Part shown: positions 1-64,000 of the stretch, piece by piece
Layout: each line of letters starts with the position of its first letter
Position numbering within the stretch: position 1 is the stretch's first letter
Source of the DNA: Rhodoplanes sp. Z2-YC6860
GTDB taxonomy: Bacteria > Pseudomonadota > Alphaproteobacteria > Rhizobiales > Xanthobacteraceae
Length of the DNA stretch: 64,000 nucleotides
Reading direction: 5' to 3'
NCBI RefSeq assembly: GCF_001579845.1
Contig: NZ_CP007440.1
Location: 3,680,029 to 3,744,028 of the forward strand
Notes under the pieces: generated by a model
What the model was told of the DNA's origin: nothing
The model's input: only the letters and a program-made list of their open reading frames with translations
The model's database searches: none
Translations under genes and position numbers: made by a program

Positions 1-1
1 G

Positions 2-613
2 GCCGACAAGCTCAGCGAGAGCGAGCGCGCGGAGCTTCTTTCGACCATCGTCGACGAATCGGAGCGGCTCAACCGGTTCATCGCCAACCTGCTCGATATG
101 ACCAAGCTTGAATCCGGTGCCATCGAGCCCAAGCTCGCGCCCCATGACATCGGCGAGATCGTTGGATCGGCGCTGCGCCGCGCGGCCAAAATCCTGACGG
201 GGCATAAAGTCGAGCTCGATCTTGCCCGTGATCTGCCGATGATTTCGGTCGACGCGGTGCTGTTCGAGCAGGCGCTGTTCAATCTGCTCGACAATGCCGC
301 GAAGTACGCGCCCTTGGGCACCACGGTCGCGGTACGGACGTGGCAGGACCGCGATCGGGTCTATCTGCAGATCATCGACGAGGGCGGTGGTATCCCTGCG
401 GGCGATCTCGAGCACATCTTCGACAAGTTCTACCGCGCGCAGAAGACCGACCAGGTCAAGGCCGGCACCGGGCTGGGCCTTGCGATCGCGCGGGGCTTTG
501 TCGAGGCGATGCACGGCACGGTCATCGCGGCGAACCGGCCGGATCGGCCGGGCGCGATGTTCACGATCACGCTGCCGAACGCGGACGCCGGGCAATTGGA
601 AACCGCCGCATGA
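2..613 (+). CDS. kdpD: Sensor histidine kinase KdpD, C-terminal part (5' truncated by window edge)
   Basis: The reading frame is open from base 2, so the gene starts before the window. What is present is the end of the dimerisation region (NLLDMTKLESG) and a complete HATPase domain: N box NLLDNAAKYAP, G1 box DEGGGIP and G2 box GTGLGLAIARG. The NLLDMTKLESG stretch and the directly following kdpE identify it as KdpD, the membrane sensor for potassium limitation that phosphorylates KdpE. The phospho-accepting His and the USP and membrane domains lie upstream, outside the window. The stop overlaps the kdpE start (ATGA), so the two are translationally coupled. Confidence 0.9.
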   Translation, partial: ADKLSESERAELLSTIVDESERLNRFIANLLDMTKLESGAIEPKLAPHDIGEIVGSALRRAAKILTGHKVELDLARDLPMISVDAVLFEQALFNLLDNAAKYAPLGTTVAVRTWQDRDRVYLQIIDEGGGIPAGDLEHIFDKFYRAQKTDQVKAGTGLGLAIARGFVEAMHGTVIAANRPDRPGAMFTITLPNADAGQLETAA

Positions 614-1299
614 CAGCCTCCCCCCTGAAAGTGCTGGTGGTCGACGACGAGCCGCCGATCCGCAAGCTCCTGCGGATGGGACTGGCGACGCAAAGCTACC
701 AGATCCTCGAAGCGCCGAACGGAAAGACCGCGCTGGAACTGATGAGCGAGCAGCCCGATCTCGTCATTCTCGACCTCGGCCTGCCGGACATTGCGGGCCA
801 CGAACTCCTCCGGCAGATCAGATCGAAGAACGACAGCGTGCCGATCGTGGTGCTGTCGAGCCGCGGCGATGAGGCCGGCAAGGTGCAGGCACTCGATCTC
901 GGCGCCGACGACTATGTCACCAAGCCATTCGGCATGGACGAACTGCTGGCGCGGATGCGCGCCGCGCTCCGGCATCAATTGCAGGTCCATGGCGAGCGGC
1001 CGGTGTTTCGCACCGGCGAACTCTCCGTCGATCTGGTGCGGCGCATCGTCAAGGTCGGCGACAAGGAGGTGAAGCTGTCGCCCAAGGAATACGACCTGCT
1101 GCGCATCCTGGTGCAGCACGCCGGCAAGGTTCTGACGCACAGATTCCTGCTCGGCGAGTTGTGGGACGATCTCACCGACGCACAGTATCTGCGCGTCTAT
1201 GTGCGGCAGCTGCGGCAGAAGATCGAAGCCGATCCGAACACGCCGCAATACGTGCTGACCGAAACCGGGATTGGGTATCGGCTAAGGGCGCCGGATTGA
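610..1299 (+). CDS. kdpE: Response regulator KdpE (OmpR/PhoB class)
   Basis: A 229-residue two-domain regulator. The receiver domain has the acidic pocket VVDDE near residues 10-14, the phospho-acceptor in VILDLGLPD (Asp55) and the conserved Lys in VTKPFG. The C-terminal winged helix carries LSPKEYDLLRIL and ends in the family pattern YVLTETGIGYRL. It would activate the kdpFABC potassium-uptake operon, which must lie outside the window. Its ATG overlaps the kdpD stop by four bases. A long inverted repeat follows and separates it from the convergent ppk2 gene. Confidence 0.93.
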   Translation: MTASPLKVLVVDDEPPIRKLLRMGLATQSYQILEAPNGKTALELMSEQPDLVILDLGLPDIAGHELLRQIRSKNDSVPIVVLSSRGDEAGKVQALDLGADDYVTKPFGMDELLARMRAALRHQLQVHGERPVFRTGELSVDLVRRIVKVGDKEVKLSPKEYDLLRILVQHAGKVLTHRFLLGELWDDLTDAQYLRVYVRQLRQKIEADPNTPQYVLTETGIGYRLRAPD

Positions 1300-1332
1300 G
1301 GTGCTGACCGTTCGTCGGCGCGGGCAGATCAT

Positions 1333-1447
1333 CCCCGTCAACCTGAGGCGCGAGTGAGCGAAGCGAACGAGCCTCGAAGGATACGGCCCGGGATTTCGGG
1401 GCCGTATCCTTCGAGGCTCGCTGCGCTCGCGCCTCAGGATGACGGGG
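1333..1447. repeat. Long imperfect inverted repeat between convergent kdpE and ppk2
   Basis: Arms of about 50 bases pair around a short loop at about 1388-1398. The inner arms read GCCTCGAAGGATACGGCC and its complement, and the outer arms run from CCCCGTCA to TGACGGGG. The size, the GAGGCTCG core and the intergenic position are typical of dispersed palindromic elements in Bradyrhizobium-like genomes. Lying between two converging genes, the transcript could fold and end both, but there is no T-run. Confidence 0.7.
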
Positions 1448-1487
1448 TGAGAGCGTGCTTGTTCACAATGAGGAATCTAATGTCAGC

Positions 1488-2282
1488 TTAATACTTCGCC
1501 GGGACGTACATCTCCTTCGGCACGGGCCCGCGATGATAGTCCGGGTTGCGCACGCGCGGCGGCAGCACCACCGGCACGTGCGAGACGTCGTGATACGGGA
1601 TCTGGTCGAGCAGGTGACTGATACAATTCAGCCGGGCGCGCTTTTTGTCGACCGCCTCGACCACCCACCACGGTGCCTCGGGGATATGCGTGCGCTCCAG
1701 CATGGTTTCCTTGGCCTTGGTGTATTGCTCCCAGCGGCTCCTGGCCTCGACGTCCATCGGGCTGAGCTTCCACTGCTTGAGCGGATCGTGAATCCGCATC
1801 GTGAAGCGGAACTGCTGCTCCTCGTCGGTGATCGAGAACCAGTATTTGAGCAGGATGGTGCCGGAGCGGACCAGCATCCGCTCGAACTCGGGCACCGAGT
1901 GGAAGAATTCCTCGTACTGCTCGTCGGTGCAGAAGCCCATCACGCGCTCGACGCCTGCGCGGTTGTACCAGCTCCGGTCGAACAGCACGATCTCGCCGCC
2001 CGCGGGCAGGTGAGTGACGTAGCGCTGGAAGTACCATTGGGTGCGCTCGCGCTCGTTCGGCGCCGGCAGCGCCGCGACGCGGCAGACGCGCGGATTGAGC
2101 CGCTGGGTGATGCGCTTGATGACGCCGCCTTTGCCCGCGGAGTCGCGGCCCTCGAAGATCACCACGACCTTCTTCTTCTCGTGCTGGACCCAGTCCTGCA
2201 GCTTGACCAGTTCGCCCTGCATGCGGAGCAGCTCTTTGAAATAGAGCTTGCGGTCGAGCATGTCGCGGTCGGAAATTTTCAT
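1488..2282 (-). CDS. ppk2: Polyphosphate kinase 2 family protein (probable 5' frameshift; gene likely begins at 2415)
   Basis: The PPK2 core is complete. It has Walker A GRDSAGKGG near residues 45-53, the lid-type stretch YFQRYVTHLP, Walker B FDRSWYNRAG and the terminal region RNPDYHRGPVP. PPK2 enzymes transfer phosphate between polyphosphate and nucleotides in the cytosol. The given start (2282) has no good ribosome binding site. An out-of-frame open stretch from 2415 has a strong AGGAGA site, overlaps the corA stop as ATGA, and encodes an acidic helix (DEELELEIDDERL). It runs into the PPK2 frame if one base is removed from the four-T run (plus strand) at 2276-2279. Either one base is extra there, genuinely or as a sequence error, or the short form is made. 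Confidence 0.85.
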   Translation of the reverse strand: MKISDRDMLDRKLYFKELLRMQGELVKLQDWVQHEKKKVVVIFEGRDSAGKGGVIKRITQRLNPRVCRVAALPAPNERERTQWYFQRYVTHLPAGGEIVLFDRSWYNRAGVERVMGFCTDEQYEEFFHSVPEFERMLVRSGTILLKYWFSITDEEQQFRFTMRIHDPLKQWKLSPMDVEARSRWEQYTKAKETMLERTHIPEAPWWVVEAVDKKRARLNCISHLLDQIPYHDVSHVPVVLPPRVRNPDYHRGPVPKEMYVPAKY

Positions 2283-2415
2283 CGACCTCGCTCAACAGCT
2301 TGTCCAGCCGCTCGTCGTCGATCTCGAGCTCCAGCTCTTCGTCGAGGCTGTCCGCCATCTCCTCGGCGATCTGTGCGCGCAACGCGTCGCCGTTTCCGTT
2401 TTTGAGATTTTTCAT
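2283..2415 (-). other. Out-of-frame 5' coding extension of ppk2
   Basis: Reading from ATG 2415, this encodes about 44 residues beginning MKNLKNGNGDALRAQ and ending in LLSEVDE. It is rich in Asp and Glu and predicted helical. It has an AGGAGA ribosome binding site and a four-base overlap with the preceding corA-like gene. It joins the PPK2 frame after a single-base correction at 2276-2279, giving LLSEVDEISDRDMLDRK. That the extension belongs to the same protein is an inference. Confidence 0.6.
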
Positions 2416-3467
2416 GGAGTTCTCCTGGACTTGAACATGCCGATGCGTCGCATGATGAAATAGACGACGAATGGCGAGGCGATCAACAGCGCCGTCGCCC
2501 AGAAGACGTCGGTTTCATTCGCATTCAGCGGCATGCCCTTGACGTTCATTCCGAAGAAGCCGGTGACCAGCGTCGGCGGCAGGAACAGCACCGTCAGAAT
2601 CGACAGAATCCCGAGATGGCGGTTGGATTCTTCGGTGAGAAGCTGCGACAGCTCCTCCTGCAAACGGTGCCCTCGCTCGCGGAGTTCCAAGACGGCGTGA
2701 TCGAGATCGTCGAGCCGCTGTGCGAGCTTCCCCACTGCGATGCGCAATTTGGGGGGCAGGGCGTCGATGTTCTGGCGTTCGAGACGGTGAAACAGTGCGC
2801 GCAGCCCCGAAAGCTGGCGGTGCAGCCGAACCGCAATGCGCCGGTTGCCCGACAGCTTCTGACGGGCGGAATTTGGCGATCCTTCCGCGAGTCCGTCTTC
2901 GACCTGATCGAGCTCGATCGCCAGCCGGTCGGTGGCGTCATCGATGCCGTCGGCGAGGTGTTCGACAATGAGCTCCAGCAGCGCCGCGACGTGGGGCAGG
3001 CGGCATGCACCTCGCTCGATCTGCTCGCGCGCGCATTGCACCGAGCTCAAGGCATGGTGGCGGCCGCTGATCAACAGGCGATCGGTCATCATGAAATGCA
3101 GGTGGCCGATATCGTTGCTGGCGCCATCGATGTTGCGCAGGAGATCGGCGAAGACGCCATGGATCAGGCTTTCGCCGAAATGGAGCTGCTGATGCGGATT
3201 GTCGGTCAGCAGGGTGGCAAGACCTGCGGACGGCAAATCCATCGAGCCGAGCCAATGCCTGGTCTGCACATTGGCGAGATCGAGATGCAGCCACCGCCAG
3301 CCCTCATGGTTTGAGGCGACGGGCTTGTCCACCGGCAGCTGCTCCGCCGAGCCATCGTCGTGAATGTGGAAGGCCCAGACCAGCCCGGGGATCAGTCCGG
3401 ATATCGTATGCGCGTTGCCGGCGACCGGCGCGGTGCGCGCACCATTGTCAGATACACGCACATCCAT
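2412..3467 (-). CDS. CorA/ZntB-family divalent cation transporter
   Basis: About 351 residues: a cytoplasmic alpha/beta domain, a long charged helical stretch, and two C-terminal membrane helices (ILSILTVLFLPPTLVTG, then VFWATALLIASPFVVYF). The hallmark GMN tripeptide is present as FFGMN at the end of TM1. CorA and ZntB proteins form pentameric channels for Mg2+, Co2+ or Zn2+; the sequence does not settle which. ATG 3467 is chosen because it follows GGGGGCG; an in-frame TTG lies at 3479. The stop overlaps the ppk2 extension start (ATGA), implying a corA-ppk2 operon. Confidence 0.85.
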   Translation of the reverse strand: MDVRVSDNGARTAPVAGNAHTISGLIPGLVWAFHIHDDGSAEQLPVDKPVASNHEGWRWLHLDLANVQTRHWLGSMDLPSAGLATLLTDNPHQQLHFGESLIHGVFADLLRNIDGASNDIGHLHFMMTDRLLISGRHHALSSVQCAREQIERGACRLPHVAALLELIVEHLADGIDDATDRLAIELDQVEDGLAEGSPNSARQKLSGNRRIAVRLHRQLSGLRALFHRLERQNIDALPPKLRIAVGKLAQRLDDLDHAVLELRERGHRLQEELSQLLTEESNRHLGILSILTVLFLPPTLVTGFFGMNVKGMPLNANETDVFWATALLIASPFVVYFIMRRIGMFKSRRTP

Positions 3468-3522
3468 CTGCGCCCCCAACGATCAAGATCACGGATCGAC
3501 CGACAGGCCCCCACGGCAGCCG

Positions 3523-4698
3523 TCAGTCCACCTCCCGATGAACGTCGTGAACCAGGATGCCGGAGCCTGCCGGTGGCATGGACAGCCATTCGCGCCGCTT
3601 GAGCGTGCGCTTGGTGTCCTCATAGCCGCTCTGCCAGTGCTCGCGCATCGAGGTGCCGGAGAACTCGTAGTCCTTGGCGTGACCTTCGTAGGCCTTCTGC
3701 TGATAGATCAGATGCAGGATCGTGATCTCGGCAAGGTCGTGCAGCTCGTCCTTGAGCTTGCGCTCCTGATCGCTCAGTTGATCTTCGGCGATCTTGGCCA
3801 GCGCCTTCTGCAGCGTCGTCTTCCAGGTGTGGATGCGACGGAACACGTCGGTCGTGTAGCGCGTGCGCGACGAATACATGATGTCTTTATGCCGCGCGAG
3901 AACATCCTGCATATCGCGCGGCAGCATGCCTCGCGCGCTGAACAGATCGACCTGGAACACCAGCGTGTTCAGGCGGTCGTCCTGATCAAGCAGGTGTTGC
4001 AGCGGCGTATTGGAGACGATGCCGCCATCCCAGAAATGATCGGTGCCGATCTTCATCATAGGCAAGGCGGGCGGCAGCGCGCCGCTCGCCATGATGTGAT
4101 CCGGTTCGATCTTCTCTTTGGCGTTGTCGAAATAGATGAAGTTGCCGGTCAGCACGTTCACGGCGCCGACCGAGAAGCGGGTGGCCTGATCGTTGATCAG
4201 GGAGAAATCGACCAGCTCGGTGAGCGTCTCGCGCAGCGGCTCGCTGTCGTAATAGCTTGTCGCGGTGCTCGCGCCGGTGAGGCTCATCCACGGATTGGGA
4301 AAGCGCGGCTGAAAAAAGCCGGGCTGGCCGGACATCGTGGTGACGAAGCAGCTCGTCGCATTGCGGGCTTTCCGGAAAATATCGCCATCGGGCGTGAACG
4401 CCCAGATCTTGCGCTCGGTGATGCGTTCCCAGAAAGCCTGAAGTTGCTTCAGCCTGCGGCTCGGCGGATTGCCGGCGATGATCGCCGAATTGATCGCACC
4501 GATCGACACGCCAGACACCCAGTCCGGTTCGACGCCAGCTTCGTGCATGGCCTGATAGACGCCAGCCTGATAGGCGCCGAGCGCGCCGCCACCTTGCAGC
4601 ACCAGTGCGACGCGGTCGCAACGCTCCGGCCGCCAGGGACGCTCCACCGATGAAGGCTCCGTGAGGCGCTGTTTCGATTTGGTCGGAATATCGTGCAT
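3523..4698 (-). CDS. Patatin-like phospholipase with C-terminal DUF3734-type region
   Basis: A 391-residue protein. The patatin signature is complete: oxyanion loop QGGGALGAYQ near residues 35-44, nucleophile elbow GVSIG (Ser65) and the Asp of the dyad in FWDGGIVSNTPL. The C-terminal third is charged and helical, as in patatins carrying DUF3734. It is probably a cytoplasmic lipid acyl hydrolase. It starts divergently from acetoacetate decarboxylase; in related genomes such patatins accompany ketone-body and polyhydroxybutyrate genes, so a role there is inferred. ATG 4698 is preceded by GGGGAA. Confidence 0.85.
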   Translation of the reverse strand: MHDIPTKSKQRLTEPSSVERPWRPERCDRVALVLQGGGALGAYQAGVYQAMHEAGVEPDWVSGVSIGAINSAIIAGNPPSRRLKQLQAFWERITERKIWAFTPDGDIFRKARNATSCFVTTMSGQPGFFQPRFPNPWMSLTGASTATSYYDSEPLRETLTELVDFSLINDQATRFSVGAVNVLTGNFIYFDNAKEKIEPDHIMASGALPPALPMMKIGTDHFWDGGIVSNTPLQHLLDQDDRLNTLVFQVDLFSARGMLPRDMQDVLARHKDIMYSSRTRYTTDVFRRIHTWKTTLQKALAKIAEDQLSDQERKLKDELHDLAEITILHLIYQQKAYEGHAKDYEFSGTSMREHWQSGYEDTKRTLKRREWLSMPPAGSGILVHDVHREVD

Positions 4699-4874
4699 CG
4701 CAATTCCCCAGCACCGATGTTTCTCGTGCCTTTCATCAAGTGTCTTGAATTGCTGTGACCGCCGGATGACGGCGCGTGACGCGATTGTCACAAACTCGTC
4801 TGCGCCGTTTCACACTGGGATTTCACAGTATTGCCGACGCCTCGGGGAGGCGGTCCAGTGCCAGCGTGGGGCCC

Positions 4875-5621
4875 ATGAACAAAGACGAAATCCTGAAGTT
4901 GCCGTCGATGCCGGCCGCGGGCCCGAGCTATCCGGCTGGACCTTATCGCTTCATCGACCGCGAGTTCATGGTGATCACCTACGAGACCGACTGGGACGTG
5001 GTGCGCCATCAACTTCCAGAACCGCTCGAGCCGGTCGATCAGCCGCTGGTGCACTACGAGTGGATCAAGATGCCGGACAGCTCGGGCTTCGGCAGCTACA
5101 CCGAGTCCGGCATGGTGCTGCCCTGCCGATACCAAGGCGAAGAGGCCAATTTCGTCGCACAGATGTATCTCGACGACGATCCGCCGATCGCAGCGGGCCG
5201 CGAGATCTGGGGCTTCCCCAAGAAATACGCCCATCCCAAATTGGAAATTGTCAAAGATACGCTGACCGGCACGCTCTCTTACGGCGGGCAGCTCGTGGCC
5301 ATGGGCACCATGGGCTACAAGCACGAGAGCATGGCCGGCAACGGCGTGCGCACCACCGCCATCCTCTCGAAAACACAAATCAATCTGAAGCTGATCCCGG
5401 GCGTCGACGGCCATCCGGAAATCTGCCAGTTGGTTTCCTACAATCTCACCGACATTACGGTGAAAGGCTCGTGGCTCGGCCCGGGCCGGCTGCATCTCGT
5501 GCCGCATGTCAATGCGCCGGTTGCGGATTTTCCGGTGCGCAAGATCGTGGGCGCTCATCATTTCGTTGCCGATGTGACGCTGCCCTATGGGCGCGTCCTG
5601 CACGACTACAACAAGGCATGA
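4875..5621 (+). CDS. adc: Acetoacetate decarboxylase
   Basis: A 248-residue protein of normal family length. The active-site segment EIWGFPKKYAHPKLE has the adjacent lysines (Lys116/Lys117) of which the first is expected to form the Schiff base with acetoacetate, giving acetone and CO2. Other family landmarks are SYTESGMVLPC and the C-terminal HHFVADVTLP. The internal ATG at 4875 is chosen because it begins the conserved fold; upstream in-frame codons are not family-like. It is divergent from the patatin gene. Confidence 0.88.
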   Translation: MNKDEILKLPSMPAAGPSYPAGPYRFIDREFMVITYETDWDVVRHQLPEPLEPVDQPLVHYEWIKMPDSSGFGSYTESGMVLPCRYQGEEANFVAQMYLDDDPPIAAGREIWGFPKKYAHPKLEIVKDTLTGTLSYGGQLVAMGTMGYKHESMAGNGVRTTAILSKTQINLKLIPGVDGHPEICQLVSYNLTDITVKGSWLGPGRLHLVPHVNAPVADFPVRKIVGAHHFVADVTLPYGRVLHDYNKA

Positions 5622-5644
5622 CAGACCGGCGCCAAAGCGGCCGG

Positions 5645-5662
5645 TTGTCATACAGGTGTCAC
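5645..5662 (+). promoter_or_regulatory. Candidate PHO box (PhoB site) upstream of pit
   Basis: Two 7-base direct repeats, TTGTCAT (5645-5651) and GTGTCAC (5656-5662), are separated by 4 bases. This matches the alphaproteobacterial PHO box spacing (two CTGTCAT-like halves 11 bases apart). The site ends 71 bases before the start of a phosphate transporter. In Sinorhizobium, PhoB represses the orfA-pit operon, so either sign of control is possible. Confidence 0.55.
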
Positions 5663-5733
5663 GTAACAGCCCTCAGGTGCCTTGCACTGGGGAAATGCGT
5701 CGAATGACGTGTAAGTAAGGTGGGGTTTTAGCC

Positions 5734-7353
5734 ATGACTGATATCACGGCTCCAATGTCCGCTGCGGCGGGTTCACATGAAGGCAAGCCGAAGCTCGACC
5801 AGCCGGTCAATCCGCTCGCCATCATCCTTTTCATGGGCGTCGTCGGCGCCGGACTTTTGTTTGTTGCCTACAGCCTCTACTCCGACGTGGAGGCGACGGG
5901 CGCCAAGGTCACGACGTATCTTCCATATATTCTTCTGTTCGTGGCCCTGCTGATTGCGCTCGGCTTCGAATTCGTCAACGGCTTCCACGACACCGCGAAT
6001 GCGGTGGCGACCGTGATCTACACCCACTCGCTGCCGGCCAATGTCGCCGTGGTGTGGTCGGGTGCGTTCAACCTGCTCGGCGTTCTGGTCTCGAGCGGCG
6101 CGGTCGCGTTCGGCATCATCTCGCTCTTGCCCGTCGAATTGATCCTTCAAGTCGGAAGCGGCGCAGGCTTCGCGATGGTGTTCGCACTCTTGATCTCGGC
6201 GATCATCTGGAATCTCGGCACCTGGTGGCTCGGGCTGCCGGCGTCGAGCTCTCATACGCTGATCGGCTCGATCATCGGCGTCGGCGTCGCCAATGCGCTG
6301 ATGCACGGCCAGAGCGGCACCTCGGGTGTCGATTGGAGCAAGGCCACCGAGATCGGCTACGCGCTTCTGCTGTCGCCGGTGTTCGGCTTCTGCCTGGCCG
6401 CGGTCATGCTCCTGCTCTTGAAGGTGCTGGTCCGCAACCCGGCCCTCTATGCCGCGCCGAAGGGCGAGACGCCGCCGCCGTGGTGGATCCGCGGCCTCCT
6501 GATCCTGACCTGCACCGGCGTGTCGTTCGCGCACGGTTCGAATGACGGGCAGAAGGGCATGGGCCTGATCATGCTGATCCTGATCGGCACGGTACCGACC
6601 GCCTACGCGCTCAACCGCGCGATGCCGGATTCGCAGATGGCCGAGTTCCGCACCACCTCGACGGCTGCCGCCGATGTGATCGCGAGGAAGGGCGCGGGCT
6701 ACAACGTCATCGGCGATCCGCGTCCGGCGGTGACACAATACGTGTCGCAGCGCAGTATCAGCGAAGGCACGTATCCGTCGCTTTCGGTGCTGGTGCAGGA
6801 CATCTCCAAGCAGGTTTCCGAGTACGGCACGCTGGCCAAAGTGCCGGCCGAAAAGGTCGGCAACACCCGCAACGACATGTACCTCGTCTCGGAAGCGATC
6901 CGCTTCCTGATGAAGGACAAGGAGAACGATCTCAACGCCGAAGAGGTCGGTAAGCTCAACGCCTATAAAAAGTCGCTCGACAACTCGACCAAGTTCATTC
7001 CGAACTGGGTCAAGATCGTGGTGGCGATTGCACTTGGCCTCGGCACCATGGTCGGCTGGAAGCGCATCGTCGTCACAGTCGGCGAGAAGATCGGCAAGAG
7101 CCACCTGACCTACGCACAGGGTGCTGCTGCCGAACTCGTTGCGGCAGCGACCATCGGCGCAGCCGACGGCCTCGGCCTGCCGGTTTCGACGACTCACGTG
7201 CTGTCGTCCGGCGTCGCCGGCACGATGGCCGCGAGCGGCTCCGGCCTGCAATGGGAGACTGTGCGCAACCTGGCGATGGCCTGGGTGCTCACGTTGCCCT
7301 GCGCGATGTTGATCTCGGCCGGCCTGTTCTTTGTGTTCGTCCATATCTTCTAG
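5734..7353 (+). CDS. pit: Low-affinity inorganic phosphate transporter, Pit family
   Basis: A 539-residue membrane protein. The Pit signature GFEFVNGFHDTANAVATVIYT appears near residues 77-97. The second half of the inverted-topology duplication has SFAHGSNDGQKGMG and later GLPVSTTHV, mirroring GLPASSSHTLIG in the first half. A hydrophilic loop of about 120 residues (from about residue 295) separates the halves, as in large PitA-type proteins. It imports metal-phosphate with protons across the inner membrane. The gene stands alone behind a PHO-box-like site and is followed by a hairpin at 7447-7476. Confidence 0.95.
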   Translation: MTDITAPMSAAAGSHEGKPKLDQPVNPLAIILFMGVVGAGLLFVAYSLYSDVEATGAKVTTYLPYILLFVALLIALGFEFVNGFHDTANAVATVIYTHSLPANVAVVWSGAFNLLGVLVSSGAVAFGIISLLPVELILQVGSGAGFAMVFALLISAIIWNLGTWWLGLPASSSHTLIGSIIGVGVANALMHGQSGTSGVDWSKATEIGYALLLSPVFGFCLAAVMLLLLKVLVRNPALYAAPKGETPPPWWIRGLLILTCTGVSFAHGSNDGQKGMGLIMLILIGTVPTAYALNRAMPDSQMAEFRTTSTAAADVIARKGAGYNVIGDPRPAVTQYVSQRSISEGTYPSLSVLVQDISKQVSEYGTLAKVPAEKVGNTRNDMYLVSEAIRFLMKDKENDLNAEEVGKLNAYKKSLDNSTKFIPNWVKIVVAIALGLGTMVGWKRIVVTVGEKIGKSHLTYAQGAAAELVAAATIGAADGLGLPVSTTHVLSSGVAGTMAASGSGLQWETVRNLAMAWVLTLPCAMLISAGLFFVFVHIF

Positions 7354-7446
7354 ACACGACGTTTTCGAAGCGATCACGGCGCGCGTTGCGACAGCAGCGC
7401 GCGCCGTTTGCTTTTCCGGCAAGTGCCTGAGAGCGGATAAGAAAAT

Positions 7447-7476
7447 GGCCCCGCCTCAGGGGAGAGAGACGGGGCC
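7447..7476 (+). terminator. Hairpin downstream of pit
   Basis: GGCCCCG and CGGGGCC arms are separated by 16 bases and followed by CTTTACG on the plus strand. It lies 94 bases after the pit stop. The T-run is short, so it is a moderate terminator candidate. Confidence 0.55.
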
Positions 7477-7718
7477 TTTACGAAGCGAGCTTGGGGGGCT
7501 GGGGGGCATTTGCCCGCTTCGTATTGAACCCGAAATGTGGATGGCCCAGCGCTCCCGCAAGCCCGGTCACGGCTCTGTGACCTGTGCCCCGGCCGCGAAA
7601 GACGGCACTCCCGCAGAAGCCGGGTGGGCTGTGTTTGAAGTTCAACAGCGACATTGCGCCACGGCGTCCGGACGTGCCGTGGTGTTACGGTAGTCTCCTC
7701 TCCAGAGGGGAAACGACC
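7477..7718. other. Non-coding spacer between pit and the stress-like gene group
   Basis: No convincing reading frame on either strand. It has a G-run-rich patch (GGGGGGCTGGGGGG) at about 7493-7506 and a ribosome binding site at 7705-7710 for the next small gene. No clear sigma-70 or EcfG promoter was seen. Confidence 0.4.
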
Positions 7719-7871
7719 ATGCCTGAGACGCGAAAAGCGCCGGCCAAGCGATCCATCAATTGGCCGGTCACGATCATCGCTTTGGTGTTTGCGACCTTTA
7801 TCGTCGGCGTTTGGGTGAACAGCTACCGTGTGTCCCACGCGACGGCGCCGACCATCACATCAGCGAAGTAG
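7719..7871 (+). CDS. Small single-pass membrane protein, function unknown
   Basis: A 50-residue protein with a basic N-terminus (RKAPAKRS), one hydrophobic segment (WPVTIIALVFATFIVGVWV, residues 15-33) and a polar tail ending TITSAK. It has a clear AGAGGGG ribosome binding site 8 bases before ATG 7719. The family is not recognised. It precedes a run of small and membrane-anchored proteins in the same direction and may share their stress-related role; that is inference. Confidence 0.6.
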   Translation: MPETRKAPAKRSINWPVTIIALVFATFIVGVWVNSYRVSHATAPTITSAK

Positions 7872-8029
7872 CTTCGAAATCACCATCGATCCTGCGCGGC
7901 TTTGGGCGATGGCCAGAGCTGCGCAGGAGCGTCGGATTCGTGACTCTCAAGAACCCGGTCGTTATCCAGTTTTTTTGGAATAACCCAGCGGCAGGCGACT
8001 CTGGAACTTAAGTTCGCTGCCGTCTTTAA

Positions 8030-8302
8030 ATGGGCATGCGATCCTGGAACGTTGCCCTTCGTCAGGCCATCCAAGAAAATCCCAAGCTGAGCGCGACCGT
8101 CGCATTCGAGCTGGGATTGCTCTTTTACGCCGCTCTCAAAGCGCGATATGGGCGGCCCAGCGCAATGCCTTCGTCGGCGGATTTGATCGAGGCTGTGCCA
8201 GTTCTCGCCTTGGCCGCGCTGACACCCCAGTCCCGCCGGCAGAGACAACGTGCTCGCCGCGGAAAAAGGCCGAATGCGATGAGGGCAGGTAAAGCCCGTT
8301 AG
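8030..8302 (+). CDS. Hypothetical protein, basic C-terminus
   Basis: A 90-residue protein with a hydrophobic-to-amphipathic middle (FELGLLFYAALKARYG; LIEAVPVLALAAL) and a strongly basic tail (RRQRQRARRGKRP). No family is recognised. There is no strong ribosome binding site; the start is the first in-frame ATG. It lies 21 bases before the next gene in the same direction. Coding status is plausible but unproven. Confidence 0.45.
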   Translation: MGMRSWNVALRQAIQENPKLSATVAFELGLLFYAALKARYGRPSAMPSSADLIEAVPVLALAALTPQSRRQRQRARRGKRPNAMRAGKAR

Positions 8303-8323
8303 CCTCACATGAGATACACGCAC

Positions 8324-8635
8324 ATGGCGAATAAGAAGAAAAAGGACACAACTCGCGGCGTGAAGTCCATCCTCGGAAAGGCAGCGAGCGCGGCCGCGGC
8401 TGCCGCCGCGACTGTAATTGCTGAGAATATCGTCAGGCAGGTGGAGTCCGGGTCTTCGGCAGTGTCGCCGAAGGCCGTGGAGGCTGTCAGACGTTTGCTC
8501 GACGATGGAGGGAGCCGCTCGCCACGCAAGATCTCGCGGATCACGGCGAAAGGCCGGTCCGTCAAGAAACCGTCCACGACGCGCGGTGGGAAGGTCTCAA
8601 GGAACCGCTCCTCCAAGTCTGCTCGTGGTGGATAA
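8324..8635 (+). CDS. Hypothetical Lys/Arg/Ala-rich protein
   Basis: A 103-residue protein beginning MANKKKKDTTRG, with an alanine-rich helical stretch around residues 20-35 and a basic Ser/Arg/Lys tail (SPRKISRITAKGRSVKK, SRNRSSKSARGG). The composition resembles histone-H1-like or nucleic-acid-binding tails, but no family is recognised. ATG 8324 is preferred to 8309 because it starts the charged N-terminus. It is followed after two bases by the next start, suggesting an operon. Confidence 0.5.
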   Translation: MANKKKKDTTRGVKSILGKAASAAAAAAATVIAENIVRQVESGSSAVSPKAVEAVRRLLDDGGSRSPRKISRITAKGRSVKKPSTTRGGKVSRNRSSKSARGG

Positions 8636-8637
8636 CA

Positions 8638-8943
8638 ATGGCCGCGCATGCGCCACCCACTTTCCAAGTGGAACTTACGGCCGTTGTGCTAACCCGAAAA
8701 AAGGGAATCCCTCGAACGATCCGAACGGTTGCGGATGGCGTTCGATTGATCGACCGGAATTTGCCCGCCGAACTTCGAGCCCTGCCACGTTGGACCTTCG
8801 CTCGCGCGCTTCTAATGGAAGCTGAACGTACCAAGAAGAAGCGAGATATTGCTTGCGCCGTGCGTCAACTGAAGCAGGCCCTTAGCAATGAGGGATGGCT
8901 GGATGTAGGTGAAGCTCCGACTTCGACGAAGCCCACTCCATAG
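8638..8943 (+). CDS. Hypothetical protein, possibly DUF982-like
   Basis: A 101-residue protein. The order beta-strand region (VELTAVVLTRKKGIPRTI), VADGVRLIDRNLP, helix ALLMEAERTKKKRD, then QLKQALSNEGWL resembles the small rhizobial DUF982 proteins, which have a similar strand-helix layout. The match is by eye only. It starts two bases after the previous stop. Function unknown. Confidence 0.5.
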   Translation: MAAHAPPTFQVELTAVVLTRKKGIPRTIRTVADGVRLIDRNLPAELRALPRWTFARALLMEAERTKKKRDIACAVRQLKQALSNEGWLDVGEAPTSTKPTP

Positions 8944-9024
8944 ACGCCTGCGTGAACCGACGGCGGCATCCCAAGCGGTCGCGCAAGCCAAAAGCTCTGG
9001 ATCGAGAGTTACACATCACTCCCC

Positions 9025-9049
9025 GGAACAAAGATTGGGCGGTCCTGTT
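9025..9049 (+). promoter_or_regulatory. Candidate EcfG (general stress sigma factor) promoter
   Basis: GGAAC at 9025-9029, 16 bases of spacer, then TGTT at 9046-9049. The alphaproteobacterial EcfG consensus is GGAAC-N16/17-CGTT, so there is one mismatch in the -10 element. It lies 25 bases before ATG 9075 and just ahead of the GGAGGAG ribosome binding site. The downstream genes look like stress proteins. Confidence 0.45.
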
Positions 9050-9074
9050 GCTGTTGCATGGAGGAGCACAACAC

Positions 9075-9599
9075 ATGAGCGACCAAACGGCACGCACCGA
9101 AACCAATTCGAGCAACAAGGAAAGAACCGCCGACAGGGTTTCGGAAGCGGCGCGCAGAGCTTTCGAGCAGGCGTCGGGAATGGCCCAGGATGCTGGCGCA
9201 AAGGCAAAACAGGCTGCGTCCGAAACGGCCGCCACCATGACCTCGCAGGTAAAGGATATGCTGGACCAGCAGATAGGCAGCGGTGCCGGCATGGCCCGCC
9301 ATTTCGCTGGTTCAATGCGCGGTGCGGCGGACGATCTCGACCGGCAATCGCCGCTCGTCGCCGGCTTCGTTCGGACATTTGCCGATCGCGTCGATCACTA
9401 CGCGGGGGATTTGCAACACCAGACCGCCGAGCAGTTGACGCGTGCTGCTGCGGACTTCACCCGCAAGCAGCCGGCTCTGGTGTTCGGCCTCGCGGCGTTC
9501 ACGGGCTTTCTGATGTTCCGGACGTTTAAGAACACCGGCACGGTGAGCTCCCCTTCGATCCAGCCCGCGGAAGACGCCGATGCGGCAAAACAGGGCTAG
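9075..9599 (+). CDS. Membrane-anchored amphipathic-helix protein (YqjD/ElaB-like architecture)
   Basis: A 174-residue protein. The N-terminal two thirds are Ala/Gln/Lys-rich helix (AARRAFEQASGMAQDAGAK and similar). A short C-terminal hydrophobic segment, KQPALVFGLAAFTGFLMF, follows at about residues 134-151. This layout, with an amphipathic coiled region and a C-terminal anchor after a KQP motif, is that of YqjD/ElaB (DUF883-type) proteins, though identity looks low. It has a strong GGAGGAG site and an EcfG-like promoter just upstream. It heads an operon with a holin-like gene and two similar proteins. Confidence 0.65.
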   Translation: MSDQTARTETNSSNKERTADRVSEAARRAFEQASGMAQDAGAKAKQAASETAATMTSQVKDMLDQQIGSGAGMARHFAGSMRGAADDLDRQSPLVAGFVRTFADRVDHYAGDLQHQTAEQLTRAAADFTRKQPALVFGLAAFTGFLMFRTFKNTGTVSSPSIQPAEDADAAKQG

Positions 9600-9600
9600 A

Positions 9601-9993
9601 ATGGGTGAGCATCTGAAGAACTCAGCGCTGCCCCGGGCGCTGTCCGAAGTGATCGGTGACGTGGCTGAACTCCTTCAAAAGGAGATCAAGCTGGCGCGGA
9701 CCGAGGTGTCGGAAAAGATTTCCGAGAAGCTTCGCGCAGGCGTGTGGCTTTCAGTGACGGCCACCGCGGGGCTGATTGCGGTGCTGCTCCTGGTCGAAGC
9801 GCTGGTGTTCGGAATCGCCGCGTACGGCCTCGCGCTGCACTGGTCGTGTCTGATCGTGGCTGCAGTCATGGCGGCCATCGCGGCTGCCGCATTCTTCATC
9901 GGCAAAACCGATGCCGATCAAAGCGTGAGCCCGACCCGCAGCATTCATCAAGTGAAACAGGATTTCTCGACTGTGAAGGAGCAACTGACATGA
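9601..9993 (+). CDS. Phage-holin-family (holin 3_6-like) membrane protein
   Basis: A 130-residue protein. It has an N-terminal amphipathic helix (VAELLQKEIKLARTEVSEKI), then two membrane helices (VWLSVTATAGLIAVLLLVEAL and CLIVAAVMAAIAAAAFFIG). This matches the bacterial Phage_holin_3_6 type found next to YqjD-like proteins rather than true phage lysis holins; no phage genes are nearby. The start lies two bases after the previous stop, and the stop overlaps the next start as ATGA, so it is mid-operon. Confidence 0.75.
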   Translation: MGEHLKNSALPRALSEVIGDVAELLQKEIKLARTEVSEKISEKLRAGVWLSVTATAGLIAVLLLVEALVFGIAAYGLALHWSCLIVAAVMAAIAAAAFFIGKTDADQSVSPTRSIHQVKQDFSTVKEQLT

Positions 9994-10694
9994 ACCGCCA
10001 GTCCACGATATCGAATTCCGGAGATTGGCTGTTCCGGTCGATCAAGCGAAACCCGGAGGGCTTGCTGTTGGTGGCGGCGGGCGCAGCGCTTCTGATGCGA
10101 ACCGCCGGCTCATCGAAGTCGCAGCCTGTGGGGAACAGGAATTCAGACTCCGCGGGCGATGCCATGTCCGATATGGCGACCCAAACGAGCGACAAAGCGT
10201 CGGAGCTTGCGTCATCCGCGTCGGAGTTTGCCTCCCAAGCTTCGGAGCGGGCCCGCAACGCGGCGCGGGCCGCGAGCGACAAAGCCACCGACATGGCTCG
10301 CCAGACAACGTCATCCGCGCAGGGCTACGCATCGCGCATGCTTGAAGAGCAGCCGCTCGTCGTTGCGGTGGCAGGGCTTGCCGCAGGTGCGGCGCTTGCT
10401 GCAGCGTTCCCCAGCACGCAGATGGAGCAGGAGACGCTCGGCCCGATCGGAGAGCAGGTGAGTGACGCCGCTCAACGTGTCGGAGGCCAGCTCAAGGACG
10501 CCACCGCGGCCGCCGGAGAGACTCTCAAGAACGCTGCGCGCGAGCGCGGCCTCAGTCAGGACGGCCTGAAAGAAGTCGCGAGCCAAGCCGCCGACGCCTT
10601 CAGCAGCCGCATGAGCGGTCGCGACGACGCGTCCGATGCCAGCAACACGAGTGGCAAGCAGGAAGTGCCCGCCACAACCGATCCCCGATTTTAA
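9990..10694 (+). CDS. Alanine-rich helical protein with two membrane segments and LEA-like repeats
   Basis: A 234-residue protein. The N-terminal segment RNPEGLLLVAAGAALLMR is a likely membrane helix, followed by a long Ala/Ser/Asp/Lys helix (SDKASELASSASEFASQASE and similar). A second hydrophobic stretch, LVVAVAGLAAGAALAAAF, precedes further Ala-rich helix to the C-terminus. The 11-residue periodicity resembles group 3 LEA or apolipoprotein-like helices. Similar proteins in rhizobia are annotated as nutrient-deprivation-induced or DUF3618-related. It overlaps the holin-like stop by 4 bases. Confidence 0.65.
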   Translation: MNRQSTISNSGDWLFRSIKRNPEGLLLVAAGAALLMRTAGSSKSQPVGNRNSDSAGDAMSDMATQTSDKASELASSASEFASQASERARNAARAASDKATDMARQTTSSAQGYASRMLEEQPLVVAVAGLAAGAALAAAFPSTQMEQETLGPIGEQVSDAAQRVGGQLKDATAAAGETLKNAARERGLSQDGLKEVASQAADAFSSRMSGRDDASDASNTSGKQEVPATTDPRF

Positions 10695-10709
10695 GAACGG
10701 AACGTGGAA

Positions 10710-11585
10710 ATGCCGAGCACTCTCACCGAATGCGAGCGCGATGTCGAGCAAGCGCGCGCCAAGCTTGCACAAGACCTTGCCACGCTCCGGTCTCCGGAGA
10801 CGTTCTCGTCATTCACCGATGATCTAAAGCAGGAAGCATTCGAGACCAAGGACGCGATTGTGGAGAAAGCCCGCTCGACCGCGGAAAGCGTCGTGACAGG
10901 CATTGTCAACGAGATCAAAGCCAAGGCCGCCGAGAACCCTGCTGCGGTGCTGGCAATCGCAGCAGGAATCGGCTGGCGGTTGATCCGCAATCCGCCGATT
11001 GCCACCGCTCTGGTTGGCGTCGGCCTGTACAGTTTGTGGAAGACCGAATCCGATACTCAGCCGGCTACAGACGAAGAACTTGTCGAAAGGGGCAAGCAAC
11101 GTCTGAAGCAGCAGCTTTCGACAGCGGCTGCAGGAGCGAAGGACATTGCTTCTGGCATGGGCCAGGCCGCGGCCGTGAAAGCGAATGAGGTCGCGGACGC
11201 GGCGCGCCAGAAGATCGAAGCCGTGACCGACCAAGGCCGCATGGCCGTTCATGATGCGCGCGACGCGATCGCGCAAAACGTCGATCAGATGGTGGATCGT
11301 GTGCGAACAGCCGGCAACGGCGCCCGCGATGCTGCCGCGGGGCAGACCGCCCACATGGCGGATCGGTTCGGGGAGGCGGCGAGCCAGGCACGTGCGGGCA
11401 TCGACCGCGCAATGGATCAGGCCCGGGAACGAACGGACCAATTTGTCGCTGCGGGCGCCGATGCCGCGTCGCGCGCAACCCAGGCGCTTCCTGCCCGTGA
11501 CCAGGTTTTGCTCGGCGTCGCGGGCCTCGCGGTCGCAGCGGCCTTGGGCATTGCCTGCCAACGCAGAGTTCTGGAAGACGCTTAA
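10710..11585 (+). CDS. DUF3618-like membrane-associated helical protein
   Basis: A 291-residue protein. The N-terminus (ECERDVEQARAKLAQDLATL) resembles the DUF3618 start. It is followed by helices, a central membrane hairpin (NPAAVLAIAAGIGWRLIRNPP then IATALVGVGLYSLW), a long Ala/Gln-rich region and a C-terminal hydrophobic helix (VLLGVAGLAVAAALGIAC). It repeats the architecture of the preceding gene. The start may be GTG 10704 or ATG 10710; neither has a decisive ribosome binding site. Probably an envelope stress protein. Confidence 0.65.
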   Translation: MPSTLTECERDVEQARAKLAQDLATLRSPETFSSFTDDLKQEAFETKDAIVEKARSTAESVVTGIVNEIKAKAAENPAAVLAIAAGIGWRLIRNPPIATALVGVGLYSLWKTESDTQPATDEELVERGKQRLKQQLSTAAAGAKDIASGMGQAAAVKANEVADAARQKIEAVTDQGRMAVHDARDAIAQNVDQMVDRVRTAGNGARDAAAGQTAHMADRFGEAASQARAGIDRAMDQARERTDQFVAAGADAASRATQALPARDQVLLGVAGLAVAAALGIACQRRVLEDA

Positions 11586-11602
11586 GTTCGGGGCGTCCTC
11601 CG

Positions 11603-12697
11603 ATGAGCCAGGTTCGCCAGGCGCGGTCCACTCCCTTCTGGGCGTCGGCACTCGCTGGAGTTCTGCTGATGTCCGGCGCTTCGGAGCGGCGGACAGCAGA
11701 ACTCCGGTCGGGAGCCCCCAAAAAACGTGAACGCCTGACATCGGGCACATCCGAGGATCGCGGCCGGGGTGCCGAGACGCCCGCCGAAATCCCTGCGACG
11801 GGCTGGAAAGATATTGTTGTTCGCGTTTATCAGGATATCGGCGACGATCGGATCGTAGCGATTGCCGCCGGCGTTACCTTCTTCGTGCTGCTCGCGCTGT
11901 TTCCCGGCATCGCCGGACTGATCTCCATCTACGGCCTGTTCGCTGATCCGGGTAAGATGGCTGAGCATCTGAATGCGCTCGCGGGCATTCTGCCCGAGGG
12001 CGGCACGCAGATCCTGTCGGAGCAGATCAAGCTGCTGACCGCGCAACCGCCCCAGAAGCTCGGCTTGGCGATGGTCGCAGGCCTCGCGATTTCGCTCTGG
12101 AGCGCAAACGGCGGTATTAAAGCGATGTTCGATGCTTTGAACGTCGTGTACCGGGAGAGGGAGCGGCGAAATTTCATCGTACTGAACCTGCAGTCACTCA
12201 CTTTCACGTTGGGGGCGCTGGCCTTCGTGATGGTCTCGTTGCTGGTTATCGCCGTCATTCCGGCGCTGCTGGAGGCCTCATCGCTTTCCCGTGCAGGCGA
12301 ACTGCTGATCAAGATTGGACGCTGGCCGCTGCTGTTCGTAGGAGCTTCATTTTTCATTGCGCTGGTGTTCCGCTTCGGCCCGAGTCGCGACAAGCCGAAG
12401 TGGCGATGGATCACCCCAGGCTGCATGTTTGCGGCAGGCGGGTGGCTTGCGGCTTCGCTGCTCTTCTCCTGGTACGCGGAGAACTTCGGCAACTACAACA
12501 AGACCTACGGCTCGCTCGGTGCCGCAATCGGTTTCATGACATGGCTATGGATTTCAGTCATCGTCATTTTGGTTGGAGCGAAGCTGAACGCGGAGATAGA
12601 GCATCAGACGGCGCGAGACACGACCGTTGGAAGGCCGCGGCCATTGGGCGAGCGCGGCGCTCGAATGGCAGACACCGTCGGCGAAAGCGCCCATTAG
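11603..12697 (+). CDS. YihY/BrkB-family inner-membrane protein
   Basis: A 364-residue protein: a polar N-terminus of about 65 residues, then six membrane helices. Family marks are GVTFFVLLALFPGIAGLISIYG, the SLWSANGGIKAMFDALNVVY segment after TM2, and the C-terminal TYGSLGAAIGFMTWLWISVIVIL followed by GAKLNAEIEHQ. The molecular function of YihY proteins is uncertain. Its position after holin- and YqjD-like genes recurs in Rhizobiales stress loci. The N-terminal extension could be shorter if a later start is used. Confidence 0.85.
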   Translation: MSQVRQARSTPFWASALAGVLLMSGASERRTAELRSGAPKKRERLTSGTSEDRGRGAETPAEIPATGWKDIVVRVYQDIGDDRIVAIAAGVTFFVLLALFPGIAGLISIYGLFADPGKMAEHLNALAGILPEGGTQILSEQIKLLTAQPPQKLGLAMVAGLAISLWSANGGIKAMFDALNVVYRERERRNFIVLNLQSLTFTLGALAFVMVSLLVIAVIPALLEASSLSRAGELLIKIGRWPLLFVGASFFIALVFRFGPSRDKPKWRWITPGCMFAAGGWLAASLLFSWYAENFGNYNKTYGSLGAAIGFMTWLWISVIVILVGAKLNAEIEHQTARDTTVGRPRPLGERGARMADTVGESAH

Positions 12698-12754
12698 CAG
12701 TTTTGACGTGACAGTTCGCCGGCAGACAGGGGCAGCATCTATCTCTTTGCAAGG

Positions 12755-13927
12755 CTATCCGACTTTTCCGAGTGCGACGCGCAATCCCAGCGCGGCGGCG
12801 ATCCCGCACAGCGCGATTGCGGCAAAAAGAATCCACGCGCTGTCCCAGCCGAAATGCTGCACGAGCGAACCAAGCACGGCGGGTCCAAGCAGGCTGCCGA
12901 CGTTGGAGCCTTGATTGATCAAGCCGAGCGTCAGCACCAGCATCGCCGGTGCAACGCGTGGCGCCGCCGCGAACACCGATCCGGGGATGAGGCCGGTCAG
13001 GCCGAGACTGGTGCAGGCCAAGATCACGACCGTTGTGAGCGACAGCCCTGCGCTGAATATTCCGAACGCAGCCACGCCCATCAACGAGAATGCGCCGAGC
13101 GGCACGGTCCACATCGGCACGCCCGCGCGGAGCAGCAAGCCGGCCGAGGCGTTGCCGGCCGCATTGGCGACCCAGGTGAGGGCGGTGATCATCCCGGCTG
13201 TCGCCACCGACAACCCGGCGCGCTCGATAAGGAGAGTCGGAAGCAAGCCTGCCATCGCCATGAATTGGAAGGTGTACAATCCGAAAGTGGTGGCCAGTAA
13301 CAGAGCTGCTTTCGAACGCAGCACGATGCCGGCGTTGCCAAATCGCCTGCCGCCGGGCTGCGCGGCCACGTCAGGCAATGCCAGGAAGAACAGGAGCATT
13401 GCGGCGGCGAGACACAGTGCACCGTTGCCGAGCCACAGCATCCGCCAGCCCTGTTCGAGCACTGTTGGTCCGACCAGCATCATGATCGCCGCGCCGGACG
13501 GCAGATAGGCAGCCCACAGCGACAGGATTGTATCGAGGTCGCGCGGCGCTGCGGCACGCCGCAACAGCGAAGGAATCACGAGGACAGTTGTGAGAAAGCC
13601 GCAGCCTTCCACGACGCGGGCGGCGACGAGAAATGCTCCGTTGGTGGAGGCCGCGCCGAGGAAACTTCCGATGGCCGCGACAACAAGTCCAGCAATCATG
13701 GCGCGGCGGGCGCTGACGAACGTGGTCAGGATGCCAACCGGCATACCGAGCGCGGCACCGAGCACACTGTAGGCGCCAATAGCGGAGGCCGCGACGAACA
13801 GCGACAGCTTGAAGTCCTGCTGCAACTGCGGCAGTGCGATCGCAACCTTGCCAACCTGCAAGGCGGCGATCATGCCGGTCAGTATGAGCGCGGCAACTAT
13901 GCTCCAGCGCGTATTCTTCACTTCCAC
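12755..13927 (-). CDS. Major facilitator superfamily transporter (CynX/NimT-like)
   Basis: A 390-residue protein with 12 predicted membrane helices. It has the MFS layout of a short first loop with GMPVGILTTFVSARRAMIAG (motif A-like) after TM2 and a weaker repeat in the second half (LLRAGVPMW). The substrate is not evident. It runs opposite to the YihY gene, and its start faces a degraded tctC remnant, so it may belong to a reshuffled edge of the neighbouring catabolic region. Confidence 0.8.
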   Translation of the reverse strand: MEVKNTRWSIVAALILTGMIAALQVGKVAIALPQLQQDFKLSLFVAASAIGAYSVLGAALGMPVGILTTFVSARRAMIAGLVVAAIGSFLGAASTNGAFLVAARVVEGCGFLTTVLVIPSLLRRAAAPRDLDTILSLWAAYLPSGAAIMMLVGPTVLEQGWRMLWLGNGALCLAAAMLLFFLALPDVAAQPGGRRFGNAGIVLRSKAALLLATTFGLYTFQFMAMAGLLPTLLIERAGLSVATAGMITALTWVANAAGNASAGLLLRAGVPMWTVPLGAFSLMGVAAFGIFSAGLSLTTVVILACTSLGLTGLIPGSVFAAAPRVAPAMLVLTLGLINQGSNVGSLLGPAVLGSLVQHFGWDSAWILFAAIALCGIAAALGLRVALGKVG

Positions 13928-14035
13928 GATTCAACCAAGTCCATTTGGCGCGATGTCCGACGGCGCGTGTCCAGCCGGTGTCTTCGCCCTTGAGGAAGCG
14001 ACCGAAGGGCCACTTCTGCAACGTTCGCCGTACCA

Positions 14036-14152
14036 GCCATAAAATGCGGCGCCGAGCGTTTTACAATAACCGGAGGGGAGTTCGACCCGTTCATCCACGG
14101 TGATGTCGCCAAGTGGCGCAAGGTCGTCGAGTTCGCCGGCATTCAGAACTGA
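14036..14152 (+). pseudogene. 3' remnant of a TctC-family binding protein gene
   Basis: In frame from about 14036 to the TGA at 14150-14152, the translation ends KCGAERF ... EFDPFIHGDVAKWRKVVE followed by FAGIQN. The pattern (GAE-x-F, EF-x-x-FI, then D/E-V-x-KW-x-x-V ... AGI) is the typical C-terminus of TctC (Bug) solute-binding proteins. The same pattern occurs in the full copies downstream. The upstream body is missing, so this is a deletion relic. It has no start signal of its own in a sensible place. Confidence 0.6.
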
Positions 14153-14170
14153 GACGCTAGTCTCAAAGCG

Positions 14171-14201
14171 ATGCGGGGGCGCATCCTGTGCGCCCCCGCA
14201 T
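14171..14201 (-). terminator. GC-rich hairpin downstream of the 14230-14616 gene
   Basis: ATGCGGGGGCGCA pairs with TGCGCCCCCGCAT around a 5-base loop (TCCTG). It sits 29 bases after the stop of the minus-strand gene. The following minus-strand bases (CGCTTTGAG) give only a weak T-run. Confidence 0.5.
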
Positions 14202-14229
14202 GCGATCGTGTCGTCGGCGGCTTCGCTTC

Positions 14230-14616
14230 CTAGCTTCGCCGTCGTTCCGGCTTCTTGGGCGCGTAGAGCTCGGGACCGTTCCGAAGCGAGGACTCGCTGC
14301 CCCCCAAGTCATCGGCCGGGCCCTGGAATTGCGTCTGGATCTGTGACGCGATCTGGCGGAGCCAGTCTTCGGCCCGGTTCGATCGTTCTTTGTAATACTG
14401 GAGATCGGATTCAAGCTTCTTGATGTGATCTTCAGCGGCGCGAAGCTCGAGCGAAAGCTTGTGGGCGATGCCCAATGCGTGCTGGCTGTTTTTCTCCGCC
14501 ATGCCGGCGGCCCGTTGAAGCAGTCCCAGGATTTCCTGGCCAGCCTTGTCGAGAGTGTCCTGGCCGTTCGCAACCGAACCGTTGGCGTCTGGCCGAACTT
14601 GATTGTTCTCTTGCAT
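14230..14616 (-). CDS. Hypothetical coiled-coil protein
   Basis: A 128-residue protein. It has a polar N-terminus, then a long helix from about residue 25 to 95 with heptad-like spacing (ILGLLQRAAGMAEKNSQHA, LSLELRAAEDHIKKLESDLQ), and a disordered basic end (KKPERRRS). ATG 14616 follows a strong GGAGGGGAG site. No family is named with confidence; similar short coiled-coil proteins are frequent in Bradyrhizobium-like genomes. It stands alone. Confidence 0.65.
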   Translation of the reverse strand: MQENNQVRPDANGSVANGQDTLDKAGQEILGLLQRAAGMAEKNSQHALGIAHKLSLELRAAEDHIKKLESDLQYYKERSNRAEDWLRQIASQIQTQFQGPADDLGGSESSLRNGPELYAPKKPERRRS

Positions 14617-14817
14617 TATCGTGCTCCCCTCCGTTCGAGCCAATTACTTAGCGCTTCCGAAGGCGAGCCACCAAATTTTCACATTGGTGCCGCAATGCTT
14701 AAATCGCTCAAGCGGGAGACGTGCGCTGTCTGGAGAAACGTCGCTCGAGAGAAGGCAAGCCTTCCGAGGTGATCTGCACGTGCCGAGCCGAAGCAATTTC
14801 GCCTCCGCGCTCGTCGG

Positions 14818-15795
14818 CTACTCCGGCTTGATGCCCGCTTCCTTGATCAGATTGCTCCAGTTGGCGAGCTGAGTCTGGACATAAGTTGTGAATTCTTTGT
14901 GGCCGGCCCAGAACATTTCGACGCCGGACCGCTGGAACTGCTCCTGCGCCTTGGGTTGCTGGACGGCGTTATGGACCGCCTTCTCTAGCGTGCTGACGAC
15001 ATCGGCGGGCAGGTTGGCCGGGCCGGACAGGCCGCCCCACGGTATGATCTCGAAGCCTGGCATCACCGTCTCGTTGAGCGTCGGCACCTCGGGAAGCACG
15101 GGGCATCGTGTTTTGGTGAACACGGCGAGCGCGCGAGTCTTGCCGCTCAAGATGTGCGGCATGCCGGTGTTCAGGTCAGGCACCATCATGTCGATCTGTC
15201 CGCCGATCAGATCGGTCATGGCCGCGGGATTGCTGCGATAGGGGACGCGGGCAATATCGAGATGCAGTCGCAGCTTCAAGATCTCGCCGACGATCTGGCC
15301 CATGTTGTTGCCATGGCCATAGCTCAGCTTGCCGGGGTTGGCCTTGGCATAGGCCACGAGGTCTTGGATTGAGTTGATCGGCAGGTTCGAACGCACGGCG
15401 ATGTACGATGGGTAGCTGCCGATCCGCGCGATATGCGTGAAATCCTTGACCGGGTCGATCGGCAGTTCTTTGTACAACGCGGCGCCGGAGTGCAGTGAAC
15501 TCGCGGTGGCGAGCAGGGTGTAGCCATCGGGCACCGCCCTCGCCACGGCGACCGCGGCAACCAGTCCGCCGCCGCCGACCTTGTTTTCGACGATCACCGG
15601 CTGGCCGAACTGGTCCTGCAGAGATTGCGCAATCAGACGCGCGGCGGCGTCGGAGATGCTGCCGGGAGCGAACTGGTTGATGATGGTGATCCGCTGTGTC
15701 GGATAGCCTGCGGCGCGCGCAACATAAGGCGCCGCCGCCATGAAGGCCCCCACGCCGAGCGTATGCTCGAGAACACGTCGCCGCGTGACCTTCAT
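14818..15795 (-). CDS. TctC (Bug) family tripartite tricarboxylate transporter substrate-binding protein
   Basis: A 325-residue periplasmic binding protein with a twin-arginine-like start (KVTRRRVLEHTLGVG) and an AxA-type cleavage region near VARAAG. Family marks are FAPGSISDAAARLIAQ, VIVENKVGGGG, VPDGYTLL, ANPGKLSYG, the loop PYRSNPAAMTDLIGGQID, LPEVPTLNE and a terminal NLIKEAGI. It captures a small carboxylate in the periplasm. No tctA or tctB membrane gene is present in the window, so it is an orphan. It is divergent from the ThDP enzyme gene with a shared candidate operator between them. Confidence 0.9.
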   Translation of the reverse strand: MKVTRRRVLEHTLGVGAFMAAAPYVARAAGYPTQRITIINQFAPGSISDAAARLIAQSLQDQFGQPVIVENKVGGGGLVAAVAVARAVPDGYTLLATASSLHSGAALYKELPIDPVKDFTHIARIGSYPSYIAVRSNLPINSIQDLVAYAKANPGKLSYGHGNNMGQIVGEILKLRLHLDIARVPYRSNPAAMTDLIGGQIDMMVPDLNTGMPHILSGKTRALAVFTKTRCPVLPEVPTLNETVMPGFEIIPWGGLSGPANLPADVVSTLEKAVHNAVQQPKAQEQFQRSGVEMFWAGHKEFTTYVQTQLANWSNLIKEAGIKPE

Positions 15796-15845
15796 GAATC
15801 CGCCCCGTCTCGCATATTGTATTTAGGCACCGGAGCTTAGTCAGG

Positions 15846-15867
15846 AATACCTTGCTCCCAAAGTCAT
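15846..15867 (+). promoter_or_regulatory. Candidate MarR operator, site 1
   Basis: The site begins ATACCTTGCT and ends CAAAGTCAT. It aligns without gaps to the site at 19791-19812 read in reverse, matching at 16 of 22 positions. It lies between the divergent tctC (start 15795) and ThDP enzyme (start 15985). Of the four sites it has the weakest dyad. Confidence 0.4.
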
Positions 15868-15984
15868 CTTTAACATGCGAGAACGTCATAGCTACCGGCC
15901 CACGCGTGAGGCATTCTGTCGTACCTGTTTCTGCATGGCCGCAGAGAGATAGTTTTGTCCTAAAACAATCGCGGCTTGGAATGA

Positions 15985-17718
15985 ATGATGTTGAGAGGGA
16001 GCGAGACCTTGAGGAACGATTGCGACGGCGGCGAAGCCATCCTGGAAGCTTTGCGCAATCTCAAAGTGGATTACGTCGTCTCGTCGCCAGGGTCGGAATG
16101 GCCTTCGTTCTGGGAGGCGATGGCCAGGCAAAAGCGTGATGGCAAGCCGGGGCCGACTTACATCGATTGCGGCCACGAAACGCTCGCGGTCGCGGTTGCG
16201 GCCGGCTACACCAAGTATACGGGACGCATGCAGGCGGTGCTGCTGCATGCAGGCGCGGGGCTCCTGCAAGGATCGATGGCGGTCGGCGCGGCGCGCGCCA
16301 TGGAAGTCCCGATGCTGGTCATGTCGGGCGAATCCGCGGGCTACGGCGAGAGCGAATTCGACCCTGGCTCGCAATGGTATCGCAACCTCAGCGTGGTCGG
16401 CGGTCCACAGCGGCTGATCGAACCGCTGGTGAAATTCGCGCAACAGTCACCCGCTCCGGAAATCCTCTACGAAAGCGTCGTGCGCGCCGGTGAACTGGCC
16501 CAGCGTCAGCCCAAGGGGCCGACCTACATGAGCGTGTCGATGGAAACCATGCTGCACGGCTGGCAAAGGCCCGACGCGCTGCGTAGCGTGCCGCCGGCGC
16601 CGAAGTCGCAGCCGCTGCCGCCGGAGATCGAGGCTGTGGCGGCCGCGATCGCGCAGGCCAAGAATCCGATGATCGCCGCCGAGAACGCCGGGCCGAGCTC
16701 GGATGCGTTCGATGCGCTGGTCGAGCTGGCCGATCTGATGGCCATCCCGGTGGTGGAAGGAGCGGGCGCGTTCTTCGGCAATTTTCCGAAGGACCACGAC
16801 CTCTATGTTGGCCAACAGATCGATCCGTTCTACGGCAAGATCGACCTGGTGGTGCTGGTCGAGACGCGGGCGCCCTGGTACCCGCCGAGCAATGTCCCGC
16901 CGGGCGCGAAGATCATTTCGATCAGCGAAAACTCGATCAAGGGCCACATGGTCTACCAGACCATGCATGCAGGCCAGTATCTCGAGGGCGACGTCGCGAC
17001 GATCCTCAAGCTTTTGTCGGAGGCCCTGCGCCGGATCGGCGTTGATCGGGCGATGCTGACGGAGCGCCGCGCCCGTTGGACCGCGGAGCACCGCAAATGG
17101 AAGGAGCGTGTGCTGGCCGCCGAGGAGAAAGCGGCGGCGCTCGACGTCATCACGACGCCGCTTCTGGCCAAGACGCTGCGCGAGGTCATGCCGTCCGACA
17201 CGGCCTACGTCGACGAGACCATCATTCATTCCTCGGGGCTTCGCGAGCATCTCGACTGGAAGGACGCGCTGACGTTCTTCCGGGCGCCGAGCGGACTGGG
17301 GCAGGGGCTCGGCTATGCGCTGGGGGTGAAGCTCGCGGCGCCGAAGCGGCCGGTCGTGGTGGCGATTGGCGACGGCACGTTCATGTACAACCCCGTCGTG
17401 CCGGCGGTTAGCTTCGCGGACGAGCACAAGTTGCCGCTCCTGATCGTCATTGCCAACAACGCCAAATACGCGGCGATGCAGTATTTCCACGACAGCTTCT
17501 ATCCGCAGGGCATCTCGCCCGGGAACCAGGACTACTACGGCGTCTACATCAAGGGACCGAAGTACGAAGAGACCGCGAAGCTCGTCGACGGCTATGCCAT
17601 GCAGGTGGCCAAGCCCGCCGATCTGAAGCCGGCGCTCCAGGCGGCGCTCAAGAGCATCCAGGCCGGCAAGACGGCAATCCTGAACGTGATCATGCCGGCG
17701 GCTGGCAAGCTTCGGTGA
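15985..17718 (+). CDS. Thiamine diphosphate-dependent enzyme (acetolactate synthase/benzoylformate decarboxylase superfamily)
   Basis: A 577-residue, three-domain ThDP enzyme. The N-terminal Pyr domain has the cofactor-activating Glu65 in DCGHETLAVA. A central domain follows, then the PP domain with the ThDP/Mg motif GDG at 462-464 and NN at 491-492. No small regulatory subunit gene is adjacent, and the setting is catabolic, so decarboxylation or carboligation of an oxo-acid is likelier than branched-chain biosynthesis. An in-frame TTG at 16009, after an AGGGAG site, is an alternative start. It probably belongs to the MarR-controlled island. Confidence 0.85.
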   Translation: MMLRGSETLRNDCDGGEAILEALRNLKVDYVVSSPGSEWPSFWEAMARQKRDGKPGPTYIDCGHETLAVAVAAGYTKYTGRMQAVLLHAGAGLLQGSMAVGAARAMEVPMLVMSGESAGYGESEFDPGSQWYRNLSVVGGPQRLIEPLVKFAQQSPAPEILYESVVRAGELAQRQPKGPTYMSVSMETMLHGWQRPDALRSVPPAPKSQPLPPEIEAVAAAIAQAKNPMIAAENAGPSSDAFDALVELADLMAIPVVEGAGAFFGNFPKDHDLYVGQQIDPFYGKIDLVVLVETRAPWYPPSNVPPGAKIISISENSIKGHMVYQTMHAGQYLEGDVATILKLLSEALRRIGVDRAMLTERRARWTAEHRKWKERVLAAEEKAAALDVITTPLLAKTLREVMPSDTAYVDETIIHSSGLREHLDWKDALTFFRAPSGLGQGLGYALGVKLAAPKRPVVVAIGDGTFMYNPVVPAVSFADEHKLPLLIVIANNAKYAAMQYFHDSFYPQGISPGNQDYYGVYIKGPKYEETAKLVDGYAMQVAKPADLKPALQAALKSIQAGKTAILNVIMPAAGKLR

Positions 17719-17732
17719 ACGGCTGACGTGCC

Positions 17733-18548
17733 TCAGCCGCGGTGAGTTCGAAGAAAATCGCGGAGGATTTTCTCGAAGCGGTCGTACGCCTCGATGGCGG
17801 CGTAGTGACCGACGCCGTCGAGACAATGGTAGACGGACCCAGGGATGCGGTCGGCGATGGCGCGGGCGGTCTTCGGCGGACAGACCGGATCGTCCGCGCC
17901 GCACACGACCATCACCGGCCGCTTTGTGTCGAGAACCGAAAAGATATCGGCGCGGCACATCATCTCCCAGGCGGCGAGATAGCCGGCCTTGGGCACCACC
18001 TTCATGACCTCGACCGCCTCGTCGGCCACGGCGGTCGACACACTCGGGCTGAGGATGGTCCGGCCGCGCTGGATCGCGAACTCTTTTGGTCCAAGCCGCT
18101 CCATGTCTGCGATGCGCGCGAGGCGGATCGGCTCGCGTTCGCTGTCCGGTAGCGTGCCGCTGCCGGTGACCGGCTGCAGCAACGTCATGGTGCGGCTGTC
18201 GATCAGATCCCGATGGCACGCCGTCGCAATCATGATCGAGCCGAGCGAATGCCCGACCAGATGCGGCCGCTTCACACCGAGTTTGTGCAACAGCGCCGCC
18301 AGGGACGCAGCGTAGCCCTCGGCGGTCAGCCGCGCCGTGGGCAGCGCGTCAGAACCGCCATAGCCGGGCGCGTCCCAGGCGATGACGCGGTGGTCGCGCG
18401 CAAACGATGCGAACTGACGCTGGAAGGACCCCGAATAGCCGCCGATGCCATGGACCAGGACCAGGGGCTCGCCCTGGCCGGCCTCGCGCCAGCTCACGGT
18501 CAGACCGTCGATCGTCGTCTTTTGCAGATCGGGCAGGGCGCTGCTCAT
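17733..18548 (-). CDS. Alpha/beta hydrolase
   Basis: A 271-residue alpha/beta hydrolase: oxyanion region LVHGIGGYSG, nucleophile elbow GHSLGS (Ser101), Asp in CGADDPVCPP and His in GVGHYAAIE near the C-terminus. Similar enzymes cleave C-C bonds of ring-fission products or esters and thioesters; the substrate cannot be read off. The start overlaps the acyl-CoA dehydrogenase stop (ATGA), so the two are coupled. Confidence 0.87.
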   Translation of the reverse strand: MSSALPDLQKTTIDGLTVSWREAGQGEPLVLVHGIGGYSGSFQRQFASFARDHRVIAWDAPGYGGSDALPTARLTAEGYAASLAALLHKLGVKRPHLVGHSLGSIMIATACHRDLIDSRTMTLLQPVTGSGTLPDSEREPIRLARIADMERLGPKEFAIQRGRTILSPSVSTAVADEAVEVMKVVPKAGYLAAWEMMCRADIFSVLDTKRPVMVVCGADDPVCPPKTARAIADRIPGSVYHCLDGVGHYAAIEAYDRFEKILRDFLRTHRG

Positions 18549-19699
18549 TTGGAATACTGCTCCAGCACGTGCCGGGCGAGCGTCATGCGCAGCACCTCCT
18601 CCGGCCCTTCGGTGATCATCATGCTGCGTTGATCGCGCCAGAGTTTCTCGATCGGCAGTTCCTTGGTGAAGGCGATGCCGCCGTGAATCTGGATGCATCG
18701 ATCGGCCGCCTGGAAAGACAACCGGTCGCCCAGCATCTTGGCCATATAGGCTTCGTTGCGGATGTCTTCGCCGCGCTCGTGCTTCCAGGCGGCGTGATAG
18801 ACCAGGAAGCGGAGTTGCTGAAGGTCCATGTAAGAATCGACCAGCATCCATTGCACCGCCTGCCGGTTCGCGAGCGGCTGGCCGAACGTCACGCGCTGCT
18901 GCGCGTAGCTGACCGACATCTCCAGGCAGCGTTGGATGACGCCAAGGCCGCGCGCGCCGTGGCGCACCCGGCCGGTGTTGATCCAATCCTGCGCCATCTT
19001 GAAGCCGTCGCCTTCGTTGGCGATCCGCTTCGACACCGGAATGCGGACATTGTCGAACGCGAGTTCGCAAGGCTCGTCGTCCATCATCGTGGGCTGCGCG
19101 CGGACGATCGAGACTCCGGGCGTGTTGATGTCGACGAGGAACGCCGTGATGCCGCGGGCGCCTTTGGAGCGGTCGGTCGAGGCCATCAGCTGGATGAAAT
19201 CGGCATGCTGCGCGTTGGTGATGAAGCGCTTGTAGCCGTTGATGACGTAGTGGTCGCCGTCGCGAACGGCGGTGGTCTTGATGCCGGCCGGATCGCTGCC
19301 GGCATCGGGCTCGGTCAAGGCAAAGCAGCAATCCTTGTCGCCCGATATGATCGGATAAAGATAGTCCGCCTTCTGCTCGTCGGTGAGGTGATAGAGGATC
19401 GGGCTCACCTCCGGCCCGAAGATCGAGGTCTTGCGCGTCGGCAGCGCAATGGAGCGGCCGAGCTCTTCCCAGATCACCACGCGGGCCATGAGCCCCAGGC
19501 CCAGCCCGCCGTATTCCACCGGCGTGGAGATGTTCCAGTACCCCATCTCCTTGGTCTTCGCTTCCAGACGAGCGCGAACGTCGGGCTTGAGGTCGGGGCC
19601 ATCATACGCTTCGCGTTCGATCGGAATGATTTCGCGATCGACGAAGCGGCGGAGCTGCTCCTTCATCAATTTGAGTTCTTCCGGGAGCTCGAAATCCAT
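18545..19699 (-). CDS. Acyl-CoA dehydrogenase family protein
   Basis: A 384-residue flavoprotein of normal length. The FAD/substrate signature FALTEPDAGSDPAGIKTTA lies in the middle domain, QRVTFGQPLANRQAVQWML in the C-terminal helical domain, and QIHGGIAFTKELPIEKLWRD near the end. The catalytic base is probably the Glu of ITEGPEEVLR (about residue 363), the usual position for this class. It oxidises an acyl-CoA at the alpha-beta bond. ATG 19699 follows AAGGA. It heads a two-gene operon with the hydrolase, with a MarR-like site about 92 bases upstream. Confidence 0.92.
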   Translation of the reverse strand: MDFELPEELKLMKEQLRRFVDREIIPIEREAYDGPDLKPDVRARLEAKTKEMGYWNISTPVEYGGLGLGLMARVVIWEELGRSIALPTRKTSIFGPEVSPILYHLTDEQKADYLYPIISGDKDCCFALTEPDAGSDPAGIKTTAVRDGDHYVINGYKRFITNAQHADFIQLMASTDRSKGARGITAFLVDINTPGVSIVRAQPTMMDDEPCELAFDNVRIPVSKRIANEGDGFKMAQDWINTGRVRHGARGLGVIQRCLEMSVSYAQQRVTFGQPLANRQAVQWMLVDSYMDLQQLRFLVYHAAWKHERGEDIRNEAYMAKMLGDRLSFQAADRCIQIHGGIAFTKELPIEKLWRDQRSMMITEGPEEVLRMTLARHVLEQYSK

Positions 19700-19790
19700 C
19701 GTTGTCCTTACTCGATCTGGCCGGCTCATACGCGGCCGTGTGACGCGGCTTTTTGATTTTACGTCGCAGCCAGGCGAAGCCTATCAAACA

Positions 19791-19812
19791 ATGCCTTTGT
19801 AACAAAGGTATT
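19791..19812 (-). promoter_or_regulatory. Candidate MarR operator, site 2 (best dyad)
   Basis: It contains the perfect inverted repeat CCTTTGT-A-ACAAAGG at 19794-19808. It lies between the UbiD-family stop and the acyl-CoA dehydrogenase start, which is 92 bases away. It is shared almost base for base with site 3 at 22507. Confidence 0.6.
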
Positions 19813-19834
19813 TGCGGTTGCGGCCCGAAGCGCC

Positions 19835-21364
19835 TCAAGAACGAGGTTTGGCGTCGCCCGCTGCAGGCTTCGTCTCGTTGTAGAACTGCTCCAGCACGGG
19901 CGGGAGTCCGGGGAGGCGGTAGTCCTTCCAGCGGTTCTTGACCTGCGTGTACATGCTTTCGCGAAGCGCGGTCCGCACCGGCGCCGAGGCGCGGTGCTGA
20001 TAGGGCGTGCAGGCGTTGACCAGCACCTTCGAGCCGAACGGCTTGACCTCGGGCGCGAGGCTCGGGTCGGCGCGGAACGACATGGTGTTGCGCAGCACGT
20101 CGAGATCGTCGGCAGGATTGCAGCGTGTGCTCATCGCCCACATGACTTCGTCGAAGTTCGTCGGATCGACATCGTCGTCCACCGCGACAATCCATTTGGT
20201 GTAATAGGTCGCCGCGGGGCAGTGCGCGGTCAACGCCAAAGCCTGACTGGCATGTCCGGGGTACATCTGTTTGATCGACACCACGACGAGGCAATTCGCC
20301 GCCGCCGCCGGCTGATGGCAATAGACGCCCTGGATGCCCGGCACCTTCATTTCCGCGAGGTTGTCGCGGATGCGCGCGGATCGCATGATCGCCTGGTAGG
20401 CGCCGATCTCGCATGACGGATAGGTGGCCATCAGCGCTGCCGTGATGATCGGCTGCCGCCGCATGTGCAGCGCCTGGACTTGGATCACCGGTTTGCGCGA
20501 CGGCTTGCCGCTGTAGAAGCCGTGGAATTCGCCGAGCGGACCTTCCATCTCTTCGTCGCCCGGATAGACGAGGCCTTCGATCACCATCTCGGCCCGCGCC
20601 GGGATCGGCAGGCTGACGACTTCACCGTCGGTCAGTTCGACGGGCGCCCCCATGATGCCGCCGGCCACGTCGAGCTCGGATTCATCCGCCGCATAGCGTT
20701 GCGAGCCGACCATCATCAGCACCGGATCGATGCCAAAAGCCGCGACGACCTCCGCGGGCTTGCCCTGCGCCCAGGCGGCCTGGCAATCGAGTTGCCCGTG
20801 CCGGCCCGGCACGAAGTTCAGCCCCACGCGGCGCGGTCCGTGCAACTGCTGCCGATAGACGCCGACATTGATGCGGCCGGATGTGGCATCGGCCGTGAGC
20901 GTGATGCTGCCGGTGCCGATGAACGGTCCGCCGTCCGCGGGCCAGAACGTCGGCACGGGAAACTTCGTCAGGTCGATGTCTTCGCCGCGCAGCACGATCT
21001 CATTGACCGGAGCATCGCGCTTGTCGACCTTGACCGGTGCGATGCGCCGGCCGGTGATCCGGCTGGTGGCCGCCACCATGTCCTGCGTTCTCATGGCCGG
21101 ATCGAGACCCATGGCGAGCGCATAGCGCTCCTGGCTCGAGCCCAGCATGTTGGCGAGCACGCGCGCGCCGTGCGGATTGTCGCTGAATTGCTCGAACAGC
21201 AGAGCCTTGGCGCCGAGCTGGCGTGTGGCCATGAAGGTGACCGCGCCAAGCTCTTCGTCCGGATCGACCTTTGTGTCGATGCGGTGCAACTCGCCGTGCC
21301 GCTCAATGAGAGCGAGCCATTCGCGGAGGTCGCGCCAACGTGAAGGATCTGACGTGTTGCCCAT
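19835..21364 (-). CDS. UbiD-family prenyl-FMN-dependent decarboxylase
   Basis: A 509-residue protein. UbiD marks include INVGVYRQQ (metal/prFMN region), the central motif EGPLGEFHGFYSG (equivalent to EGPFGEY in UbiD), and KWIVAVDDDVDP near the C-terminus. UbiD enzymes reversibly decarboxylate aromatic or unsaturated acids with prenylated FMN. No ubiX-like gene is in the window, so the cofactor would come from elsewhere. Its setting with a CoA transferase and dioxygenase argues for catabolism rather than ubiquinone synthesis. ATG 21364 follows GGGATGGAAG. It follows a tctC gene in the same operon. Confidence 0.9.
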   Translation of the reverse strand: MGNTSDPSRWRDLREWLALIERHGELHRIDTKVDPDEELGAVTFMATRQLGAKALLFEQFSDNPHGARVLANMLGSSQERYALAMGLDPAMRTQDMVAATSRITGRRIAPVKVDKRDAPVNEIVLRGEDIDLTKFPVPTFWPADGGPFIGTGSITLTADATSGRINVGVYRQQLHGPRRVGLNFVPGRHGQLDCQAAWAQGKPAEVVAAFGIDPVLMMVGSQRYAADESELDVAGGIMGAPVELTDGEVVSLPIPARAEMVIEGLVYPGDEEMEGPLGEFHGFYSGKPSRKPVIQVQALHMRRQPIITAALMATYPSCEIGAYQAIMRSARIRDNLAEMKVPGIQGVYCHQPAAAANCLVVVSIKQMYPGHASQALALTAHCPAATYYTKWIVAVDDDVDPTNFDEVMWAMSTRCNPADDLDVLRNTMSFRADPSLAPEVKPFGSKVLVNACTPYQHRASAPVRTALRESMYTQVKNRWKDYRLPGLPPVLEQFYNETKPAAGDAKPRS

Positions 21365-21448
21365 CTTCCATCCCCGACTGCAGCGTGCCCTCGCCAAGAT
21401 TTTCTCCGGCGGTCCGCAAGAGACCGCCGGAATTTATTCGGCCGCCGG

Positions 21449-22444
21449 TTATTCCGGCTTTACGCCGGCCTTGGCCAACGCATCGTGCCAGTGCGCTGCT
21501 TCGCCCGCCACCTGGTCGCCCATGGCTTTCGGCGTGGTCCAGGCCGGATCGATCCCCTGCGCCTGCAGCTTTTCGATCACCGCTTTATCCTTGCTTGCTT
21601 TTTCGGCCGCGGCGTTGAGCTTGGCAATGATGGTGTCAGGCGTTCCGGCCGGTGCAACGAGGCCGAACCAGATGCCGTCGTTGACACCCTTCATCTCGAT
21701 GCCGCTTTCCAGGAAGGTTGGAACATCGGGCAGGGCCGCGATACGGGCGCGTCCGGTGATGCCGAGAATCTTCAGCTTGCCCTGCTTGGCGAGCGCCGCC
21801 GTGGTGCTCGGGCCGGTGAAGACGCCGGACACATGGCCGCCGACCACATCGTTCACGACCAGAGCCGTGCCGCGATAAGGCACCAGCAGAATCTTGGCGT
21901 CGGTCGCCTGCAAGAAGGACAAGGCGCTGAGATAAGGCGGGGTCCCTATGCCCGAATGCCCGATCTTGATGTCTTCGGGATGCGCGTTGGCGTATTTGAC
22001 CAGCTCCTGCACGTTCGCGACGGGAACATTCGTCGCCACGCCGAGCGTGTGGAAGGTCCGGCCCGTCAGGCTCACCGGGCGGAAGTCCTTCACCGGATCG
22101 TAGCCGGGTTTGAGCTGCGTGTTCGGCACAACGACGAAGGACGGCTCGACCGCCAGCAGCGTGTAGCCATCCGCATGCTGGCGCGCCGCATAGGCTGTGC
22201 CGAGCGCGGTTGCTGCGCCGGGCTTGTTTTCGATGATGATCGCCTTGCCAAGCTGGACTTCCATCGAGCTTGCGACAATGCGGGCGATCACGTCAGGCGG
22301 ACCGCCTGGCGGATAGGGCACGACGACGGTGATTGGGCGGCTCGGATAGTCGTCCGCCGGCTGGGCCAATGCGGGCCCAAGGTTTGCCAGCAGCGCCAGG
22401 GATCCGGCGACAGCAGCAAGGAGTCGGGTGGTTCTGAGGTTCAT
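21449..22444 (-). CDS. TctC family substrate-binding protein
   Basis: A 331-residue protein with a clear Sec signal (MNLRTTRLLAAVAGSLALL, then ALAQ). Family marks are VVVPYPPGGPPDVIARIVA, IIIENKPGAATALGT, ADGYTLLAVEPS, PYRGTALVVNDVVGG, LPDVPTFLESG and a terminal ALAKAGVKPE. It is the first gene of an operon with the UbiD-family decarboxylase, suggesting that the ligand may be that enzyme's substrate or a precursor. ATG 22444 is chosen because the signal peptide starts there. A MarR-like site sits 63 bases upstream. Confidence 0.9.
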   Translation of the reverse strand: MNLRTTRLLAAVAGSLALLANLGPALAQPADDYPSRPITVVVPYPPGGPPDVIARIVASSMEVQLGKAIIIENKPGAATALGTAYAARQHADGYTLLAVEPSFVVVPNTQLKPGYDPVKDFRPVSLTGRTFHTLGVATNVPVANVQELVKYANAHPEDIKIGHSGIGTPPYLSALSFLQATDAKILLVPYRGTALVVNDVVGGHVSGVFTGPSTTAALAKQGKLKILGITGRARIAALPDVPTFLESGIEMKGVNDGIWFGLVAPAGTPDTIIAKLNAAAEKASKDKAVIEKLQAQGIDPAWTTPKAMGDQVAGEAAHWHDALAKAGVKPE

Positions 22445-22506
22445 TCTCGTCACAGCCTTTCGTTGTCGCGACGGACCATCTGCCGTCGCAGTGTCCCGGC
22501 GGCTGA

Positions 22507-22530
22507 CTACCTTTATAACAAAGTTATATT
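22507..22530 (-). promoter_or_regulatory. Candidate MarR operator, site 3
   Basis: The plus strand reads ACCTTTATAACAAAGTTATA, with the dyad TATAAC-AAA-GTTATA at 22514-22528. Read in reverse it matches site 2 at 17 of 21 positions. It lies between the MarR gene and the tctC-ubiD operon it would control. Confidence 0.6.
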
Positions 22531-22576
22531 GGGATGCACCTTGGGCCATGACTGCCGGCGACGAAGGGCCGCGTTG

Positions 22577-23128
22577 CTATTTTGCATCCATCGCCGGGAG
22601 CTCGAACAGCTGCAGGGAGCGGTCGGCGCTCTCGACCAGATCGACCATCTTGTGCCGCAGCAGTTCAAAGTCGGTGGCTGTCAGGCTTTCGAAAAGCATG
22701 TTGTTCACCGGCCGCTGAACCGCAGTCAGGCTTTGCAGCAGCCGCTCCGCCTTCGCCGTGATGGTCAGAATGACGCGCCGCCGGTCGCTGGGATTCTCCT
22801 CCTTGGCGACCAACTTCGACGTCACGAGCTTTGCGACTTCGATCGTCACGAACGCCGGGCTGAAATGCAGGTGCCGCGCTATTTCGTTGACGCCAATGAT
22901 GTTTTTTTCCTGCTCGCGCGCGATGGCAATCAGGATCGTGTATTGCGTCCCCGACAGGCCGATGGCGTTGCCGAGCGCATTGCGCACCGCTTGAATGCGG
23001 GTCGCGAAGGCGAGCGTGTCGTGCACGAACTGCCGGAACAGGTCGTCGCTGCCGCGCACCAGAAGCTCCGGTCGCGAGACGGTATGAAATTTCCTGGGGT
23101 TCGGCCGGACCTTCCGGGACTTGCTCAT
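22577..23128 (-). CDS. MarR-family transcriptional regulator of the catabolic island
   Basis: A 183-residue winged-helix protein. The recognition region is VNEIARHLHFSPAFVTIEVAKLVTSKLVAKEENPSDRR (given here only as a landmark; key parts are HFSPAFVT and the wing NPSDRRRVILTIT). The flanking N- and C-terminal helices serve dimerisation. ATG 23128 is preferred over upstream in-frame codons because AGGTGG lies 8 bases before it. MarR proteins of catabolic loci are usually repressors released by a ligand, often an aryl-CoA or aromatic acid. Four similar dyad-like sites surround it. Confidence 0.88.
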   Translation of the reverse strand: MSKSRKVRPNPRKFHTVSRPELLVRGSDDLFRQFVHDTLAFATRIQAVRNALGNAIGLSGTQYTILIAIAREQEKNIIGVNEIARHLHFSPAFVTIEVAKLVTSKLVAKEENPSDRRRVILTITAKAERLLQSLTAVQRPVNNMLFESLTATDFELLRHKMVDLVESADRSLQLFELPAMDAK

Positions 23129-23308
23129 TGCTGACGCCACCTGCCGTCGAATCATAATCATCATGCCCAAATAGCGCGCATCGGTCAGCATGCGCCGGTC
23201 TGACCTCAGCCCAAATTTTTCGTCATGCGAAAAGCAAGGAGGCGCAAATCGCCGCGGCCGGAGATCCGGAGCGGCGCCCTGTTGACGGGCATCGCAATAT
23301 AACCGAAA

Positions 23309-23330
23309 AATACCTTTGCAACTAAACGAA
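23309..23330 (+). promoter_or_regulatory. Candidate MarR operator, site 4
   Basis: It reads ATACCTTTGCAACTAAACG from 23310 and shares the left half (AAATACCTTTG) with site 2 read in reverse; the right half is degenerate. It lies in the divergent region between the marR gene and the five-gene tctC-to-dioxygenase operon, directly before the likely start at 23331. Confidence 0.45.
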
Positions 23331-24311
23331 ATGGACAATTCGATGCGCATTCCGCGGTGGCCGTTGTTCGGTCTGGTCGACACGCTCGCGGCGATCGCGA
23401 GCCAGGCATGCGCCGACGAATTTCCGAGCCGGACGGTGCGCGTGCTGGTGCCTTACGCAGCAGGCGGGCCGAGCGATACCGGCGCGCGGCTGTTGTCTGT
23501 GCCATTCGGCAAGGCCCTCGGCTCCTCTGTCATTGTCGAGAACCGCGGCGGGGCGGGCGGGCTGACCGGCACCGAACAGGTGTTGCAGGCCGAGCCGGAC
23601 GGCTACACGGTGCTGCTCGGCGCCGTCGGGCCGCTCGTCTACATCCCGGTGTCGCGGACCGTTCAGTATAGCGTCAAAGCCGATCTCATTCCGCTCGGCC
23701 TTATCTGGCAGTCGCCTCTGGTTCTTGTGATCAATCCCAAGCGAGGCATCAAAAGCGTCGCCGAGTTCGTAGCCTATGCCAAAGCCAATCCCGGCAAGCT
23801 CAGCGTTTCGTCGGCTGGGCTCGGGACCAACACGCATATGGCGAGCGAACTGTTCAAGCACGAGGCCGGCATCGATCTGCTGCACGTGCCCTATCGCGGC
23901 ACCGGAGCGGCGCTGCCAGATCTTCTGTCGGGGCAGATCGATGCCACGATCTCGGACGTGGCCGTGATGGCGCCGTTGATCCGCGAGGGCAAGCTGATCC
24001 CGCTGGCCGTGACGGCGCCGCAGCGGTCGGCCCTGCTGCCCGACGTGCCGACCATGGCCGAAGGCGGCTTGCCGGGCGCGCAGACCGAGAACTGGTACGG
24101 TCTGCTCGTGCGCACTCAGACGCCGGCGCCTGTGGTCGCCAAGCTCAAGTCCGCGCTTTCAGAAGCCGTTGCAGCTCCGGAATTCCGCGCCGGTCTGGCC
24201 ATCCAGGGCGCCGTGATCCGCGAACCGGGGACCGATGCATTCGCAGCCTTGATCGAGTCCGAAACCAAGCGCTGGACGCCGATCATTCGGGACAACAATA
24301 TCAAGTTCTGA
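23331..24311 (+). CDS. TctC family substrate-binding protein
   Basis: About 326 residues. A weak signal-like N-terminus (IPRWPLFGLVDTLAAIASQA, then CADEF) is followed by the family marks VRVLVPYAAGGPSDTGARL, VIVENRGGAGGLTGTEQVL, EPDGYTVLLGA, YAKANPGKLSVSSAG, PYRGTGAALPDLLSGQID and LPDVPTMAEGG. Start candidates are ATG 23331 or 23343; neither has a strong ribosome binding site, and a MarR-like site abuts the first. It heads a five-gene operon: tctC, CoA transferase, tctC, dioxygenase alpha, dioxygenase beta. Confidence 0.88.
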   Translation: MDNSMRIPRWPLFGLVDTLAAIASQACADEFPSRTVRVLVPYAAGGPSDTGARLLSVPFGKALGSSVIVENRGGAGGLTGTEQVLQAEPDGYTVLLGAVGPLVYIPVSRTVQYSVKADLIPLGLIWQSPLVLVINPKRGIKSVAEFVAYAKANPGKLSVSSAGLGTNTHMASELFKHEAGIDLLHVPYRGTGAALPDLLSGQIDATISDVAVMAPLIREGKLIPLAVTAPQRSALLPDVPTMAEGGLPGAQTENWYGLLVRTQTPAPVVAKLKSALSEAVAAPEFRAGLAIQGAVIREPGTDAFAALIESETKRWTPIIRDNNIKF

Positions 24312-24353
24312 TGCCCGTCCGCGGCGCGGGCTCCTCCAGGCGAGAAACCAATC

Positions 24354-25523
24354 ATGAGCTTGCCACTGACGGGCATTCGCGTTGTCGAATTGACCACCAT
24401 GATCACGGGACCGTTGGCGGGCATGATGCTCGCCGATCTCGGTGCGTCGGTGATCAAGGTGGAGAATCCGGAGCGCGGCGATCCGTTCCGGAGCTTCCGC
24501 GGCGGTCTCTATGGCGGGCATTTCATTGCCTACAACCGCAACAAGCAAAGCGTGACGCTGGATCTGCGATCGGCTGAAGGGCTGAAATCGTTTCTCGCCC
24601 TGATCCGGAAGAGCGACGTTCTGATCGACAATTTCCGGGCCGGGGTTCTCGACAGGCTGGGACTGTCCAGCGAGCGGCTGATGAAGGAGAACCCGCGTCT
24701 CATCCATGCGTCGATCACGGGGTTCGGTGCCACCGGACCGTATCGCGACAGACCAGCCTATGACGCCGTGGCCCAGGCATTGGGCGGCATGTCTTCGCTG
24801 TTCCTCGACCCGGAGCAGCCCCAGGTGCAGGGGCCGACGCTGTCGGACAACGTCACCGGCTTCTACACGGCTTATGCAGTGCTCGCGGCCTTGTTCGAGC
24901 GGGTGCAGACCGGCAAGGGCAGGCGGATCGAGACCAGCATGCTGGAGTCGACGATTGCCTTTGCGCCGGATGCGTTCGTCAACTTCAAGCGTCATGGCAT
25001 CAAGGGCGCGCCGAGCACTCGTGCTGCCGTGTCGCAATCCTATGCGTTCCGTTGCGGCGACGGACGCCTGATCGCGGTTCACCTGTCATCGCAGCCGAAG
25101 TTCTGGGAAGGCCTGCTGAAAGCAATCGGCCGCGCCGATCTTGCTTCGAACGAGCTGTTCTCGACGCGGGAGAAGCGGATCGCGAATTACCATGCGCTCG
25201 GCGAGGCGCTCTCGAAGGTGTTCGCCACCCGGCCGCAGGAGGAATGGGGAACGCTGCTCGATCAAAACGACGTGCCGTTTGCTCCGGTCCTGGACATCGA
25301 AGAGGTCATGTCGGATCCGCAGATTCAGGAACTTGGAACCTTCTATCAGGTGAATCACCCGACCGAAGGCGAGGTGTGGGGCATCCATCCGCCCCTGCTG
25401 TTCGATGGCGAACGGCTGGGTCGGACATCGGCTCCGCCGACGCTTGGCGAACACACCAAAGAGGTCCTCGACGAACTGAAGCGCGAAGACGATGCGGCTC
25501 GGGACGCCAAGGCGGCAGGCTGA
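24354..25523 (+). CDS. CaiB/BaiF (type III) CoA transferase
   Basis: A 389-residue protein. The N-terminal Rossmann part has GIRVVELTTMITGPLAGMMLADLGA and VIKVENPERGDPFRSF. The catalytic Asp is expected in RPAYDAVAQALGG (about residue 137). The C-terminal part has DVPFAPVLDIEEVMSDPQ, a class landmark. It would move CoA between a donor acyl-CoA and the substrate acid. Only one such subunit is present, so a homodimer is expected. It is co-directional with tctC and Rieske genes. Confidence 0.92.
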   Translation: MSLPLTGIRVVELTTMITGPLAGMMLADLGASVIKVENPERGDPFRSFRGGLYGGHFIAYNRNKQSVTLDLRSAEGLKSFLALIRKSDVLIDNFRAGVLDRLGLSSERLMKENPRLIHASITGFGATGPYRDRPAYDAVAQALGGMSSLFLDPEQPQVQGPTLSDNVTGFYTAYAVLAALFERVQTGKGRRIETSMLESTIAFAPDAFVNFKRHGIKGAPSTRAAVSQSYAFRCGDGRLIAVHLSSQPKFWEGLLKAIGRADLASNELFSTREKRIANYHALGEALSKVFATRPQEEWGTLLDQNDVPFAPVLDIEEVMSDPQIQELGTFYQVNHPTEGEVWGIHPPLLFDGERLGRTSAPPTLGEHTKEVLDELKREDDAARDAKAAG

Positions 25524-25619
25524 GTCGCCGCTGCGCAGTTGGCCCGATTGCTGCATTCGCTATCGCACATCGCTCGTGCATCGCCACCGCCCATGACAAC
25601 GTTGCTCCACCGAGGTTCC

Positions 25620-26585
25620 ATGAAACTTTCAAGATCAGCGATCGGTCTCGCGGTTGTTGCGATGCTCGGGCAGACGCCTGCATTCGCGGATGACTATCCG
25701 TCGCGCCCGATCAAGATCATCGCGCCGATCGCGGCCGGCGGGCCGAGCGACACGGCGGCGCGGCTCGTGGCGCAGACTTTGTCTCGCCACCTGGGCCAGA
25801 GCATCGTGGTTGAGAACCGCACCGGCGCCGGTGGTGTCGTTGGCACCGAAATCGCCGCCAGCGCTCCACCGGATGGATACACACTGCTGCTCAGCATCGC
25901 GGCGACCTTCACGGTGATCCCGCTTTCGAAGAAGGTCGGTTACGACCCTGAGAACGATTTCATCGCGCTGGGGCAGATCTGGCAGGCGCCGCAGGCCCTC
26001 GTCGTGAGGGCGAATTCTCCGTTCAACTCCGCCGCCGATCTGGTCAGCTACGCCAAGGCCAATCCCGGCAAGCTCACCTTCGGCTCGGCCGGCATCGGGA
26101 CGACGACGCATCTTTCCATCGAGCTGCTCAAGCGCGACGCCGATATCGATGTGACGCACGTGCCCTATCGCGGCACCAGCCAGTCGGTTGCCGACATCAT
26201 GGGCGGCACCATCGACGCGGCGTTCGGCGACGTGTCGAACGTCTCGCCGTTCGTCGAAGGCGGCAAGCTGAAAGCGCTTGCCACGACCGGCACCGAGCGC
26301 TCGGCGCTGATGCCGGACGTGCCGACCACGACCGAAGCCGGAATTCCCGGCGTGCGGACCGTGAACTGGTACGGCCTCCATGTTCAGGCCAAGGCGCCGC
26401 GAGAGATTCAGGACAAGCTCAAGGCCGCCGTGTTGGCGACGCAGAACGATCCGGGGTTCAAAGCCGCGCTGACCAAGAACGCGACGTCGACCGGGACCGT
26501 GGGCGCCGAGGCGTTCGACCGCATGATCCGCGAGGAGCGACAGCGGCTTGCGCCGGTGATACGTTCGCTCGGGCAGATTCAATAG
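25620..26585 (+). CDS. TctC family substrate-binding protein
   Basis: A 321-residue protein with a signal peptide (MKLSRSAIGLAVVAMLG, then AFADDYPSRP). Family marks are IAAGGPSDTAARLVAQTL, IVVENRTGAGGVVGTE, PDGYTLLLSIAATFTV, YAKANPGKLTFGSAGIG, PYRGTSQSVADIMGGTIDA and LMPDVPTTTEAG. It resembles the copy at 23331 more than the minus-strand copies, so these two are probably duplicates. ATG 25620 follows GAGG and begins the signal peptide. It lies between the CoA transferase and dioxygenase genes. Confidence 0.9.
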   Translation: MKLSRSAIGLAVVAMLGQTPAFADDYPSRPIKIIAPIAAGGPSDTAARLVAQTLSRHLGQSIVVENRTGAGGVVGTEIAASAPPDGYTLLLSIAATFTVIPLSKKVGYDPENDFIALGQIWQAPQALVVRANSPFNSAADLVSYAKANPGKLTFGSAGIGTTTHLSIELLKRDADIDVTHVPYRGTSQSVADIMGGTIDAAFGDVSNVSPFVEGGKLKALATTGTERSALMPDVPTTTEAGIPGVRTVNWYGLHVQAKAPREIQDKLKAAVLATQNDPGFKAALTKNATSTGTVGAEAFDRMIREERQRLAPVIRSLGQIQ

Positions 26586-26603
26586 ATTCTGGGAGCTCTC
26601 GCG

Positions 26604-27980
26604 ATGGACGTGCGCAGTCTCATCGACGTCAAGAACGGCACCGCGAGCCGCGAGATCTTCGTCGATCGCGACATCTACCGTCAGGAGCAGGAGCAGATCT
26701 TCGCCCGCGCCTGGCTGCTCGTCGGCCATGAGTGCCAGGTGCCGAATCCGGACGACTTTTACGTGTCGCGCATGGGCGAGGAGTCGGTGATCCTGACGCG
26801 CGATCGCCAGGGCAAGCTGCACGTCTTCCTCAACTCATGCCGCCATCGCGGCATGAAGCTTTGCCGTCACGACGAGGGCAACACCCGGGTTTTCAGCTGT
26901 CCGTATCACGCCTGGAGCTATTCGACCGACGGCGCGCTGGTCTCGACGCCCGGCGAGCTGTTCGGCGTGCCGGGCTACAAGAAATACTACCACGAGGAGC
27001 TCGACAAAAAAGAATGGGGCCTCGCGCCGGTCGCGCAGATGGTCAACTACCGCGGCACGATCTGGGCAACCTGGGACCGCAATGCCGCGCCGTTCGAGGA
27101 CTATCTTGGCAGCATGCGGTTGTGGCTCGACTCGGCGCTCGATCATCGCGACGGCCGGGACGGCGGCTCGACGCTGCTGGTCGGCGTGCAGAAGTGGCGC
27201 ATCAACTGCAACTGGAAATTCCCGGCGACCAATTTTGTCGGCGATGCCGCGCACGTCGTGGCGCACCGCTCGGTCGACATGGTCAACCTCAATCCGAGCG
27301 GCACCGAAGGCCGGAGGGATGAGCGGCCCGAGGGACACGCTGCGTTCGGCTGGCCCGATCTCGGTCATGGCGGCCTCGGCTTCGCTTCGCGCCCCGAAGA
27401 GGAATTTCCGCGGCCGGCGGCGTTCCAGAAATATCCGCACGTGGCGGAGTATCTGGCCAAGTCCGCGAAAGCCCATCAGGCGCGTCGCGCCGGGCGCATC
27501 CATCAGCAGGGCAAGGGCACGATCTTCCCGAACATGTCGTTCCACGAGGATCAGCCACGCACGATGATCGTGCATCATCCCAACGGACCGACGCAGACCG
27601 AGTTCTGGCGTTACTACCTGATCGATGCGGACGCGCCGGCCGAGGTCGTTGACACGCTGCGGCACTACTACATGACCTATTCGGGTCCCGGCGGGATGAC
27701 CGAGCAGGACGATCTCGAGAACTGGGCCTCGGCCACTGAAGCGAGCCAGGGCGCGGTCGCGCGGCGCTTGCCGTACAATTACCAGCAGGGGCTGCGCTAT
27801 TCGGTCCCGTACGAAGGCCTTCCGGGCGCGGTCTGGTGCGGCGAGCGGGTCACCGAACAGAACCAGCTGATCTGGCTCAAGCGCTGGGCCGAGTTCATGG
27901 AAGGGCGCGACTGGGATCAGTTGATGCGGCGCTCGCAGGTCGCGAACGACGTCGCGTTCCCGCTGAAGCTCGTGCGGTGA
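26604..27980 (+). CDS. Rieske non-haem iron ring-hydroxylating dioxygenase, alpha subunit
   Basis: A 458-residue protein. The Rieske [2Fe-2S] motif is complete: C79-x-H81, 17 residues, C99-x2-H102. The catalytic domain carries likely Fe(II) ligands D214, H217 and H221 in NFVGDAAHVVAH. The spacing is DxxHxxxH, one residue shorter than the DxxHxxxxH of naphthalene dioxygenase. With the beta subunit 4 bases downstream it should form an oligomeric terminal oxygenase that dihydroxylates or demethylates an aromatic substrate. No ferredoxin or reductase gene is present. It has no signal peptide, so it is cytoplasmic. Confidence 0.92.
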   Translation: MDVRSLIDVKNGTASREIFVDRDIYRQEQEQIFARAWLLVGHECQVPNPDDFYVSRMGEESVILTRDRQGKLHVFLNSCRHRGMKLCRHDEGNTRVFSCPYHAWSYSTDGALVSTPGELFGVPGYKKYYHEELDKKEWGLAPVAQMVNYRGTIWATWDRNAAPFEDYLGSMRLWLDSALDHRDGRDGGSTLLVGVQKWRINCNWKFPATNFVGDAAHVVAHRSVDMVNLNPSGTEGRRDERPEGHAAFGWPDLGHGGLGFASRPEEEFPRPAAFQKYPHVAEYLAKSAKAHQARRAGRIHQQGKGTIFPNMSFHEDQPRTMIVHHPNGPTQTEFWRYYLIDADAPAEVVDTLRHYYMTYSGPGGMTEQDDLENWASATEASQGAVARRLPYNYQQGLRYSVPYEGLPGAVWCGERVTEQNQLIWLKRWAEFMEGRDWDQLMRRSQVANDVAFPLKLVR

Positions 27981-27984
27981 TATC

Positions 27985-28533
27985 TTGAACGCAAGCCTGC
28001 CGAAGAGCTACGACGCGATCGCATTGCGCTACGAAGTCGAGGATTTCCTCAATCGCGAGGCCGACCTCGTCGACGAACGGAAGTTCGACGAATGGCTGAC
28101 ACTGTTCAGCGACGACCTGCAATACCGCATGCCGATCGTCCGCAACATCGCCGCGCCCAGCATCGCCCATGAATACCTGACAGGGCCGCTCGATATTTCG
28201 TGGTTCGACGAAGGCAAGGAAACGTTGGCCACGCGCGTGGCGCAGATCAAGACCGGCGTCCACTGGGCCGAGGAGCCGCTGTCGCGCACCTCGCATCTCG
28301 TCACCAACGTGCGGATCGTCAAAGCGGAGCCTTCCGTCGCCGATGCGCGCGAGGTCGAGGTGAGCTGCAAGTTTCTGGTCTATCGCAACCGCAACACCGA
28401 CACCGAGGACACGTTGATCGGCCGCCGCGCCGATGTCCTGCGACGCAACGGCGATTCATGGCTGATTTGCCGCAGAACGCTCTACATCAATCAGAGTGTT
28501 CTGCTGGCGGGAAACTTGAGCTTCTTTGTGTAG
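27985..28533 (+). CDS. Ring-hydroxylating dioxygenase, beta subunit (SnoaL-like fold)
   Basis: A 182-residue protein. The beta-subunit pattern is clear: VEDFLNREADLVDERKFDEWL near the N-terminus, YRMPIV, SHLVTNVRI, and the terminal LICRRTLYINQSVLLAGNLSFF. This subunit is structural and can shape specificity. The start is TTG 27985 with a GGTGA site inside the alpha-subunit end. It is the last gene of the operon. Confidence 0.9.
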   Translation: MNASLPKSYDAIALRYEVEDFLNREADLVDERKFDEWLTLFSDDLQYRMPIVRNIAAPSIAHEYLTGPLDISWFDEGKETLATRVAQIKTGVHWAEEPLSRTSHLVTNVRIVKAEPSVADAREVEVSCKFLVYRNRNTDTEDTLIGRRADVLRRNGDSWLICRRTLYINQSVLLAGNLSFFV

Positions 28534-28701
28534 CTGCCAAAGCGGCGCCCCGGATCGGCTAAAGGATCAACCGAAGGTGTGGACCGGCGAGGCCCTTGAG
28601 GTCCAGCTCGACAAGGGCCTTGCCGGGGGCGATAGGTGCTTCACTTCAGCCCGGCGCAATTGATGCGCCGCATGTTGACGGAATTGAGTCGTATCAAATG
28701 A

Positions 28702-28730
28702 AAGGCCCCGCCGTGGGGAGGCGGGGCCTT
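28702..28730. terminator. Strong hairpin after the dioxygenase operon
   Basis: AAGGCCCCGCC pairs perfectly with GGCGGGGCCTT around a 7-base loop. Neither strand has a long T-run; the minus side reads CTTTCATTT. It is 169 bases beyond the beta-subunit stop. Confidence 0.55.
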
Positions 28731-28917
28731 AAGTTTGAGCAAGCAAGTGGGCGGGAAAATCGCTTGCTCGTACTCGAATGCAACATTCCTGAAACCCGGA
28801 CGATCTGACAGTGCACAAACGCACACCTTGGAACGCTCTCGGGAACGCTCTTGCTCGCAACGGGTGACTCCCGCCGTGATCTTTACCTCCGGGGACATCG
28901 GTGGGCGCAAAAACAAA

Positions 28918-28938
28918 AGCCCCGTGCGAGACGGGGCT
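28918..28938 (-). terminator. Intrinsic terminator, minus strand
   Basis: AGCCCCG pairs with CGGGGCT around a 7-base loop. On the minus strand it is followed by TTTGTTTTTGCG, a good T-rich tail. The nearest minus-strand gene upstream is at 29377, over 400 bases away, so the transcript it ends is not clear. Confidence 0.55.
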
Positions 28939-29165
28939 CTGGGGTACGCATCACCTTGCCCCATGAACGGAGCATCGCCGCTTCAGGTTAAAAATTTGCA
29001 GCCGGAAATTGTTGCCGGGTGACGTCTCCGCGAAGGCGCGGCGCGTGTTTCGCCACGGCTGCAATAAACAGTTCCAGATTTTGGTGTCCCCGATTGCTGC
29101 GCCCTAAAAGCGCCTCATGCCGGAAGCAGGTTCAAGTTGCGGGCGCTGTGAAGCATTGCAGTATC

Positions 29166-29339
29166 ATGTCTGGAAACGAGCGAATAAGCCGCCCTGCAAA
29201 TCTCGTTGCTGAGTATCGAGCCCGGGCCGTTCGTTGCCGCGAAGATGCCAAACGCGCGCAAGTGTTCGAGCGGCGCTACGAGTTGGAAGCCGAAGCCGAA
29301 CATCTCGAACAACTCGTCGAAGAGATGTCTGCTCCGTAA
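29166..29339 (+). CDS. Small helical protein, unknown function
   Basis: A 57-residue, highly charged helix-rich protein (NLVAEYRARAVRCREDAKRA, ELEAEAEHLEQLVEEM). Similar short Glu/Arg-rich proteins are common in Bradyrhizobium-type genomes. The ribosome binding site is weak. Coding status is moderately supported by its composition. Confidence 0.5.
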   Translation: MSGNERISRPANLVAEYRARAVRCREDAKRAQVFERRYELEAEAEHLEQLVEEMSAP

Positions 29340-29376
29340 AGGTGAACTTCGAGCGGTCGCGGGCCTTAGTGGAAAT

Positions 29377-29754
29377 TCAGCGCCAGAGTCCCAGTTCGGA
29401 CCACTTCGTCTGAGGAATTTGCTTCCCGATTTTGTATTTGAATGCCGTGACGTGCAGATGGTCCGGCGTGCCTTTGCACACGAATGAAAGCTCGAACCAC
29501 CTTCCGTCGGCGCGGAAGGCACCGCCATTCACGGTGAGCGTGTGGCCTTTGTGCTGAGGACGGACGGTGATGTCCGACTTCGCCCGGTCCGCAAATTTCC
29601 CCGTGTCCTGCTTGATGCGCTTCATGGCCTCGAAGTCGCAGATCTGTTCGAGCCTGGTATTCGGCTCCACATTGCGAAGGCTGTCGAGAAAGCGCTGGTC
29701 TTGTGCGTGAGCGGGTACTGTCAGCGAAAGGACGAGGAGAAGGGACGTTCGCAA
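29377..29754 (-). CDS. DUF930-family secreted protein
   Basis: A 125-residue protein with a signal peptide (MRTSLLLVLSLTVPAHA). The DUF930 pattern follows: RFLDSLRNVEPNTRLEQICD, FEAMKRI, ADRAKSDI, GGAFRADGRWFELSF and CKGTPDHLHVTAFKYKIG. Two Cys residues flank the core and may form a disulphide. Function unknown. It is followed by the tRNA-Val on the same strand upstream. Confidence 0.78.
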   Translation of the reverse strand: MRTSLLLVLSLTVPAHAQDQRFLDSLRNVEPNTRLEQICDFEAMKRIKQDTGKFADRAKSDITVRPQHKGHTLTVNGGAFRADGRWFELSFVCKGTPDHLHVTAFKYKIGKQIPQTKWSELGLWR

Positions 29755-29796
29755 CCGGCCCTCACGAAGACTGTGAGTGATGTCGAAGGGGAAAGA

Positions 29797-29871
29797 TGGT
29801 GGGCGTTGTAGGGATTGAACCTACGACCTCTCCCGTGTGAAGGGAACGCTCTCCCGCTGAGCTAAACGCCC
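29797..29871 (-). tRNA. tRNA-Val (anticodon CAC)
   Basis: On the minus strand the 5' end is GGGCGTTTAGCTCAGCGGG. The anticodon stem-loop is TTCCC-TTCACAC-GGGAG with CAC at positions 34-36. The T arm is AGGTTCAATCC, and the acceptor arm closes with CGCCC, A and an encoded CCA. It is 75 bases long and reads GUG (valine) codons. Confidence 0.95.
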
Positions 29872-30004
29872 GACCGGCCGTCCTTGTAGGGAGCCGGCGT
29901 GAGTGATGTCAAGGAAGCCGGTTGACGAACCGCAACGCGGCCGTGGTCTTCGACAAATCCCAAGGAACCGCCGCCCAGATCGCGTCCGGACGGCCATGCG
30001 CGGT

Positions 30005-30562
30005 CTACCGCGCCGGAGCGGGCGGCCAGGGCGAGGCGGGTGCTGCTTCCGGCGGTGGCGGCGAGGGCGCCATCGCCTGCGGCGTGGAGGTCTTCGGGGC
30101 TTGCGAGGTGGTGTTCCTCGGAGCCTGCGAGGTCGTCACGGGCTTCGGCCGCTGTTTCGGTTTCGGCTTGGCGGTCGCCACCGGCCCCGTCCGGCGTGGC
30201 GGCGGTGCGCCTGCCGGCGAAAGCTCGACGAACAGCGGATTGGGCACGAGTCGCGGCGCACCGGTCTCGCCTTCGGGGGTCGTTTCGGTCGAGGCGACGG
30301 TCCTCACAGGAACGGTCTGCGGCGCATAGCCGGGCAGCGTGAAGGTCACCGTGAACTGGTCCGCGGCCACCGCGAGCGAGCAGGGCGTCTGGCACGTCTG
30401 GCCGTTCGAGGTGCGCGCCTCGGCGCCGGCCGGCTCGGATTCGAACTGCATGGTGGTCGCCGACGGGGCGCCTTTGGGCAGGTCGAACTGCATCCAGCTC
30501 GGCATGCTCGAACAGGCGCTGAGGCCCAATCCGCATGCGGCAATGACGACGAACCGTTTCAT
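30005..30562 (-). CDS. PEGA-domain lipoprotein with Pro-rich tail
   Basis: A 185-residue protein. It has a signal with lipobox GLSAC (Cys about residue 17), so it is probably lipid-anchored. Next comes a PEGA-like domain (EPAGAEARTSNGQTCQTPCS ... FTVTFTLPGYAPQTVPV). The long C-terminal region is rich in Pro, Ala, Lys and Thr (KPKPKQRPKPV, PPPPEAAP) and probably disordered. ATG 30562 starts the signal peptide. Function unknown; it may contact the cell wall or a partner. Confidence 0.7.
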   Translation of the reverse strand: MKRFVVIAACGLGLSACSSMPSWMQFDLPKGAPSATTMQFESEPAGAEARTSNGQTCQTPCSLAVAADQFTVTFTLPGYAPQTVPVRTVASTETTPEGETGAPRLVPNPLFVELSPAGAPPPRRTGPVATAKPKPKQRPKPVTTSQAPRNTTSQAPKTSTPQAMAPSPPPPEAAPASPWPPAPAR

Positions 30563-30802
30563 GGTCGAACCCCACTCAGGCGGCCGCGAGGCCGCGTTAC
30601 TCAATATCCGGAGCGGTGGCTGAAGGTGCGTAACCGTCCGTCCCCCCGCGGCGTGTCCCTGCGCCGCGACATCCGGCAGCCTTTGCGATATGGACCGGCC
30701 GGAAATGGTACTCCGCATCCACACTGCGCTGATTACAGTAAAATAAGGCTTAAAGAGGCCATTTTTAAGGGAATTCGCCGTTTTGCCGGGGCCTGCGAGG
30801 GG

Positions 30803-31480
30803 TCAGCGTGACGCCGAAGCCAGTTCCAGCACGGCCGGGACGAGCTGGTCATAGTGGCTGATGAGCCGGTCCGGGGTGAGCTTCTCCACCGGGATTTCGC
30901 TGTAGCCGAAGTCCACCGCCACAATCGGAACGCCAGCAGCGCGCGCGGTCGCAATGTCGGTCTCGCTGTCGCCCACCATGATGGAGCGCTCCATTGCGCC
31001 GCCTGCGGCGTGAATGGTCCGGCGCAGGATCTCCGGATCGGGCTTGTAGATGTTGAAGGTGTCCGGCCCGCAGATCGCCTCGAAGCGGTGGGTCATCTTC
31101 AGCGCTTCGAGCAGGAGCCTCGAAAGACCCTCGCGCTTGTTGGTGCAGACCGCAAAGCGGAAGCCGTGCCCGGCGAGCTGATCGAGGGCCGCGTCCAGCC
31201 CCGGGAACGGCCGCGAGCGGTCGGCGACATGCTCGCCGTAGTAGCGGATGAAATCGGCGAGCATGCGGTCCAGCTCGGCGCTGTCGACCGCGCGGCCTTC
31301 GAGACGGAGCCCGTTCTCGATCATCCGGCGCGCCCCGCCGCCGATCATGTTGCGCGCCTCGGCATAGGGAAGCTCCGGCAGGCTCTCGCGGCGAAACACC
31401 CAGTTCAGGGTGTCGACGAGGTCCGGCGCCGTCTCGACCAGGGTGCCGTCGAGATCGAAAATCACGGTGAGGGGCGGCAT
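30803..31480 (-). CDS. gph: Phosphoglycolate phosphatase (HAD superfamily)
   Basis: A 225-residue HAD phosphatase. Motif I is [14 protein letters not shown] near residues 7-20, motif II CTNKR, the Lys in YKPDPEIL and motif [17 protein letters not shown]. The cap domain has [15 protein letters not shown], typical of Gph. It hydrolyses 2-phosphoglycolate arising from DNA repair or photorespiration-like side reactions. ATG 31480 is the start of the fold. It is divergent from rpiA, a sugar-phosphate enzyme. Confidence 0.88.
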
Positions 31481-31603
31481 TGCTTTCCGGGTATCCGTTT
31501 CTGGGTATCTCTTGTTCTGGGTATCTCTTGGCCTGGCGGCTATCGCTTGCGAGGAAACGACGCTAGAGAAGCGGGCGGTTCCCTCATCTTTCAAGCGCGT
31601 TCA

Positions 31604-32317
31604 ATGGACATCGAAGCGCAGAAACGTCAAGCCGCGGCCGTGGCGGTGGAGTGGGTGAAGCCCGGCATGAAGCTTGGGCTCGGCACCGGCTCCACGGCCA
31701 AGCATTTCGTCGAGTTGTTGGCGGAACGGGTGCACAAGGGCCTCAACGTCGTCGGCGTGCCGACTTCGGAGGTAACGCGGGCGTTGGCCGAAAAGGTCGG
31801 TGTGCCGCTGACCACGCTCGATGAGACGCCTGCGCTCGACATGACGATCGATGGCGCCGACGAGATCGGCCCGGACTTGAGCCTGATCAAGGGCGGGGGC
31901 GGGGCGCTGCTTCGCGAAAAGATCGTGGCCGCAGCCTCGACCCGCATGGTGGTGATCGCCGACGAGAGCAAATGGGTGACGGCGCTCGGCGCCTTCCCGC
32001 TGCCGATCGAGGTGATGCCGTTCGGGCTTGCCGCCACCAGGCGCGCCGTGGAGGCGGCCTGCGCGGCGGCCGGCTGCCCGGGGCCCTCGGCGGTGCGGCA
32101 GGGCAAGGATGGCCACGCTTTCGTCACGGACGGGGGGCACTGGATTCTCGACGCGCGGCTCGGGCGGATCCCCGACCCGGTAACGCTTTCCGCGAAATTG
32201 TCGCAGATCCCCGGGGTGGTGGAGCACGGCCTGTTCATCGGCATGGCGCAAGCCGCTATTCTGGCTGGACCTGCCGGCGCTCGCGTGGTCGAACGGCCTC
32301 AAAGAGCTCAGTCGTAG
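31604..32317 (+). CDS. rpiA: Ribose-5-phosphate isomerase A
   Basis: A 237-residue protein of normal RpiA length. The signature elements are [31 protein letters not shown] (Asp, Asp and Lys of the active site) and EVMPFG, with [10 protein letters not shown] near the end. It interconverts ribose-5-phosphate and ribulose-5-phosphate in the pentose phosphate pathway. ATG 31604 begins the family N-terminus. It is followed closely by a DUF2059 gene and gor, a common order in Bradyrhizobium-like genomes. Confidence 0.95.
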
Positions 32318-32336
32318 GGTTTAAGGGAGTTACCGC

Positions 32337-32861
32337 ATGACATTCCGCCGAACCGTCCGGGCGCTCAGCGCCGTGGCCGTCCTCGCCATCGCGCTGTCCG
32401 GACCTGGCTTTGCCCAGCAGCCGGCGGCGCAGCCCAAGATCAGCCCGACCGCGATGCTGCTCGCCAAAGAGCTTGTCGACCTCAAGGGCGCCGCGGCGGC
32501 CTATGACCCGCTGGTCAACGGCGTGATCGAGTATCACAAGAACTTCTTCATACAGAACAACCCGAACCTCGCCAAGGATCTCGATCAGATAGCGCAAAAG
32601 CTCTCCGCAGATCTCGCTCCGCGCAAAGCCGAGATGCAGCAGGAGATCACCCGCATTTACGCCTCGCATTTCACCGAGCAGGAGCTGAAGGACGCGCTGG
32701 CGTTCTACAAATCGCCGCTCGGAAAGAAGCTCATTGCCGAAGAGCCCAAGGCGCTGGAAGAAACCTTGAAGGCGGCCGACGACTGGTCACGCAAATTTGC
32801 GGGTGAGGTCGACGCCAAATTCCGCGCCGAGATGCAAAAGCGCGGCAAGAACCTTATCTGA
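32337..32861 (+). CDS. DUF2059-domain periplasmic protein
   Basis: A 174-residue protein with a signal peptide (VRALSAVAVLAIALSGPGFA, then QQP). The DUF2059 part has EITRIYASHFTEQELKDALA and FYKSPLGKKLIAEEP. It is probably a periplasmic helical protein of unknown role. It has an AAGGGAG ribosome binding site and lies 19 bases after rpiA, so it is probably in one operon with rpiA and gor. Confidence 0.85.
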   Translation: MTFRRTVRALSAVAVLAIALSGPGFAQQPAAQPKISPTAMLLAKELVDLKGAAAAYDPLVNGVIEYHKNFFIQNNPNLAKDLDQIAQKLSADLAPRKAEMQQEITRIYASHFTEQELKDALAFYKSPLGKKLIAEEPKALEETLKAADDWSRKFAGEVDAKFRAEMQKRGKNLI

Positions 32862-32922
32862 CATCCCCCAAGTGCTATCAGCACCGCCGGTCGGGGCGGG
32901 CTAACCTCAGGGGCTTCGAGCC

Positions 32923-34308
32923 ATGTCGGAAGAGGTCGATCTGTTCGTGATCGGAGCCGGATCGGGCGGCGTGCGCGCCGCCCGCATCGCGTCCGGTTAT
33001 GGCGCCAGCGTCATGATCGCGGAGGAATTCCGCGTCGGCGGCACCTGCGTGATCCGCGGCTGCGTGCCGAAGAAGCTCTTGGTCTACGCGTCGCGCTTCC
33101 ATGACGAGTTCGAGGACGCCAAGGGCTACGGCTGGACTCTGCATGAGCCGACCTTCGATTGGCCGACGCTCATCGCCAACAAGGACAAGGAAATCGCGCG
33201 CCTCGAGGCGGCCTACACGTCGAACCTCGATCGCTCGAAGGTGAAGGTCGTCAAAAGCCGCGCCGTGCTGGTCGAGCCGCACGCCGTCAAGCTTCTGGCC
33301 ACCGGCGAGACCGTGCGCGCCAAGCACATCCTGATTGCGACCGGCGGCTGGCCGTCGGTCGGCAAGGACATCGAAGGCCACGAGCACGTCATCACCTCCA
33401 ACGAAGCGCTGCATCTGACCGAGCTGCCCAAGCGCATCCTCATTCAGGGCGGCGGCTATATCGCGCTGGAGTTCGCCACGATCTTCAACGGGCTCGGCTC
33501 CGACGTCACCGTGGTCTATCGCGGCGACAACATCCTGCGCGGCTTCGACGAAGACGTGCGCGCGCATGTTCGCACCGAGCTCGAGAAGCGCGGCATCAAG
33601 ATCATCACCAAGGCCATCGTCGAGGGCATCGAGAAGGTCGACCACGGCCTCTGCGTGCAGCTCTCCGACCATCATCAGCAGATCCTGGTCGACAAGGTGA
33701 TGTTCGCGACCGGCCGGCGGCCGAACGTCAAGAACATCGGTCTCGAGGCAGCGGGCGTCGCGCTGAACGACAAGGGCGCGATCGCCGTCAACGAATATTC
33801 GCAGACCAACGTGCCGCACATCTACGCGGTGGGCGACGTCACCGACCGCATCGCGCTCACGCCGGTCGCGATCCGGGAGGGGCACTCCTTTGCCGACACC
33901 GTGTTCGGCGGCAGGCCGACCAAGGTCGATCACACCGACGTGCCGACGGCGGTCTTCACAGAGCCCGAGGTTGGCGTGGTCGGCCTGACTGAAGCTCAGG
34001 CCATCGAACGGTTTCCCAAGGTCGACATCTACAAGGCCACCTTCAAGCCGATGAAGGCCACGCTGTCCGGCCGCGACACCCGCATGCTGATGAAGCTGAT
34101 CGTCGACGGCATGACCGACCGGGTGGTCGGCTGCCATATCGTCGGCGCCGATGCCGGCGAGATGATCCAGGTGGTCGGCATCGCGGTGAAGATGCGGGCC
34201 ACCAAGGCCGACTTCGACGCCACCATGGCGCTGCATCCGAGCGCGGCCGAAGAGCTCGTGACGATGCGGACGAAGTTCGCCACCCGTGTCCGCGAAGCGG
34301 CCGAATAG
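32923..34308 (+). CDS. gor: Glutathione-disulfide reductase
   Basis: A 461-residue flavoprotein. FAD motif FVIGAGSGGVRAARIA, redox disulphide GGTCVIRGCVPKK, NAD(P)-binding GGGYIALEFATIF and YRGDNILRGF, then YAVGDVTDRIALTPVA. The C-terminal catalytic His-Glu is in ALHPSAAEELVTM. It keeps glutathione reduced in the cytosol. An AGGGG site precedes ATG 32923. The residues after the second GxG (VVYRG) suggest NADPH use but do not prove it. Confidence 0.94.
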   Translation: MSEEVDLFVIGAGSGGVRAARIASGYGASVMIAEEFRVGGTCVIRGCVPKKLLVYASRFHDEFEDAKGYGWTLHEPTFDWPTLIANKDKEIARLEAAYTSNLDRSKVKVVKSRAVLVEPHAVKLLATGETVRAKHILIATGGWPSVGKDIEGHEHVITSNEALHLTELPKRILIQGGGYIALEFATIFNGLGSDVTVVYRGDNILRGFDEDVRAHVRTELEKRGIKIITKAIVEGIEKVDHGLCVQLSDHHQQILVDKVMFATGRRPNVKNIGLEAAGVALNDKGAIAVNEYSQTNVPHIYAVGDVTDRIALTPVAIREGHSFADTVFGGRPTKVDHTDVPTAVFTEPEVGVVGLTEAQAIERFPKVDIYKATFKPMKATLSGRDTRMLMKLIVDGMTDRVVGCHIVGADAGEMIQVVGIAVKMRATKADFDATMALHPSAAEELVTMRTKFATRVREAAE

Positions 34309-34463
34309 ATCTACGCGCGGCAGAATAGGTTTGTGGTCAGGGACTTGGCGGCGTTTTCGGCGCCAAAACACGAGACTGAGGCGCACGCTGGCGTTTTGAT
34401 CGGCTCGCCGCTATAAGTCCGCGTCCCGACACGGGAAATTCAAATCAGCGGGAGTTTTGTGCC

Positions 34464-35864
34464 GTGGCCGAGCGTTGGACGCGTGACAGCTGGCGAAACA
34501 AGCCGATCATCCAGGTGCCGGAATATCCGGACCAGGCGGCATTGCAGAACGTCGAGCGGCAGCTCGCGGGCTATCCGCCGCTGGTGTTTGCCGGCGAGGC
34601 GCGCAACCTGAAAGAGGCGCTGGGCCGTGTGGCCAACGGCGAGGGTTTCCTGCTGCAGGGCGGCGACTGCGCCGAAAGCTTCACCGATCCGAGCGCAAAC
34701 AACATCAGCGCCAACAACATCCGCGACTTCCTTCGCGTCTTTCTTCAGATGGCGGTGGTGCTGACCTATGCCGCCTCCGTGCCGGTGGTGAAGGTCGGCC
34801 GCATCGCCGGCCAGTTCGCCAAGCCCCGGTCATCGCCCGTCGAGAAGAAGAACGGCATCGAGCTGCCGAGCTATCGCGGCGACATCATCAACGGGCCGGA
34901 GTTCACGGCCGCGGCCCGCGTGCCCGATCCGCAACGTCTGATCGAGGCCTATCGGCATTCGGCCTCGACCTTGAACCTGATCCGCGCGCTGACCCATGGC
35001 GGCTATGCGAGCCTCGGCCGCGTCCACCAGTGGATGCTCGATCTCGATCCGAAGTCGGGCCAGCGTTACACGGAATTGGCGGACCGGATTTCCGAGGCGC
35101 TGGCCTTCATGCAGGCCTGCGGGTTGGACCTGGAAAAGCATCCGGAGCTCAAGACCACCGACTTCTATACGAGCCACGAAGCGCTGCTGCTCGGCTTCGA
35201 GCAGGCGCTGACGCGCGAGGACTCGACACATCCCGGCACCTGGTGCGCGACCTCGGCCCATATGGTCTGGATCGGCGACCGCACCCGGCAGCTCGACCAC
35301 GCCCATGTCGACTTCTGCCGCGGCATCATCAATCCGCTCGGCCTCAAGTGCGGCCCGTCGTCGAAGATCGACGAGATGTTGCGGCTGATCGACGTGCTCA
35401 ACCCGGAGAACGAGCCCGGCCGGCTGACGCTGATCGTGCGAACCGGCGCCGAGAAGGTCGGCGAGATGTTGCCGCAGATGATCCGTGCCGTGAAGCGCGA
35501 GGGCAAATCGGTGGTGTGGTCGTGCGATCCGATGCACGGCAACACCATCACGGCCACGACGGGCTACAAGACCCGGCCGTTCGACCTGATCCTCAAAGAG
35601 CTGAAGTCGTTCTTCCAGGTCCACGCGGCGGAAGGCACCCATGCCGGCGGCGTGCATCTGGAGATGACCGGGCAGAACGTCACCGAATGCACCGGCGGCG
35701 CGCATGCCATCACCGACGAAGGGCTGAACGCGCGCTATCACACGCTGTGCGATCCACGGCTCAATGCTGAGCAGGCGATTGAGATGGCCTTCCTGATGGC
35801 CGATCTGCTCAAGGCTGAGCGTGCGCACCGCGTGAAGCCGTTGCCCGCGGCAGCTGGACTCTGA
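34464..35864 (+). CDS. 3-deoxy-7-phosphoheptulonate synthase, class II
   Basis: A 466-residue DAHP synthase of the plant/mycobacterial class II type. Key parts are [11 protein letters not shown] (metal-ligand Cys), [59 protein letters not shown] (His and Glu ligands) and the Asp in LCDPRLN. It performs the first step of the shikimate pathway from phosphoenolpyruvate and erythrose-4-phosphate. It starts at GTG 34464 after GGGAG. It lies next to pentose-phosphate gene rpiA, which helps supply its sugar substrate. Confidence 0.94.
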
Positions 35865-35874
35865 TGGCAAGATC

Positions 35875-36228
35875 GTGCTGCGGCTTCTGAAGGCAACGCT
35901 GAACAGCTGGAACGGTCTGCGCGCAGCAGCCCGCAGCGAAGAGGCGTTCCGTCAGGAACTCGTGGCTTTCATCCTGGCGCTGCCGGCCGCGTTCCTGGTC
36001 GCAACGGACACGTGGCGAAGGGTGATGCTGATCGGCGTGATCGTGCTGCTGATGATTGTCGAACTGCTCAACACTGCGGTCGAGAAGCTTTCCGATCATG
36101 TCACGCCGCATCATCACGATGCGATCGGCCGCGTGAAGGACATGGCGTCCGCTGCGGTCGGTCTGTCGCTCCTGCTCGCCGGCATCGTGTGGCTGGTGGC
36201 GATCGCCGAACGGTTCGGGTTGATCTAA
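35875..36228 (+). CDS. dgkA: Diacylglycerol kinase, prokaryotic DgkA type
   Basis: A 117-residue integral membrane enzyme with three helices. The signature ELLNTAVEKLSDHV (with the catalytic-site Glu and Asn) follows TM2, and EEAFRQE is the conserved cytosolic acidic motif. It phosphorylates diacylglycerol with ATP for lipid recycling. It starts at GTG 35875, 10 bases after the DAHP synthase stop. The tail IAERFGLI is normal. No unusual feature. Confidence 0.92.
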   Translation: MLRLLKATLNSWNGLRAAARSEEAFRQELVAFILALPAAFLVATDTWRRVMLIGVIVLLMIVELLNTAVEKLSDHVTPHHHDAIGRVKDMASAAVGLSLLLAGIVWLVAIAERFGLI

Positions 36229-36268
36229 CTCTCTCCCCGCGGTCATTCGGGGCGCGCCACGCGCCGCC

Positions 36269-36408
36269 GTCATTCCGGGGCGCTTGGCATTAGCGCGTTC
36301 ACGCGCGTCTTTGACGCGCTATGGCGAGCGAACCCGGAATCCAGTTCCGGAGGAAGTCTTTGAGTGTCTGGATTCTGGGTTCGCGCCTTTGGCGCGCCCC
36401 GGAATGAC
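36269..36408. repeat. Dispersed palindromic repeat element (copy A)
   Basis: A long imperfect inverted repeat running from GTCATTCCGGGG at one end to CCCCGGAATGAC at the other. It contains a 34-base core at 36292-36325 (AGCGCGTTCACGCGCGTCTT, then TGACGCGCTATGGC), seen again at 40807-40840 with one mismatch. It fills most of the spacer between dgkA and the next gene. The rest of the spacer shows no gene. Confidence 0.75.
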
Positions 36409-36665
36409 TTGTGGTTGGCTTTATCGTTAATCGGTTCTGACGGCTTTTCACGCTGCGCAGGTGCGCATTGGCGAATGTGCTGCATCAAGAAATGCCCGCA
36501 TTTATTGGGTCCGCCGCAATCACCGCTAACGAAGTGCAAATTCTGCGGTGCCGTGTTTTCGCGGTCCATTAACGCTGCCCGCGTGAGCACGTCCGCGGCC
36601 GCAACCGGCTAACAACTTGAAAAGTTTTCACGTTGCATTTTGCGCATCGACGAAAGGAATTCTTC

Positions 36666-38009
36666 GTGACGCGCGCTCCGCTCTCAATCGCTGTGACCTT
36701 GCTGCTCGCTGTGTCGGCGATGGCTGCGCGCGCGGCCGGAGGCGACGATGCACAGTGGCCCTCGCTCGGCGACGACGCGCAGTGGCCGAACGTCAAGCTT
36801 GACGATGCGCCGCCGATCAATGCGAGGCCGGCCTTCATCCCTCCCGATGAGCCCGTTGCGAAACCCGTCAAACACACGTCCTTGTTCGCGCCCGAAACAA
36901 GCCGGCTCGACATCACCGGCAGCACCGCGGAATGGCCGAACGTCAAGCTCGACGAGGCGCCGCAGATCAATCCGAAACCGGCCTTCGTCGCCGACAAGGC
37001 CGCAGCGAAGTCCGCCTCAGTGTCGTCGCCAAATATGAGCCGTCTCGAAGCCAGCGACAGCATGGCGGCGCAGTGGCCCAACGTGACGAAAGCGCCGCCC
37101 CAGCATATGCCCGAAGTGGAGCCGCAGCCGACCGCCTTCGTCTTCGAGGCGGGCACGCGCTACTGGTACTCCTTCGGCAACTACCGCTTTGCCTTCTCCA
37201 ACGGCGTGCAGGGCTTCGGCACGCCGACCTCGACGCTCGACTGGAAGAATCTGGAGGCTCATAGCGGCGAGGTCTTCGCCCGCCTCGATCACAAGCCCTC
37301 CGGTTTCTTCGTCAAAGGCCTCGTCGGTGGCGGCGCCCTCACATCGGGCTATATCGACGACAAGGACTTCTTCGAGGCTCAGGCCAAGTTCTCCGACACG
37401 CGCAGCCAGGTGCAGAACGGCAGTCTCGCCTATGCGATGATCGATTTCGGCTGGTCCTTTCAGCCGGCGCACAACGTCAAGGTGGGGGTGTTCGCCGGCT
37501 ACCACTATTGGAGCGAGAAGGCGACCGCATATGGTCTGCTCTGCAAGCAGCAGCAGCCGGCGCTGGGCTGCGCCTTCGTCGGCGCGGTGCCGCTCGGCTA
37601 TGATGTCGCGGTGGGTCGATATGAGCCGACCTGGCACGCCGTGCGCCTTGGCATGGATGCCAAGGTCGCGATCGATCAGAACTGGTCATGGAGCGGCGAG
37701 ATCGCGGCTGTGCCCTATGCGTCGGTCGAGAACAAGGACAGCCATCTGCTGCGGCAGAGCTACGCCGACCTTGGGCCTGCGCCGAACGTCATCTCCGACA
37801 GCAGCTATGCCTACGGTGTCGAGGCCGAGATGTTCGTCAACTACGCGATCACGCCGAATATCGAGATTGGCACCGGACTGCGCTACTGGGGCCTGTTCGC
37901 GCGCAGCGGGAGCACGCGCTTCGGCCCGGACTTCGGCACCAAAGACCGGCTCGATAATTTTGACCAGCAGCGCTACGGCGTGCTGGCCCATATCAAGGGC
38001 AAATTCTGA
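36666..38009 (+). CDS. Outer membrane beta-barrel protein with tandem N-terminal repeats
   Basis: A 447-residue protein. It has a signal peptide (VTRAPLSIAVTLLLAVSAMA), then a low-complexity region with three copies of a short unit (AQWPNVKLDDAPPINARPAF, AEWPNVKLDEAPQINPKPAF, and AQWPNVTKAPPQ...QPTAF). The barrel follows, with aromatic-rich alternating strands (FEAGTRYWYSFGNYRFAFS) and a terminal Phe (HIKGKF). GTG 36666 is preceded by AAAGGA 6 bases upstream. No known porin family is recognised. It stands alone. Confidence 0.75.
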   Translation: MTRAPLSIAVTLLLAVSAMAARAAGGDDAQWPSLGDDAQWPNVKLDDAPPINARPAFIPPDEPVAKPVKHTSLFAPETSRLDITGSTAEWPNVKLDEAPQINPKPAFVADKAAAKSASVSSPNMSRLEASDSMAAQWPNVTKAPPQHMPEVEPQPTAFVFEAGTRYWYSFGNYRFAFSNGVQGFGTPTSTLDWKNLEAHSGEVFARLDHKPSGFFVKGLVGGGALTSGYIDDKDFFEAQAKFSDTRSQVQNGSLAYAMIDFGWSFQPAHNVKVGVFAGYHYWSEKATAYGLLCKQQQPALGCAFVGAVPLGYDVAVGRYEPTWHAVRLGMDAKVAIDQNWSWSGEIAAVPYASVENKDSHLLRQSYADLGPAPNVISDSSYAYGVEAEMFVNYAITPNIEIGTGLRYWGLFARSGSTRFGPDFGTKDRLDNFDQQRYGVLAHIKGKF

Positions 38010-38152
38010 CCGGCACACCTGATTTTACGGGGAGGCGGCGCGCGGATTGCCGGAGAGCAATCCGCGCGTCATTCATTGGCATGAGCGACCGCGGGAGGCG
38101 CAAACGCCAATCGTTGCCTATGATGTCACGTCGGTTACGCGATGGAGCCATC

Positions 38153-38518
38153 ATGGCAAGATATTGGGGACTATGGTCGGGACGATCCTCGGGGCAATCC
38201 TGGGGACAATCCTTGCGCTGCGCGACGATCCTTTTGCTTGCGCTGTCGTCGTCGCGAGCAAGCGGGCAGGACATCCCGGGCCTGGAAGGCTGTACCGCTG
38301 AAAAGCAGATGGAGCGTCGGACCGGATGCCTGCAGAGCAATGATGAGTTCCTGCAGCAGTCGCTATCGAAGCTTTCGCGCGACATGCAGGCCAAGCTTAC
38401 CGCTTCGGCGCGTGCGCTCGCTGCGGCCCAGGCCGAAATTGCCACGCTCAAGTCGGCCGTGGAAAAATTGAATGGCGATGTCGCCCAATTGAAGGTTGAA
38501 GCGGCGGCCAAGAAATAG
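38153..38518 (+). CDS. Hypothetical secreted or membrane protein with C-terminal coiled coil
   Basis: A 121-residue protein. The N-terminus has a hydrophobic stretch (CATILLLALSSSRASG) that may be a signal peptide. The region IPGLEGCTAEKQMERRTGCLQ carries two Cys residues, then a long helical coil (SLSKLSRDMQAKLTASARAL ... LKSAVEKLNGDVAQLKVE). ATG 38153 with GGAG upstream is preferred over earlier in-frame codons. No family is recognised. Confidence 0.6.
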   Translation: MARYWGLWSGRSSGQSWGQSLRCATILLLALSSSRASGQDIPGLEGCTAEKQMERRTGCLQSNDEFLQQSLSKLSRDMQAKLTASARALAAAQAEIATLKSAVEKLNGDVAQLKVEAAAKK

Positions 38519-38593
38519 GCGGCCATCCCGAAGGCTTTAGGCCATGGAACCTTGCCGATTGCCGCAACACGTTCCGCGCGCTAGATCATCGGT

Positions 38594-40336
38594 ATGAATG
38601 CCCGCCCCGCTGACAGCCTGAAAATCGCGCTCGCGCAGCTCAATCCGACCGTCGGCGACGTCGCCGGCAATGCCGCGAAGGTCCGACGCGCCCGCGATGA
38701 GGCGCAAAAGCTTGGCGCCGACCTCCTGGCATTTCCCGAGCTGTTCATCGCGGGTTATCCGCCCGAGGATCTGGTGCTCAAGCCGGCCTTCCAGGCGGCC
38801 TGCCGGGCAGCGGTCGAGGCGCTGGCGCGCGAAACGAAAACCGGCCCGGCGCTGCTTGTCGGCACGCCCTGGGTCGAGGACGGCAAGCTCTACAACGCCT
38901 ATGCGCATCTTGCGGGCGGCGTGATCGCGGCGCTGCGCTACAAGGTCGATTTGCCCAATTACGGCGTGTTCGACGAGAAGCGCGTGTTCACGCCGGGGCC
39001 GATGCCCGGTCCGATTCTGTTCAACGGCGTCCGCATCGGCATTCCCATTTGCGAGGACATCTGGGGCGCTGAAGTCGTCGAATGCGTCAGCGAGACCGGC
39101 GGCGAGATTCTCCTGGTGCCGAACGGCTCGCCCTACTGGCGCGGCAAGACCGAGCATCGGCTCAACATCGCGGTGTCGCGTGTGGTCGAGTCCGGCCTGC
39201 CGCTGATCTATCTCAACATGGTCGGCGGCCAGGACGAGCTCATTTTCGACGGCGCGTCTTTCGTGCTCAATGCCGACCGCAGTCTCGCCGCGCAACTGCC
39301 GACCTTCCGCGAGACCGTGGCGCTGACCGAATGGAGGCGTGAGGCGGGGAGCTGGCGCTGCGTCGCCGGTCCGATGACGCGGCAGGACGAGAACGACAAG
39401 ACCGACTACGGCGCCTGCGTTCTGGGGCTTGCCGACTACGTCAACAAGAACGGCTTCAAGGGCGTGGTGTTCGGCCTTTCCGGCGGCATCGACTCGGCGC
39501 TCTGCGCCGCCATGGCGGTCGATGCGCTCGGCCCCGAGCGCGTGCGCGCCGTGATGATGCCGTACCGCTTCACCTCGCAGGATTCGCTCGACGATGCGGC
39601 GGGCATCGCAAAGGCGCTTGGCATCCAGTACGACATTCTCACGATCGAGAAGGCCGTGCTCGGCATCGAGGAAAGCGTCGCGCCGGTGTTTGCCGGCCGC
39701 AACCGCGACGTCACCGAGGAGAACATCCAGGCTCGCGCCCGCGGCGTCATCCTGATGGCGATCTCCAACAAGTTCGGTCTGATGGTGGTGACAACCGGCA
39801 ACAAGTCGGAGATGTCGGTCGGCTACGCGACGCTCTATGGCGACATGAACGGTGGCTTCAATCCGATCAAGGACCTGTACAAGACCGAGGTGTTTCGGCT
39901 GTCGCGCCTGCGCAACGCCTGGAAGCCCGACAACGCGCTCGGCCCCGACGGCCCGGTGATCCCGGAGAACGTCATCACCAAGCCGCCGACGGCCGAGCTT
40001 CGCGAGAATCAGAAGGACCAGGATTCGCTGCCGCCCTACGACATGCTCGACCAGGTCCTCGAAGCACTCGTCGAGCGCGAGGAATCTGTTGCGCAGATCG
40101 TGGCGAAGGGCTTCGACAAGGACATCGTGCTGAAGGTTGCGCGGCTGCTCGACATTGCCGAATACAAGCGCCGCCAGGCCGCGCCGGGCGTGAAGGTGAC
40201 GCTGAAGAACTTCGGCCGCGACCGCCGTTATCCCATCGTGAACCGCTTCCGCGATTTGGGCGAGCCGCTGCCCGAGCCGGACAAGACGCTCTTGAAGGCC
40301 GGCGCAGCGGCGAAGAGCGAAGCATTCGATTTCTGA
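38594..40336 (+). CDS. nadE: Glutamine-dependent NAD(+) synthase
   Basis: A 580-residue two-domain enzyme. The N-terminal nitrilase-fold glutaminase has Glu in FPELF, Lys in YKVDLPNYGVFDEKRVF and Cys in IPICEDIW. The C-terminal synthetase has the ATP-PPase loop SGGIDSALCAAM, then TTGNKSEMSVGYATLYGDM. It amidates nicotinic acid adenine dinucleotide in the last step of NAD synthesis. It is full length with no oddity and starts alone at ATG 38594. Confidence 0.96.
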   Translation: MNARPADSLKIALAQLNPTVGDVAGNAAKVRRARDEAQKLGADLLAFPELFIAGYPPEDLVLKPAFQAACRAAVEALARETKTGPALLVGTPWVEDGKLYNAYAHLAGGVIAALRYKVDLPNYGVFDEKRVFTPGPMPGPILFNGVRIGIPICEDIWGAEVVECVSETGGEILLVPNGSPYWRGKTEHRLNIAVSRVVESGLPLIYLNMVGGQDELIFDGASFVLNADRSLAAQLPTFRETVALTEWRREAGSWRCVAGPMTRQDENDKTDYGACVLGLADYVNKNGFKGVVFGLSGGIDSALCAAMAVDALGPERVRAVMMPYRFTSQDSLDDAAGIAKALGIQYDILTIEKAVLGIEESVAPVFAGRNRDVTEENIQARARGVILMAISNKFGLMVVTTGNKSEMSVGYATLYGDMNGGFNPIKDLYKTEVFRLSRLRNAWKPDNALGPDGPVIPENVITKPPTAELRENQKDQDSLPPYDMLDQVLEALVEREESVAQIVAKGFDKDIVLKVARLLDIAEYKRRQAAPGVKVTLKNFGRDRRYPIVNRFRDLGEPLPEPDKTLLKAGAAAKSEAFDF

Positions 40337-40399
40337 CGACGACCGAATTTGTCCGGAGCCACCGTGGCTCCGGACAATGTCGGTTTGCGCACATCGTCA

Positions 40400-40576
40400 T
40401 CATCCATTGCTTTCGTTTGTTACAGCATCTTCCAATGCCGGTTTCACCACCGGATATTCCAGACTGCAAAACCCGCATTTGAAGACGTGGTGGTCGAACG
40501 GATGCTGACGAAACACATTCTTGAGATGCATCTCGCGCCCACAGACAGGGCAGGGTGGTTTCTTGACCTCAGACAT
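40400..40576 (-). CDS. Small zinc-ribbon protein
   Basis: A 58-residue protein. It has two Cys pairs, CPVCG near residues 9-13 and CGFC near 34-37, separated by HLKNVFRQHPFDHHVFK, which is a zinc-ribbon-like layout with several His. ATG 40576 has a strong GAGGAG site. The stop is at 40400. No specific family is recognised. It is convergent with nadE. Such proteins may bind nucleic acid or act as metal-binding accessory proteins; that is inference. Confidence 0.65.
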   Translation of the reverse strand: MSEVKKPPCPVCGREMHLKNVFRQHPFDHHVFKCGFCSLEYPVVKPALEDAVTNESNG

Positions 40577-40781
40577 GACTCCTCGCTTTCTGCGAACGCA
40601 GATTGTTTGGGGTTCCGGCTGCGGTTGGGGTGGCTGGTTAACGCGCGACGCAAAAATGGGTGCCGACGGAAGCGGAACTTTATTTTTCCGAAAGGTGGGA
40701 ACTTGGAAATTTCATCGTCGAAATAATGTGTTGCGAAGCGTGAACGAGACGTCTTCGGATCGCGATCCGCCGCTCTCTCGA

Positions 40782-40861
40782 CCTCATCTTGAAAGGCGTT
40801 GCCATAAGCGCGTTCACGCGCGTCTTCGACGCGCTATGGCAACGCGTCTCGAAAGATGAGG
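40782..40861. repeat. Dispersed palindromic repeat element (copy B)
   Basis: An inverted repeat with arms CCTCATCTTGAAAGGCGTTG and the complementary right arm ending CGAAAGATGAGG. Its centre is the 34-base core (40807-40840) also present at 36292-36325. The spacer 40577-40937 holds no other gene. Confidence 0.75.
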
Positions 40862-40937
40862 TGGCCACCGCCGTTACAACATACGGGCGGCCTCGTGCTT
40901 CAGCGTGGACGGAGCAATATTTACAGCTGCGCCGAAA

Positions 40938-42191
40938 TCAGCGCGCCGGAATGAAAGTCGGACCCACTTCACGTATTTGGCGATTGGGATCGGGCTTCAC
41001 CGGCTGCGACCCGTCTGCCGGCGCCGCTTGGGCGGCGATGGCTGCCGGTGTCAACGGATTGGCAGGCGCTGCCTGTGCGGCGGCAGGAGCGGCAGGCTGA
41101 GCGGACCTTGGTGGTGCCGTTCGGGTCGCGGGCGCCGCAACCGGCTTGCCTGGCACGCTGCCGCGCGGCGGCTGCGACAACTGCTTGGCGCGCTGCTCGT
41201 TGACCACGATGTCGCCCTGTTCGACGGTCGGGTCGTCGACGCCCTTCATCGTCTGCGCCCAGCTTTCGCCGGTCTTGCGGCAGCTGCAATTGTTGTCCCA
41301 AGCCTGCCGGTATTTGAACGCGTTCGGCAGCGACGTGTACGGCTGGTTGCCGTTGACCGACACCGCCTGATTGATGTCTTCGCCGGGATTCTTGTGAGTG
41401 AACAGCTGCACCTCGGTGGCCGGGCACGAGTTCTGGCAGATCTTCTCGTCTTCGGGGAAGCGGCTTGGATTGGTCGCGAACGAGATCGGATAGAAGAAGC
41501 CGTCGCAGGTGCGCACGCAGACCGTGCGATAGGTGCCGCCGGGGGCCGCAAAGCCCGCGTCGGCGCCCGGCGGTGCGATCGCGGTGCCGGGTCCAGGACC
41601 GAACAGCGTGTCGAAGAAACCGCCGCTGCGTGCCGGCGGGTTTGCCGCGACCGCGGCGCGATACTGCGCACCGCAATTGTTCTGCGACAGCGCGACCAGG
41701 ATGGCGCGGCGCTGCGCGTCACGCTCGGGCGCGGGATCTTCGCGTAGCCGCTCGAGGTCGGCGTTGATGCGGTCGAGATTGGCGCGCATCTGCGAAATCT
41801 TGGAGTTGAGCGGTCCGCATTGCTGCGACCTTCCGCCGCTGAACAGCGCGAAGAAGTTGCTCTCGTTGCAGCCCATGCGCCGCGCCGCGTCCTCCTGACG
41901 ATCGATCTCCGCCTGCTGGCTCGCGGCGGCCGCCTCGAACTTGCCAAGCTGTTCGGCGCGACCCTGGTCGGCCGAGCCGCGGTCGAAGGTCTGAAGCTGC
42001 GTCTCGAGCCGTGCGCAGACCGGATTGCCTTGGGACATGCCTCCTTGGGACATTCCGCCCTGGGAGACCTGCGGTGGCGCGGCCTGCTGCTGGGCAGGCG
42101 GCGGCGGCAACTGTTGCTGCGCATGCGCTGCGCCCACCGCGGCAAGCCACACGGCAGCCGGTCCAATGGCACGGCGCAACATCACATGCAT
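40938..42191 (-). CDS. DUF2865-family secreted Cys-rich protein
   Basis: A 417-residue protein. It has a signal peptide (LRRAIGPAAVWLAAVGAAHA), a Gln/Pro-rich stretch with tandem SQGGM repeats, and a helical domain (ASQQAEIDRQEDAARRMGCN). The DUF2865 core follows (RTVCVRTCDGFFYPISFATN, EKICQNSCPATEVQLF). A Pro/Ala-rich C-terminus ends with VGPTFIPAR. Multiple conserved Cys suggest disulphides. GGGGAA precedes ATG 42191. Function unknown; similar proteins are frequent in Rhizobiales. Confidence 0.8.
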   Translation of the reverse strand: MHVMLRRAIGPAAVWLAAVGAAHAQQQLPPPPAQQQAAPPQVSQGGMSQGGMSQGNPVCARLETQLQTFDRGSADQGRAEQLGKFEAAAASQQAEIDRQEDAARRMGCNESNFFALFSGGRSQQCGPLNSKISQMRANLDRINADLERLREDPAPERDAQRRAILVALSQNNCGAQYRAAVAANPPARSGGFFDTLFGPGPGTAIAPPGADAGFAAPGGTYRTVCVRTCDGFFYPISFATNPSRFPEDEKICQNSCPATEVQLFTHKNPGEDINQAVSVNGNQPYTSLPNAFKYRQAWDNNCSCRKTGESWAQTMKGVDDPTVEQGDIVVNEQRAKQLSQPPRGSVPGKPVAAPATRTAPPRSAQPAAPAAAQAAPANPLTPAAIAAQAAPADGSQPVKPDPNRQIREVGPTFIPAR

Positions 42192-42334
42192 CAGCGTTCC
42201 CCAAATCCGCCCGGAAGTCCGCCCGGCGGCGGCAAAGCATAGGCTTGGCTTGGGACCCCCCGTCCCAAAGCCTCGGGGGCGGGACTTTGACCCGCCAATG
42301 GTGTCCAAAGTTTGGACGGCAGTTGCAGTCATGG

Positions 42335-43288
42335 TCAAGTTTCCGCGGCCTGCGCCTTCTTCGTGCTCGCTGCGACCGAAGCGCCCGCCCGGCGCGACTC
42401 GGCCGACAGATTCCACAACACGCCGCAGATGATGAAACCCGCGCCGGCGAACACGAAAGCGTCGAGCTTCTCGGCGTAGAAGAGCCAGCCGATCACCGCG
42501 ATCAGCGGAATGCGCAGAAAGTCGAGCGGCACCACAACGGTGGCGTCGCCCGAGCGAAATGCCTGGGTCAGGCAGAAGTGCGACGAGAGACCGACCGCGC
42601 CCATCGCCAGGGCCGGCACGATCAAATCGGCACCGAGCCGAAAGATGAACAGCGACGGCCCTCCGGTGAGGGAGACAACCACCGGCCAGGCAAGCGCCAG
42701 CGGCAGCTGGATCACATTCATCCAGAAGATGATCGTGAAGGTGCTGACCCGGTTGGTGAGTTGCTTGGTGATGATCAGCGAGACGGCGAAGCAAAAGGCC
42801 GCGAACAGCACCATCAGCGCCATCGGCTGAAAGCTCGTCGAACCGGGGCGCACGATAACGACGACGCCGATGAAACCCAGGATCACGCTGCCGAGCCGGC
42901 TCTTGGTCATTCGTTCGCCGAGCACCAGAGCGGCGAGCAGCGCCACCCAGGCCGGCGTGGTGAACTCGAGCGAGAACACGGTGGCGAACGGCAGCAAGGT
43001 CACCGCCAGCGCCCAGGCATACTGGCCGACGAAGTGCGTGGTGTTGCGGGCGATGTGAAAGCCCATGTAGCGCGGCGCGATCTCGTGGCGCAGGTCCGGC
43101 CGCGCCGCGATGAGCGCCAGCAGAGCGAGCACGCCGAAGCCCGAGCGGATGGTCAGGATCTCGAAGATATTGAGCTGCTTGCCGAGCGCGCGCACCGCGA
43201 GCGCGCTCACCGAGAAGGAAAGCAGCGCACCCATCATCCACGCGACCACACGCGTCAGATTTTGGCGAGCGGGATTGTGGCTGGCCAC
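42335..43288 (-). CDS. EamA/DMT-family transporter
   Basis: A 317-residue protein with ten predicted membrane helices as two EamA repeats. Marks include FSLEFTTPAWVALLAALVLGERM at the end of the first repeat and VPLDFLRIPLIAVIGWLFYAEKLD in the second. Such proteins move small metabolites, often amino acids or nucleobases; the substrate is unknown. It is close to the homogentisate genes but not clearly co-regulated. Confidence 0.87.
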   Translation of the reverse strand: MASHNPARQNLTRVVAWMMGALLSFSVSALAVRALGKQLNIFEILTIRSGFGVLALLALIAARPDLRHEIAPRYMGFHIARNTTHFVGQYAWALAVTLLPFATVFSLEFTTPAWVALLAALVLGERMTKSRLGSVILGFIGVVVIVRPGSTSFQPMALMVLFAAFCFAVSLIITKQLTNRVSTFTIIFWMNVIQLPLALAWPVVVSLTGGPSLFIFRLGADLIVPALAMGAVGLSSHFCLTQAFRSGDATVVVPLDFLRIPLIAVIGWLFYAEKLDAFVFAGAGFIICGVLWNLSAESRRAGASVAASTKKAQAAET

Positions 43289-43330
43289 GATGGCGGCTTT
43301 CTTTGGGAACTCTGCCGGGACGCTCGGCCG

Positions 43331-43966
43331 CTATTCGGCGTCGAACTGGTTTTCCGGCCGAGCCTTGTCGAAGGCCGGAAGTTTGAGCAGCGCGGCGTCG
43401 GCCGCGACCAGCTTCGGGAACGCCTCGAGCGGCGTCTTCAGCCGCCGCGCGTTGTACATCTGCGGCACGAGATAGATGTCGGCGAGCGTCACCTGGTTGC
43501 CGAAGCAGTAGGGGCCGGGCTCGATCATCTCCTCGAGCGCGGTGAAGCCCTCGGTCACCCAGTGCTGATACCAGGTGTCGATCGCGGGCTGCTCCTGCTT
43601 CAGCACGCGGCGCAGATACTGCAGCGGCGCGAGGTTGTTCAGCGGATGAATATCGCAGCCGATCAGCGACGCGAAGGCGCGCACCTTGGCGCGCGCGACA
43701 GGATCCTTGGGCAGGAACGGCGGGTTCGGATGAATCTCGTCGAGATATTCGATGATCGCGGGCGATTGCATCAGGATGGTGCCGTCGTCGAGAACGAGCG
43801 AGGGCACACGGCGCTGCGGATTGATCGCGCGATATTCCGGCGTGTGCTGCTTGCCGCCGTCCTTGGTGAGATGGATCGAGATCTGCTCCGGCGCGAGACC
43901 CTTGAGGTTGAGCGCGATCCGCGTGCGATAGGCCGCCGACGAGCGGAAATAGGTGTAGAGCTTCAT
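43331..43966 (-). CDS. maiA: Maleylacetoacetate isomerase (zeta-class GST)
   Basis: A 211-residue glutathione transferase. The zeta-class active-site region [13 protein letters not shown] near residues 8-20 carries the Ser pair. [10 protein letters not shown] and [11 protein letters not shown] bind glutathione, and the C-terminal domain has [16 protein letters not shown]. It isomerises maleylacetoacetate to fumarylacetoacetate. Neighbouring hmgA and fahA confirm the pathway. The EamA gene follows on the same strand. Confidence 0.92.
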
Positions 43967-44057
43967 GACGTGTCCCGGCGCGATTTCGGTGCAGCTTCAG
44001 GTCCGAACGTGCCGCACCCGTATATTCATATGCGCGGCAGCCGTCGACTCATGCCTG

Positions 44058-44639
44058 CTAGTCGTCGTCGGCCTCGATGCGGCCCTTGGCGAATTCGGCG
44101 GCGAGCTTGGCCGATCGTTCGATGAGCTTGTCGACCGCGCGCTCGAAAATCGCACGGTCGGCGGGGTCGATCACTTCGGCGAGGCGGTTGGCGAAATCGA
44201 GCGCGATCGGCGCGAGGTCGTCATACATCGCCCGGCCGGCCGGTGTGAGTGCGAGGAAAGCCTCGCGCAGGTCGGCGCGGTTGGCGCGTCGCGTCAAAAG
44301 CTTCCGCTTTTCCAGCAGCGCCACCGCGCGAGACACTTTGGTCTTGTGCATGTGGCTGTGCGCGCCGATCGCCTTGCCGGTCATCATGCCGAACTGGCCG
44401 AGCGTCACCAGCACCCGCCATTCCGGTACGCCGATGCCATAGCGGTCCGCATAAACCCGGGACAGAGCCTGGGACACGAGGCTCGCCACCACGTTGAGAC
44501 GGTAGGGCAGGAACTCTTCGAGCTTGAGCGGCGCGGCATCGCCGTGCCCTTGCGCCGCATTCTCCAGGCTCGCGTGTGCCTGCTCGGCGAGGTGTTGCGC
44601 CGTGCCCGTCGGAGTCTCGCCGGATGCACCGTTGTTCAT
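44058..44639 (-). CDS. MarR-family regulator, probable homogentisate-pathway regulator
   Basis: A 193-residue winged-helix protein. The helix-turn-helix region is [20 protein letters not shown] and the wing [19 protein letters not shown]. The N-terminus (about 40 residues) is extended and polar. GGAG precedes ATG 44639. It is divergent from hmgA, so it probably represses hmgA-fahA in the absence of an inducer; this is inference from context and known HmgR-type regulators. Confidence 0.85.
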
Positions 44640-44724
44640 GGTCGCTCCGCCCCCCCCTTGGACCCGGCCACGACGACGACGGGTTGTCCTGCGGATCGCA
44701 AGCCGGTAGTCTTGGTTACACACG

Positions 44725-44749
44725 AAACTAAAGTCATTCAAAACTACAG
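44725..44749 (-). promoter_or_regulatory. Direct-repeat candidate regulatory site, marR-hmgA spacer
   Basis: AAACTAAAG at 44725-44733 and AAACTACAG at 44741-44749 are direct repeats starting 16 bases apart in the divergent spacer. They differ from the MarR sites of the other island. No consensus was available to compare, so this is only a candidate. Confidence 0.25.
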
Positions 44750-44846
44750 GGCCGAGGGGCTGGAACGCAAGGCCACCGCGCCACAAGTGGGCGGGGAACC
44801 GGCCGCGGATTCCGGCGACGGTGGCGGGGGACAGGCGGGAGCGATC

Positions 44847-46157
44847 ATGGCGGCGAAATACATGTCCGGGTTCGGCAACAGCTTCGAAACCGAGGCGCTG
44901 GAGGGCGCGCTGCCGGTCGGCCGCAATTCGCCGCAGAAGGTCAACTACGGGCTCTATGCCGAGCAGCTGTCCGGGTCGCCGTTCACGGCGCCGCAGGCCA
45001 CCAACCAGCGAACCTGGCTCTACCGCATCCGCCCGACCGTGCGGCACACCGGCCGCTTCGAGAAGATCGATTCCGGGCTCATCCGCACCGCGCCGGCCCG
45101 CGAGGACACCGATCTGCCGATTGGGCAGTTGCGCTGGGCGCCGACGCCGATGCCCAACAGCCCGAGAACCTTTATCTCAGGCCTCGCGACCGTCACGGTC
45201 GCGGGCGACGCCGAGGCGCAGACCGGCATGGCGGCGCACGTTCTGCTGATCACCCAGTCGATGGACCACGAGCACTTCTTCAACGCCGACGGCGAGATGC
45301 TGATCGTCGCGCAGGAGGGGAAGCTGCGGCTGCGCACCGAGTTCGGCGTGATCGACATCGAGCCCGGCGAGATCGCCGTGATCCCGCGCGGCGTGATCTT
45401 CCGCGCCGAACTGACCAACGGTCCGGTGCGCGGCTATGTCTGCGAGAACTACGGCGGCGCCTTCACACTGCCGGATCGCGGTCCGATCGGCGCCAACTGT
45501 CTGGCCAACTCCCGCGACTTCCTGTGCCCCGAGGCCTGGTTCGAGGATGTCGACGAGCCCTGCACGCTCTATGTGAAGTGGGGCGGCGAGATGTTCCGCA
45601 CGCAGACGCCGCATTCGCCGCTCGACGTCGCGGCGTGGCACGGCAACTACTACCCGTACAAATACGACCTGCGGCGGTTCTCGCCGGTCGGCGCGCTGCT
45701 CTACGATCATCCCGATCCGTCGATCTACACGGTGATGACCGCGCCGTCCGAGACACCGGGCACCGCGAATGTCGACTTCGTCATCTTCCCGGAGCGTTGG
45801 GCGGTGGCCGAGAACACCTTCCGGCCGCCCTGGTATCACCGCAACATCATGTCGGAGTTCATGGGGCTGATTTACGGCGTCTACGACGCCAAGCCCGAGG
45901 GCTTCGTGCCGGGCGGCATGAGCCTGCACAACCAGATGCTGCCGCACGGTCCCGATGCCGACGCCTTCGAGAAGGCGAGCACCGCCGAGCTCAAGCCGGT
46001 CAAGCTCACCAACACGCTCGCCTTCATGTTCGAGACGCGCTACCGCCAGCGGGTGACGAAATACGCCGCCGAGCTGCCGACGCGGCAGGACGACTACATC
46101 GATTGCTGGCAGGGGCTGAAGAAACACTTCGATCGATCAAGGAAGCTGCCGGGATGA
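44847..46157 (+). CDS. hmgA: Homogentisate 1,2-dioxygenase
   Basis: A 436-residue enzyme of normal length. The family N-terminus is [19 protein letters not shown]. Fe(II) ligand motifs are [12 protein letters not shown] (His, Glu) and [12 protein letters not shown]. It opens the ring of homogentisate to maleylacetoacetate in tyrosine and phenylalanine breakdown. ATG 44847 follows CGGGAG. Its stop overlaps the fahA start (ATGA), so both are translationally coupled. Confidence 0.95.
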
Positions 46158-47161
46158 AACTCGCTTCACTGAAGAGCGGCCGCGACGGCCAGCTTGTCGT
46201 CGTCTCGCGCGATCTGACGCGCAGCGCCGACGCGTCCGTGGTCGCACGAACCTTTCGCGAGGCGCTCGACGACTGGAGCGCGGCCGAACCGCGGTTACAA
46301 GAGATCGCCGACTCGCTCGAAGCCGGCCGCATCGCGCACGCGCCGTTCGATCCGAAGAAATGCGCCGCGCCTTTGCCGCGGAGCTTCGGCTGGGCCGACG
46401 GCTCGGCCTACGTCAATCACGTGGCGCTGGTGCGCAAATCGCGCGGCGCCGAAGTGCCGGCCACGTTCTGGACCGACCCGCTGATGTATCGCGGCGCGTC
46501 CGATCAGTTCATCGGGCCGACCGATCCGATCAAGGCCGCCGACACCGCCTGGGGCATCGATCTCGAAGGCGAGGTGGCGGTCGTGGTCACCGACGTGCCG
46601 CAGGGCGCGACGCCGGCCCAGACGCAGCCGCTGATCAAGCTGTTCATGCTGGTCAACGACATCAGCCTGCGCAACCTCATCCCGAACGAACTCGCCAAGG
46701 GCTTCGGCTTCCTGCAGAGCAAGGGCCAGACGGCGTTCTCGCCCGTCGCGGTCACGCCCGACGAACTCGGCAAGGCCTTCGACGGCAAGCGCGTGCATCT
46801 GCCGCTGCTGAGTTCAATCAATGGCAAGCCGTTCGGCCGGCCGGACGCCGGCGTCGACATGACCTTCGATTTCCCGACGCTGGTGTCGCACGCGGTGAAG
46901 ACACGGCCGCTGATGGGCGGCGCGATCATCGGCTCCGGCACGGTCTCGAACCGCGACGCCGATGGCGGGCCGGGCAGGCCGGTGCCTGACGGCGGCGTCG
47001 GCTATTCGTGCCTCGCCGAGATCCGCACCGTCGAGACCATTCTGCATGGCGCGCCGAAGACGCCGTATCTGAACTTCGGCGACCGGGTGCGGATCGAGAT
47101 GAACGACGCACAGGGCCGCTCGATTTTCGGGGCCATTGACCACGAGGTCGTGCGGGTTTGA
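46154..47161 (+). CDS. fahA: Fumarylacetoacetase
   Basis: A 335-residue FAH enzyme. The fold includes [16 protein letters not shown], where the DLEGE segment holds a metal ligand, then [32 protein letters not shown] and [13 protein letters not shown]. It hydrolyses fumarylacetoacetate to fumarate and acetoacetate, the last step of the pathway. The acetoacetate could feed the acetoacetate decarboxylase at 4.9 kb, a loose functional link. The start overlaps hmgA by 4 bases. Confidence 0.94.
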
Positions 47162-47177
47162 GCTCGGCGCGGGTGCC

Positions 47178-47597
47178 TCAAGCCGGCATCCGCATCGTCG
47201 ACAGCATCGCCGTGCAGACTTCCGCGCAAAGCTGGCAGGCTTCGGCGCAAACCGCACAATGGCGGTGCATCTCGCCATGATGGGCGCATTCGTCCGCGCA
47301 AGCCCGGCAGAAGGCGATGCAATTGGCAAGCTGCGCTTCGAGCAATTGGCGATGCCCGGCCTTGTTCGAGCGCGCCATGATGTTGCCGGTGGCGTTACAA
47401 ACCGCGGCGCAGTCGAGGTTGAGGCGGATGCAGGCGACGAGACTTTCGACGTCGCGCTCCGACAGGCAGGCGTCGGCGCAGGCGGTGCACGTCTCCACGC
47501 AGCTGAAGCACGCGTCGATACACTTGCTCATCGTCTCGGAATGAGCGGGCTTTTCCGGATGGGAGCGGAACATGGCGCGGACGGCGACTGCGGACAT
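47178..47597 (-). CDS. Four-helix-bundle copper-storage-like protein (DUF326/Csp-type)
   Basis: A 139-residue protein with 18 Cys residues, mostly in CxxxC or CxxC steps along helices (SKCIDACFSCVETCTACADA, then NCIAFCRACADEC and HCAVCAEACQLCAEVC). This is the Csp pattern in which a Cys-lined four-helix bundle holds many Cu(I) ions. There is no signal peptide, so it is Csp3-like and cytosolic. It is convergent with fahA. The copper assignment follows the family. Confidence 0.82.
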   Translation of the reverse strand: MSAVAVRAMFRSHPEKPAHSETMSKCIDACFSCVETCTACADACLSERDVESLVACIRLNLDCAAVCNATGNIMARSNKAGHRQLLEAQLANCIAFCRACADECAHHGEMHRHCAVCAEACQLCAEVCTAMLSTMRMPA

Positions 47598-47751
47598 GGA
47601 TTCTCTCTTCCTTTTCGCCCCCGCCGGTGCACAACACCGACCTGCCGCATAGGTTCCGGGCGCGACGAATTTGATCGACGGATCAGGGAATTGGACGGGG
47701 ATGTGGAACCGTGTCGGGCTCCGGTTCCCGTGCGGTCGACGCCAAAAACAA

Positions 47752-47774
47752 AAGCCGGCTGATGCAGCCGGCTT
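47752..47774 (-). terminator. Intrinsic terminator after the 47804-48112 gene
   Basis: AAGCCGGCT and AGCCGGCTT pair around a 5-base loop. On the minus strand the stem is followed by TTGTTTTTGGCG. It lies 30 bases past the stop of the minus-strand gene. Confidence 0.8.
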
Positions 47775-47803
47775 CCTTCAGACGTGACGCGGAATGATGC
47801 GCG

Positions 47804-48112
47804 TCAGCGCATGCATTCGATCGCGACGAACTGCTGCTCGCAGGCGCCGCCAACGCAGCTCTCGTCGGTGACCGGAATCGCGCCGGTGATCTCGTCCTTA
47901 TCGATCAGGTGGAACGAGGAGACGTTGGCGAACTCGCGCGACTTGCAGTAGGCGGCGGCCGCCGCCGAACCGCATTTTGCGCCGGAAGCCAGGCACCGGT
48001 CGATGCCATAGCCGTCGGAGCTGTTGGCGACGATGAAAACCCGCTTCTCGGCCTGCGCGGCTGAGGCGCTCAGGACCAGCCCCATCACGGTCGCGGCAAT
48101 AAAAGAACGCAT
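47804..48112 (-). CDS. Small secreted Cys-containing protein, unknown
   Basis: A 102-residue protein with a signal peptide (MRSFIAATVMGLVLSASAAQA). The mature part has six Cys (for example DRCLASGAKCG, YCKSREF, SCVGGACEQ, IECMR), which can form disulphides. Similar short proteins are frequent in Bradyrhizobium-like bacteria. Function unknown. A good terminator follows. Confidence 0.72.
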   Translation of the reverse strand: MRSFIAATVMGLVLSASAAQAEKRVFIVANSSDGYGIDRCLASGAKCGSAAAAAYCKSREFANVSSFHLIDKDEITGAIPVTDESCVGGACEQQFVAIECMR

Positions 48113-48465
48113 CTGGTCGCCCACGGTTAAGAGCCCCGGCAGTCTTGTGGCTAGAATGTGATGAGAATCGTTAAGGTCTGGCTAAGGACGTTTGTGAACG
48201 CGACTCGTGCGGGGCATTGGCATAGGGGAGGCCCCTGAGCCGGGCAAGCCAAAGCCGCCCCGGAAGCGGTTGATATGTGAAATATCGGCAGGAATGGAAC
48301 CGGGCCTTGACTGTGGCAACCGGGTTGGACATTGTCCGCCCCATGAACGGCCTTAACGCAATCTGCGGCATTTGCCGGAAGATTATTCGCTAGCGCAACT
48401 CGCTGGCTGCGGCCGTCTTTTCTCCTCATCGAGACCTGATAGACGCCCGGCCAGCAGGCCGAGGA
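48113..48465. other. Spacer upstream of cysS
   Basis: No gene was recognised. A weak sigma-70-like pair, TTGACT (48307-48312) and CATTGT (48330-48335) with 17 bases between, could drive cysS. No tRNA-like or riboswitch structure was recognised. Confidence 0.3.
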
Positions 48466-49839
48466 ATGTCATACGTGAAGACTGCGGGTCCAATGGAACT
48501 GAAGCTCTACGATACGCTGACGCGCGAGAAGCGGGTGTTCGCGCCGATCGATCCGAACAACGTGCGCATGTATGTGTGCGGACCGACGGTCTACGACTTC
48601 GCCCACATCGGCAATGCGCGGCCGGTCATCGTGTTCGACGTGCTGTTCCGGCTCTTGCGCCAGCTCTACGGCACGGAGCACGTCACCTACGTCCGCAACG
48701 TCACCGACGTCGACGACAAGATCAACGCACGCGCCGCCGAGCGCGGCATCTCGATCCGCGAACTGACCGAGCAGACCTACAATAACTTCAAGGACGATGT
48801 CGCGGCGCTGGGCTGCTTGCCGCCGACCGTCGAGCCGCGTGCCACCGAGCACATCGAGGAGATGAAGACGCTGATCGAGCGGCTCGTCGCCGGAAACCAC
48901 GCTTACGTCGCCGAAGACCACGTGCTGTTCAGCGTTCCTTCGATGGCCGACTACGGCAAGCTCGCGCGGCGTTCACTCGACGAGATGATGGCAGGCGCTC
49001 GTGTCGACGTCGCGCCTTACAAGCGCGATCCGATGGATTTCGTCCTGTGGAAGCCGAGCAAGCCCGGTGAGCCATCATGGCCGTCGCCGGCCGGCATCAA
49101 GGCGCCCGGCCGCCCGGGCTGGCACATCGAATGCTCGGCGATGTCGTGGAAGCATCTCGGCGAGACCTTCGATATTCATGGCGGCGGCATCGATCTCGTG
49201 TTCCCGCACCACGAGAACGAGATCGCGCAGACGTGCTGCGCGTTCCATTCGAAGGTGATGGCGAACTACTGGATGCACAACGGCTTCTTGCAGGTCGAAG
49301 GCGAGAAGATGAGCAAGAGCCTCGGCAACTTCGTCATCATCCGCGACGTGCTGGCCGACTGGCCGGGCGACGTCGTGCGGCTCGCGATGCTCGGAAGCCA
49401 CTATCGCCAGCCGATCAACTGGACCGTGAAGGGTCTGGAAGAGGCCGAGAAGGCGTTGTCGAGCTTCTATGACGCGGCGTCGGCCGAGGCCGATCCGCGT
49501 CCGGCACAGGCCGTGCTCGACGCGCTGCTCGACGATCTCAACACCCCCAAGGCGATCGCCGAGATGCACGGGCTGAAGAACGCCGCAGGCCGCAAGGCGC
49601 TGGCCGGCACGCTCGGCTTCTTCGGCTTCCGGCCCGATGAGTTGAAGGCGTGGCAGGCGACCCACGCGCCGCAGCCGGCGCTGCCCGAGGCAGAAATCGA
49701 GAGCCGGATCGCGGCGCGAAACGCCGCGCGCAAGGCCAGGAACTTCGCCGAGTCCGACCGTATCCGCGACGAGCTCGCGGCGCTCGGCGTCGTGCTGAAG
49801 GATTCCAAGGACGGCACCACCTGGGAGGTCGCGCGATGA
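48466..49839 (+). CDS. cysS: Cysteinyl-tRNA synthetase
   Basis: A 457-residue class I synthetase. HIGH-type motif FAHIGNARP, zinc site VCGPTVYD with WHIECSAMS and HHENE, and the KMSKS loop EKMSKSLGN. The anticodon-binding domain follows. It charges tRNA-Cys. An in-frame ATG at 48493 (MELKLYDTL) matches the usual family start and is an alternative. The longer form has GAGGA close to its ATG. Otherwise normal. Confidence 0.94.
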
Positions 49840-49883
49840 TATCGAACGCAGCGTCTCTCCGCCTGGGTCGCTGTTGCAAGTTT

Positions 49884-50012
49884 GTCCCCTCTCCCGCTCG
49901 CGGGAGAGGGTCCCGAGCGAACGCGAGGGGGGAGAGGGGTGTTGCCAAGATGAGAGCCCTCTCCCGGCTCGCATGCGCTCGCCACCCTCTCCCGCTACGC
50001 GGGCGAGGGGAC
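49884..50012. repeat. Dispersed palindromic repeat (copy 1 of 2)
   Basis: About 129 bases beginning GTCCCCTCTCCCG and ending GCGAGGGGAC, with internal inverted repeats CTCTCCCGC and GCGGGAGAG. It closely resembles the 61176-61305 element, sharing AGAGGGTCCCGAGCGAA, GCGAGGGGGGAGAGGGG and AGAGCCCTCTCCCGGCTCGC. It lies between cysS and the GNAT gene. No CRISPR-like regular spacing. Confidence 0.8.
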
Positions 50013-50047
50013 AAGAGCCGCGACGGCGTGCAGGCGGAGAGAGCGGC

Positions 50048-50557
50048 ATGATGGCCCGCGGCAAACCGCAATTCGCGCTGCGGCCCTATCTGCCGCAGGA
50101 CGCACCGTTCCTCGCTGAAATCTTCCGCGCCAGCGTCGAAGGACTGACCGAGGACGATTACACATCCGCGCAGCAGGACGCCTGGATGGGCGAGGCCGAC
50201 GACATCGAAGGCCTCGCCGAGCGGCTCGGCAAGCATCTCGCACTGATCGCCACCGCGGACGGCACGCCGGTGGGCTTCATCAGCCTCGATGCGCCGACCG
50301 AGATCGGGTTGTTCTATGTGCATCCGGACGTGGCCGGGCAGGGCGCCGGGCGCATGCTTTACGACGCGATCGAAAAGATATCGGCGGCGCGCGGCACGCC
50401 GCATCTTTCAGTCGACGCCAGCGACACCGCGCGAGATTTCTTCACCCACCGTGGCTTCACGGCCGAGCAGCGCAACAGCGTCTCGGTCGGCAACGAGTGG
50501 CTGAGCAACACCACAATGAAAAAGAAACTGACGCTCGAAAAGGGAACGCTGCAATGA
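50048..50557 (+). CDS. GNAT-family acetyltransferase
   Basis: A 169-residue GNAT protein. The acetyl-CoA loop is VHPDVAGQGAGRML (V-x-P-x-x-x-G-x-G-x-G form), preceded by the strand IGLFYV. The C-terminal part has VDASDTARDFFTHRGF. The substrate is unknown. It starts at ATG 50048 (or 50051), directly after the repeat, and its stop overlaps the start of the next small gene (ATGA). Closeness to cimA suggests a coupled transcript. Confidence 0.82.
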   Translation: MMARGKPQFALRPYLPQDAPFLAEIFRASVEGLTEDDYTSAQQDAWMGEADDIEGLAERLGKHLALIATADGTPVGFISLDAPTEIGLFYVHPDVAGQGAGRMLYDAIEKISAARGTPHLSVDASDTARDFFTHRGFTAEQRNSVSVGNEWLSNTTMKKKLTLEKGTLQ

Positions 50558-50667
50558 GTCCTCCCGAGACACCATTTCCGCGTCACTGGCGCTATTACAT
50601 CGTGCTCAAATACGCCGTGATCGTCGGTGCGGCCGCGCTCGTGCTCAAGCTGTTCGGAGTCTGGTGA
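50554..50667 (+). CDS. 37-residue single-pass membrane protein
   Basis: Encodes MSPPETPFPRHWRYYIVLKY followed by a hydrophobic segment (AVIVGAAALVLKLFGVW). Its start overlaps the GNAT stop and its TGA (50665-50667) overlaps the cimA ATG, so it is tightly coupled to both. It is short and no family is recognised, but both overlaps argue that it is real. Role unknown. Confidence 0.6.
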   Translation: MSPPETPFPRHWRYYIVLKYAVIVGAAALVLKLFGVW

Positions 50668-52268
50668 TGGCAGCCTCGCGCGAGCGCATTTATCTGTTCG
50701 ACACCACGCTGCGCGACGGCGCGCAGACCAATGGCGTCGACTTCACGCTCGCCGACAAGATTGCGATCTCGCGGATGCTGGACGAACTCGGTATCGATTA
50801 CATCGAGGGCGGTTATCCGGGCGCCAATCCGACCGACACCCAGTTCTTCGCCGAGCCGCACCCGTACGAGGCGACGTTCACCGCCTTCGGCATGACGCGG
50901 CGGCCCGGCCGCTCGGCGTCGAACGATCCGGGCCTCGCGGCGCTCTTGGACGCCAAGGCCGATGCGATCTGCTTTGTCGCCAAATCTTCGGACTATCAGG
51001 TCCGCGTCGCGCTCGAGACCACGCTCGAGGAGAACCTCGCTTCGATCCGCGATAGCGTGAAGGCGGCCAAGGACCGAGGCCGTGAGGTGCTGCTCGATTG
51101 CGAGCATTTCTTTGATGGCTACAAGGCCAATCCATCCTATGCGCTGGATTGCGTACGCACCGCCTATGAAGGCGGCGCGCGCTGGGCCGTGCTGTGCGAC
51201 ACCAACGGCGGCACGCTGCCCCACGAGGTCGAGGCGATCGTGCGCGAAGTCGTCAAGCACGTGCCGGGCGACCATATCGGCATCCATGCCCATAACGACA
51301 CCGAGCAGGCGGTGGCCAATTCGCTCGCTGCGGTTCGCGCCGGTGCGCGCCAGATCCAGGGCACGCTCAACGGGCTCGGCGAGCGCTGCGGCAACGCCAA
51401 TCTCGTGTCGATCATCCCGACGCTGAAGCTCAAGTCCGAGTTCGCGGACGCCTTCGAGATCGGCGTCACAGATGAACAGCTCAAGCGGCTGGCGCACGTG
51501 TCCCACGAGCTCGACGAGCGGCTCAACCGCTCGCCCAACCGGCATGCGCCTTACGTGGGCGAAAGCGCGTTCGCGACCAAGGCCGGTATTCACGCCTCCG
51601 CGATTGTGAAGGATCCCGCGACCTACGAGCATGTTCTGCCGGAAGCGGTCGGCAACCGCAGGAAGCTCCTGGTCTCCGATCAGGCCGGGCGCTCCAACGT
51701 GCTGGCCGAGCTCGAGCGTGTCGGGCTCAAGGTCGACAAGAACGATCCGCGCGTCGCGCGGCTTCTCGACGTGGTCAAGGAGCGCGAGGCGATCGGCTAT
51801 GCCTACGAGGCTGCGGATGCATCGTTTGAGCTGCTGGCGCGGCGGATGCTCGGCACGGTGCCGAAGTTCTTCGACGTGAGCTACTTCGACGTCAAGGTCG
51901 AGCAGCGCGCCCAGAACGGCCACGGCAGCGAGGTTCTCACCACCGCGGTCGTGAAGGTGAGGGTCGGCAACGAGGTTTTCATCAACGCCGCCGAAGGCAA
52001 CGGTCCGGTCAATGCGCTGGACGTCGCGCTGCGCAAGGACCTCGGCAAGTATCAGAAGTTTATCGCCGGCCTGAAGCTCTCGGACTATCGCGTGCGTATC
52101 CTCAATGGAGGCACCGAAGCCGTCACCCGCGTGCTGATTGAGAGCGAGGACGAGACCGGCGAGCACTGGACCACCATCGGCGTATCGCCGAACGTCATCG
52201 ACGCCTCGTTCCAGGCGCTGATGGATTCCATTGTCTACAAGCTCGTGAAGGCCGGCGCGCCGGCCTGA
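50667..52268 (+). CDS. cimA: (R)-citramalate synthase (CimA type)
   Basis: A 533-residue protein of the LeuA/CimA family. The N-terminus has FDTTLRDGAQTNGVDFTLADK, with metal-binding HAHNDTEQAVANS and the catalytic glycine-rich GTLNGLGERCGNAN. The C-terminal regulatory domain (LeuA dimer type) contains AEGNGPVNALDVALRK. CimA condenses pyruvate and acetyl-CoA to citramalate, feeding isoleucine synthesis without threonine. The start overlaps the small membrane gene. A 2-isopropylmalate or homocitrate synthase is less likely given the FDTTLRDGAQTNGVDFT form. Confidence 0.88.
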   Translation: MAASRERIYLFDTTLRDGAQTNGVDFTLADKIAISRMLDELGIDYIEGGYPGANPTDTQFFAEPHPYEATFTAFGMTRRPGRSASNDPGLAALLDAKADAICFVAKSSDYQVRVALETTLEENLASIRDSVKAAKDRGREVLLDCEHFFDGYKANPSYALDCVRTAYEGGARWAVLCDTNGGTLPHEVEAIVREVVKHVPGDHIGIHAHNDTEQAVANSLAAVRAGARQIQGTLNGLGERCGNANLVSIIPTLKLKSEFADAFEIGVTDEQLKRLAHVSHELDERLNRSPNRHAPYVGESAFATKAGIHASAIVKDPATYEHVLPEAVGNRRKLLVSDQAGRSNVLAELERVGLKVDKNDPRVARLLDVVKEREAIGYAYEAADASFELLARRMLGTVPKFFDVSYFDVKVEQRAQNGHGSEVLTTAVVKVRVGNEVFINAAEGNGPVNALDVALRKDLGKYQKFIAGLKLSDYRVRILNGGTEAVTRVLIESEDETGEHWTTIGVSPNVIDASFQALMDSIVYKLVKAGAPA

Positions 52269-52334
52269 GGATGCTCGAGCGCTTCTCGCCTGATCGAAGC
52301 ACGCCTCGCTCGACCAGCGGTTCGTCGGGATGTC

Positions 52335-52829
52335 TTAACTTGCACATTCGCTTAGCAAAGTTGTGATCTTCGTGTCGAGAGATCGCGCGACGGCGAGGGC
52401 TGCCGAGTTGCCATAACGCAGCAGATAGCTTTCCATTTTGTCGTAAGAGACGTGCACCCCATCGGGACGCTCATCGATGAGCACCGTGACTGGCGCGTAA
52501 GATCCAGCATCGGGCACGTGCTTGACCATCTCTTTCATGATGAGTGGATTGCCGACCACAAACCGTATGATCTTAGACGTCTTGGACCCAGTTTCGCGAC
52601 GCAGAATGTCCCCCAAGTCGAACTCCGCGAAGAGCATAAGGCCCGTACGGCCCAGGCCGCTTTGGACAACGCGCTCCAAATCCGGGAAGGAATTTGTCGC
52701 CCTCGTCTCCTTGAAAAATTCGACCATGTTGGGTTGCCCGACCGCCGACTTGAACGCGGCCACAACATCGTCGAATGGTTTCAAGCTCGTGAGGCTGAAG
52801 CGCTCCACCTCGACTTTAGCGATTGTCAT
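52335..52829 (-). CDS. DUF302-domain protein
   Basis: A 164-residue protein. The DUF302 core contains FAEFDLGDILRRETG, VVGNPLIMKEM and YAPVTVLIDERPDGVHVSY, matching the DUF302 pattern of a short ligand-binding fold (often G-N-P followed by a P-x-x-x-x-x-D/E). No signal peptide. A strong GGAGGA site precedes ATG 52829. It is followed upstream on the same strand by two hydrolases. Function unknown. Confidence 0.8.
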   Translation of the reverse strand: MTIAKVEVERFSLTSLKPFDDVVAAFKSAVGQPNMVEFFKETRATNSFPDLERVVQSGLGRTGLMLFAEFDLGDILRRETGSKTSKIIRFVVGNPLIMKEMVKHVPDAGSYAPVTVLIDERPDGVHVSYDKMESYLLRYGNSAALAVARSLDTKITTLLSECAS

Positions 52830-52891
52830 TTTGTCCTCCGTGACAACTCTCATGGATAAAGTGCCTCTGATCGCGTCGAACGTGCCGGCTG

Positions 52892-53767
52892 TCATGCGGC
52901 CGCGGGCTGTGCATTCAGGAAGGTCCGGACGTGGCTCACGAACATCTCGTGGTGCTGAAACAGAGCGCCGTGCCCTGAATCGGGATAAAGGACCAGCTGA
53001 GCGTTGCTTAGCTCCTTGAACATTGCGTAGGCGTTGTTCGCCGGCAGCATGGTGTCGTGGCTGCCGCTGACCACAAGGGTGGGTTGGCGGATGGCACGCA
53101 GAACCGCGTGCCCGGGATCAGGTGTGGCGCACCAGGTGATCAGCGCCTTGGCCTGCGGATCGGTTACCGCGCTGCCGTTATCGGTGTCCCGATCATCCTT
53201 GCGCAGCTTCGTCCGCTTCAGGAAGGCCAAGCCGGACGAGCGGCTGGCGGATGAATTCGTGAAGAATAGCGACAGGCGGGGGTCCGGCGAATCGGTTTGG
53301 GAAAACGCCTGCTGCAGAACCGCCAACAGGTGTTCCTCTCCGCCTTTCGGCGCGGTCCCGACGAGGATGAGTTTTCGGACCAGCCGTTCGTGCTCGGCGG
53401 CTATCTGTTGGGCGACGCAGCCGCCGAGAGAAAAGCCGAGCAGGTCGACCTCAGAAAGGCCGAGCAGATTGATGAATGCGACTGCATCTCTCGCCATCGC
53501 CGGAATATTGTCAGGCGTTAGGCCGGTCGAGCGACCGACCCCGGCGTTGTCGAATGCGATGACAGGACGATCGGTGGCGAGATCGTTGACGACGATCGGA
53601 TCCCAAGCATCGATGTTGCCCGAGAAGTGCTGCAGGAGAACCAGCGGCGTTCCGGTAGCGCGGCCGAGGCGGCGATAGGCGAAGCGTATGCCTTGACCTT
53701 CGACGTAACGGGTTGGGGCCGTTTCGAGCGTGGCGAGATCATGGTTCGCGATATCGAGTTGAGTCAT
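52892..53767 (-). CDS. Alpha/beta hydrolase
   Basis: A 291-residue protein. Oxyanion area LLQHFSGNIDAWD, nucleophile elbow GFSLGG (Ser about residue 113), Asp in GSHDTMLP and His in DSGHGALFQ. No signal peptide, so cytosolic. Related proteins include perhydrolases and haloperoxidase-like enzymes; the substrate is not set. It overlaps no gene but is part of a minus-strand group divergent from an AraC regulator. Confidence 0.87.
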   Translation of the reverse strand: MTQLDIANHDLATLETAPTRYVEGQGIRFAYRRLGRATGTPLVLLQHFSGNIDAWDPIVVNDLATDRPVIAFDNAGVGRSTGLTPDNIPAMARDAVAFINLLGLSEVDLLGFSLGGCVAQQIAAEHERLVRKLILVGTAPKGGEEHLLAVLQQAFSQTDSPDPRLSLFFTNSSASRSSGLAFLKRTKLRKDDRDTDNGSAVTDPQAKALITWCATPDPGHAVLRAIRQPTLVVSGSHDTMLPANNAYAMFKELSNAQLVLYPDSGHGALFQHHEMFVSHVRTFLNAQPAAA

Positions 53768-53938
53768 GTCATCCTCTGGATGCTTGGCATGAAATAATCG
53801 AGTGGGGAGGACGGTGGGGCGCGGCGACCGAGTCCTTCTTCCAGGACGTCGCTGGCGCTACCGTGGCTTGACTGGTTTTCACCAACGCTCTGAGCGAGCG
53901 TGTGTGCTCCCGGCGCAAAAGCGCCGAGAGCGGTACCG

Positions 53939-54709
53939 TCACTTTGCGAGTGAAGCCTTTTCAATCACTGCGGCGACTTCCTTTGCGTGAACGACGAGCG
54001 AAGCATGGCTGCCGGCGACTTCCGTCGTCTGCGCCTTCATCCCGCTGGCGAAAAATTTCTGAGCCTCGGGGGCGATTACCTTGTCCTTGGTGCTGATCAC
54101 GTAGAACGTCCGCTTGTCGCGCCACGCGGCCGTATCGACCGGTGCTTCGAACGCCGTGTGGTTCAACGGGAGCTGATGGCTTGCCAGGGATTCGGCGATC
54201 TGCGGGGGAAGGTCAGCGGCGACCGCCGAAGGAAACACCTTGGGATCGATGTAAAGGTTGCCTTTTTCGTCAGGATGAATCGCCGCGGTACCTTCGGTTG
54301 CCGGACCGCTTTTGGCGAGGGTCGCCAGAGATTGTCCCACGTCAGGCGCGAAAGCGGAGACGTAGACGAGCGCCGACACCTTGGGATCGTTGCCGGCTTG
54401 CGTGATCACCACGCCGCCCCATGAATGGCCGACCAGCACGGTCCTGCCGTCCTGCTTCGCGAGCGCCTGTTTTGTCGCATCAACGTCGGCGGCGAGCGAA
54501 GTGAGTGGATTTTCCACGAGTGTGACGTTGTAGCCTTTCTTCTTGAGAATATCGGCAACGGGCTGCCAACTCGTCTGGTCCACGAAAGCGCCGTGCACGA
54601 GCACGATGTTGTGGGCTGCTCCCTTGGGCAGTTCGGTGGAATGAGCCGAGCCGACCAATGTCGTTCCACCGAGGAGGACGGTGGCGGCTGAGAGGAGAAT
54701 ATTTCGCAT
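53939..54709 (-). CDS. Secreted alpha/beta hydrolase (EstC-like)
   Basis: A 256-residue protein with a signal peptide (MRNILLSAATVLLGGTTLVG, then HSTEL). Marks are IVLVHGAFVDQTSWQPV, the nucleophile elbow GHSWGG, Asp in STKDKVI and His in GSHASLVVH. It resembles EstC-type serine hydrolases placed in the periplasm. It is divergent from the AraC gene, and the spacer between them could hold the regulator site. Confidence 0.87.
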   Translation of the reverse strand: MRNILLSAATVLLGGTTLVGSAHSTELPKGAAHNIVLVHGAFVDQTSWQPVADILKKKGYNVTLVENPLTSLAADVDATKQALAKQDGRTVLVGHSWGGVVITQAGNDPKVSALVYVSAFAPDVGQSLATLAKSGPATEGTAAIHPDEKGNLYIDPKVFPSAVAADLPPQIAESLASHQLPLNHTAFEAPVDTAAWRDKRTFYVISTKDKVIAPEAQKFFASGMKAQTTEVAGSHASLVVHAKEVAAVIEKASLAK

Positions 54710-54923
54710 TGATTGTTCCTATTGGCATGTCGGACGAACACGGTCCGGGGGAATGGACAGGCATTTCCAACCAGGTCGCGGTTCTTCCATCTGCCGTCGG
54801 CGAGATGGTTGCCGCTCATGAAGTCGGCCCGCCGCGCCCTGACCTATTTCGCGGAACTTTCGGACGATAGGGATCAATCGTCCGGATTTTGTGTCCAATC
54901 GTCCACCGGTCTAATCTCGGCGC

Positions 54924-55958
54924 ATGGACATCCTCGCCCAAGTGCTCGATCGCGTTCGTCTCGGCGGGACGCTGCTCTTTCATTTCGAGCTCGGCCATCC
55001 GTGGCATCTCGAGTTGCCGGCGCGTCCTTATGCGTTGTTTCACTACCTCAGCCAGGGCTCAGCGACCCTCGCACTCGGACAAGGCCAGGAAATACAGATG
55101 ACCGAGGGCGATTTCGTCGTCATCACGCGCGGTGAGCCCCATGTGTTTTATTCGGATCGCCGGGCCAAGCCTTTGCGGATCATCGATATCGATCGATCGT
55201 CGCCGCTTCTCGGCGTCTTTCGTCACGGCTCCCGTGCAAAGCCGCTCTCGACCATGATTTGCGGCAACTTCACGGTGTCACGGCCCCTGCTTGGCAGCGT
55301 GCTGGAGCTACTTCCACCCGTGCTCCTGCTGAAGCCGACGACGGACGGTGGTTGGCTTGAAGCAATCCTGCGCCGCATGGTCAGCGAGTCCGCGCTTGAG
55401 CGTCCCGGCCAACGCGTCGCGCTTTCACGACTGACGGAAGTGCTCTTTGTCGAGGTGCTCCGAAGCTGGATCGCGTCACTCGGTCCCGGCCAAGGCGGCT
55501 GGCTCGGGGCCATATCCGACCCGCACATCGGACCGGCGCTCAAGTTGATTCACGAGAACCCGGAGCGGCCCTGGGCCCTGAGCGACCTTGGCCACCGCGT
55601 GGGGCTCAGCCGCTCGGTATTTTCGGCGCGCTTTACCAAGCTCGTCGGCCAGTCCATGCACCGTTATGTGATCGAACGCCGGATGGCAGAAGCGGCCTTC
55701 CTGCTGGAAACCAGCGATGAGCCCATCGCACGGATTGCCAGCCGAGTCGGTTACGAGACAGCGGCGGCTTTTTCGAAGCTGTTCCATCGGCATCACGGCC
55801 TATCGCCTGGCCGATATCGAGCAGCACGCCATTCGGACAGCGGCGAAAGGCAAGGGGACCTTCAGGAAGCAGAAGTCGCCGATGAACCTGGCCCGGCTGA
55901 AGTTCGTACGGTTTTGTCACGGCGCCCCGGCGCTAAACCTAGCTGGAGGTCCAGATGA
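54924..55958 (+). CDS. AraC-family regulator with N-terminal cupin domain
   Basis: A 344-residue protein: an AraC-ligand cupin (GSATLALGQGQEIQMTEGDF, then VVITRGEPHVF), then two helix-turn-helix motifs (ALSDLGHRVGLSRSVFSARF; EPIARIASRVGYETAAAFSK) and LSPGRYR. After this usual AraC end (about residue 300) comes a 40-residue basic and acidic tail (RHSDSGERQGDLQEAEVADE). The C-terminal 4 bases overlap the VOC gene start. It is divergent from two hydrolases and is their likely regulator. Confidence 0.87.
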   Translation: MDILAQVLDRVRLGGTLLFHFELGHPWHLELPARPYALFHYLSQGSATLALGQGQEIQMTEGDFVVITRGEPHVFYSDRRAKPLRIIDIDRSSPLLGVFRHGSRAKPLSTMICGNFTVSRPLLGSVLELLPPVLLLKPTTDGGWLEAILRRMVSESALERPGQRVALSRLTEVLFVEVLRSWIASLGPGQGGWLGAISDPHIGPALKLIHENPERPWALSDLGHRVGLSRSVFSARFTKLVGQSMHRYVIERRMAEAAFLLETSDEPIARIASRVGYETAAAFSKLFHRHHGLSPGRYRAARHSDSGERQGDLQEAEVADEPGPAEVRTVLSRRPGAKPSWRSR

Positions 55959-56335
55959 TAGATCACATCTCAATCGCGGTGCGTGATCTCGCTGCCAGCG
56001 CGCGTTTTTATGAAATGGTGCTGGCGCCGCTCGGCTACGCCAAGCTCGTCACGCGGCCCAAGACCATCGGTTTCGGCAAGAAATATCCGGAGTTCTGGCT
56101 CAACGAGCGCCCCAACATGACGCCGGTTGACGCCGACAGTGGCGTCCATATCTGCCTTCGCGCCCGCGATGCCGACGTTGTGCAGGCGTTCCATGCGGCG
56201 GCGCTCAAGGCCGGCGGTTCTTCCGACGGCGCGCCGGGGCCGCGTTCGGGCGAAATGAAAGGGTATTACGCCGCCTTCATCCGCGACCCGGAGGGCAACC
56301 GCATTGAGGCCGCAACATTCACGGCCGGCCCCTAG
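55955..56335 (+). CDS. VOC-superfamily (glyoxalase-type) protein
   Basis: A 126-residue single VOC domain: MIDHISIAVRDLAASARFYE (metal-site His), FGKKYPEFWLNERP, VHICLRARDADVVQAFHAAA, and the terminal AAFIRDPEGNRIEAATF (metal-site Glu). Such domains carry out glyoxalase, dioxygenase or fosfomycin-type reactions; the specific one is unknown. Its start overlaps the AraC stop. Confidence 0.87.
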   Translation: MIDHISIAVRDLAASARFYEMVLAPLGYAKLVTRPKTIGFGKKYPEFWLNERPNMTPVDADSGVHICLRARDADVVQAFHAAALKAGGSSDGAPGPRSGEMKGYYAAFIRDPEGNRIEAATFTAGP

Positions 56336-56349
56336 CTGAAGAGCGCTCG

Positions 56350-57309
56350 TTACGACGTGGCTGGCGCCGCCACGGGTTCTTCAAATCTGGCGGCGGCGAC
56401 GTGGCGGCTTATTTCCTTTGCAATGACAATCGCAACGGCTGCAACAGCGAGCCCCGCTACCACGTCAATAAAATAGTGTCCCCCGGTTATCGGTGTGGCC
56501 GCGAGCATTGCCAGGTTTGCAATGATGGCAACAGGGCGGAACCAGGGAGAGCCCCATAAGGCCCATCCGTAGAGCAATGCCGAGGCCGCATGAAAGCTCG
56601 GAAATGTAATGATGCCGGACAGGAGATCCAGATCAAGAGCTCTCAGTGAGCCGTTACGAACGAGCGGCAGATCGCGCAGTTGTCCGAGATAAGCAATCGG
56701 GTTGAGGTTTTGGAAGTCCGTTACGGAAACACCAAGCTGCTGATAGACGCCGATTGCAGGAATCATCGTCGAGATGATGGTTGTCACGATCAGCGCTATC
56801 AAGAAGGCGAGCGTATACACTTGCAGGCGTCGGAATTTTCCTGACGCTGCGAGGGCCACCGGAATAATGAAAAGCGGCCACCTGATCATCATGTATCCAA
56901 AATCGAGCCAGGTGGCGAGCAACGGACGCTCGTTCACAAAGGTGACATAGCCGAGCCAGTCCAATCCCAGAAACTGATCGATGGCCAACAGCTTTGCGTC
57001 GGCCATCGGAAAGTTTGCGGCCGCTGCAACGTAGGTGAAGGGCGCCATCAGCAGCGTAATGAGAACGATCTGCGCGGTGTTGCCGAGCACGAATACGACC
57101 TGTGGGTCGCGCCGCTTCACTGCGAAAGCGTTAAAAAAAGAGAAGCCGCCGTAAACCGCGACGAAGCCGCCGCCAATGATTGCAGCGCGAGGCGCGACGG
57201 AGAAACCGGTCAGCAGGAGGGCTGCGCCAAAAGCGGCGGCTACGGCGCCGAGCGCAATCCAATTGACGACGAACAAGCGCCAAGCTGCGGCCGTTTCACC
57301 CGTCCCCAT
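56350..57309 (-). CDS. PAP2-family membrane phosphatase
   Basis: A 319-residue membrane protein with about seven helices. The PAP2 signature is split as FPSFHAASALLYG (motif with His) and TPITGGHYFIDVVAG (His and Asp). Proteins of this layout resemble inositolphosphotransferase or lipid phosphatases of the Aur1-like branch. It acts at the inner membrane. A lipid-modifying role is inferred from the family. Confidence 0.85.
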   Translation of the reverse strand: MGTGETAAAWRLFVVNWIALGAVAAAFGAALLLTGFSVAPRAAIIGGGFVAVYGGFSFFNAFAVKRRDPQVVFVLGNTAQIVLITLLMAPFTYVAAAANFPMADAKLLAIDQFLGLDWLGYVTFVNERPLLATWLDFGYMMIRWPLFIIPVALAASGKFRRLQVYTLAFLIALIVTTIISTMIPAIGVYQQLGVSVTDFQNLNPIAYLGQLRDLPLVRNGSLRALDLDLLSGIITFPSFHAASALLYGWALWGSPWFRPVAIIANLAMLAATPITGGHYFIDVVAGLAVAAVAIVIAKEISRHVAAARFEEPVAAPATS

Positions 57310-57363
57310 TGAGCGACCTTTTCTTTCTCTAACGTCGAAGAAGTAAGTTGGACGACGCCCGTA

Positions 57364-57633
57364 TCATTCCATTGATCGGGTACGACACGACGGATTTCCC
57401 AACCGAAAGCACCCCGTGGGGCACATTTTGAAACTGCTCGAATACTTCGCGTGGATGGATCTGGCCGCCGGGTTTGTTCGACATTGTCGTTGAGGGCAGT
57501 GCTCGGTTTGCCGCCGAGACCGGGACACGACATCAATGATCGCAACCGAAATTCCCGCAGCGATCAGGCCGTATTCGAGAGCCGTTGCCCCGATGGATGG
57601 CCGAGTAGGCGCTTTGAAATTTTCGACATGCAT
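57364..57633 (-). pseudogene. Frameshifted Flp/Fap-type pilin
   Basis: ATG 57633 is preceded by AAAGGGG. The frame reads the Flp signature GATALEYGLIAAGISVAIIDV (shown only in part: ALEYGLIAAGIS). After about residue 37 it breaks from the pilin pattern, while the other frame gives GLGGKPSTALNDNVEQ, the expected pilin end, after removal of one base near 57525. Neither frame ends where a normal 50-60 residue Flp pilin would. It is an orphan, with no tad/cpa genes nearby. The break may also be a sequence error. Confidence 0.65.
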
Positions 57634-58391
57634 CGCCCCTTTTTGATGTCGGGTATTTCCCGGCATTTGCGCGCAAATAATTGCGCGCTGGGATGTTGTA
57701 CAACTGGCGATATACCGGCCGGTTAAGTGTTGAGGTAAAATTATTATGAAAGCGAGACTGGCTGTCTGACGCAGTCTCTCTACGCGGAACTCTCATGCGA
57801 CCGAACGCGATCGGCATTCGCCAATCGATCAGCAAGGCGGCAGCGCCTTTAGCTCGCTTTCGCGTTTCCAAATCGTTCGAGACAGTGCAAACGCGATTCC
57901 TGTTTGCATTTTCGCGATTCAGATGTAGACGCGAATTTGCCTCGTTCGTTGAGGGCGTCGACTAGGGACGTCTATTTGGCGGAGCGGGGTGTGGCGCCTG
58001 CAGGCGTGGCTCGTGACCACGTCCCAGGGTGCGAGGTCATTGTCCGTCCCCGATGAGGGGGCCGCCTTCAGTGGCAGGGCGCGATCGGGTGAAAGCGGGC
58101 GCAAATGCCCCCTGGAGCATGGTGGGTGAAAGCCCAGCCGGTCCGATCGAATCTCGAACGGTGGCCTCGCAATAAATCGCCACAAGTGGAGCGCCGGGAG
58201 GCGAGCGGACCTGATCGCAAAGGTCCGCGGGCGCCCTCGCAAAGCGCCCAGATATCTGCGCCGTCTCGGCGCTCCGCTCCCTCACTCTGTGAGGGCAAAG
58301 GAAAAGAGAGGCGCTGGCCCCGCGCCTGATCTGAAGGGGCCGATGAATCACGCCTGCATGGATGCCGAAAGTGACTGTTCGCACGACCGCA
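57634..58391. other. Long spacer before the LOG gene
   Basis: No gene was recognised with confidence. It contains a GC-rich palindrome (TTGCGCGCAAATAATTGCGC) at about 57665-57687 upstream of the pilin, and several GC-rich inverted repeats at 58170-58300. These could form RNA structure, but no small RNA family is recognised. Confidence 0.4.
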
Positions 58392-58994
58392 CTACATCCG
58401 ACCGGCGACGTCGGAGGCCATGGCCGTCTGCGGCTCGGGAATCCTCGCCGCGGCCTCTTGCAGCATCGGCAGCATGTCCTCGATCCGGTCGGCGACCAGG
58501 TAGTCGACCAGCAATCCCGGCCGGATGAAGTTCAGCTCTTCCATATGGGCCAGCAGCGCCCGCAGCGGCTCCCAGAAACCTTTGATATTGGCGAGCATCA
58601 CCGGCTTCCGGTGCCGGCCGAGCTGGACCCAGGTCATCTGCTCGACCACCTCTTCCAGCGTGCCGACGCCGCCCGGCAACGCGACGAATGCGTCGGCATG
58701 CTCGAACATCTGCTGCTTGCGGTCGTGCATGTTGCGGGTGCGAATGATTTCGCCGCGATGCATCTGGTGCTCACGGTTGGCGAGGAAGTCCGGGATGATG
58801 CCGGTGACATGGCCGCCATTGTCGAGCACCGCATTGGCGATCTCGCCCATCAGGCCGATCGAGCCGCCGCCATAAACCAGGCCAATCTCGTTTTCGGCCA
58901 TGATCTTCCCGAACTGACGGGCAGCCAGAACGAAATCGGGATCGCGGCCAGGGCCGGAGCCGCAATAGACGCAGACTTTTCGGATTTCACTCAT
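58392..58994 (-). CDS. LOG-family protein (putative cytokinin riboside 5'-monophosphate phosphoribohydrolase)
   Basis: A 200-residue protein. The LOG motif LPGGVGTLEEVVEQMTW is complete (PGGxGTxxE), with YGGGSIGLMGEIANAV before it and VYCGSG near the N-terminus. LOG enzymes release cytokinins from their ribotides or act as general nucleoside-5'-monophosphate phosphoribohydrolases. ATG 58994 lies in a duplicated 16-base segment (58980-59011), so an upstream out-of-frame ATG at 59010 starts a 7-codon ORF. It is divergent from the Atm1-like gene. Confidence 0.9.
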   Translation of the reverse strand: MSEIRKVCVYCGSGPGRDPDFVLAARQFGKIMAENEIGLVYGGGSIGLMGEIANAVLDNGGHVTGIIPDFLANREHQMHRGEIIRTRNMHDRKQQMFEHADAFVALPGGVGTLEEVVEQMTWVQLGRHRKPVMLANIKGFWEPLRALLAHMEELNFIRPGLLVDYLVADRIEDMLPMLQEAAARIPEPQTAMASDVAGRM

Positions 58995-59011
58995 GTCGAA
59001 TTTCACTCATG
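58980..59011. repeat. Tandem 16-base duplication at the LOG start codon
   Basis: Two copies of TCGGATTTCACTCATG and TCGAATTTCACTCATG lie head to tail, with 15 of 16 bases identical. On the minus strand each carries ATGAGTGAAAT. The first copy gives an ATG (59010) followed by a stop after 7 codons overlapping the real start (58994). Confidence 0.85.
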
Positions 59012-59153
59012 GGCCCTCGATATCGGACAGGGTCGCGATTCGTCTCTGTGAATATAGTCGCCGCGGCGGCCGGGACGAGGGTACGCCAATGCGGGAAAAT
59101 GTCCTGCCGTCGCTGTTTTACGCAGCAGAATCCACTATATGAGGGGCCTGTAG

Positions 59154-61145
59154 ATGCAAGGATTTGGCGGTGCATTCCCGCGCCGCCCCGACCGGGCCCC
59201 CATGAGCGACCACGTGCGACCCGCGCATACCATGAAGCGCGACGTTTCCGCTGACGGCGGCGCCTTGTTCCGCACTTTGGTGCGGCTGTGGCCCTTTATC
59301 TGGCCGCGGGAGCGGGCGGACCTGCAACGGCGGGTGATCTGGGCAACGGTGCTGTTGTTCGGCGCCAAGCTCGCCACCATCGCGGTTCCGTTCACCTTCA
59401 AATGGGCGGTCGATGCGCTGAGCGGGCAGGGCAGCGCGCCCGTCGCGGCCGATTCCTGGCTCGCCTGGGCGCTGGCCGCCCCGATCGTGATGACACTGGC
59501 ATACGGCGGAATACGGGTGCTGATGGCATTGCTGACGCAACTGCGCGACGGTGTGTTCGCCAAGGTGGCGATGCACGCGGTGCGGCGGCTCGCGATCCTG
59601 ACCTTCGAGCACATGCACGAGCTGTCGCTGCGCTTTCATCTCGAGCGCAAGACCGGCGGGCTCACGCGGGTGCTGGAGCGCGGCCGCAACGGCATCGAGA
59701 CCATCTCGCGCATGGTCATCCTGCAGCTCTTGCCGACCATCGTCGAGGTGGCGCTGATCGCGGGCGTTCTGCTCTATCAGTTCGACTGGCGCTATGTGCT
59801 GGCGATCGTGATCACGGTCGCGCTCTACATGTGGTTCACTTACGTCGCGACCGAGTGGCGTATCTCGATCCGCCGCCGCATGAACGACAGCGACAGCGAT
59901 GCCAACACCAAGGCGATCGACTCGCTGCTCAACTACGAGACGGTGAAATATTTCTCTGCCGAGGAGCGCGAGACCAAGCGCTACGACCGCTCGATGGAGC
60001 GCTACGAAGCCGCGAGCGTGAACTCCTACACCTCGCTTGCGGTGCTCAATGCCGGCCAAGCCGCGATCTTCACCGTCGGTCTCGCGGCGACCATGGTGCT
60101 GTGCGCCTACGGCATCCGGAACGGCAGCAACACGGTCGGCGACTTCGTCATGATCAACGCCATGATGATCCAGCTCTATCAGCCGCTGAACTTCATGGGC
60201 ATGGTCTATCGCGAGATCAAGCAGGCGACGATCGACATCGAGACCATGTTCAACATCCTGAACAAGCCGGCCGAGATCGTCGATCGTCCGGGCGCGCAGC
60301 CGATCCAGGTGAACGCCGGCAGCATCCGCTTCGAGAACGTCAGTTTCGCCTATGAAGAGGCGCGGCCGATCCTGAAGGGCGTGAGCTTCGAAGTGCCGGC
60401 CGGCAAGACGGTCGCCGTGGTCGGTCCGTCCGGCGCCGGCAAATCGACGATTTCGCGGCTGCTTTATCGCTTCTACGACGTGTCGTCCGGCCGCATCCTG
60501 ATCGACGGCCAGGACATTCGCGACGTAACGCAGAGGTCGCTGCGCGCCAGCATCGGCATGGTTCCGCAGGACACCGTGCTGTTCAACGACACCATTCGCT
60601 ACAACATCCGTTACGGCCGCTGGGATGCGACTGACGGTGAGGTCGAGCAGGCGGCAAGGCTCGCCCAGATCGACGGCTTCATCCGCATGTCGCCGCACGG
60701 CTACGAGACCGAGGTGGGTGAGCGCGGGCTCAAACTCTCCGGCGGTGAGAAGCAGCGCGTGGCGATCGCCCGCACCATCCTGAAGGCGCCGCCGATCCTG
60801 CTGCTGGACGAGGCCACGTCGGCGCTCGACAGTCACACCGAAAAGGAAATCCAGGACGCGCTCGAGAAGGTGTCGAAGAACCGCACCACCCTGGTGATCG
60901 CGCACCGGCTCTCCACCATCGTGGGCGCCGATGAGATTTTGGTGCTCGACAAGGGCCGCATCGTCGAGCGCGGCACGCATCACGAGTTGCTGCGCCAGGG
61001 CGGGCTTTACGCCAGCATGTGGAACCGGCAGCGTGAGGCCGAAGCCGCGCGCGAGATGCTGGCGCATGCCGCGGACGACACCACCGCGCCGAACAGGAAT
61101 CCGCCGCTGCCTGACGATCTCGCGCCGGCGGCAGCAGCGGAATGA
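59154..61145 (+). CDS. ABC transporter of the Atm1/HMT1 (ABCB7-like) type
   Basis: A 663-residue half-transporter: a membrane domain with six helices, the Atm1-type intracellular loops (SLLNYETVKYFSAEERE) and an ATPase domain with Walker A GPSGAGKST, signature LSGGEKQR, Walker B ILLLDEATSALD and IAHRLSTI. Atm1-like exporters move glutathione conjugates or Fe/S-related thiol compounds across the inner membrane. gor lies in the window but not adjacent. GAGGGG precedes ATG 59154. It is divergent from LOG. Confidence 0.92.
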   Translation: MQGFGGAFPRRPDRAPMSDHVRPAHTMKRDVSADGGALFRTLVRLWPFIWPRERADLQRRVIWATVLLFGAKLATIAVPFTFKWAVDALSGQGSAPVAADSWLAWALAAPIVMTLAYGGIRVLMALLTQLRDGVFAKVAMHAVRRLAILTFEHMHELSLRFHLERKTGGLTRVLERGRNGIETISRMVILQLLPTIVEVALIAGVLLYQFDWRYVLAIVITVALYMWFTYVATEWRISIRRRMNDSDSDANTKAIDSLLNYETVKYFSAEERETKRYDRSMERYEAASVNSYTSLAVLNAGQAAIFTVGLAATMVLCAYGIRNGSNTVGDFVMINAMMIQLYQPLNFMGMVYREIKQATIDIETMFNILNKPAEIVDRPGAQPIQVNAGSIRFENVSFAYEEARPILKGVSFEVPAGKTVAVVGPSGAGKSTISRLLYRFYDVSSGRILIDGQDIRDVTQRSLRASIGMVPQDTVLFNDTIRYNIRYGRWDATDGEVEQAARLAQIDGFIRMSPHGYETEVGERGLKLSGGEKQRVAIARTILKAPPILLLDEATSALDSHTEKEIQDALEKVSKNRTTLVIAHRLSTIVGADEILVLDKGRIVERGTHHELLRQGGLYASMWNRQREAEAAREMLAHAADDTTAPNRNPPLPDDLAPAAAAE

Positions 61146-61175
61146 TGCTGGGGCGTCGTGTAGTCCATCGGTCTG

Positions 61176-61305
61176 GTCCCCTCGCCCCGCAAAGCGGGGA
61201 GAGGGTCCCGAGCGAAGGCGAGGGGGGAGAGGGGCGCTGCAACAGAAGAGCCCTCTCCCGGCTCGCCTTCGCTCGCCACCCTCTCCCGCAAGCGGGAGAG
61301 GGGAC
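61176..61305. repeat. Dispersed palindromic repeat (copy 2 of 2)
   Basis: About 130 bases beginning GTCCCCTCGCCCCGC and ending GAGAGGGGAC. It is very similar to 49884-50012: both carry AGAGGGTCCCGAGCGAA and AGAGCCCTCTCCCGGCTCGC. It lies between the Atm1-like gene and the DUF559 gene. Confidence 0.8.
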
Positions 61306-61335
61306 AAGAACCGCACGGTCTATCAAAACTGCAAA

Positions 61336-61686
61336 ATGAGTTTGAAGCACGCCAAAACTCTGCGGAGTAACATGACCGATGCCGAGCAGCGGTTATGGTA
61401 CCGGCTGCGTGGGCATCGGTTCGATGCCATCAAGTTCAAGCGGCAGGTGCCGATTGGGCCATATATCGTCGACTTCGCGTGTATCAGCCGAAAGCTCATC
61501 CTGGAAATCGATGGCGGACAACATGCGGAAAGCAAAGCAGATGAGGTCCGCGACCAATGGCTCCGAACACAAGGTTTCCATGTGCTGAGATTCTGGAATA
61601 ACGATGTACTCAAACAGACGGATTCTGTTCTAGAAGTGATCATGGAAATTTTGAACGGCCATCAGCCAAGCTCTTCGAGCCTCTGA
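61336..61686 (+). CDS. DUF559-domain protein (Vsr/restriction-endonuclease-like fold)
   Basis: A 116-residue protein. The DUF559 pattern is seen in LRSNMTDAEQRLWYRLRG, FKRQVPIGPYIVDFAC, LILEIDGGQHAE and RDQWLRTQGFHVLRFWNNDV, with the D...E-x-D-x-x-x-H acidic cluster expected of PD-(D/E)XK-like nucleases. The biological role of such orphan proteins is not known. It starts 30 bases after the palindromic repeat and ends 3 bases before the psd start. Confidence 0.88.
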   Translation: MSLKHAKTLRSNMTDAEQRLWYRLRGHRFDAIKFKRQVPIGPYIVDFACISRKLILEIDGGQHAESKADEVRDQWLRTQGFHVLRFWNNDVLKQTDSVLEVIMEILNGHQPSSSSL

Positions 61687-61689
61687 CCC

Positions 61690-62388
61690 ATGTCCATCGT
61701 CAACTCCATCCGCTCGCAGCTTTCGCCGATCCATCCGCAGGGCTATCCGTTCGTCGGCGGCTTCGCGGTCGCGTCGCTGATCCTGTTTCTGATCTGGACG
61801 CCGCTCGGCTGGCTCGGCACGCTCGCCACTGCCTGGTGCGCTTACTTCTTCCGCGATCCCGTCCGGGTGACGCCATTGCGCGAAGGTCTCGTCGTCGCGC
61901 CGGCCGACGGCCGCGTCAGCCGGGTGATCAACGCCGTGCCGCCGCCGGAGATGGGGCTGGGCGACCGGCCGTTGCCGCGGATTTCGATCTTCATGAGCGT
62001 GTTCGACTGCCATGTGAACCGCAGCCCGATCGCGGGCCGGATCGACCGGATGGTCTATCGCGCCGGCAAGTTCCTCAACGCAGACCTCGACAAGGCGAGC
62101 GAGGACAACGAGCGCAATGCCTTCGTCATCACTGGCACCCGCTCGCGCATCGGAGTGGTGCAGATCGCGGGGCTGATTGCCCGCCGCATCGTGCCGTTCG
62201 TGCAGGAAGGGCAGTCCATCGCGGCGGGAGACCGGATCGGCATGATCCGTTTCGGCTCGCGGGTCGATGTCTATCTGCCGGAGGGCGGCCGGGCGCTGGT
62301 TGCCGAGGGCCAGCTCTCCTATGCCGGTGAAACCGTGCTGGCCGATCTCGCGGTGGCGGATCCGGGCCGCACCTATCGGGTTGGTTAA
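61690..62388 (+). CDS. psd: Phosphatidylserine decarboxylase proenzyme
   Basis: A 232-residue protein. One N-terminal hydrophobic helix, then [16 protein letters not shown] and [19 protein letters not shown], and the self-cleavage site IRFGSRVD (Gly-Ser; the Ser gives the pyruvoyl group). The short form with one anchor is usual for alphaproteobacteria. It converts phosphatidylserine to phosphatidylethanolamine. Directly followed by pssA, it completes the two-step pathway. Confidence 0.93.
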
Positions 62389-62440
62389 CGCTGCCGTCGC
62401 CGGCGTGGCGACGCGGCGTGTAACGGGTTATATTGCGACC

Positions 62441-63316
62441 ATGTTCACACCCTTCGAACGCGAGCGAATGGAAGCCCGGCGCCAGCGGTTCCGCCGTATT
62501 CCGGTGCGCCTGCTGCTGCCGAACATGATCACGCTGCTCGCGCTCTGCGCGGGCCTGACCGCCATCCGGCTGGCCTTTGAGCAGAAGCTCGAATGGGCGC
62601 TCGCCGCGATCGTGTTCGCGGCGGCGCTGGACGGCATCGACGGCCGCGTCGCGCGCATGGTCAAAGGCCAGTCGAAGTTCGGTGCCGAACTCGACAGCCT
62701 CGCCGATTTCGTCAATTTCGGCTGCGCGCCGGGTCTGATCCTGTACCTCTGGGGCCTGCACGATCTCGGCAATGTCGGCTGGATCGTCGCGATGGTGTTC
62801 GCGATCTGCGGTGCTCTGCGCCTCGCGCGCTTCAACGTGATGATCGATGATCCGAACAAGCCGCTCTGGGCCGGCAACTTCTTCACCGGCATCCCGGCGC
62901 CGGCCGGCGCACTGGTGGTGATGCTGCCGATCTACGTCGATCTCGTCGGCGGCCCCAAGGTGGGGTCGACGCCGGCGCTGGTCTATACGCTCGCGATCGG
63001 CCTGCTGATGGTGTCGAAGCTTCCGGTGCTCTCCGGCAAGCGCGTCGGCAAGCGGGTCGATCCGGATGTCGTGCTGCCGGTGTTCGTCGCGGTGGTGCTG
63101 TTCTTCGCGCTGCTGATCGCCTATCCGTGGTGGGTGTTGAGCATCGGTACGGTGGTTTATTTGGCGAGCCTGCCGTTCGGCTGGCACACCTACCGCGAAT
63201 ATCAGCGCCACGATGCGGAGGCCGCAGCCGCGCAAGTGGCACACGTCGATGCGTCCGCCGCGCCGCCGCTCCAGCCACCCGACGAACACGGCGAGCGTCC
63301 GGCGCGGCTCAATTGA
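62441..63316 (+). CDS. pssA: CDP-diacylglycerol-serine O-phosphatidyltransferase
   Basis: A 291-residue membrane protein. The CDP-alcohol phosphotransferase motif DGIDGRVARMVKGQSKFGAE, then LDSLADF (DGxxAR...GxxxDxxxD) is intact, with about seven helices around it. It makes phosphatidylserine from CDP-diacylglycerol and serine. It follows psd by 52 bases. The C-terminus has a polar Ala/His/Pro tail of about 35 residues. Confidence 0.92.
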   Translation: MFTPFERERMEARRQRFRRIPVRLLLPNMITLLALCAGLTAIRLAFEQKLEWALAAIVFAAALDGIDGRVARMVKGQSKFGAELDSLADFVNFGCAPGLILYLWGLHDLGNVGWIVAMVFAICGALRLARFNVMIDDPNKPLWAGNFFTGIPAPAGALVVMLPIYVDLVGGPKVGSTPALVYTLAIGLLMVSKLPVLSGKRVGKRVDPDVVLPVFVAVVLFFALLIAYPWWVLSIGTVVYLASLPFGWHTYREYQRHDAEAAAAQVAHVDASAAPPLQPPDEHGERPARLN

Positions 63317-63359
63317 GCCGCCTTGCGCCCGTTTTCCGCTTATCCAAACAGGACCTCTC

Positions 63360-63959
63360 ATGCCCCGCGCCACCCGCGTCGTCACCGCAGCCGAGCGCAA
63401 GGACGCGCCTGTCCTCGACACGCTGATCCTGCCGCACGCCCAGCGCCAGGCGCAAAAGGGCTTTCTGTTCGGCGCCAAAGGCACCTGCGTCGAACTCGAT
63501 TTCGCCGAGCCGGTGCGGCTTCGCACCGATGACGCGCTGGTGCTCGACAACGGCGGTCTGGTCGAAGTGGTGGCCGAGCCCGAGCCGCTGGTCGAGGTGC
63601 GTGCCGCCGATCTGCCTTCGCTGGCGCGGCTGGCCTGGCATCTCGGCGACCGGCACGTGCCGGTTCAGATCTTCGAGCGCAAGCTCAGGCTGAAGCGCGA
63701 TCCGGCCATCGAAGAGCTGCTCGCGGCCCTCGGCGCCAAGGCGATGGCGATCGAAGCGCCGTTCGAGCCGGAGGGCGGCGCCTACGAGGCTGCTGCCGGC
63801 GGGCATCACCACGACCACGATCATGGTCACGATCACCACCATCATGACCACGCGCACGGCCATGGGCATCATGACCACGGTCATGTCCACGACGAACACT
63901 GTCAGCATCACGATCACGACCATCATCACGGCCATTCGCACGATCACAAGCACGGCTGA
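63360..63959 (+). CDS. ureE: Urease accessory protein UreE with histidine-rich tail
   Basis: A 199-residue protein. The UreE N-domain has LPHAQRQAQKGFLFG, and the metal-binding domain LARLAWHLGDRHVPVQIF with the conserved His. The C-terminal roughly 52 residues contain 29 His (GGHHHDHDHGHDHHHHDHAHG-like runs, shown only in part), a strong nickel-binding tail. It delivers nickel to urease. No urease structural gene is in the window; they may lie outside. Confidence 0.9.
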   Translation: MPRATRVVTAAERKDAPVLDTLILPHAQRQAQKGFLFGAKGTCVELDFAEPVRLRTDDALVLDNGGLVEVVAEPEPLVEVRAADLPSLARLAWHLGDRHVPVQIFERKLRLKRDPAIEELLAALGAKAMAIEAPFEPEGGAYEAAAGGHHHDHDHGHDHHHHDHAHGHGHHDHGHVHDEHCQHHDHDHHHGHSHDHKHG

Positions 63960-63968
63960 GGCGGGCGG

Positions 63969-64000
63969 ATGGCGCGGCTCAAGGACAAGATCGTCCTGAT
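63969..64000 (+). CDS. Start of an unidentified gene (3' truncated by window edge)
   Basis: ATG 63969 opens MARLKDKIVL, only 10 codons. It lies 9 bases after ureE. The text resembles the start of a short-chain dehydrogenase (KDKIVLIT-type), but a urease accessory gene cannot be excluded. Too short to name. Confidence 0.45.
   Translation, partial: MARLKDKIVL

Follow-up and report, generated by a model that had tools for sequence, protein, structure and literature searches.

Can one regulator account for the control of a whole catabolic island? The original prediction held that four similar sites, each just upstream of a different transcription unit and with a marR gene in their midst, make up a single MarR-controlled regulon in the window (the whole 64-kb stretch of DNA analysed here). 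Four such sites give a testable regulon, and the operator family to which they belong spans several genera within one bacterial family. Judging from sequence, a 23-base palindrome repeated before several neighbouring gene groups is very probably the binding site of one MarR protein, and these groups probably serve the uptake and breakdown of an aromatic acid.

Island genes and candidate operators

The marR gene (22577..23128, minus strand) lies mid-island, as predicted, between the third and fourth sites (s3 and s4). It encodes a 183 aa winged-helix regulator that scores above the curated cutoffs of PF12802 (MarR_2; 47.4 bits, cutoff 27) and PF01047 (30.9 bits, cutoff 24.6). Also on the minus strand are genes for a periplasmic binding protein (tctC1, 14818..15795; Pfam TctC, 219.4 bits), an alpha/beta hydrolase (17733..18548; Pfam Abhydrolase_1), an acyl-CoA dehydrogenase (18545..19699; Pfam Acyl-CoA_dh N, M and C), a UbiD-family decarboxylase (19835..21364; Pfam UbiD, 195.6 bits; TIGR00148 above cutoff) and tctC2 (21449..22444; Pfam TctC, 189 bits). 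The plus strand carries a gene for a ThDP-dependent enzyme of 577 aa (15985..17718; Pfam TPP_enzyme N, M and C), followed by tctC3 (23343..24311; Pfam TctC, 221 bits), a family III CoA-transferase gene (24354..25523; Pfam CoA_transf_3, 369.1 bits), tctC4 (25620..26585) and the gene for a Rieske ring-hydroxylating dioxygenase alpha subunit (26604..27980; Pfam Rieske and Ring_hydroxyl_A), whose top solved-structure match is 8k0a, a 3-phenylpropionate/cinnamate dioxygenase. tctC4 is a reading frame named by resemblance, from tblastn matches to the TctC-like genes of relatives; an NCBIfam scan gave no match to it. The predicted transcription units were borne out, and a dioxygenase beta subunit gene (27985..28533, plus strand; NCBIfam PRK10069, 192.3 bits, cutoff 145) can be added to the dioxygenase operon.

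All four sites are present, share a CTTTGTNACAAAG dyad and align best in a common register of 23 bp. Scored with a matrix derived solely from orthologs (described below), they are very uneven in strength. Two are strong: s3 (22506..22528; 30.6 bits, the top-scoring place of the window), 61 bases before tctC2 of the tctC2-ubiD unit, and s2 (19790..19812; 29.6 bits), 90 bases before the acyl-CoA dehydrogenase gene, in which the inner dyad CCTTTGTNACAAAGG is perfect. The next, s4 (23309..23331; 16.2 bits), is moderate, has one good half-site and lies 11 bases before tctC3 in the divergent marR/tctC3 gap. The weak s1 (15846..15868; 7.2 bits, rank 4 in the window) lies in the gap that separates tctC1 from the gene for the ThDP enzyme. 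The same gap holds a further weak operator-like site that the prediction did not list, s1b (15948..15970; 7.0 bits, rank 5), 14 bases ahead of the start of the ThDP enzyme gene. The predicted position of s3 (22507-22530) was displaced by 1-2 bases. Match counts differ somewhat from those predicted: s2 and s3 agree at 18/23 positions (17/21 had been given), and s1 and s2 at 15 or 17 of 23 depending on orientation (16/22 had been given); s4 matches both s2 and s3 at 15 of 23.

The operator family and the MarR clade

Orthologs of the window marR (51-61% identical) carry the palindrome ATTAGCTTTGTNACAAAGCTAAT (23 bp) ahead of the marR gene itself. From 20 such sites, with the window excluded, we built a weight matrix. 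As training site we took, in each locus, the sequence closest to a consensus in the 500 bases preceding the marR match; because the consensus grew from the window's own sites, this selection was not fully blind. Near-identical genomes were merged to distinct site sequences. Lower-identity rows were excluded, as was locus L047 (53%), which has no upstream site. The training sites match the consensus at 17-22 of 23 positions except that of L050 (14/23), which was retained among the 20. Over the 64 kb, this ortholog-derived matrix ranked s3, s2, s4 and s1 as exactly the top four places, with s1b fifth, thus recovering the four predicted sites. None of 2000 column-permuted matrices matched all four gaps. 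When each gap was shuffled with its dinucleotides preserved (n = 5000), the observed maximum score was reached in 0/5000 shuffles at s2, s3 and s4, and in 51/5000 at s1.

In seven MarR relatives of 48-53% identity (L047 and L059-L064), the 500 bases that precede marR contain no such site. Instead, L059-L063 carry the operator beside other nearby genes (in L060, L061 and L063 it follows marR), the best site of L047 reaches only 20.4 bits and is 6 kb off, and in L064 no operator was found upstream of marR or nearby. In five loci (L043, L044, L045, L048 and L062) a ubiD gene has a second site (6.8 to 20.5 bits) ahead of it, an arrangement resembling that of s3 before tctC2-ubiD.

A tree was made from 61 rows (tblastn matches of at least 85 bits, distinct segments), the window's operator label being set by hand and only about 1.5 kb of flank being available for L013-L041. 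The window MarR falls within a set of 36 rows, on a long branch and in a position without starred support (94/94). Of the 35 others in this set, 32 have a site of at least 29 bits, up to 4 kb off, and these include the L059-L063 sites, which were absent from matrix training. Four MarR proteins outside the set also carry a site of at least 29 bits, so the operator is not unique to the set. The recognition helix reads TIE in all 23 rows listed from the set, while 10 of the 12 rows listed from the neighbouring branch have TT or TS at the same place, and in that branch most sites are without the CTTTG core.

Pattern searches of the 8.19-Mb genome found three strong places, namely s2, s3 and a site at 5.36 Mb that precedes another tctC and was not in the predicted list. 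The consensus (stringent pattern, 0-1 mismatch) is thus confined to three places in 8.19 Mb, where occurrence at many unrelated promoters would have told against the prediction. A loose pattern gave three matches in this genome and two in a reversed control, so counts alone are not decisive and the matrix scores are. The core pattern alone, allowing three mismatches, was useless genome-wide (125 matches, 135 in the control). Thus the same operator stands before several island units (two strong sites and one moderate) and is rare elsewhere (one strong site by pattern), and, given the site at 5.36 Mb, the regulon probably extends beyond the island.

The island itself was not found in a second genome by searches with three of its enzymes. 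UbiD matched at E 1e-120 in 3/397 sampled genomes of the order (43-45% identical outside the source genome), the dioxygenase at E 1e-130 in 6/385 genomes of the class (52-56% outside the source genome) and the ThDP enzyme at E 1e-90 in 25/296 genomes of the family (best 66%), each count including the source genome; plasmids had no match to the ThDP enzyme. The papers listed by a literature search with the operator letters were unrelated, and among papers on auxin MarR proteins and on a link between MarR, HpaB and UbiD, none concerned the operator as far as titles and the opening of abstracts go.

Control of the island units

The occurrence of the operator beside orthologous marR genes supports the predicted binding by the window MarR, strongly at s2 and s3 and well at s4. 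Membership of the regulon is accordingly well supported by sequence for the acyl-CoA dehydrogenase-hydrolase, tctC-ubiD and tctC-CoA transferase-dioxygenase units, and weak for the ThDP enzyme and tctC1. In the explanation that we favour, and consider highly likely as a whole, MarR, probably as a dimer, would bind the 23-bp palindrome (half-site about ATA[C/G]CTTTGT) and repress at least three units, acyl-CoA dehydrogenase-hydrolase, tctC2-ubiD and tctC3-CoA transferase-tctC4-dioxygenase, together with a distant tctC-isochorismatase-like unit (5.36 Mb); the bound protein would occlude the promoter from a position downstream of the -35 box. tctC1 and the ThDP enzyme may be added through the weak pair s1/s1b. 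Release of MarR would be brought about by an aromatic acid or the corresponding CoA thioester, so that the genes for uptake (TctC proteins) and breakdown come on together; with one regulator, one inferred ligand would switch the whole island. This model names the promoters expected to respond and those expected not to, and by tying an uncharacterised set of UbiD, CoA transferase and dioxygenase to one sensor it makes the substrate findable by ligand screening on MarR.

The assignment of s1 to the ThDP enzyme is weak for three reasons. First, the site scores only 7.2 bits. Second, it may serve the divergent tctC1, the start of which is 50 bases away, nearer than the 116 bases to that of the ThDP enzyme. 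Third, in the flanks examined of 19 homologous ThDP loci of relatives, no score exceeds 5.4 bits. In a background set of 45 loci (8 of them chosen as weak pattern matches; 296,191 bases, including repeats because some loci overlap), four positions reach 7 bits, the best (11.3 bits, in L157) being over 1.5 kb away from the ThDP gene of that locus.

Spacing to a TTGAC motif bears on s4. In 18/18 of the ortholog loci counted, a TTGAC precedes the operator at a distance of 16-27 bases, on the side of hpaC. These were 18 of 26 loci: L044-L046 (with the site of L042), L047, L050 and L064-L066 were omitted, as were the second strong L059 site (9522) and the 24.0-bit L062 site (9679). At both s4 and the 5.36-Mb site the distance is exactly 27 bases, as in five ortholog loci; at random places in the window the spacing occurs with a frequency of 0.011. 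The motif at s4 belongs to a -35-like TTGACG (23282..23287, plus strand), presumed from a promoter scan and this spacing to be part of the tctC3 promoter. No TTGAC stands at a conserved distance from s1, s1b, s2 or s3, s2 having TTGA at 26.

It is possible, though unlikely, that s2, s3 and the 5.36-Mb site are the only working operators, with s4 a decayed half-site, s1 and s1b products of chance, and the tctC3-dioxygenase operon and ThDP enzyme outside the control of this MarR. The poor symmetry of s4 (4/11 dyad pairs) and s1 (5/11; s1b has 8/11) fits such a restriction, as does the attainment of the s1 score by shuffles. Against it, the TTGAC distance at s4 equals that of five ortholog operators to the base, the divergent marR/tctC3-type gap is where most close orthologs have their operator, the s4 score was reached by no shuffle, and two sites of at least 7 bits in the s1 gap occurred in 0/5000 dinucleotide shuffles. 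The three sites of this narrower set are also part of the explanation that we favour, so the two readings overlap.

Binding by another regulator, with cross-talk, appears improbable. The genome has three MarR homologs at E 1e-20 (1.96, 2.59 and 7.17 Mb), more distant MarR-like tblastn matches (30-32%) beside two other HpaB genes (L131 and L132), and, at 3.5 kb from the 5.36-Mb site, an ORF that is MarR-like by eye; the 2.59-Mb homolog adjoins a 14.8-bit site with one intact CTTTG half. However, the three homologs fall outside the tree set that contains the window MarR, and in the best operator-like sequences beside them (14.8, -5.7 and 6.3 bits) one or both halves are without the CTTTG core. 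A shade less probable still is activation at these sites. Some MarR proteins do activate, but at s4, at the 5.36-Mb site and in all the ortholog loci counted, the first base of the operator follows that of TTGAC by 16-27 bases. The operator should therefore overlap the spacer, -10 or start region, where repressors usually bind. Finally, we reject the reading of s2 as the ubiD transcription terminator, a six-pair stem just past the stop codon which a terminator scan does report (19808-19794, minus strand), since the scan total of 8 is near the mean for shuffled sequence (6.9), the stem has a poor T-run and s2 matches the operator that most close orthologs have in the divergent gap.

Comparison with known regulators

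The predicted repression by MarR is of a known kind, not a new one. According to extracts of PMC9795900, BadR of Rhodopseudomonas palustris and Aromatoleum sp. CIB is a MarR-type repressor of catabolic genes that responds to a CoA thioester of the pathway, and in Aromatoleum it has two operators overlapping divergent promoters. MarR-type control of catabolic genes is likewise predicted here. Judged from the shared operator alone, the two systems differ: that of BadR is given in the extracts as CAAN4TTG, while the island sites share a 23-bp palindrome with a CTTTGTNACAAAG core. MarR_73/IadR and IacR of auxin catabolism are described in extracts of PMC9613470 as MarR repressors that are released by aromatic acids and encoded beside catabolic genes, and the window marR similarly adjoins such genes; going by label, the window MarR matched an auxin regulator in 0/14 solved chains at E 0.001.

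HpaR, in the extracts of PMC7180172 a MarR repressor of the hpa-meta operon for aromatic acid catabolism, recalls the window MarR in that the relatives of the latter are mostly near HpaBC hydroxylase genes, an unusual association. The window MarR is not HpaR itself, because it scores 27.3 bits against a TIGR02337 cutoff of 121.2 (NCBIfam), and in contrast to the HpaR setting the island contains no HpaB by Pfam and NCBIfam family scans. We tentatively suggest, giving it slightly less than an even chance, that a MarR lineage which elsewhere serves HpaBC flavin hydroxylase genes, typically through a single exact operator in each genome, was co-opted to govern an island of Rieske dioxygenase, CoA transferase and UbiD genes, and that copies of the operator spread to several promoters and a distant locus. 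If so, this lineage would represent a traceable rewiring of a regulon by operator multiplication, and the island offers a case in which to follow the change of targets by catabolic regulators.

Operator sites in the window and in MarR orthologs

The genome carrying the window is a single contig of 8.19 Mb, and the catabolic island (approximately 14.8-28.5 kb) comprises tctC1 (-), a ThDP enzyme gene (+), hydrolase and acyl-CoA dehydrogenase genes (-), tctC2-ubiD (-), marR (-; 22577..23128) and tctC3-CoA transferase-tctC4-Rieske dioxygenase alpha and beta (+). Four genes for TctC-like binding proteins lie within 12 kb (14818-26585). The original prediction was of four related sites, each before a different transcription unit of one MarR-controlled regulon. 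In a common 23-bp register these are s1 (15846-15868, between tctC1 and the ThDP enzyme gene), s2 (19790-19812, before the acyl-CoA dehydrogenase unit), s3 (22506-22528, before tctC2-ubiD) and s4 (23309-23331, before the tctC3 operon). With a 23-mer palindromic consensus made by eye from these sites, the four rank highest in 64 kb, and 16 or more matches occur at a mean of 0.02 per simulated window. As this consensus is circular, the operator was sought outside the window.

Homologs of the window MarR (threshold E 1e-20) are present in 103 of 296 sampled genomes of the family, and this MarR type is also found in Tardiphaga and Bradyrhizobium records. The proposed comparison with orthologous loci came out in favor of the sites: the closest orthologs (51-61% identity) carry a palindrome of the type ATTAGCTTTGTNACAAAGCTAAT in front of marR, at a distance of 108-254 bases (405 in one row) from the aligned portion of the gene. 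A weight matrix trained on 20 distinct ortholog sites, none of them from the window, scored s3 at 30.6, s2 at 29.6, s4 at 16.2, s1 at 7.2 and a second site in the s1 gap, s1b (15948-15970), at 7.0 bits, with the next best position at 4.8 bits. All five are inside four intergenic gaps that represent 582 of ~64,000 start positions. Among 2000 column-permuted matrices (7 bits), 1880 matched none of these gaps, 113 matched one, six matched two, one matched three and none matched all four. In a background of 45 loci lacking a window-type MarR (296,191 bases with some overlap, eight loci having originally been fetched as weak pattern matches), no position reached 15 bits and four reached 7 bits. With the four predicted sites ranking as the top four of the window under a matrix built from orthologs only, the operator sites are well supported as real by sequence comparison.

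Targets across the genome and the ThDP enzyme gap

The pattern of s2 and s3, with up to three mismatches, has three forward and four reverse matches in the genome versus one and zero in the reversed control. In the genome-wide consensus count that had been proposed, a more symmetrical pattern occurs at 0-1 mismatch in only three places, s3, s2 and 5,360,876; the ten places at three mismatches do not rise above background (13 matches in total versus 20 in the control). Because both patterns miss s4 and s1, weaker sites may exist elsewhere in the genome. The third place (genome 5,360,874-5,360,896; 9875-9897 of fetched locus L071) scores 33.0 bits with the ortholog matrix and lies 12 bases upstream of a tctC-like gene and, beyond it, an isochorismatase-domain gene. 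The 789-aa protein encoded upstream of the site resembles, by eye, a fusion of FAD monooxygenase and old-yellow-enzyme domains, and a MarR-like ORF lies farther upstream.

When a looser pattern was applied to 20 genomes, exactly one exact match was found in 18, two in G187 and none in G052, which has one match at one mismatch. The one-mismatch matches are mostly background: the total is 32 matches versus 19 in the control (three versus two in the window's own genome). The relative locus L059 has two strong operators (2002 and 9522); hpaC follows one of them and a gene for a periplasmic binding protein the other, and the locus is predicted to be another multi-unit regulon.

Within-gap shuffles (5000 each) never reached the observed best score for s2, s3 or s4, and reached that of s1 51 times. 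Two sites of at least 7 bits in the s1 gap arose in none of the 5000, so s1 and s1b are suggestive as a pair rather than established. s1 lies 50 bases away from where tctC1 begins, next to promoter-like sequence directed at tctC1; s1b is 14 bases upstream of the ThDP enzyme start. No site above 5.4 bits was found in the fetched flanks of 19 loci of relatives with homologs of the ThDP gene (L135-L153). The placement of a site before each unit is well supported for s2, s3 and s4, and weak for s1 before the ThDP enzyme.

Promoter geometry and operator specificity

TTGAC, read toward hpaC, lies 16-27 bases upstream of the operator in all 18 ortholog loci counted, and in none of the 18 was it found in the opposite direction, 14-30 bases away; at random places in the window it occurs with a frequency of 0.011. 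For the Tardiphaga-type genus, the distance is exactly 27 in each of the five loci counted (L042, L043, L048, L049 and L067), a value shared by s4 and the 5.36-Mb site. s2 has TTGA at 26, and neither TTGAC nor TTGA is at the conserved distance at s1, s1b or s3, so this spacing does not define their promoters. Judging from these distances, the operator should overlie the spacer, -10 or start region (presumed positions). MarR would then block the promoter, and repression by this means is the best reading.

A tree of 61 distinct MarR rows places the window MarR with Tardiphaga-type MarRs (support 94/94, just under starred), on a long branch whose placement the tree program termed unsure. It falls within a set of 36 rows (fork support 86/90, open). 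In the fetched DNA up to 4 kb away, 32 of its 35 other members show at least 29 bits at their site, one has a 15.4-bit site and two, L047 and L064, have none; at a greater distance, L047 has one of 20.4 bits next to hpaC. The site of L059-L063 accompanies other genes near marR and is not upstream of marR itself. Because four rows with sites of at least 29 bits (L074, L076, L079 and L087) fall in a separate branch of seven, the operator is, on this tree, older than the set of 36 or not exclusive to it. In a branch of 15 other MarRs, eight rows score 13-29 bits and seven below 13 bits. The recognition helix has TIE in 23 of 23 rows printed for the set of 36, TT (8), TS (2), TA (1) or TVE (1) in 12 printed for the branch of 15, and TNE (4) or TIE (1) in five printed for the branch of seven. 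Protein and operator thus appear to change together.

History of the regulator and comparison with known systems

Among 26 loci that encode relatives of the window MarR (8-20 kb per locus), 22 have an HpaC flavin reductase and HpaB hydroxylase near MarR and 19 a cupin; L050, L064, L065 and L066 lack HpaC/HpaB nearby. Around 10539 in L050, a MarR of 51% identity is accompanied by no more than a decayed site (15.4 bits), and the 20-kb locus has no HpaBC match. The window's genome encodes eight HpaB homologs, and each of its three MarR homologs (L069, L068 and L070 at 1.96, 2.59 and 7.17 Mb, where the operator-like dyads differ) adjoins one, unlike the window MarR.

In five relatives' loci, ubiD is immediately preceded by an additional operator-like site scoring 6.8 to 20.5 bits (L043 1960, L044 6080, L045 6076, L048 5857 and L062 4857), whose first bases overlap a TTGAC box, and a TctC gene adjoins ubiD in each. 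UbiD and TctC under this operator are for this reason probably an older theme. We infer that the window lineage lost or replaced the HpaBC hydroxylase and gained the Rieske dioxygenase, the CoA transferase and further units, which would make the history of this MarR system an interesting case of rewiring.

The window operator was not found in print, a weak negative given that the subscription literature was partly covered. It differs from the BadR operator, CAAN4TTG (PMC9795900). In its parts and logic, the system matches catabolic clusters under MarR control, among them those of BadR (PMC9795900) and the auxin MarRs (PMC9613470).
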